Source of the DNA: a virus
Virus record (IMG/VR): IMGVR_UViG_3300041411_000036
Location: 1 to 22,371 of that record
DNA: 22,371 nucleotides
Direction: 5' to 3' (one strand)
How positions within the stretch are numbered: position 1 is the stretch's first letter; every line of letters begins with the position of its first letter. The position numbers were made by a program, and so were the translations under genes. The notes beneath the pieces were generated by a model. It made no database searches. It was not told the DNA's origin and saw only the letters and a program-made list of their open reading frames with translations. Positions 1 to 22,371 of this stretch are shown piece after piece.

Positions 1-192
1 GACCGAAAGATCATGTACCGCATGGGCGGCGAATGGCAGGCCTACCAGCCCCACATCGACGCAGGGCGCTTTGAAGTTCGCGCCGGTACCAGTGACAGCG
101 GTCACGCCTACAACCAATCCAAATTCACCCCCAAGGGCGTCAACTGGGTTGCCGGTCTGTGGGCTCAACATAATCTCAAGGGGGCCGAATGA
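1..192 (+). CDS. Phage antirepressor, KilAC domain (3' end only)
   Basis: The frame is open from base 1 and stops with TGA at 190-192, so only the last 63 residues are present. The visible part has the pattern MYRMGGEWQAYQPHIDAGRFEV, then a short loop, then FTPKGVNWVAGLW. This is the usual end of KilAC (ANT) domains, where a 'W-Y-r...G.W..Yq..I.aGl.eV' strand is followed by 'vTPKG...'. Proteins with this domain act as phage antirepressors or DNA-binding regulators of the lytic switch. The gene sits just upstream of the replication genes and its stop overlaps the next start, so it belongs to the early operon. The N-terminal part that would define the subfamily (KilA-N, Bro-N or Rha) lies outside the window. 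Confidence 0.72.
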   Translation, partial: DRKIMYRMGGEWQAYQPHIDAGRFEVRAGTSDSGHAYNQSKFTPKGVNWVAGLWAQHNLKGAE

Positions 193-974
193 TGGCCGCG
201 CTTCCGTATATGCAGTTCTACGTCGCCGACTATTTGGCCGACACCTCCCACCTGACCACGGAAGAGCATGGCGCCTACATGCTGCTGCTGTTCAGCTACT
301 GGCAGACCGGCAAGCCATTGCGCATCGATCGTCTATCCACCATCGCACGCGTTCCTAACGACCGTTGGCCTTCCGTTGCCGATACGTTGAGCGAGTTCTT
401 CCACGTCACCGAAACGCACTGGATTCAGTTCCGCGTTGAGTCGGATTTGGAGGCTGTAAATAGCAAGGTCCAAACGGCCTCCAATGCAGGAAAGGCCTCG
501 GCACGGAAAAAAGCACTCCAAAAGCAACAGAATTCCAACGAAACATCAACGACCGTTGACGATCCGTTGCAACGGAATGCCAACCATACAGATACAGATA
601 CAGATACAGATAAGAACAAAACCCCCTTACCCCTTAAGGGGGATGACCTGTTCCCGAAGTTCTGGACGCTCTACCCGCGCAAGCAGGACAAGGCCAAGGC
701 CATGAAGGCTTGGGCGAAACTCAAGGTGAATGACGACCTGTTCGCTCTGATCGCCAGCGGTCTTGCTGCACAGTCCGTATCAGCCGACTGGACCAAGGAG
801 GATGGCAAGTACATCCCGATGCCAACCACCTGGCTCAACGGCAAGCGCTGGGAGGACGAGGTAAAGCCAGCCACCAACGTTCGCCAGTTCCCGGCATCCC
901 GCCACACCGGCTTCGAGAACCGAAACTACACGGCAGGGCTTACGCCTCGCGGGGATGGCACCTATGACTTCTAG
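189..974 (+). CDS. DUF1376 (YdaU-type) phage replication protein
   Basis: 261 residues. Residues about 6-95 form a DUF1376 domain, with the signature MQFYVADYLADT followed by LTTEEHGAYMLLLFSYW. Such proteins are found next to DnaC-like loaders in many temperate phages and are taken to be replication initiator or primosome components. Residues about 100-145 are a low-complexity linker with the run TDTDTDTD. The C-terminal part (about 150-235; FPKFWTLYPRKQDKAKAMKAW, then PMPTTWLNGKRWEDE) is the module seen at the ends of phage replisome organisers and is likely the partner-binding end. Two in-frame ATGs exist at 189 and 192; the AAGGGGG at 178-184 is better spaced for 192. The start overlaps the upstream stop, and the end overlaps the dnaC-like gene. 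Confidence 0.88.
   Translation: MMAALPYMQFYVADYLADTSHLTTEEHGAYMLLLFSYWQTGKPLRIDRLSTIARVPNDRWPSVADTLSEFFHVTETHWIQFRVESDLEAVNSKVQTASNAGKASARKKALQKQQNSNETSTTVDDPLQRNANHTDTDTDTDKNKTPLPLKGDDLFPKFWTLYPRKQDKAKAMKAWAKLKVNDDLFALIASGLAAQSVSADWTKEDGKYIPMPTTWLNGKRWEDEVKPATNVRQFPASRHTGFENRNYTAGLTPRGDGTYDF
586..612 (+). repeat. GATACA hexanucleotide tandem repeat
   Basis: The run reads ATACA, then three full GATACA units, then GATA. It lies inside the DUF1376 gene in frame and encodes alternating Thr-Asp residues (TDTDTDTD). Because the unit is 6 bases, gain or loss of a unit keeps the frame and only changes the length of the linker between the N-terminal and C-terminal modules. Confidence 0.9.
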
Positions 975-1782
975 CCCGAAGCAGGTCGACTTGACCATCA
1001 ACGACATCGAGAAGCGCTTTGGCGTGATCGGCAAGCAGCCGGCCACCTGTCCGCAGCACGGTGAATACGCCTCGGTCATCCGAAAGAACGCAGACAGGGC
1101 TTCTGGATGCCCGGATTGCGCCGACAAAGCTCGCCAGGAGCGCGACGAGGAAGAACAGCGGGCAACGTATGCCCGGATCGTCGAACAGCGTCTGGAGCGC
1201 AAGCTGGGGGCTTCCCTGATCCCGAAACGGTTCATGGGCAAGAACTTTGCCGACTTCCGCGCCGAGACGGCGGCCCAGAAAGCCAACCTTGCCAAGTGCG
1301 TCGAGTACGCCGAGACGTTCCCGCAGCACCTGGATGAGGGTCGCTGCATCGTCATGACCGGCACCCCTGGCACTGGCAAGACCCATCTGGCCGCTGCCAT
1401 CGCGGGTCACGTGATCGTCAACCACAACGCCACAGCCGTGTACCGAACCGTCGGCGGGCTACTCCAGTTCATCAAGGGCAGTTATGGCGATCGGGCCGAA
1501 TACACCGAGGCCGAGGCGTTCGCCAGCCTGGTCGAGCCATCCCTGCTGATCATCGACGAGGTTGGGGCCACCAAACCATCCGAGTTTGAGCTGGCAACGC
1601 TGTTCTCCGTGATCAATGGCCGGTACGAGGCGCAACTGCCCACCATCGTGATTTCCAACATCGACGCCAAGGAGCTGGGCGCCGTGCTGGGAGATCGCAG
1701 CGTGGACCGGCTGAGGGAAGGCCGCGGCATTGGCCTGGTATTCGAAGGCGCCTCAGAGCGCAGCAAGCGGAGGGCTTCGTGA
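964..1782 (+). CDS. dnaC: DnaC-like replicative helicase loader (AAA+ ATPase)
   Basis: The protein is 272 residues from ATG 964. It has a Zn-ribbon-like N-terminal part (C29, H32, C49, C52; CPQHG and CPDC), a charged helix, then an AAA+ core with Walker A GTPGTGKT at about 133-140 and Walker B LLIIDE at about 194-199. A sensor-1-like VISN follows, and RLREGRG near the end fits the arginine-finger region. This is the architecture of DnaC/IstB-family loaders, which place the host replicative helicase on the phage origin with the help of the preceding replication protein. An in-frame ATG at 955 is also possible, but GGGGA at 951-955 is correctly spaced only for 964. The start lies inside the end of the DUF1376 gene, which suggests coupled translation. 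Confidence 0.95.
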   Translation: MTSSPKQVDLTINDIEKRFGVIGKQPATCPQHGEYASVIRKNADRASGCPDCADKARQERDEEEQRATYARIVEQRLERKLGASLIPKRFMGKNFADFRAETAAQKANLAKCVEYAETFPQHLDEGRCIVMTGTPGTGKTHLAAAIAGHVIVNHNATAVYRTVGGLLQFIKGSYGDRAEYTEAEAFASLVEPSLLIIDEVGATKPSEFELATLFSVINGRYEAQLPTIVISNIDAKELGAVLGDRSVDRLREGRGIGLVFEGASERSKRRAS

Positions 1783-2396
1783 TGACCGACTACACCGAAC
1801 TGAAGCGGCTGGCTGAGCATCATCGTTCGCTTGGGCATGCCTACACGGTAGCAACTCCATCCGCAGTCCTGGCCCTGATCGCCGAGAACGAGCGCCTATC
1901 CGGAGAATGCGAGGGCTGCCCAATGCAGGTCGCCGAAGAACTCCGGATTCAGGTTGACCAGCTCCGAGCCGAAAACGCCGGCCTACGCACCGGCTACCAA
2001 GCCTACGAGCGGGTGAATGCTGAGCTGAAGGCTGAGGTGGAGGTGCTGCGCAAGGACAAGGATCGGCTCGACGCGCTCGAATCGAACTTCTGGGATGTCC
2101 GTCACGACAGCCATCCAATCGCAGACACCGGCGATAGCAGCAGCTCGCTGGAGATTGTCGGTCACTGGATGGATAAGCCGTTCGAGCGGGTGATTGGCGA
2201 GGACTGGAACGAAAACCTGCGCGCCGCCATTGATCAGGCGATGAAGGCTCCAGCATATCCGCCAGCTCGCCCCGAATACCCCGAGATCGACGACATCCCG
2301 GATTTCACGCCAGGTAATGGCAACAGCGCACGGCGCCGAGCTGAATCGCTGGGTATCGACTACGACGCCGCCATGGCCAAGGGAGAGCAGTCATGA
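1782..2396 (+). CDS. Phage protein of unknown function with coiled coil
   Basis: 204 residues from ATG 1782; GGAGGG at 1769-1774 lies 7 bases ahead, so this start is preferred over GTG 1779. The N-terminal part (YTELKRLAEHH...ALIAENERL) resembles the opening of Ead/Ea22-like lambdoid early proteins, but the match is loose. Residues about 30-95 are strongly heptad-like (AENERL, QVDQLRAENAGL, NAELKAEVEVLRKDKDRL), so a coiled coil is likely. CEGC near residue 45 is the only Cys pair. The tail is rich in Pro and acidic residues, with a charged end (RRRAESLGIDYDAAMAKGEQS). I do not assign a function. It overlaps the dnaC-like stop by one base and the next start by four bases. Confidence 0.75.
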   Translation: MTDYTELKRLAEHHRSLGHAYTVATPSAVLALIAENERLSGECEGCPMQVAEELRIQVDQLRAENAGLRTGYQAYERVNAELKAEVEVLRKDKDRLDALESNFWDVRHDSHPIADTGDSSSSLEIVGHWMDKPFERVIGEDWNENLRAAIDQAMKAPAYPPARPEYPEIDDIPDFTPGNGNSARRRAESLGIDYDAAMAKGEQS

Positions 2397-2512
2397 CCGA
2401 CCTCCAGTTTGATTTTGGATATTTGGCTGGGCGCCTGCTGTGGTCGATGTTCTGGTCCTGGGTGATTCTTTTTGTGCTCACGTCAGATTTGGAGGGTGCG
2501 AGACATGACTGA
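2393..2512 (+). CDS. 39-residue single-pass membrane peptide
   Basis: ATG 2393 overlaps the upstream TGA in an ATGA junction, and the frame ends at TGA 2510-2512, eight bases into the next gene. The peptide starts MTDLQFDFGYLAGRLLW and continues with a hydrophobic, Trp-rich stretch (SMFWSWVILFVLTS, about residues 18-31), giving one probable membrane segment of about 20 residues, then a short charged tail (DLEGARHD). There is no signal-peptide cleavage pattern. The coupled start, the open frame and the clean membrane segment support a real small gene. Phage early operons often carry such peptides, but the function is unknown. The Shine-Dalgarno sequence of the next gene lies within this reading frame. 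Confidence 0.55.
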   Translation: MTDLQFDFGYLAGRLLWSMFWSWVILFVLTSDLEGARHD

Positions 2513-2975
2513 CAAAATCTCCGTCAACTGCCAGGCCAAGCTTTCAGAGGCCATCACCCGACTCAGCACCATGTTCCGCGACAAGAAGTTCGTGGTCGTC
2601 TCCCTGCGCCCGGGCAAGGACCGAACGCTCGACCAGAATGCCCTGTGGTTCGCGATGTACAAGCGGATCTCCGAAATGACCCAGATTGGCGATCCGGCCG
2701 ATGCCCGGCGCTACTGCAAGCTGCACTTCGGTGTGCAGATCCTGCTGAACGAGGATTCAGGGTTCCAGGCGGCCTGGTACCGGGTAATGCGCCATCTTCC
2801 CTACGAGGAGAAGCTGGCCTTGATGGGCGAGCACAAGTTGTTCGGCCCGGACGGCTTCCCGGTAACCAGCCTGTTCAATCGCGCCCAGGGCATCCAGTAC
2901 ACCGACCGCATGGCCACGTACTTCACCGGCCAGGGCGTGGTGTTCTCCGATCTGCTGAGCGAGGTGGCGGCATGA
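2505..2975 (+). CDS. ninB: NinB/Orf-like recombination mediator (tentative)
   Basis: 156 residues from ATG 2505; GGAGGG at 2491-2496 lies 8 bases ahead. An upstream in-frame start at 2472 is rejected because it lacks a ribosome site. The segment FVVVSLRPGKDRTLDQNALWFAMYKRIS matches the core of the lambda NinB (Orf) family, where a beta strand is followed by 'R.r.LDQN..lW.....'. The end (TYFTGQGVVFSDL) resembles the 'f...G...wsd' close of that family. NinB binds single-stranded DNA and SSB and helps load recombinase in the phage recombination pathway. The NinG gene two positions downstream fits a nin-type region. The middle of the protein is not conserved enough to be certain. Confidence 0.55.
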   Translation: MTDKISVNCQAKLSEAITRLSTMFRDKKFVVVSLRPGKDRTLDQNALWFAMYKRISEMTQIGDPADARRYCKLHFGVQILLNEDSGFQAAWYRVMRHLPYEEKLALMGEHKLFGPDGFPVTSLFNRAQGIQYTDRMATYFTGQGVVFSDLLSEVAA

Positions 2976-3256
2976 GCCATAACTTCAAGCCGGGTGATCC
3001 TGCTTTGCTGCTGATCGGCATTGGGCCGCTTGAGGCTGGCTCATTGGTAGAGCTGGTCAAACGTATTGGCGCCGGCACAGAAGTAATTCTGGTGGGCGGC
3101 GGGAAAGCGGAGTGCCTTGAGTGTTCGTGGGTGTTCAGCAATGCGCAGATCCCCGAGCCAGGGCTGGCGTTTGCTCCAGAGCGCCTGTTGATGCCCCTGC
3201 TCGGCTACTTCACCGATGAGCAGCAGAAAGCCAAGGAGGCCGAACCATGCGAGTAG
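2972..3256 (+). CDS. Small phage protein of unknown function
   Basis: 94 residues from ATG 2972, which overlaps the upstream TGA by four bases. It ends ten bases inside the ninG gene. The sequence begins MSHNFKPGDPALLLIGIGP and reads like a compact beta-rich fold; KPGDPALLL at the start and a central ECLECSWVFSNAQ (one CxxC) suggest a small SH3-like barrel, but this is only an impression. It has no membrane segment. A position between two recombination genes in an overlapped operon supports expression, not a function. The longer reading of this frame from 2645 overlaps the NinB-like gene and is not used. Confidence 0.7.
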   Translation: MSHNFKPGDPALLLIGIGPLEAGSLVELVKRIGAGTEVILVGGGKAECLECSWVFSNAQIPEPGLAFAPERLLMPLLGYFTDEQQKAKEAEPCE

Positions 3257-3909
3257 CCCTCAAGGAGAAGAAGGCGCCCAAGGCGAAAACCTGCAAGGTC
3301 GAAACGTGCAGGGCCTCTTTCGTCCCGCAGCGCCTGGGACAGCGTGTTTGCAGCCCAGCGTGCGCGATCCTCGACGCGCCCACCAACCAGGCCAACCAGG
3401 AGAAGGCCCGCAAGTCCCTGGCCCAGGTCGAGCGCCGGGAGATCAAGGTACGTAAGGAGGCCCTGAAAAGTCGCGCAGACCACCTCAAAGACGCAGAGAA
3501 GGCCGTGCGCGACTACCGCCGCACCTACGAGCTGAGCATTGGCAGCGGCTGTATCAGCTGCGGTCTGAGCCAGGAAGAGATCCGCGCGGCGCAGGGCTGG
3601 AAGGTCGGCGGCGCGTTCGATGCCGGCCATTTCATGGGTAAGGGCGCCCGGCCAGAGTTAAGGCTGACGCCATCCAATATCTGGCTCCAATGCAAAGCCT
3701 GTAACTCGGGCTCCTACATGCATGCCAGGAAAGGATACACCGTCTCCCAGGGGTTCCGCGCCGGGCTCATTGCCCGCATCGGCCTGGAGGCGGTGGAAGC
3801 GCTCGAAGCCGACCATGAGCCGCGCAAGTACACCGTCGAAGAACTCAAGGCAATAACAGCCGAATACCGGGCCAAGACCCGCGAACTGAAGAGGGGTAAC
3901 GCAGCATGA
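3247..3909 (+). CDS. ninG: NinG/Rap recombination nuclease
   Basis: 220 residues, the usual size for NinG. The N-terminal Zn-binding part has C16, C21, C35 and C39 (TCKVETC...RVCSPAC). A long basic helix follows (EKARKSLAQVERREIKVRKEALKSR...), and the C-terminal half has C102xxC105, the DAGHFMGKGARPELRL block (H128) and C149xxC152 in LQCKACN, an HNH-like arrangement. Lambda NinG (Rap) is a Holliday-junction and D-loop endonuclease active in phage recombination. The gene overlaps the previous frame by 10 bases and the next by four. It is the most securely recognised member of this nin-like cluster. Confidence 0.93.
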   Translation: MRVALKEKKAPKAKTCKVETCRASFVPQRLGQRVCSPACAILDAPTNQANQEKARKSLAQVERREIKVRKEALKSRADHLKDAEKAVRDYRRTYELSIGSGCISCGLSQEEIRAAQGWKVGGAFDAGHFMGKGARPELRLTPSNIWLQCKACNSGSYMHARKGYTVSQGFRAGLIARIGLEAVEALEADHEPRKYTVEELKAITAEYRAKTRELKRGNAA

Positions 3910-4223
3910 ACGGGAATATGCGAATTACTGCTGATCGCCATCCGTGGAACCTGTTCATTGAGCTGCGGGCTGGGGTTCAAGCAGAGGATGGCGGATTTAG
4001 CGTGGCTATGCCGCTTGTCCTGGCCGACTTACCAGAAGGGCAATCTGCCGACCCATTCATGAAACTGACCCCGGCTGACGCCCAGCAGTTGCTTGATGAG
4101 CTTTGGCGCTGCGGTATTCGGCCATCGCAGGAGCAGGGAAGCGTTGGGCAGTCTGCGGCAATGCAAAAGCACCTCGATGATATGCGCACGATTGCCTTTC
4201 ACGTACTGAAGGTGAAGCCATGA
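3906..4223 (+). CDS. Phage protein of unknown function
   Basis: 105 residues, started by an ATGA overlap with ninG and ended by an ATGA overlap with the Q-like gene. The middle shows a beta-like region (WNLFIELRAGVQAEDGGFSVAMPLVLADLPEG). A helical segment follows (LTPADAQQLLDELWRCGIRPSQ), then a second helix (AAMQKHLDDMRTIAFHVLKV). It has no membrane segment or metal site. Proteins of this size and pattern occur in nin-type clusters of Pseudomonas phages without known function. I do not assign one. Confidence 0.72.
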   Translation: MNGNMRITADRHPWNLFIELRAGVQAEDGGFSVAMPLVLADLPEGQSADPFMKLTPADAQQLLDELWRCGIRPSQEQGSVGQSAAMQKHLDDMRTIAFHVLKVKP

Positions 4224-4918
4224 TCTATCGCAACGTGATTTCCGCAGTGGTCCGGGCCCTGGCTGCCGAGACGATCAACTCCGCCGGCGGGTGCGACTTC
4301 GAGCCAAAGGTCCAGACCAGCAAGCTCAAGGGCGAGATAACCGGCAAGGATGCGACCCTCCTGGCCGACTGCATCGTCCACAAGCTGCTCCATGCTCAAC
4401 TGACGCCACGGCAATGGAATGCTCTGGTCGCCAAGTACAGCACCCACAAAGGGCGTAAGGTCGATTCCATCGGCCGGCTCGTCTGCGCGATCAAAAGCCC
4501 CGCGCCACAGCGGTTCACCCAACAGGCCGTGCTTGTCTGGGCGGTCCCGCAACAGGTGAAGGGCATCCAGCGCCAAGCCGTCATCGCCAAGCCTGCAGAG
4601 GTACTTAAGTGCAAGAAGCATTGCGGCTGCCAGGGAAAATGCAAACTGGACTGGCGGAATAAGGCGGCCCAGGAAGCAGTCGAGCGCGCCAACCGTCACG
4701 CAAAGACTGTCGCCGAGGCTCGCCCCGGGGAAATGATCGTTCTAGCTGCCTCCAACTACGACATGACCAACTGGGACAGTCAGGGCCTGACGGAGCGTAC
4801 CTATCAGCGGTGGAACAAGGCGATCAGGGGCGCGCTGGAAAGTCTTGTGGATGAAGCTCTGGTGGAAGCACAATCTATGCTTGAGGATTGCGGCGTACTT
4901 GAGGGGAAAGCAGCATGA
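4220..4918 (+). CDS. Candidate late-gene antiterminator (Q-like)
   Basis: 232 residues. The N-terminal half includes a helical DNA-binding-like region at about 58-90 (HAQLTPRQWNALVAKY...KVDSIGRL). A Cys cluster C131, C135, C137, C141 (CKKHCGCQGKC) could bind Zn. The end is helical (TYQRWNKAIRGALESLVDEALVEAQSML). Size and location fit a Q protein: it is near the last of the early genes, directly ahead of a non-coding stretch with a promoter-like sequence and a strong terminator. Q proteins bind near the late promoter and make RNA polymerase ignore downstream terminators. The assignment rests mainly on position and general layout; it could instead be another DNA-binding regulator. Confidence 0.5.
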   Translation: MIYRNVISAVVRALAAETINSAGGCDFEPKVQTSKLKGEITGKDATLLADCIVHKLLHAQLTPRQWNALVAKYSTHKGRKVDSIGRLVCAIKSPAPQRFTQQAVLVWAVPQQVKGIQRQAVIAKPAEVLKCKKHCGCQGKCKLDWRNKAAQEAVERANRHAKTVAEARPGEMIVLAASNYDMTNWDSQGLTERTYQRWNKAIRGALESLVDEALVEAQSMLEDCGVLEGKAA

Positions 4919-5085
4919 GCAGTGCATACGCGCAAGGCTGGAACGCTTGGCTCGACAGCAAAAGCCAGGACGATAACCCATGGACGGAGTGCAGCGACTC
5001 GGGTCATGAGTGGATGCGAGGTTACATCGACGCCGAAAAGCGCGCCGATGAAATCGGAACTGATCTAGTAGAGCGTGCGAAATGA
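4915..5085 (+). CDS. RMF-like mini-protein (56 residues)
   Basis: ATG 4915 overlaps the upstream TGA (ATGA), and its own TGA at 5083-5085 overlaps the next ATG. The pattern AYAQGWNAW, then DNPW, then HEWMRGYIDAEKRA matches the layout of ribosome modulation factor-like proteins ('G..aG..G....NPy......W..GW..a'). RMF binds the bacterial 30S subunit and dimerises ribosomes into inactive 100S particles. Related short proteins occur on plasmids and phages, usually with unknown roles. The protein is acidic overall, unlike the strongly basic chromosomal RMF, so ribosome binding is not assured. Coupling at both ends argues that it is a real gene. Confidence 0.6.
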   Translation: MSSAYAQGWNAWLDSKSQDDNPWTECSDSGHEWMRGYIDAEKRADEIGTDLVERAK

Positions 5086-5402
5086 CTGATCGTGAACTGT
5101 TGGAGCTGGCGGCCAAGGCTGCCGGTGTTGATTTCGATGGAAATACTTTCATTAAGAGTGATCGCTATTCCTCCAACATATGGGATCCGCTGTTCGATGA
5201 CGGTGACGCAATGAGGCTGGCGGTTCAGTTGAGCCTGAGTATTGACATTGGGGCGCCTGGTTTCTCGCCGAACGATACAACGGTTCAGCAAAGAGGTTGT
5301 GCCGGCCTTCGCGTTTGCGAGCCTCACAATTCTGACCCGCTTGCCGCCACTCGCCGCGCCATCGTTCGCGCTGCGGCTGAGATGGCCAAGGCATCGACAT
5401 AA
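5082..5402 (+). CDS. Phage ABA-sandwich-like protein
   Basis: 106 residues. It opens TDRELLELAAKAAGV, continues with WDPLFDDGDAMRLAVQLSLSI and closes with ATRRAIVRAAAEMAKA. This helix-sheet-helix layout with 'W.PL.dDgdAlrLav.l' and 'tRraivraAAeig' is shared by a large group of phage early proteins, which I believe corresponds to the phage ABA sandwich domain; the function is unknown. The start overlaps the stop of the RMF-like gene. It is the last protein gene before the non-coding late-control region. Confidence 0.68.
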   Translation: MTDRELLELAAKAAGVDFDGNTFIKSDRYSSNIWDPLFDDGDAMRLAVQLSLSIDIGAPGFSPNDTTVQQRGCAGLRVCEPHNSDPLAATRRAIVRAAAEMAKAST

Positions 5403-5428
5403 ATAACTTAATAGTCCCTCAAAAGGGC

Positions 5429-5458
5429 TTGCAATGTCATGTCGCCATGTCGTAAATT
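5429..5458 (+). promoter_or_regulatory. Putative sigma-70 late promoter (pR'-like)
   Basis: TTGCAA at 5429-5434 and TAAATT at 5453-5458 are separated by 18 bases; each matches the consensus at four of six positions. The area is more AT-rich than its surroundings. The spacer holds three copies of ATGTC. It lies directly after the early genes and about 160 bases ahead of a strong terminator, the arrangement of lambdoid late promoters acted on by Q. It could also serve only the tRNA genes. Confidence 0.42.
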
Positions 5459-5500
5459 ATCCCCATCCTGTCATTCCTGCGTGTGTAGGACTGGCGGGAA

Positions 5501-5610
5501 GGAGATGATGGAAGGTGTTGACGCGGGGCAATCCGCTGCAAGGTTAACCGCATTGGGGTTTGGTATATCCGGCCCTGATTAATCCCAGGTTCGAGTCCTG
5601 GCCATCTCCA
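5501..5610 (+). ncRNA. tRNA-like fold, degenerate or non-canonical
   Basis: GGAGATG at 5501-5507 can pair perfectly with CATCTCC at 5603-5609. Near the 3' side a perfect T-arm is present: CCAGG (5585-5589), loop TTCGAGT (5590-5596), CCTGG (5597-5601). The interior holds other possible hairpins, for example GCGG/CCGC and GGTTAACC. The total of 110 bases is too long for an ordinary tRNA, and I cannot place a convincing D-arm or 7-base anticodon loop. The 3' end reads ACCT, not CCA. It is either a decayed tRNA or a tRNA mimic. It sits between the putative late promoter and the terminator at 5621-5645. Confidence 0.42.
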
Positions 5611-5620
5611 CCTATTTTGA

Positions 5621-5645
5621 ACCCGGCCACTGCGCCGGGTTTTTT
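5621..5645 (+). terminator. Rho-independent terminator (tR'-like)
   Basis: ACCCGGC (5621-5627) pairs with GCCGGGT (5634-5640) around a 6-base loop, and T runs from 5640 to 5645. This is a textbook intrinsic terminator. It lies 11 bases after the tRNA-like fold, so it could end that transcript. It may also be the Q-controlled terminator of a short leader RNA starting near 5465. Confidence 0.85.
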
Positions 5646-5858
5646 ATTGCTCCGATTTCACCTGTAGCCAGGACAGCCCTCGGGAAGGCCTGGACGTCGA
5701 TAAGCCGGACAGTGCGGCGCACGAAACAACACCGGCAGCCCGCGGACCCTGACCCACATGCTGTTCGGGGTGGCGCGAGACTGTAGCGGCGAGATCGATG
5801 CAATAGGGCGTTGACGCTGTGATGGTCTTTGGCGGGCGGCGTGGGAAGACACGCATTT
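5646..5858. other. Non-coding stretch without recognised feature
   Basis: No credible protein frame and no tRNA were found on either strand. One weak inverted repeat, CCAGG (5668-5672) with CCTGG (5689-5693), could form a hairpin. The short minus-strand frames here show no ribosome sites or recognisable protein pattern. Confidence 0.5.
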
Positions 5859-5928
5859 GCGGGTAGCGCAGGTCGCTAGACAGCCTTCCAAGCTTTCGAT
5901 CAGGGTTCGATTCCCTGTATCCGCTCCA
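5859..5928 (+). tRNA. tRNA-Gly (anticodon TCC), short D-arm
   Basis: The acceptor GCGGGTA (5859-5865) pairs with TATCCGC (5918-5924) with one G-T pair. It is followed by T and an encoded CCA (5926-5928). The anticodon arm is ACAGC / loop CTTCCAA / GCTTT, with anticodon TCC at 5887-5889 and one mismatch in the stem. The T-arm CAGGG/TTCGATT/CCCTG is perfect. Only 14 bases separate the acceptor and anticodon stems where 19 or so are usual, so the D-arm is reduced to about a 3-pair stem. GCGGGTA, the CTTCCAA loop and the CCGCTCCA end resemble bacterial tRNA-Gly(UCC). It may be functional with a minimal D-arm or be decaying. Confidence 0.7.
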
Positions 5929-5932
5929 AATC

Positions 5933-6008
5933 TGGCCCGAAGCATTGACGGTTGATGCGCCCGGCTCATAACCGGGGGAAGAGGGTTCAAGCCCCTACGG
6001 GCCGACCA
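5933..6008 (+). tRNA. tRNA with CAT anticodon (Met or Ile2)
   Basis: This is a 76-base cloverleaf. The acceptor TGGCCCG pairs with CGGGCCG (5998-6004; first pair T-G), then A and an encoded CCA at 6006-6008. The D-stem is GCAT/ATGC with GG in the loop. The anticodon stem CCCGG/CCGGG is perfect around CTCATAA, with anticodon CAT at 5967-5969. The T-arm is GAGGG/TTCAAGC/CCCTA with one mismatch. The stem lacks the GGG/CCC pairs of initiator tRNA, so it is an elongator Met or an Ile2 tRNA (CAU later modified to read AUA). Position 8 is A instead of the conserved T, and position 14 is T, an apparent swap of the usual T8-A14 pair. Confidence 0.85.
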
Positions 6009-6216
6009 GGCATGTGGCCTCAAGCCTCTGCGGCGTAGATCTGAGATCTTTTCAGGGAGCCAAAACAACTTGAGCGACTGAGGGGAAGTGCCTCGGTGCC
6101 TTTTCAGGGCCTCGACATTGATCGTGGTCTTTTCGTCTTCAGCCCCACCACACCCATCGCTCTGAGCTGGGAGTGCTGCTGGGGCTGATTCAATTCACCG
6201 CTGCTCCCCAGCGTTT
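6009..6216 (+). other. Leader upstream of holin with repeats and exclusive stems
   Basis: No protein gene is seen. CTTTTCAGGG occurs twice (6048-6057 and 6100-6109). AGATC/GATCT (6037-6041, 6045-6049) followed by TTTT is a weak terminator-like hairpin. CAGCCCC (6140-6146) can pair with GGGGCTG (6181-6187), while GCTGGGG (6178-6184) can pair with CCCCAGC (6206-6212). The two stems share bases 6181-6184 and cannot form together. Confidence 0.5.
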
Positions 6217-6238
6217 GGCCGATCACACCGGCCTTTTT
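6217..6238 (+). terminator. Terminator-like hairpin before the holin gene
   Basis: GGCCG (6217-6221) pairs with CGGCC (6229-6233) around a 7-base loop, followed by TTTTT at 6234-6238. It ends only 8 bases before the holin ribosome site. In a Q-type scheme, polymerase would have to be antiterminated to reach the lysis genes. It may instead end the tRNA transcript. Confidence 0.62.
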
Positions 6239-6255
6239 ATCCCGTGGAGAACCCA

Positions 6256-6579
6256 ATGGCAGAACCAACGAGCACTGCCGCCGGCGTATTGCTGGTGAAG
6301 TACGGCGTGGTCATGGCTGCTTTCATCGGTTCAATCCTGTCCCTTGGTTTTCTGAAAGACCTTACCCGGGGCCAGGCAGCAACCGCTGTAGCTACTGGCT
6401 TCGGATTTTCGGTCTACCTGACGCAACCAGTGACGTTATGGCTTGCCCCCAAGCTCGACCTTGCTGTGAATGATGACCTGTTGTGTGGCGTTGCATTCGT
6501 GCTCGGCCTGACAGCGATGAACATCATTCCAGCCATCAAGGCAGCAATGGGCGCGTTCGTAACGGCGCGAGGTGCATAA
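6256..6579 (+). CDS. Putative holin
   Basis: 107 residues from ATG 6256; GGAG at 6246-6249 lies 6 bases ahead, while the upstream in-frame GTG 6244 has no site. Three hydrophobic stretches are seen: about 15-33 (VKYGVVMAAFIGSILSLGF), 42-58 (AATAVATGFGFSVYLTQ) and 75-95 (DLLCGVAFVLGLTAMNIIPAI). Charged residues lie between and after them, and there is no signal peptide. Size, three membrane passes and location at the head of the late block fit a holin, the inner-membrane protein that times lysis. The opening MAEPTSTAAG is common in holins of Pseudomonas and related phages. No endolysin gene follows in this window. Confidence 0.7.
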   Translation: MAEPTSTAAGVLLVKYGVVMAAFIGSILSLGFLKDLTRGQAATAVATGFGFSVYLTQPVTLWLAPKLDLAVNDDLLCGVAFVLGLTAMNIIPAIKAAMGAFVTARGA

Positions 6580-6580
6580 C

Positions 6581-6853
6581 ATGAACAGTATTCTTGTTTC
6601 TGCACTGGGGGTTATTGACGCCGCCCTGTGCATCGTCGTAGCCCTGGCCGCCTGCGATTACCTGCGCCGGGTTCGCCCGATAGACCAGCCTCTGCTGAGC
6701 GTTGCGTTCTACCTGGTCGCCATTGGCGCGTTCGGATCGTTCGTCACCTCCATGCAAGGCCATTGGGTAAACCCCATGGGCGCGATGCTCCATGCCGGGA
6801 TGGTGGCTTACGCCTGGGCTCGCCGTGGGCATGTGTGCGAGATCAAGCAATAA
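6581..6853 (+). CDS. Small three-pass membrane protein, possible holin partner
   Basis: 90 residues from ATG 6581, with AGGTG at 6570-6574 and a one-base gap after the holin stop. The hydrophobic stretches are about 4-24 (ILVSALGVIDAALCIVVALAA), 40-56 (SVAFYLVAIGAFGSFVT) and 66-82 (MGAMLHAGMVAYAWARR). CDYLRRVRP between the first two is the positive loop. It may be a second holin, an antiholin or an accessory lysis protein; nothing in the sequence decides which. It has no lipobox and no long periplasmic helix, so it is not a spanin. Confidence 0.65.
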   Translation: MNSILVSALGVIDAALCIVVALAACDYLRRVRPIDQPLLSVAFYLVAIGAFGSFVTSMQGHWVNPMGAMLHAGMVAYAWARRGHVCEIKQ

Positions 6854-6854
6854 C

Positions 6855-6895
6855 GCGCGACACGTTTCGCGCATCAGCAAATTGTGTCGCGACAC
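6855..6895. repeat. Nested palindromes between lysis and metallopeptidase genes
   Basis: GTGTCGCGACAC (6884-6895) is a perfect 12-base palindrome. Its second half, CGCGACAC, is repeated at 6856-6863. GCGCGA (6855-6860) also pairs with TCGCGC (6867-6872). This packs three alternative stems into the short gap before the next ribosome site (GGAGGG, 6897-6902). There is no T run, so it is not an intrinsic terminator. It may be a protein-binding site or a translation-control element. Confidence 0.6.
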
Positions 6896-6906
6896 TGGAG
6901 GGTTGA

Positions 6907-7530
6907 ATGGATAGGCCAATACCTCCCGAGTCGCTGCTCGAATTGTCGGAGCTGTCCGACTTCGGCATCCGCCTGACTCCTGCGCCTGAAGTGTGGGAAT
7001 GGCTCCAGGCCGAGATCCTTGCCGACACCGGCAGCATTCACAATCCAGACCATGCCCATCTACTTGATGCAGACATCCGGATCATGTGGGCATCGTCCAG
7101 CTTCAGCAAGCAGGGCCGCAAAGTCCTGGGCCAGGCCGAGCAAGTGGCGTTCCGCGCTGGTGGTTGGCAGAAGGCTCGGATGGAACAACAGATGCGTGAT
7201 TGGTTCGGCGATGTGCCGGCCTTCATCATCACACTGGCCGCTGACTACTGCGCCCAATGCAGCGACACCGACTTCTGTGCCCTGGTAGAGCATGAGCTGT
7301 ATCACATCGCCCAAGCGCGTGATGGGTACGGCCAACCCAAGTTCACCCAGGAAGGCCTACCCAAACTTGAGATGCGCGGACACGACGTTGAAGAGTTCGT
7401 CGGGGTGGTGCGTCGGTACGGTGCGAGCCCTGATGTCCAGGTGCTGGTCGACGCTGCAAATAAGCCCGCCGAGGTGGGGAAACTGAATATATCGAGGGCC
7501 TGCGGAACCTGCCTGCTGAAGCTGGCCTGA
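6907..7530 (+). CDS. Putative phage metallopeptidase (HExxH)
   Basis: 207 residues from ATG 6907, with GGAGGG 4 bases ahead. The key motif is HELYH at 129-133 (ALVEHELYHIAQ), the Zn-binding HExxH of gluzincin/metzincin-type peptidases. RGHDVEEFVGVVRRYG at about 157-172 may supply the third ligand. The N-terminal part (TPAPEVWEWLQAEIL...NPDHAHL...IRIMWASS) is the usual lead-in of the 'putative phage metallopeptidase' family, often found near terminase genes. Substrate and role are unknown. Its place after the holin could hint at a lysis or virion-maturation task, but no signal peptide or muralytic domain is visible. CxxC pairs lie at C115xxC118 and near the end (CGTC). Confidence 0.8.
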   Translation: MDRPIPPESLLELSELSDFGIRLTPAPEVWEWLQAEILADTGSIHNPDHAHLLDADIRIMWASSSFSKQGRKVLGQAEQVAFRAGGWQKARMEQQMRDWFGDVPAFIITLAADYCAQCSDTDFCALVEHELYHIAQARDGYGQPKFTQEGLPKLEMRGHDVEEFVGVVRRYGASPDVQVLVDAANKPAEVGKLNISRACGTCLLKLA

Positions 7531-7561
7531 TTTTGGACAGGCATCAGACAGGTGAAATTCT

Positions 7562-8038
7562 ATGGCAGTCCTTCAAAACGAAGTGAAGGCCTTTATCGTG
7601 CAGGCGCTGGCTTGCTTCGATACGCCGTCACAAGTGGCTGAGTTGGTCCAAAAGGAATTCGGGCTGACCATCACGCGGCAGAAGGTTGAATCGCACGACC
7701 CCACAAAGATTTCCGGCAAGTTCCTGGCAAAGCGGTGGGTGACTCTGTTCAACGACACGCGTCAGCGTTTCCGGGAAGACACCGCCGACATCCCGATTGC
7801 CAACCGGGCTTTCCGATTGCGCGCCCTTGGCCGAATGGCTGAGCGTGCCGAGAACATGAAGAACATGGCATTGGCCGCCCAGCTCATGGAGCAGGCAGCC
7901 AAAGAGACGGGCGGGGCATACACGAACAAGCAACAGGTGGATCTGAGCTCCACTGACGGGTCGATGACCCCGAAGGCGGCGCCAGCCGGAGTAGATGCGG
8001 CCCTCGTTCAGGCCCTGGTAGACAAACTGGTTGACTGA
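7562..8038 (+). CDS. terS: Terminase small subunit-like protein (DUF2280)
   Basis: 158 residues from ATG 7562, with AGGTGA 6 bases ahead. The order KAFIVQALACFDTPSQVAELVQKEFGL, HDPTK, then RAFRLRALGRMAERAE and AAQLMEQAAKETGGAYTN is the DUF2280 family pattern. The first part is a helix-turn-helix-like DNA-recognition module, and the second is the central helical oligomerisation region. Proteins of this family lie directly before the large terminase gene and act as the small subunit that picks phage DNA for packaging. The stop overlaps the TerL start by one base (TGATG). Confidence 0.88.
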   Translation: MAVLQNEVKAFIVQALACFDTPSQVAELVQKEFGLTITRQKVESHDPTKISGKFLAKRWVTLFNDTRQRFREDTADIPIANRAFRLRALGRMAERAENMKNMALAAQLMEQAAKETGGAYTNKQQVDLSSTDGSMTPKAAPAGVDAALVQALVDKLVD

Positions 8039-9588
8039 TGGCTATCAAACCGATCGAGTGGGACGCGCTGAGCCACGCTGAGCGCTCCGCTTTGGTCGCG
8101 GCCGGTGAGCACAGCCCTCTGGCCTTCACCAGCCTGTGGTTCAACATCACCCAGGGCGACAGCTTCAGAACGAACTGGCACCACCACTACTTCGACTTCG
8201 CCGCCCGCCAGATGCTTACCGGTGAAGCGCAGAACATCGTCGTCAACATTCCGCCGGGAGGCACCAAGACCGAATTCTGGTCCGTTCACCTGCCGGTATA
8301 CACGATGGTCAAGCACCGCCGGGTGCGCATCCTCAACACCAGCTATTCCAAGAGCCTGGTAGATGAGAACAGTGAGCGCAGCCGCGCCCTGGTCAAGTCT
8401 GCTGAATTCCGCGAGTTCTACCCCTTTGACATCGGGAAGGACAAGGTAGACGACTGGACGCTGGCTAAGGATGGGAAGCGCATCCATCAATTGTTCAGCC
8501 GCTCAAGTGGCGGCCAAATCACGGGTGTCCGTGGCGGCTACATGGGTGACGGCTACACCGGCCACATCCAGGCGGATGACTGGGACAAGATCGACGACCT
8601 CTTCAGCGAGGCGAAGCGCCGCAAGTCGCACACCCGCCTGGTGAACACCCTGCGCAGCCGTAAGGCGCACAGCGGCACACCATTCGTTGCGATCCAGCAG
8701 CGCGGCCATGTCGATGACTCGACCGCCTTCCTGCTGTCCGGTGGCATGGGCCTTAAGATCGATCTGCACATCAAGATCCCGGCCCTGGTCAATCAGGAGT
8801 ACATCGACTCACTGCCCGACGGCATCCGCGAGCGCTGCATCAAGAGCGTGTGCGGGTCTGAGCAGGTAGATGGCTACTGGTCTTATTGGCCGGCCAAGGA
8901 GAGCGTTCACGACCTGATCGCGCTGCGCACGGCCCACCCGTACACGTTCAGCAGCCAGTACATGCAGGACCCCGACACGCTCGACGGCGGGATCTTCTCG
9001 GCTGATGACTTCCTGTACTACGGGGACGTGGATGCTGGCGCTGATCTGCCGGCACCAGAAAAGTTCGACTATCGCTTCATCACCGCTGACACCGCCCAGA
9101 AGACCAACACATGGAACGACTGGACTGTGTTCGCGGAGTGGGGCGTGGCCGAGGGCCGCATCTACCGGCTGAGCATGAAGCGCGGCCGGATGGACGCCAA
9201 GACGCTGCGCCGTGAGTTCGAGGCGTTCGTTAAGGGCTCATGGGCCAAGAACGGGAAAGCAAACGGCATCCTTCGCCGGGTCTACGTCGAGGACAAATCG
9301 AGCGGCACCGGCCTGATCCAGGAGATGGAAAAGCGCCTGCCGCTCAAGGTGACGCCTGTTCCTCGGGACCGCGACAAGCTGACCCGCGGCCTGGACGTCC
9401 AGGGCTTCCACGCTGCCAAGTTGGTCTGCCTGCCGTATGACGACAGCCAAAACTACGAGTTCGTGTGTGAGGTCGCATCCTTCACCGCCGACGACAGCCA
9501 CAAGTACGACGACCAGACAGACGTGATGATCGACGCCTTGTCCGAGGTTTACATCAAGGGCAAGCGCTCAATTCGCGACCTCCTCTAA
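8038..9588 (+). CDS. terL: Terminase large subunit (packaging ATPase-nuclease)
   Basis: 516 residues, normal for TerL. The ATPase motif NIPPGGTKTE (about 70-79) replaces the usual PPGxGKS/T with TK before Thr. The Walker B-like strand is HIQADDWDK (about 176-184), and FVAIQQRGHVDDSTAFLL (about 216-233) is the coupling region. The RNase H-fold nuclease has Asp351 in FITADTA, acidic VEDK (418-419) and the final acidic DDQTDVMIDAL (about 491-501). The enzyme cuts concatemeric DNA and drives it through the portal into the prohead. It follows the small subunit with a one-base overlap and precedes the portal by 16 bases. Confidence 0.96.
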   Translation: MAIKPIEWDALSHAERSALVAAGEHSPLAFTSLWFNITQGDSFRTNWHHHYFDFAARQMLTGEAQNIVVNIPPGGTKTEFWSVHLPVYTMVKHRRVRILNTSYSKSLVDENSERSRALVKSAEFREFYPFDIGKDKVDDWTLAKDGKRIHQLFSRSSGGQITGVRGGYMGDGYTGHIQADDWDKIDDLFSEAKRRKSHTRLVNTLRSRKAHSGTPFVAIQQRGHVDDSTAFLLSGGMGLKIDLHIKIPALVNQEYIDSLPDGIRERCIKSVCGSEQVDGYWSYWPAKESVHDLIALRTAHPYTFSSQYMQDPDTLDGGIFSADDFLYYGDVDAGADLPAPEKFDYRFITADTAQKTNTWNDWTVFAEWGVAEGRIYRLSMKRGRMDAKTLRREFEAFVKGSWAKNGKANGILRRVYVEDKSSGTGLIQEMEKRLPLKVTPVPRDRDKLTRGLDVQGFHAAKLVCLPYDDSQNYEFVCEVASFTADDSHKYDDQTDVMIDALSEVYIKGKRSIRDLL

Positions 9589-9604
9589 TCAAATCGGTGA
9601 CTCC

Positions 9605-10981
9605 ATGAGCAAGAAGGGCTTAGTGCCAGCCAACAAAAAGCTGGGCAAGGCCCTCACTCGGGCCTTGGTTGAGTACAAGGCTGGCACGAAACACACCGCC
9701 GATGGCTTGGTGAACGTCGTGTCCGGCCTTGGCACTGAGAAGGCCAAGCGCTCTCACAGCCAGTTCCAGTACGGGTTCCTTAACGACTTCCAGCAGCTGG
9801 ACGCGGCATACCAGACCAGCTGGCTTGCTCGGGCGATCGTGGACTACCCGGCCGAGGACATGACCCGCGAGTGGCGCACCCTCAAGTGCGACGACGCTGA
9901 CGTGATCCGGGCCGAGGAGGACCGCCTGAACCTGCCTGCCATGGTCAGTGAGGCCACAAGCTGGGCGCGCCTGTACGGTGGCGCTGGCATCCTCATGTTG
10001 ACCAATCAGGATCTCACCAAGCCGCTCAAGCCTGAGAAGATCAAGAAGGGCGACCTATACCGCCTTCTGGTCATCGACCGCTTCGACATGACGGCCATGG
10101 ATCTGAACCAAACCAACATCCTGGCTGCGAACTACTTGCAGCCGGAGTTCTACACCATCGCCGCGGGCGCCCAGATGATCCACTGGACGCACTTCGCCCG
10201 GTTCGCTGGTGCCAAGCTGCCGCGCCGTCAACGCGCACAGACGCAGGGCTGGGGCGACTCAGAGCTGCGCAAGTGTCTCGATGACGTGATGGACATCGTC
10301 GCCAGCAAGGACGGCATCGCCGAGCTGATGCAGGAAGCGAACGTCGACATCATCACGCGCGAAGGCCTCTCGGATGAGATGGCAAGCGATCAGGACGAAG
10401 CCATCACGGCGCGCTACGCCCTGTTCAGCATGATGAAGTCCTCGATCAATCTGGCGCTGCTGGACGGCGACGAGAAGTACGACCGAAAAACCCTCGATCT
10501 TTCCGGGGTTGCACCGGTGCTCGACCTGCTCATGACCTGGCTTTCCGGTGCAGCTGACATCCCTGGTACTCGTCTGTTTGGCGAGGCCGCAAAGGGACTC
10601 AGCAACGGTGGCGAAGGGGACATGAACAACTACCACAACTCTCTGTCTTCGAAGCGCCAGGTTCAGATCGACCCGGGTCTTCGGCAGATCGACGAGGTGC
10701 TGGTGCGCTCGGCTACAGGCAAGTGGCTGGAAGACTTCAACTACGTCTGGAACCCGTTCCAGCAGCCTGACGCGGTCGAGATCGCCCAAGCCAACAAGGC
10801 CAAGGCCGAGACCGACATCCTGTACAAGGACGCCGCGATCGTCACCACAAGCCAGATTCAACGACGCCTACAGGCCGAAGAGCTCTACCAGTTCGACGAC
10901 GAGAAGATCGCCGCTCTGGAAGAGGACGAGGATCTGACCATGTTCAACGACCCGCCGACCGATGGCGACAAGGACGAATGA
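9605..10981 (+). CDS. Portal protein (DUF1073 / Acb1-like N-terminal family)
   Basis: 458 residues. The sequence follows the DUF1073 family: YQTSWLARAIVDYPAEDMTREWR near residue 75, SWARLYGGAGILMLTNQD, then RFAGAKLPRR with WGDSELRKCLDDV. GAADIPGTRLFGEAAKGLSNGGEGD follows, with a helical C-terminal part (QPDAVEIAQANKAKAETD). The family supplies the dodecameric portal through which DNA enters and leaves the head. In Pfam its name also refers to Acb1, an anti-CBASS enzyme found fused in some relatives; that catalytic domain is not seen here. The acidic tail (ALEEDEDLTMFND...GDKDE) is typical. It lies between TerL and the minor head gene. Confidence 0.9.
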   Translation: MSKKGLVPANKKLGKALTRALVEYKAGTKHTADGLVNVVSGLGTEKAKRSHSQFQYGFLNDFQQLDAAYQTSWLARAIVDYPAEDMTREWRTLKCDDADVIRAEEDRLNLPAMVSEATSWARLYGGAGILMLTNQDLTKPLKPEKIKKGDLYRLLVIDRFDMTAMDLNQTNILAANYLQPEFYTIAAGAQMIHWTHFARFAGAKLPRRQRAQTQGWGDSELRKCLDDVMDIVASKDGIAELMQEANVDIITREGLSDEMASDQDEAITARYALFSMMKSSINLALLDGDEKYDRKTLDLSGVAPVLDLLMTWLSGAADIPGTRLFGEAAKGLSNGGEGDMNNYHNSLSSKRQVQIDPGLRQIDEVLVRSATGKWLEDFNYVWNPFQQPDAVEIAQANKAKAETDILYKDAAIVTTSQIQRRLQAEELYQFDDEKIAALEEDEDLTMFNDPPTDGDKDE

Positions 10982-10984
10982 CGC

Positions 10985-11800
10985 ATGGACATGATCGGCA
11001 TCCAGTACAACGCCAAGCTGCAGCGGCTGGTGAAACAGGTCAAGGCCGATATCTCGGCCGAGATCATGCCTCTGGTCCGCCAGCTTACCCGGGAGTACAC
11101 GCAGGACGCGGTGGTCACGACTGACGCCTGGTCTGACCTGATTATCAACGCCATCGCCAACCTGGTGAGCCGCTGGCAGTCGCCGACCGTGCAGGCGGCC
11201 GGTGCGCGCATCGCTGGTGAGTTCGTCCAGTCATCGCTCAAGAAGTCCGAGCGCGACCTGAAGAAGTCAGCCGGTATCGACGTTTTCAGCGGCTCCAGCA
11301 CGCTCCAGGACTATCTGACGGCCTCGGCCCAGCAGAACGCCCAACTCATCAAGTCCATACCGGCCAAGTACCTGGAAGAGGTGCAGACGCTGGTCATGGC
11401 GAACATGCGTTCCGGCATGCGGCCAGGGTTCATCGAGAAGGCATTGCAGGAGCAGTTCGGCGTGACCCAGCGCCGCGCCAAGATGATCGCCCGAGACCAG
11501 ACGTCGAAGATCCAGGGCGAGTTGGCCGAGAAGCAGCAGAAGAGCGCCGGCTTCGAGTACTTCCAGTGGATCGACTCCGACGACAGCCGCGTCCGGCGCC
11601 GCCATTCGGAGATCGCCAACAAGGTCACCGCCTACGGCAAAGGGATCTACCGCTGGGACAACCTGCCGCTCAGTTCTGACGGTAAGCCGATCAAACCCGG
11701 CTCCGACTATCAGTGCCGATGCATCGCGCGCCCAGTGAGCGCACGCGAGGTGAAGGCCAACCAAGACGCAGGCAAAACAGCGCCGGGCGTCTTCAACTAA
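10985..11800 (+). CDS. Phage minor head protein (SPP1 gp7 / Mu gpF type)
   Basis: 271 residues. The C-terminal half carries the SPP1 gp7-family signature: RRAKMIARDQTSKIQGELAEKQQ, then YFQWIDSDDSRVRRRHSEIANKV, then PGSDYQCRCIARPV. The N-terminal half is helical. Proteins of this type bind the portal and a few copies enter the prohead, with roles in head assembly and DNA ejection. The start is three bases after the portal stop. The Ser/Asp-rich 'D.R.R..H' block with the closing CRC may bind a metal, as often noted in this family. Confidence 0.9.
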   Translation: MDMIGIQYNAKLQRLVKQVKADISAEIMPLVRQLTREYTQDAVVTTDAWSDLIINAIANLVSRWQSPTVQAAGARIAGEFVQSSLKKSERDLKKSAGIDVFSGSSTLQDYLTASAQQNAQLIKSIPAKYLEEVQTLVMANMRSGMRPGFIEKALQEQFGVTQRRAKMIARDQTSKIQGELAEKQQKSAGFEYFQWIDSDDSRVRRRHSEIANKVTAYGKGIYRWDNLPLSSDGKPIKPGSDYQCRCIARPVSAREVKANQDAGKTAPGVFN

Positions 11801-11825
11801 TTCATCCAATCCGCGAGGCCGCAAC

Positions 11826-12977
11826 ATGAAGTGCACGGTTTTCGACCGGGCTGGGTATCGCATCACCCAGCGAGAGTACACCGACGAGGGCTTCCTGAAG
11901 GTTCCGGGCCGGGTTGCCCGTACCGGGATTCAGGAGTACCTGGCGCGCGAGCTTGGCCTCGATGGCGATCCGATGAGGGTTGTCCGCGTTTACAGGCCGC
12001 CGGAAGAGGTGTTCGCCGACGCTTCGCTGAGCACCTACGACGCCTCGGATGTCACGAATAACCACCCGCACGCACTGGTCACCGCCGCCACCTACAAGGG
12101 CGTGGCGGTAGGCGTGGTGCGTGGGCCTGGTCGTCAGGACGGCGACTTCGTGGTCTGCGACCTGATCGTCAAAGACCAGAAGACCATCGACGAGATCAAC
12201 TCAGGCAAATGCGAGTTATCCGCCGGCTACACCGCGATTTACGACGAAACGCCGGGCGTTACCGAAGACGGCCAGGCGTACGACTACATCCAGCGTGAAA
12301 TCCGTATCAACCACGTTGCAATCGTTGACAGAGCAAGGGCGGGCGCCAATGCCCGCGTTTTTGACCACAACCCAGGAGGCAACACAATGCCTGTACTTAT
12401 CACCACCGATAGCGGGCGCAGCGTTGATGTTGCTGATCCTGCGAACGCCCAAGTGGTCGCCGACTCGTTCGACCGACTGCTGAAGCGTGCCACTGATGCG
12501 GAATCCAAGGCTGATAAGGCCCAGGCGACCGCTGACAAGGCTGCCGAGGATCTGGCTGAGGCCCGCAAGGCTTCGAGCGATGCCGCAATCGGCGAGCGCG
12601 TCAAAGCCATCAGCGAAACCCAAGCCTTGGCCCGCAAGGTCGCCGGCGACGGCTTCACATGCGACAGCCTCGACGTGATCGAGATCAAGCGCGCCGCTCT
12701 GGCCGTCAAGCGCCCGAAAGTAGCGTGGGGCGACAAGTCCGCCGGCTACGTTGAAGCCGCCTTCGATGCCGAGTCCGAGAAGGATGAGGATGAAGACGAC
12801 AAGGACAAGCCGGACATGAAGCCGTCCAGCGATACGGCTGCACTGCTCGCCCAATTCGTTCAACTGGCCCAGGACGGCGCGATTACCGCCCCGACCACCG
12901 ACGCCAAGCTGACCCCGTACCAGCAGCACAAGCAAAAGCTGGCCGGTGCTCACAAACAAACCCAGAAAGGAGCCTAA
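11826..12977 (+). CDS. Prohead protease with fused scaffold (DUF2213)
   Basis: 383 residues. Residues 1-180 form the DUF2213 prohead protease: RTGIQEYLARELG, the NNHPHALVTAATYKGVAVG block (H80, H82), LSAGYTA with S132 as probable nucleophile, and INHVAIVDRARAG (H163). This is the herpesvirus-protease-like fold used to mature phage heads. Residues 188-383 form a second part: a long Ala/Lys/Asp/Glu-rich coiled coil (DRLLKRATDAESKADKAQATADKAAEDLAEARKA), a globular helix block, an acidic stretch (ESEKDEDEDDKDKPD) and a basic end. That is the profile of an internal scaffold. The protease would cut itself and the scaffold after the shell forms. A second start inside the gene is described separately. 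Confidence 0.9.
   Translation: MKCTVFDRAGYRITQREYTDEGFLKVPGRVARTGIQEYLARELGLDGDPMRVVRVYRPPEEVFADASLSTYDASDVTNNHPHALVTAATYKGVAVGVVRGPGRQDGDFVVCDLIVKDQKTIDEINSGKCELSAGYTAIYDETPGVTEDGQAYDYIQREIRINHVAIVDRARAGANARVFDHNPGGNTMPVLITTDSGRSVDVADPANAQVVADSFDRLLKRATDAESKADKAQATADKAAEDLAEARKASSDAAIGERVKAISETQALARKVAGDGFTCDSLDVIEIKRAALAVKRPKVAWGDKSAGYVEAAFDAESEKDEDEDDKDKPDMKPSSDTAALLAQFVQLAQDGAITAPTTDAKLTPYQQHKQKLAGAHKQTQKGA
12387..12977 (+). CDS. Nested head scaffold (internal in-frame start)
   Basis: A perfect AGGAGG at 12374-12379 lies 7 bases ahead of an in-frame ATG at 12387, exactly between the protease and scaffold parts of the DUF2213 gene. Translation from here gives a 196-residue protein starting MPVLITTDSGRSVDVAD, with the coiled coil and acidic tail of a scaffold but no protease. 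In lambda, scaffold Nu3 is made in the same way from the C-terminal part of protease gene C. Making more scaffold than protease would suit the needs of head assembly. The start is inferred from the ribosome site and domain boundary only. Confidence 0.72.
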   Translation: MPVLITTDSGRSVDVADPANAQVVADSFDRLLKRATDAESKADKAQATADKAAEDLAEARKASSDAAIGERVKAISETQALARKVAGDGFTCDSLDVIEIKRAALAVKRPKVAWGDKSAGYVEAAFDAESEKDEDEDDKDKPDMKPSSDTAALLAQFVQLAQDGAITAPTTDAKLTPYQQHKQKLAGAHKQTQKGA

Positions 12978-12979
12978 CC

Positions 12980-13474
12980 ATGCCTGTTATCGGTGGTAAC
13001 GCAATCAACCACGGTGTCGCTTATGCGGGCATGGTCGCCGACGGCGAGCTGTCGAACGCCGTTTCCAAAGTCAACAAGGGCACCGTGAACATCGCTTATG
13101 GCCTGGGTGTCGTTAGCGACGGTGACGACGGCGCCAAGCTGCCAGTTGACACCTCTACCGCTGCCAACTTCATCGGCGTCGTGAAGCGCGAACTGAACCG
13201 TGCCTACGCCACCGGTGACGTGTTCGGCGCGGTTGCCAAGCGCGACATGTCGGTCGAGACCGTGGCGGCTACATGGGTCACTGCTCGCGTAGCGGTCACC
13301 AAGGACGACCCGGTCTACCTGGTCGTCGGTGACGGCACCGGCACCAACCAGGGCCAGTTCTCCAACGTTGTCGGCGCTGCCGCGACCTTGGCCGTGCTGA
13401 TTCCGAACGCCAAATGGGTCAGCTCCGCTGGAGCCGGTGCCCTGGCGAAAATTTCTCTGAAGATCGGGGGCTGA
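12980..13474 (+). CDS. Head cement / decoration protein
   Basis: 164 residues; AGGAG 7 bases ahead of ATG 12980 and two bases after the scaffold stop. The sequence is small, Gly/Val/Ala-rich and beta-like: MPVIGGNAINHGVAYAGMVADGE, then VNIAYGLGVVSDGDDG, then AVTKDDPVYLVVGDG. It has no Cys and few aromatic residues. Placement between the protease/scaffold and major capsid genes is the classic place for decoration or cement proteins that clamp the expanded shell. The name rests on gene order and composition more than on a specific motif. Confidence 0.72.
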   Translation: MPVIGGNAINHGVAYAGMVADGELSNAVSKVNKGTVNIAYGLGVVSDGDDGAKLPVDTSTAANFIGVVKRELNRAYATGDVFGAVAKRDMSVETVAATWVTARVAVTKDDPVYLVVGDGTGTNQGQFSNVVGAAATLAVLIPNAKWVSSAGAGALAKISLKIGG

Positions 13475-13479
13475 TCGAC

Positions 13480-14511
13480 ATGTCGAAGCTTAAAAAAATC
13501 GTCGTAGCCATCGACGCAGCGATTGCGTACCAGATCGGCCGCGATACGCACGAAGTGACCTTCAATGACGGTCTGCCGACCCTCGATGACGGTATCGCGT
13601 TCTACATCAGCCAGTTGGCGAACCTGGAATCTCGGATCTACGAGACAAAGTACGCCGCGATCAACTACGACGAGCTGATCCCGGTCGAAACCGACCTGCC
13701 AGAGTGGGTGGATAGCTGGGATTACATCAGCTATGACGGCGTCACCATGGGCAAGTTTATCGGCTCCAGCGCCGACGACCTCCCAGACGTAACGCTGAAC
13801 GCCAACAGGTCGTCTGTGCCGATCGGCTACGCCGGCAACAAGTACAGCTACAGCCTGGATGAGCTGCGCAAATCGCAACAGATGCGCATCCCTCTGGACA
13901 CCTCCAAGGCAAAACTTGCCTTCCGTGGTGCCCAAGAGCACACCCAGCGCGTGGCTTACTTCGGTGACGCGACTCGCGGCATGACCGGGATGTTCAACAA
14001 CCCAAACCTGGCGCTGGATAACTCCACCCTGGATTGGTTCGACCCGGCCACCACCGGCGCCGAGATTGCGGCCGACATGAATCAGATCCTGATTGACGGT
14101 TACATCAACTCGGCAACCACGCACCTGTTCGACACCATCGTGCTGGATGCGGCGCGCTTTGCGTTGATCGCGGCCAAGCCGATGTCCGAAACGTTCCCAG
14201 AGAAGACTGTCCTCAAGTACTTCCTGGAGAACAACCAGTACACCGCGCTGACCACTCGCACTCCTCGCGTACACAGCCGCCTTCAACTGTCCGCAGCCGA
14301 ACTCGCCGCCAATGGCGTGAGCAACGGCGGCAAGGACCGCATGATGGCTTACGAGCTGAACGACGAGAACCTGGCGATGCAGGTTCCGATCCCATGGCGC
14401 TCCCTGGCACCTCAGTTGTGGAATCTGAAGGTCAACGTGCCGTGCGAGTACAAGATCAGCGGCGTTGAATTCCGCTATCCGTTCTCTGGCGCCTACCGCG
14501 ACCAGTTCTAA
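13480..14511 (+). CDS. Major capsid protein (DUF2184)
   Basis: 343 residues from ATG 13480; a GGGG run lies 9 bases ahead. The longer frame from 13414 overlaps the cement gene and is rejected. The family pattern is visible: VPIGYAGNKYSYSLDELRKSQ, MRIPLDTSKAKLAFRGAQEH, YFGDATRGMTGMFNNPN, TIVLDAARFALIAAKPMS, and the closing ISGVEFRYPFSGAYRDQF. DUF2184 proteins have the HK97 capsid fold and build the icosahedral shell. The gene follows scaffold and cement genes, and a strong hairpin follows it. Confidence 0.92.
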   Translation: MSKLKKIVVAIDAAIAYQIGRDTHEVTFNDGLPTLDDGIAFYISQLANLESRIYETKYAAINYDELIPVETDLPEWVDSWDYISYDGVTMGKFIGSSADDLPDVTLNANRSSVPIGYAGNKYSYSLDELRKSQQMRIPLDTSKAKLAFRGAQEHTQRVAYFGDATRGMTGMFNNPNLALDNSTLDWFDPATTGAEIAADMNQILIDGYINSATTHLFDTIVLDAARFALIAAKPMSETFPEKTVLKYFLENNQYTALTTRTPRVHSRLQLSAAELAANGVSNGGKDRMMAYELNDENLAMQVPIPWRSLAPQLWNLKVNVPCEYKISGVEFRYPFSGAYRDQF

Positions 14512-14520
14512 AGCCGATCC

Positions 14521-14555
14521 CTGGCCGCCTCCGCCTTGCCCGGGGCGGCGGCCAG
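14521..14555 (+). other. Strong hairpin after the major capsid gene
   Basis: CTGGCCGCC (14521-14529) pairs perfectly with GGCGGCCAG (14547-14555), with 17 bases between. It lies in the 66-base gap between the capsid gene and the next start. No T run follows, so it is more likely to protect the capsid mRNA 3' end or slow downstream expression than to end transcription outright. Confidence 0.6.
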
Positions 14556-14577
14556 CGACTACGGGCGAGGATATGAC

Positions 14578-14898
14578 ATGTTCCTGAAGAACGAAGCAGC
14601 ACGACTGATCACCATCAATCACCTGGTTGATGGAACCCGGACCAGCTACAAGATCCTGCCTGGCGAAAACCCAGCAGTCGAAGTGCCTGATGCCGTGGCG
14701 AAAATCGATTTCGTCAAGGCCCTGCTGAAAAACGGCGACCTGCGCCGCGTTGGTGCGGATGAGCTGGAAGCTGAAGAGGATGACGGCGGCGACGACATTG
14801 AAGCTCTGCGTGAGCAAGCCGGCCGAGCTGGCGTGAAGGTCAACAAGACCTGGGGCAAAGCGCGACTGCTTGAAGAAATCGCCAAGGCCGCCAAGTAA
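14578..14898 (+). CDS. Small capsid-adjacent protein with SAP/HeH-like tail
   Basis: 106 residues from ATG 14578; GAGG 7 bases ahead, while the longer frame from 14536 runs through the hairpin. The N-terminal part (MFLKNEAARLITINHLVDGTRTSYKILPGENPAVEVPDAV) looks like a beta sandwich. An acidic linker (ELEAEEDDGGDD) follows, then IEALREQAGRAGVKVNKTWGKARLLEEIAKA, which resembles the helix-extended-helix (SAP/HeH/Rho-N-like) motif at the end of many phage head-neck proteins. Such tails are thought to bind DNA or another capsid part. The exact role is not known. Confidence 0.7.
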   Translation: MFLKNEAARLITINHLVDGTRTSYKILPGENPAVEVPDAVAKIDFVKALLKNGDLRRVGADELEAEEDDGGDDIEALREQAGRAGVKVNKTWGKARLLEEIAKAAK

Positions 14899-14903
14899 CA
14901 CCC

Positions 14904-14918
14904 GGGCGCCAGGCGCCC
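14904..14918 (+). repeat. Short GC-rich inverted repeat in a gene gap
   Basis: GGGCGC (14904-14909) pairs with GCGCCC (14913-14918) around a 3-base loop. It lies in the gap before the DUF4054 gene, ahead of its AAGGTGA ribosome site at 14927-14933. It has no T run. Confidence 0.5.
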
Positions 14919-14937
14919 ACCCATTCAAGGTGAACGC

Positions 14938-15357
14938 ATGCAAATCACTCCGGAAATGATCGCGGCTTTTCGCGCCGATCCGCTGATGAAGGCGTTCGTC
15001 GATGCGACAAAATGGCCTGATTCGGTGGTCACCGAGGCCTTATGTGAAGCAGATACCGAAACCGGTTCCTCTCGCTGGGGCGCGCTTGAGCTCACCTGCA
15101 GCAACTTCAAGTGGCGCGGCATGAAGTACTACGCCGCGCACTGGCTGTCGACGAACTTCGGCTCGCTCGGCGCTGGCGGGACGCCGAACCCAGAGGCCCG
15201 TCTGAACGTGGCCGAGAAGTCAGTCGGTGATGAGTCAATCAGCTACCGAGTTCCGCAAATGATGGACGCCGGCACCGACTGGCTGACCTACACCAACTAC
15301 GGCCAGCAGTTCTACAGGCTCAAGAAGCGCGCCGGGATGGGTGCCAAGGCGGTTTAG
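14938..15357 (+). CDS. Head-tail connector protein (DUF4054)
   Basis: 139 residues. The pattern of DUF4054 is seen: [38 protein letters not shown], then [19 protein letters not shown], then [10 protein letters not shown]...[20 protein letters not shown]. The family is a helical connector ('adaptor') that docks to the portal after packaging, comparable to HK97 gp6-like proteins. It is followed directly, with no gap, by the next neck gene. AAGGTGA lies 4 bases ahead of the ATG. Confidence 0.85.
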
Positions 15358-15957
15358 ATGATCACTCTCGACATCCAGGGCTTTCAGGAATTGCAGGACG
15401 AGCTGGCGAAAGAACTGAACGCGCTGAAGTCGAACAAGGTTGTCACCGTCGGCATTCATGAAGAGGCCGGCGACGTTGAGTCGGGCGACCTGACCATGGC
15501 CAGCCTCGGCGCGATCAATGAGTTCGGCGCCGACATCAAGCACCCGGGCGGAACGTCCTACGGTTACGCCAGCAAGGCCGCCGCTGACCGCGATGAGGTC
15601 CGATTCCTCAAGACGGGCAAGGGATACATGGAACTGGGCGTCACCCAGGCGCACACCATCAACATCCCAGCCAGGCCATGGCTAGAGCCAGGGGTTGCGA
15701 GCGCAACGCCTGAGGTGCTGCTGACCATCCAAGACGGCATGGAGGCCGGACAGTCGATGGATCAGATCCTTGAGGCCGTCGGCGTGGTAGCCGCGGGCAA
15801 GGTGAAGGTTTACATGACTGACCTGAAGACCCCGCCCAACGCCGCATCGACCATTCGCAAGAAAGGCAGCTCAAACCCGCTTATCGATTCCGGCGCCATG
15901 CGCCAGTCGGTCACGCACAAAGTAGCCATTGGACCTGTGACGGAGGGCCTGGAATGA
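15358..15957 (+). CDS. Neck / tail-completion protein (HK97 gp10-like)
   Basis: 199 residues; the start follows the previous stop immediately. The sequence opens with a helix (DIQGFQELQDELAKELNAL), then KVVTVGIHEEAG and SLGAINEFGADIKHPGG, and the key INIPARPWLEPGV that marks virion-morphogenesis and gp10-like neck proteins ('iPaRpFl'). The end (GSSNPLIDSGAMRQSVTHKV) is the usual closing strand pair. The segment HPGGTSYGYASKAAADRDEVRFLKTGKGYM is a loop common in this branch. It likely forms the ring joining head and tail. Confidence 0.78.
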   Translation: MITLDIQGFQELQDELAKELNALKSNKVVTVGIHEEAGDVESGDLTMASLGAINEFGADIKHPGGTSYGYASKAAADRDEVRFLKTGKGYMELGVTQAHTINIPARPWLEPGVASATPEVLLTIQDGMEAGQSMDQILEAVGVVAAGKVKVYMTDLKTPPNAASTIRKKGSSNPLIDSGAMRQSVTHKVAIGPVTEGLE

Positions 15958-16331
15958 GCAGCACGCTGAGTATGGCCGGTCACGTAGACGATACGTTCGT
16001 CAGTGTTCCGGCATCGCGAACTGTCGCCGTCGCTGGGCAATGGGTTGAGGGCATCTGGGTTCCAGGCGCGACCGACACCAATGACTACACCGTCAACATC
16101 CAGCCGGCGACCGACCGAGATATTGATTTCGTCCAGCGCGCCGGCGAGCGCATCACCGATGTCCGCCGTATCTACATCAATGACGGCGAGATGCAGTTGA
16201 TCGACCAAACCGGTATCTGGACGTTTCTCAGCCAGCAGTGGAAGTCTGTCAAGTGTGACAACCGCTGGTGGCGGGACTACTGCAAGGTCATCGTCACCAG
16301 AATTGACGATCAGTCAGGCGGCCCAGCATGA
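15954..16331 (+). CDS. Probable head-tail stopper/joining protein
   Basis: 125 residues with ATGA overlaps at both ends. It is beta-rich: FVSVPASRTVAVAGQWVEGIWVPG, then DYTVNIQPATDRDIDFV, then RIYINDGEMQLID and a Trp-rich part (GIWTFLSQQWKSVKCDNRWWRDYCKVIV). The pattern 'nIQPat..dl..l..G.R....ri.....' is typical of small phage neck proteins that plug or bridge the connector. The position between gp10-like and terminator-like genes supports this. No specific family could be named with certainty. Confidence 0.65.
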   Translation: MSSTLSMAGHVDDTFVSVPASRTVAVAGQWVEGIWVPGATDTNDYTVNIQPATDRDIDFVQRAGERITDVRRIYINDGEMQLIDQTGIWTFLSQQWKSVKCDNRWWRDYCKVIVTRIDDQSGGPA

Positions 16332-16873
16332 CCAATCAAGAATTCTTCGCAAAGCTGCGACCGATTGTGATGCTGGCAACCGGGGTGCCTGAGTGCATCC
16401 TGGCCGACCAGTACGGACCGGGCAGCATGCCAGCGCCAGAGGGCGCGTACGCAACGATCACGCCGAGGCAGTACGTTGGTGAGCGTGGCCAGGCAAACGT
16501 CACCTCACGCGATATCCCGGGCGACCTGGTTGAGTTCGAAGTGCGGGCGCAGATCATGTGTTCGTGCAGCGTGAACTTCTACCGCGGCGAGGCCCTGATG
16601 TACGCCGAGCGGCTGAAACAGGCCAACAAGCGGCCCGATATCAGCATCATGCTGTTCAAGGCCAAGATCGGTTGGAACAGCGCCGACGGCGTGAACAACC
16701 TGACCAGCCTGCAATCGGCCAACTTCGAACAGCGATCACAGATCACCCTTCGCCTGATGTACGAGGCGATCAGCCTTTCCGAAATCAACAACATCTTGAG
16801 CGTGGAAGTAGCGCTCGAGAACGAAAAAGCTCAGGTCCTCCAGACCTTCACCGTCGAAGTCGACCCCTCATAA
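16328..16873 (+). CDS. Phage neck/tail terminator protein (LIC_12616-like)
   Basis: 181 residues. The opening FFAKLRPIVMLATGVP, the Ala/Pro turn PAPEGAYATITPRQYVG, the strands LVEFEVRAQIMCSCSVNFYRG and the late QRSQITLRLMYEAISLSE follow the neck-terminator family in contractile phages, annotated in databases as LIC_12616. These proteins cap the tail tube and join it to the neck. An ATGA overlap couples it to the previous gene. The next gene, the sheath, starts 18 bases later. Confidence 0.75.
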   Translation: MTNQEFFAKLRPIVMLATGVPECILADQYGPGSMPAPEGAYATITPRQYVGERGQANVTSRDIPGDLVEFEVRAQIMCSCSVNFYRGEALMYAERLKQANKRPDISIMLFKAKIGWNSADGVNNLTSLQSANFEQRSQITLRLMYEAISLSEINNILSVEVALENEKAQVLQTFTVEVDPS

Positions 16874-16891
16874 CCCATTGGAGCTAGCACA

Positions 16892-18034
16892 GTGAGCTAT
16901 CCAGCTACCAACATCATCCGGATTAATGCCCGGATCAGCCCGGCAGGCCTGGGCAATGCGAACTTTGCCAGCGCCATGCTGTTCGCCCCTGAAGACGAAC
17001 TGCCCGTCGGCTTTGCCGTGGACACGTATCGGACCTACTTCTCCCTGGTGGCGCTGTCGGAAGACTTTGCGGACACCACTGAAACCTACAAGGCGGCCCA
17101 GCGCTGGCTTGGCGGCACTCCGGCTACTCGCGAGCTGAAGGTGTGGAGCACTGCCGATGCGGACCTGACTCGAGCCGCCACCCTGAACAAAGCCCGTAAC
17201 ATGCTCTGGTGGTACTGGACCATGTGGACGGCGCCGATTCTGGCCGTCAAGGCTGATGTTCTGGCGATTGCGCAATGGTGTGAAGACAACACCAGCATGT
17301 TTATCGACAACCAGACGGGCGCATCGGCTACTGAGATTCGCGATCCTTCTGACACCGATGACATCGCCACTCAGTTGACCACGGCAGGCTTCCGCCACGT
17401 TTACACCGCCGCGCACGCGACTGACGCCTACTCAGGTTCGGCCCTGGCCAAGCACTTCGCCGCGGTGAACTACAGCGCGGATCGCTCGACCATTACCGGC
17501 GAGTTCAAGAAGTCGCCGGGCGTACCCGCTGAGTCGCTGGACGGAACGGCCTATACCGCGATGCAGAGCGCCGCGAAAAAGGCTGTGTTCTACACCGTCG
17601 TGGACAACCAGGGCTCGGTTGACTCCGGCCGCTGGTTGAACACTTTCACTCACAGCACCTACGGCGAGTTCATCGACGATGTTGTGAATCTCGATGCGTG
17701 CGTGAACTTCCTGACCACATCGCTCTACAACGCAGTGGCCAACCAGACCACAAAGCTTGCCCAGACCCCGGTCGGCCAGGCTGTGTTGATCGGCGCTGCT
17801 CGGGCGACCATGCAGCAGTTCGTCAACAACGGCTACCTGGGCCCGCGCAATTACATCGACCCGGACGACGGTCTCGAGAAGTACACCGCTGGCTTCGAGA
17901 TCCTGACCCAGCCGGAAGACATCCTTGACTTGTCGGAAGCTGATCGCAACGCCCGCAAGTCTGCCCCGCTGCGTATTCGCCTGTTCCGTGCCGGCGCCAT
18001 CCACATTGTCGATGTCGACCTCGACGTTTATTAA
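16892..18034 (+). CDS. Contractile tail sheath protein (DUF3383)
   Basis: 380 residues starting with GTG at 16892; GGAG at 16880-16883 is 8 bases ahead. The pattern IIRINARISPAGLGNANFASAMLFAP, the YKAAQRWLGGTPATRELKVWS region and the late NNGYLGPRNYIDPDDG and PLRIRLFRAGAIHIVDVDLDVY fit DUF3383 sheath proteins. The sheath surrounds the tail tube and contracts to push it through the envelope. It identifies the phage as a myovirus. The tube gene follows after 10 bases. The non-ATG start may tune its level. Confidence 0.9.
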   Translation: MSYPATNIIRINARISPAGLGNANFASAMLFAPEDELPVGFAVDTYRTYFSLVALSEDFADTTETYKAAQRWLGGTPATRELKVWSTADADLTRAATLNKARNMLWWYWTMWTAPILAVKADVLAIAQWCEDNTSMFIDNQTGASATEIRDPSDTDDIATQLTTAGFRHVYTAAHATDAYSGSALAKHFAAVNYSADRSTITGEFKKSPGVPAESLDGTAYTAMQSAAKKAVFYTVVDNQGSVDSGRWLNTFTHSTYGEFIDDVVNLDACVNFLTTSLYNAVANQTTKLAQTPVGQAVLIGAARATMQQFVNNGYLGPRNYIDPDDGLEKYTAGFEILTQPEDILDLSEADRNARKSAPLRIRLFRAGAIHIVDVDLDVY

Positions 18035-18044
18035 TAGGTGACCC

Positions 18045-18452
18045 ATGAGCCTGAGTAATTTTTCGACAGACCTGTGCGTCGTCACCATCAACGGCCGGCA
18101 GATCCAAGACTGGGGCGACACTGCAACCCCATACACGGACGCCCCAATCGATGCCAAGAGCCAGCTCCGTCGCGGCCAGGGCGGTAACGCAATCCGCCTC
18201 GATCGCATCAACCCGGGCCGGGAGGTGAATATCTTCCTGAACCCAGGTTCGGCGGACGCGGCTTATGTCCAGGGCCTGCTCAACTCGAACGCCAACGTCA
18301 CGCTGACCTACACCCAGATCGGTACGCTGGAAACGGCACTGGGCTCGGAAGGCGTGATCGTGAACGACGGCCAGCGCGGGCGCGCCGGTTCGACCATCAC
18401 GGACGACCAGTTCACGATGCAGTTCAACATCTGGGAAGCGACAAGGGGCTGA
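18045..18452 (+). CDS. Tail tube protein (DUF3277)
   Basis: 135 residues from ATG 18045 with AGGTGA just ahead. The order LCVVTINGRQIQDWGDTA, RGQGGNAIRLDRINPGREVNIFLNPGS, YVQGLLNSN and TDDQFTMQFNIWEATRG follows DUF3277, the tube protein that accompanies DUF3383 sheaths. It forms the inner stacked-ring tube through which DNA passes. It precedes the chaperone gene by three bases. Confidence 0.9.
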   Translation: MSLSNFSTDLCVVTINGRQIQDWGDTATPYTDAPIDAKSQLRRGQGGNAIRLDRINPGREVNIFLNPGSADAAYVQGLLNSNANVTLTYTQIGTLETALGSEGVIVNDGQRGRAGSTITDDQFTMQFNIWEATRG

Positions 18453-18455
18453 TAG

Positions 18456-18842
18456 ATGAGCGTAAAAGCATTCACCATCGGCGGCGTGCAGTACAACGCC
18501 GCCATGGCCAGCGCCGTCGATCAAGACCGTCTCATGTCCCTGCTGTCTGCCGCCGTGCTGGAGCGATTCGCCACGGCGGCGCAGGCAAGCCTGGAGGTAG
18601 ATGAAAAGGTCCTCTCCATGATGTTCATGTCGATGCGCCAGGACGTTAAGTCTCAAGTGGCGCAGATGATCATGGCCAAGGTAGTGGTCAACGGCACGGA
18701 TCGCCCGGTCACTGTCGCTGACTTCGGTGGGCGGATGGTGCAATACAACCAGCTCCTGGCTGAGTTGCTGCGCTGGAATCTCTCCGATTTTTTCGACTGG
18801 CTGCCCGGCGGCGAAAGAAGCCCAAGGCAGCCGGTCGTGTAA
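18456..18842 (+). CDS. Tail assembly chaperone, short form (gpG-like)
   Basis: 128 residues, ending at TAA 18840-18842. The sequence is mainly helical: MSVKAFTIGGVQYNAAMAS, LMSLLSAAVLERFATAA, KVLSMMFMSMRQDV, YNQLLAELLRWNLSDFF. Its location between the tube and the tape measure is that of lambda G-type chaperones, which hold the tape measure while the tube is built around it. After residue 113 the frame continues with DWLPGGERSPRQPVV, which is short and poor in structure, as expected of a termination tail after a slip site. The UUUUUUC site lies at 18788-18794. Confidence 0.85.
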   Translation: MSVKAFTIGGVQYNAAMASAVDQDRLMSLLSAAVLERFATAAQASLEVDEKVLSMMFMSMRQDVKSQVAQMIMAKVVVNGTDRPVTVADFGGRMVQYNQLLAELLRWNLSDFFDWLPGGERSPRQPVV

Positions 18843-19021
18843 AACGCAGCTCAGTGAATTGGTTTCTGATGCGCCCCTGTGTCGGGATCGTGGGCGTTTG
18901 CCCGCCACTCTGCACCTGGGCGCAACTGGTCGATGGATCCCTCTCCATAGCGGACGTCGAGCGCTTCAACCAAGCCATGGATGAACTGTGGGATCAATAC
19001 GAGGCTGCGAAGAATGGCTAG
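18456..19021 (+). CDS. Tail assembly chaperone, -1 frameshift form (gpGT-like)
   Basis: The predicted product joins 18456-18794 to 18794-19021, giving 188 residues. The slip site T TTT TTC at 18788-18794 is in the right phase (codons GAT TTT TTC) for a -1 shift, and the -1 frame is open from 18764 to TAG 19019-19021. The added 75 residues start RLAARRRKKPKAAGRVKRSS and end SIADVERFNQAMDELWDQYEAAKNG. NWFLMRPCV...LSIADVERFNQAMDE is the usual shape of phage chaperone C-terminal parts. The stop overlaps the tape-measure start. In lambda the GT form binds the tape measure and G-only copies outnumber it. The first frame alone would leave about 170 bases unexplained. Confidence 0.8.
18788..18794 (+). 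promoter_or_regulatory. Programmed -1 frameshift slippery heptamer
   Basis: TTTTTTC, read as T TTT TTC in the frame of the chaperone gene, matches the X XXY YYZ rule exactly. It lies 46 bases before the 0-frame stop, with the -1 frame open on both sides. A GC-rich stretch (CTGGCTGCCCGGCGGCG) follows and may fold and assist the shift. Confidence 0.82.
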
Positions 19022-20447
19022 CAAAGTCCTGAAGTCGTTCCTGATCGGCATCGGCTATGACACCAAAGCCCTGGAAGCGGGCGACAAGAAGATCAACGCC
19101 AGTCTCAATGGCATCAAATCCGGCGCCCTCGGTATCTCGGCGGCCCTGATTGGAGCCTTTGGCACTGCCGCCAGCTCAATTGTTGGCGTGGCTGGCCGCG
19201 TAGATAAGCTGGCGATGTCCACGCAGAACCTGCGCACCTCCCAGGCGGCCGTGTACAACTACGGCAACGCCATCAAGCTGATGGGCGGTGATGCTGCTGA
19301 CGCCATCGACACGCTGCGGCGATTCGAAGAGATCCAGAACAACCTGCGTCTCAAGGGTGATGCCGGGCCGATCAATGACCTGGCCATGGCCGGCCTGGAT
19401 GTGAGTTCGCTCTACGAGACGCAGACCGGCGAAGAGTTCATGCGCGCGCTGTCTGCCATGATCCCGAACCTGGATGAAGGGCAGCGATCTGTTGTTCAAG
19501 ACTCTCTCGGGCTGTCGGATGCCGTTTTCCGGTCCTTGGCCGGCGGTGTCGAGCAGCTTGACGCCACGATGAAGAAAGCCGGCGCACTCACCGGCAGCGT
19601 GGATCAGCTCACCGACGAGAGCCGCAAGCTGGCCGAGAACGCTTCAGAGTTCGGCCTGATCATCGAGGGCATCAAAAACGAACTGGCTGAAGAGTTCCTG
19701 CCCAGCCTGATCGGTGCCGGGAGCGCGCTCAACAACTTCCTCAAGGAATACCGCGACGAGATCGGCGGGGCCATTGGGTACGCCGCCGACAATGCGGGGG
19801 CTACCGCAGTGCTTGGCGGATCGGCTACTGCGGCTGTTGCTGGGGCAGCAGCGGCAAAACTGGGCCTCAGCACCGTCGGCGGCGCAGTAAGCAAGGCTGG
19901 AACGGCAGGTGTTGCGGTAACCGGTAGCGCCATCGGTGCGAACTTGCTCAACAGGACGCTCGACGAGAATGTGCCTGGGTACGGCGCAGCCTCTCGCAGC
20001 TTTGACGAGTTGCTCAAAAGCGTGACCGGCCTTGACCGGATCAAAGGGCCACTGGAACTGATTTCCGGCGGGTTGAGCGACACTGGAAGCGCTCCTCAGA
20101 TTGTCTCGGAAAGCCCAACGGAGACCTCTCCGCCGCCAGTCTCGCAGCAAGGCGAGACGTACACCGGCCAGGTCATTCGCTCCCAGGAGGACATTGAGTA
20201 CCTCAATCACAGGGACAGGTCAGCCGCTGACAGCATGCCCCCTCCCGAGCCGAATCGGGATGAGCAGCGCCAAGCAGATGCTGAAGCTATAGCTGGAGCG
20301 CTGGGCCGCACACCGGTCAAGGTTGAGAGCCACCTCAACGTGAACATGCAACTCGACGGGCAGGCCCTTGAAAGCAAGATCATTCAGGTCAACGAGCGGC
20401 AGAACTACGAAACCCTGGGCGACCTGAAGACCACAACGGAGCGATAG
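19014..20447 (+). CDS. Tape measure protein
   Basis: 477 residues from ATG 19014; an upstream in-frame ATG at 18981 lies inside the chaperone -1 frame and is not used. The opening KVLKSFLIGIGYDTKALEAGDKKINASLNGIKS is typical of tape measures in this tail type. Helical stretches follow (about 75-215), then a hydrophobic Ala/Gly-rich segment at about 255-320 (ATAVLGGSATAAVAGAAAAK...), and a Pro/acidic linker. The closing region (KVESHLNVNMQLDGQALESKII) contains a beta-like strand set common at tape-measure ends. The protein sets tail length; by the usual rule of about 0.15 nm per residue this is a short tail of roughly 70 nm. No peptidase or lytic domain is seen. Confidence 0.88.
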   Translation: MASKVLKSFLIGIGYDTKALEAGDKKINASLNGIKSGALGISAALIGAFGTAASSIVGVAGRVDKLAMSTQNLRTSQAAVYNYGNAIKLMGGDAADAIDTLRRFEEIQNNLRLKGDAGPINDLAMAGLDVSSLYETQTGEEFMRALSAMIPNLDEGQRSVVQDSLGLSDAVFRSLAGGVEQLDATMKKAGALTGSVDQLTDESRKLAENASEFGLIIEGIKNELAEEFLPSLIGAGSALNNFLKEYRDEIGGAIGYAADNAGATAVLGGSATAAVAGAAAAKLGLSTVGGAVSKAGTAGVAVTGSAIGANLLNRTLDENVPGYGAASRSFDELLKSVTGLDRIKGPLELISGGLSDTGSAPQIVSESPTETSPPPVSQQGETYTGQVIRSQEDIEYLNHRDRSAADSMPPPEPNRDEQRQADAEAIAGALGRTPVKVESHLNVNMQLDGQALESKIIQVNERQNYETLGDLKTTTER

Positions 20448-20449
20448 CC

Positions 20450-21106
20450 TTGAGCATTATCAATATCTTCACGCGCCAGGCGCCGACCATTGCCGGCTAC
20501 TCGTTCGACGCGGTGCTGGAGGATACGTTCGAGGCCACGATGACGATCACCTCTGTTCCGATCGAGTCGGGGGTTCGGATCTCGGACCACCGCATCCTGA
20601 ACCCATACAAGTGGGTGATGACCGGGGCGATCAGTAACAACCCGGTCAAGGTTCAGTTGACTGACTTCCTGGGCGGGGCGCTCTCCAACCTGACGGATAA
20701 CCCTATCGTGTCCACGGTAGCCGGCCTGTCGGCTGGCTTCCTGGCCGGCAGTGACGAAACCAGGGCCAGCACAACGCTCGGGTTCCTTCTGTGGCTCATG
20801 ACGTCCTACGACCCGTTCGACATCGATGCCGGTGACATCCTGCTTAAGAATATGGCGATCACTCGTCTTGCCAGGACAAAGGAGCCGCGCAACGAGGGCG
20901 GTCTTGAGTTCATAGCTGAGCTTCAGGAAGTCATCAGTCTCGACCGGATCGCCAGGGATACGGAGTGCTCGCTCCCGCAGCTTCGGGATGGAGACCCATC
21001 CAAGAGCGCGCTTTCCCGGGCAATCGCCAAAGGTCAGGCAATCGCCAAGGAGGCGAACGAGGCTGTATCGAACGCAGTCAACAACATCATTGACGGGGTG
21101 GTCTGA
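20450..21106 (+). CDS. Baseplate distal-tail (Dit-like) protein, TTG start
   Basis: 218 residues. The start is TTG at 20450, three bases after the tape-measure stop; GGAG at 20438-20441 is 8 bases ahead and no ATG nearby fits better. The pattern IAGYSFDAVLEDTFEATMTITSVPIESGVRISDHRILNPYKWVMTGAIS resembles the N-terminal domain of Dit-like proteins in Mu- and Pam3-type baseplates ('v.E.t.....vT.hPVE.G..isDH....P'). SYDPFDIDAGDILLKNMAITRLARTKEPRNEGGLEFIAELQEV is its second half. The C-terminal part is helical. It would link the tape measure and tube to the baseplate. Confidence 0.82.
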   Translation: MSIINIFTRQAPTIAGYSFDAVLEDTFEATMTITSVPIESGVRISDHRILNPYKWVMTGAISNNPVKVQLTDFLGGALSNLTDNPIVSTVAGLSAGFLAGSDETRASTTLGFLLWLMTSYDPFDIDAGDILLKNMAITRLARTKEPRNEGGLEFIAELQEVISLDRIARDTECSLPQLRDGDPSKSALSRAIAKGQAIAKEANEAVSNAVNNIIDGVV

Positions 21107-21414
21107 TGTACGTGATTCCGCTACTCCCCGGCGCAGCAAACGCTCACCAGCGGTTTTCCGTGCAGCTCGGTGACAACCTGATCGCGTTCGAGGTCGACTA
21201 CGTTTCGTACCTCGATGATCCGGCCTGGTCCATGAATCTCCTGCGCGACGGGAGCCGGATCGTCTCCGGGGCAATGCTTGAGCCAGGTAGCGACATCATC
21301 CAAAGCTACCGGACCGGTATTGGGCAGATGGTGTTCACAGGCAACGACGTTACCCTGGACAATCTCGGCGTCGAGAACTTCCTCGTCTGGATACCCCCAC
21401 TGGTGGAAACATGA
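21106..21414 (+). CDS. Baseplate plug protein
   Basis: 102 residues. It begins MYVIPLLPGAANAHQRFSVQLGDNLIAFEVDYVS, then PAWSMNLLRDGSRIVSGAMLEPGSDIIQSYRTGIGQMVFTGND. This is the phage baseplate plug family (Pam3 plug type; Pfam DUF6983 as I recall), recognised by 'ip....qrf...L.g....f...w......W...l.d..G..i..g..l..g.dLl..y'. The plug closes the central hole of the baseplate. The start overlaps the Dit-like stop by one base (TGATG), and its own stop overlaps the next ATG (ATGA). Confidence 0.8.
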   Translation: MYVIPLLPGAANAHQRFSVQLGDNLIAFEVDYVSYLDDPAWSMNLLRDGSRIVSGAMLEPGSDIIQSYRTGIGQMVFTGNDVTLDNLGVENFLVWIPPLVET

Positions 21415-22371
21415 GAGAGCGCGTTTGGTCGGTTGATATCAATGGCCAGCCCTATATCAGTTCGCAGTCGGGGCGCCGCCAGTTCAGGGTCCAATTTAAT
21501 ATCGACATATCGCCCGGCGATGCGATTTCCTTTGCAGATATCCGGCTTTACAACATGAACAAGGGGTCGCGAGTCGCCCAAGGGTCAAGTATTGTTTTTC
21601 GCGCCGGCTATGACGACAACGTGGACGCGGTGTTCACTGGCTACGTTACGAATTCCCTGCGTGAGCGCGAACCGGGTCAGCCAGAGATCATAAGCCGCCT
21701 GGTCTGCCGGTCCGGGCAGCCAGCGACTGACCGGGCATCCGCCCAGCTTTCATTCGGTGTCGGAACCAGGATTGAGGAGGTCCTCCGCGCCCTGGCTCGC
21801 GCGTGGCCGCTGCCGATCGACATCGACAATGCGCAGTTCGCCGATGCAAAACCGCTTTCTACGGGCCTTGTGGTTGATGGCGACATCCCTGCGGCATTCA
21901 CGGATCTGTCCTACGCCTACAAGTTCGACTGGATGCAGGACCGTGGTCGGATTGTCATCACCAAGCCAAACATGCCGCGCTCGACCATCCCGGTTCAGGT
22001 TGACCAGTTCAGCGGGATGATCGGTATCCCCGAGGTTTCTCGCGGGCCCGACGGTCTTGGCGTATTCGTGGCCGTGCAGCTCAACCCAGCGTTGCGCATC
22101 AACGGCAAGATCAACGTCGAAAGCGAGTTCGCCACCTTCAACACCGGCAACCTGTTCGTTTCGGAGCTGAGCGGTGACGCCACGGCCAATGGCGAGTACA
22201 ACATCTTCGCCATGAAGCATTCCGGCGATTCGCACAGCGACCTGTGGCGGACCGAGATCGACGGCTTGCGGGCCGGAACAACTCCAGCGGCAACCGAAAC
22301 TGCAACCCCTCAAAACGGGAAGCTGATCTGGGGCGCCAGGGTTGACCAGGCGTTCCGCGTCAAGGTGCGGG
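21411..22371 (+). CDS. Baseplate hub protein (5' part; runs off the window)
   Basis: ATG 21411 overlaps the plug stop (ATGA), and the frame stays open to the window end, giving 320 visible residues. It begins MRERVWSVDINGQPYISSQSG. Then RVQFNIDISPGDAISFADIRLYNMNKGS, FRAGYDDNVDAVFTGYVTNSL and RIEEVLRALARAWPLPIDIDN follow. Further on come YAYKFDWMQDRGRIVITKPNM and SGMIGIPEVSRGPDGLGVFVAVQLNPALRINGKI. This 'strand-rich phage hub' plan, with a tail-attached beta-barrel and a Mu gpP/T4 gp27-like middle, fits the hub that follows the plug in Pam3-like baseplates. The C-terminal end is missing. The frame is easily overlooked because it has no stop in the window. Confidence 0.8.
   Translation, partial: MRERVWSVDINGQPYISSQSGRRQFRVQFNIDISPGDAISFADIRLYNMNKGSRVAQGSSIVFRAGYDDNVDAVFTGYVTNSLREREPGQPEIISRLVCRSGQPATDRASAQLSFGVGTRIEEVLRALARAWPLPIDIDNAQFADAKPLSTGLVVDGDIPAAFTDLSYAYKFDWMQDRGRIVITKPNMPRSTIPVQVDQFSGMIGIPEVSRGPDGLGVFVAVQLNPALRINGKINVESEFATFNTGNLFVSELSGDATANGEYNIFAMKHSGDSHSDLWRTEIDGLRAGTTPAATETATPQNGKLIWGARVDQAFRVKVR

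Follow-up and report, generated by a model that had tools for sequence, protein, structure and literature searches.

Comparative evidence for a programmed −1 frameshift at T TTT TTC in the tail assembly chaperone gene of DUF3383-sheath dwarf myoviruses

The window, by which is meant the whole stretch of DNA analysed, is a 22,371-base virus record with a contractile-tail run consisting of sheath, putative tube, tail assembly chaperone (TAC), tape measure, Dit-like and baseplate genes. The features at and around the TAC gene are as follows:

16892–18034, plus strand: tail sheath (DUF3383); PF11863 E 1.7e-25, phrog_205 (tail sheath) E 1.9e-77
18045–18452, plus strand: putative tail tube protein, 5′ of the TAC gene; phrog_280 E 2.2e-20, homologues annotated as putative tail tube protein
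18456–18842, plus strand: TAC, 0-frame product of 128 aa; phrog_9141 E 4.8e-58, phrog_1613 (tail assembly chaperone) E 3.3e-6
18788–18794, plus strand: slip heptamer T TTT TTC, in phase and kept in close relatives
18794–19021, plus strand: −1 frame extension, 75 aa plus stop; phrog_4364 E 2e-21, supported by pN/pS and by the lack of stops
18799–18832, plus strand: possible stimulatory hairpin (GGCUGCC/GGCAGCC stem), predicted
19014–20447, plus strand: tape measure protein; phrog_12278 E 2.3e-160 and several tape-measure families

The X base of the heptamer falls on codon position 3, with 0-frame codons 111–113 reading GAT TTT TTC (Asp111-Phe112-Phe113), and this phase is the one that a tandem −1 slip requires. 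A TGA at 18761–18763 precedes the −1 frame, which is open from 18764 and closes with a TAG at 19019–19021 that overlaps the tape-measure ATG at 19014, 171 nt separating the TAC stop from the tape-measure start. The original prediction had already placed the TAC gene, the heptamer, the −1 frame and the overlap of its stop with the tape-measure gene, and every one of these coordinates is correct. The predicted slip product joins TAC residues 1–113 to the 75-aa extension, giving 188 aa, and after the junction its sequence runs RLAARRRKK...NWFLMRPCV...SIADVERFNQAMDELWDQY. The extension's close relatives sit in Pseudomonas genomes. Within the extension, RPCVGIVGVCPPLCTW (18878–18913) contains three nearly invariant cysteines in a C-x6-C-x3-C arrangement, candidates for a metal site or a disulfide. 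In addition, the TAC stop of the window (18840–18842) comes five codons before that of most close relatives (128 versus 133 aa); with the −1 frame open over the same bases, this early stop fits a dispensable 0-frame tail.

The first product had been proposed to be a tail chaperone, and this identity is upheld by its place between tube and tape measure together with matches to PF21822 (Phage_TAC_15) in 17 of 24 homologues (E up to 0.1, best 2.9e-17); the window's own TAC scores 21.3 bits against a curated cut-off of 22. A structure predicted from the window and the loci of the related-loci search has a mean pLDDT of 78.6, and the 0-frame model is confident only to about residue 118, near the slip point at 113. 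The predicted model resembles the protein 5ir0, which comes from a PICI-like element of V. cholerae (Z 8.2, rmsd 3.7, 95 residues aligned), and is weakly similar to 2ob9, the tail assembly chaperone of HK97 (Z 4.3, rmsd 4.0, 77 aligned). With such modest scores, these modelled fold matches simply back the family assignment made by sequence. A PDB profile search using the TAC alignment returned nothing meaningful.

As a bare string, TTTTTTC is not rare, with 2 occurrences in the window against 1.67 expected; the heptamer is non-random in its phase, its place and its conservation. GAT TTT TTC is found in 39 of 39 distinct close relatives, which still form 9 clusters at 15% p-distance. At three other conserved Phe positions in the same 39 relatives, TTC is used in 111 of 117 codons (~95%), and at other conserved Asp codons both GAT and GAC are in use. 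Given Asp-Phe-Phe, the probability of GAT TTT TTC is 0.029 per lineage under the window's codon usage. A further set of 80 distinct loci was fetched by alignment of the extension alone and was thus unselected for the heptamer. An in-phase T6 heptamer is present in 72 of these 80 (T TTT TTC in 58, T TTT TTT in 14), and an open 0-frame of at least 100 aa lies upstream in 71 of the 72; among the other eight, one is on a contig that ends short of the site, and the remaining seven retain T TTT but differ in the A-site codon.

Similarly, 19 of 22 distant phage loci, with 16–55% TAC identity, have an in-phase T TTT TT[C/T]. The same arrangement occurs in MSW-3, PEi21, vB_KsaM-C1, CASP1, FZ14, KpTRp1, KpV79, AAM22, PhiPLPE and several Vibrio phages, and Jedunavirus, Yokohamavirus, Vibrio and Pantoea phages are among the named relatives with an in-phase T6 site. 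In the distant phages, the extension is always in the −1 frame, and in several of them the opening of this frame coincides with the heptamer. In place of the T6 heptamer, Vibrio 1.016 and 1.038 have other candidate heptamers, and Psychrobacter pOW20-A has none; not every relative therefore has the exact heptamer.

The extension was also assessed as a protein, with pN/pS computed on 29 representatives. Between the heptamer and the conserved VNW of the extension, the −1 frame has a pN/pS of 0.55 and contains no stop in any of the representatives, compared with 1.30 for the 0-frame tail encoded by this stretch; past the TAC stop, the −1 value falls to 0.15. These ratios show purifying selection on the −1 frame, downstream of the heptamer as well as beyond the TAC stop. 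Alignment of homologues had been suggested along with the original prediction, which would have been weakened by a missing in-phase slip site or by stops scattered through the −1 frame; both the 39 of 39 and 72 of 80 counts for the heptamer and the stop-free, constrained −1 frame speak in its favour. PF21829 (DUF6889) matches the extension weakly, scoring 16.8 bits where the curated cut-off is 23.9 (E 0.0056, 24 of 40 positions).

The extension could alternatively be a separate small DUF6889-like gene, translated from its own start (GTG 18854 or ATG 18869) by re-initiation after the TAC stop, with the T6 tract coincidental. The window does have a GTG at 18854, 12 nt past the TAC stop, and some annotators have entered the extension as its own CDS. 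However, the valine of VNW is encoded by GTA in 59 of 80 loci and by GTG in just 2, and this GTA codon is overlapped by the TAA stop of the TAC gene in the majority of close relatives, so the GTG of the window is, by this codon count, the exception and not the rule among relatives. A start at the later ATG would lose the conserved VNW, and some Vibrio phages (VDWYFARCYVG) do not have that ATG; in the window itself, no Shine-Dalgarno-like sequence precedes either GTG 18854 or ATG 18869. Most relatives thus offer no usable start for the extension, which makes a separate gene unlikely. In addition, the −1 frame is constrained already between the heptamer and the TAC stop, and re-initiation leaves the synonymous invariance of the heptamer unexplained. 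On this evidence a separate gene was rejected as very improbable.

Transcriptional slippage is less probable still and was likewise rejected. Here RNA polymerase would slip on the T tract, and ordinary translation of an mRNA one base short or long would give the fusion, an explanation to which the homopolymeric site, with T7 or T8 runs in some relatives, lends itself. However, six T's are short for bacterial transcriptional slippage, the strict codon phase fits codon–anticodon slippage better, and in some relatives GAT TTT is retained while the next codon has become TCN. A functionless chance coincidence of heptamer and open −1 frame, in keeping with the near-expected frequency of the bare string, was rejected as scarcely credible in view of the invariant synonymous choice in 39 of 39 relatives, the purifying selection on the −1 frame and the recurrence in distant phages.

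Frameshifting at the heptamer fits nearly all relatives, since the heptamer is conserved, the −1 frame is selected and most relatives have no start at VNW. The TAC gene therefore very probably yields two proteins from one start via a −1 slip at T TTT TTC. The majority of ribosomes would decode T TTT TTC without slipping and terminate at 18842, releasing the 128-aa chaperone. In a minority, the tRNA-Phe molecules in the P and A sites would slip back by one base and re-pair on TTT TTT, after which the ribosomes would resume at CGA 18794 and terminate at 19021, giving the 188-aa TAC–extension fusion; both the slippage and its rate are inferred.

Seven relatives (L165, L167, L169, L185, L186, L191 and L193) keep the −1 extension and have T TTT followed by TCC, TCG, TCT or ACA, where full re-pairing is possible in the P-site half of the heptamer only. 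The clade is taken to make its fusion at an all-U site, and it is conceivable, if somewhat doubtful, that in those members that have the P-site half alone (T TTT TCN/ACA) slippage in the P site, with the A site re-pairing poorly, could be enough. These seven relatives with a weakened A-site codon constitute a natural experiment on slip-site requirements; if P-site slippage does suffice, they would form a natural series for gauging the contribution of the A-site codon.

Possible stimulators of slippage were sought on both sides of the site. In the window, a 7-bp hairpin is predicted 4 nt 3′ of the heptamer (z −2.4 over 60 nt). In 24 close relatives, 77% of cells are paired at this hairpin, part of the stem is kept and few double changes are seen. 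The local hairpin is absent in most distant relatives, and for the 24 close relatives the RNAalifold consensus was long-range and weak, contained one double change and revealed no family-wide conserved RNA structure. From these predictions, the downstream hairpin may help slippage in close relatives only and is not a feature of the family. A Shine-Dalgarno-like element at ~11-nt spacing upstream can promote −1 slippage, and in several Vibrio phages (L086, L087 and L095), GGAG lies about 11 nt upstream of a T7 site. In the window's group, the upstream element is GGA alone and comes from conserved Trp-Asn codons, and an upstream Shine-Dalgarno-like stimulator is a lead at most.

The arrangement shares with the lambda G/GT and P2 E/E+E′ type a pair of overlapping frames flanked by the tube and tape-measure genes, an in-phase X XXY YYZ site late in the first frame, and conservation of the slip site and the −1 frame in homologues. 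A further feature of the type is a fusion protein produced in a small, fixed proportion and needed for tail assembly. P2, like the window, has a contractile tail and the order sheath, tube, TAC, tape measure, with a T6 heptamer lying in phase close to where the TAC ORF ends (in P2, 28 nt short of the end of the E ORF) and an extension that overlaps the tape-measure start. The P2 slip site is T TTT TTG (PMC3091744, PMC3931495), its Z base being G where that of the window is C, and no downstream hairpin is reported for P2 (PMC3091744). The TAC and extension proteins of P2 belong to other families than those of the window. As cited in PMC3931495, the P2 frameshift product was established experimentally by Christie et al. 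2002, whereas the product of the window is predicted here from sequence comparison. UUUUUUC had been thought less usual than other heptamers at this locus, a remark that does not hold, as T6 is well precedented and P2-like phages use T TTT TTG.

In lambda G/GT, the TAC is similarly followed by a −1 extension overlapping the tape-measure gene, and the phase of the heptamer is as in the window; the parallel first drawn with lambda thus extends to gene order, slip phase and tape-measure overlap. Unlike the contractile-tail run of the window with its T TTT TTC, lambda is a siphovirus with the heptamer G GGA AAG, and its T part is ~2x the length of the 75-aa extension. The roles of lambda G and GT have been described (PMC5009743) and may be transferred to the two products of the window. 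By this analogy, the short form would coat the tape measure, and the rare fusion would recruit the tail tube protein and start its polymerisation.

Homologous TAC and extension are shared by a group of dwarf myoviruses comprising Jedunavirus, Yokohamavirus MSW-3 and PEi21, Iodobacter PhiPLPE and CP-T1-kind Vibrio phages, in which an in-phase T TTT TTC or T TTT TTT is present and the extension lies in the −1 frame. A frameshift goes unmentioned in the published comparison of the CP-T1 group (PMC3391216), and a literature search of partial coverage found no earlier report of this slip site for the clade. None of the annotated dwarf-myovirus records inspected has a joined TAC–extension CDS; they either omit the extension or enter it as an ORF of its own, hypothetical in most cases. 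The type of mechanism is already known from lambda and P2, and it is apparently unannotated in the small contractile-tailed phages of this group. By comparison of loci, the present analysis lends strong support to programmed −1 frameshifting in the TAC of DUF3383-sheath dwarf myoviruses. Among phage records, 320 match the TAC and 350 match the extension, and in many of these re-annotation could restore a missing tail assembly factor. In vB_KsaM-C1, the extension (L081 1911–2063; ON807605.1 43733–43885) is labelled 'tetracycline resistance leader peptide', which is evidently a misannotation.
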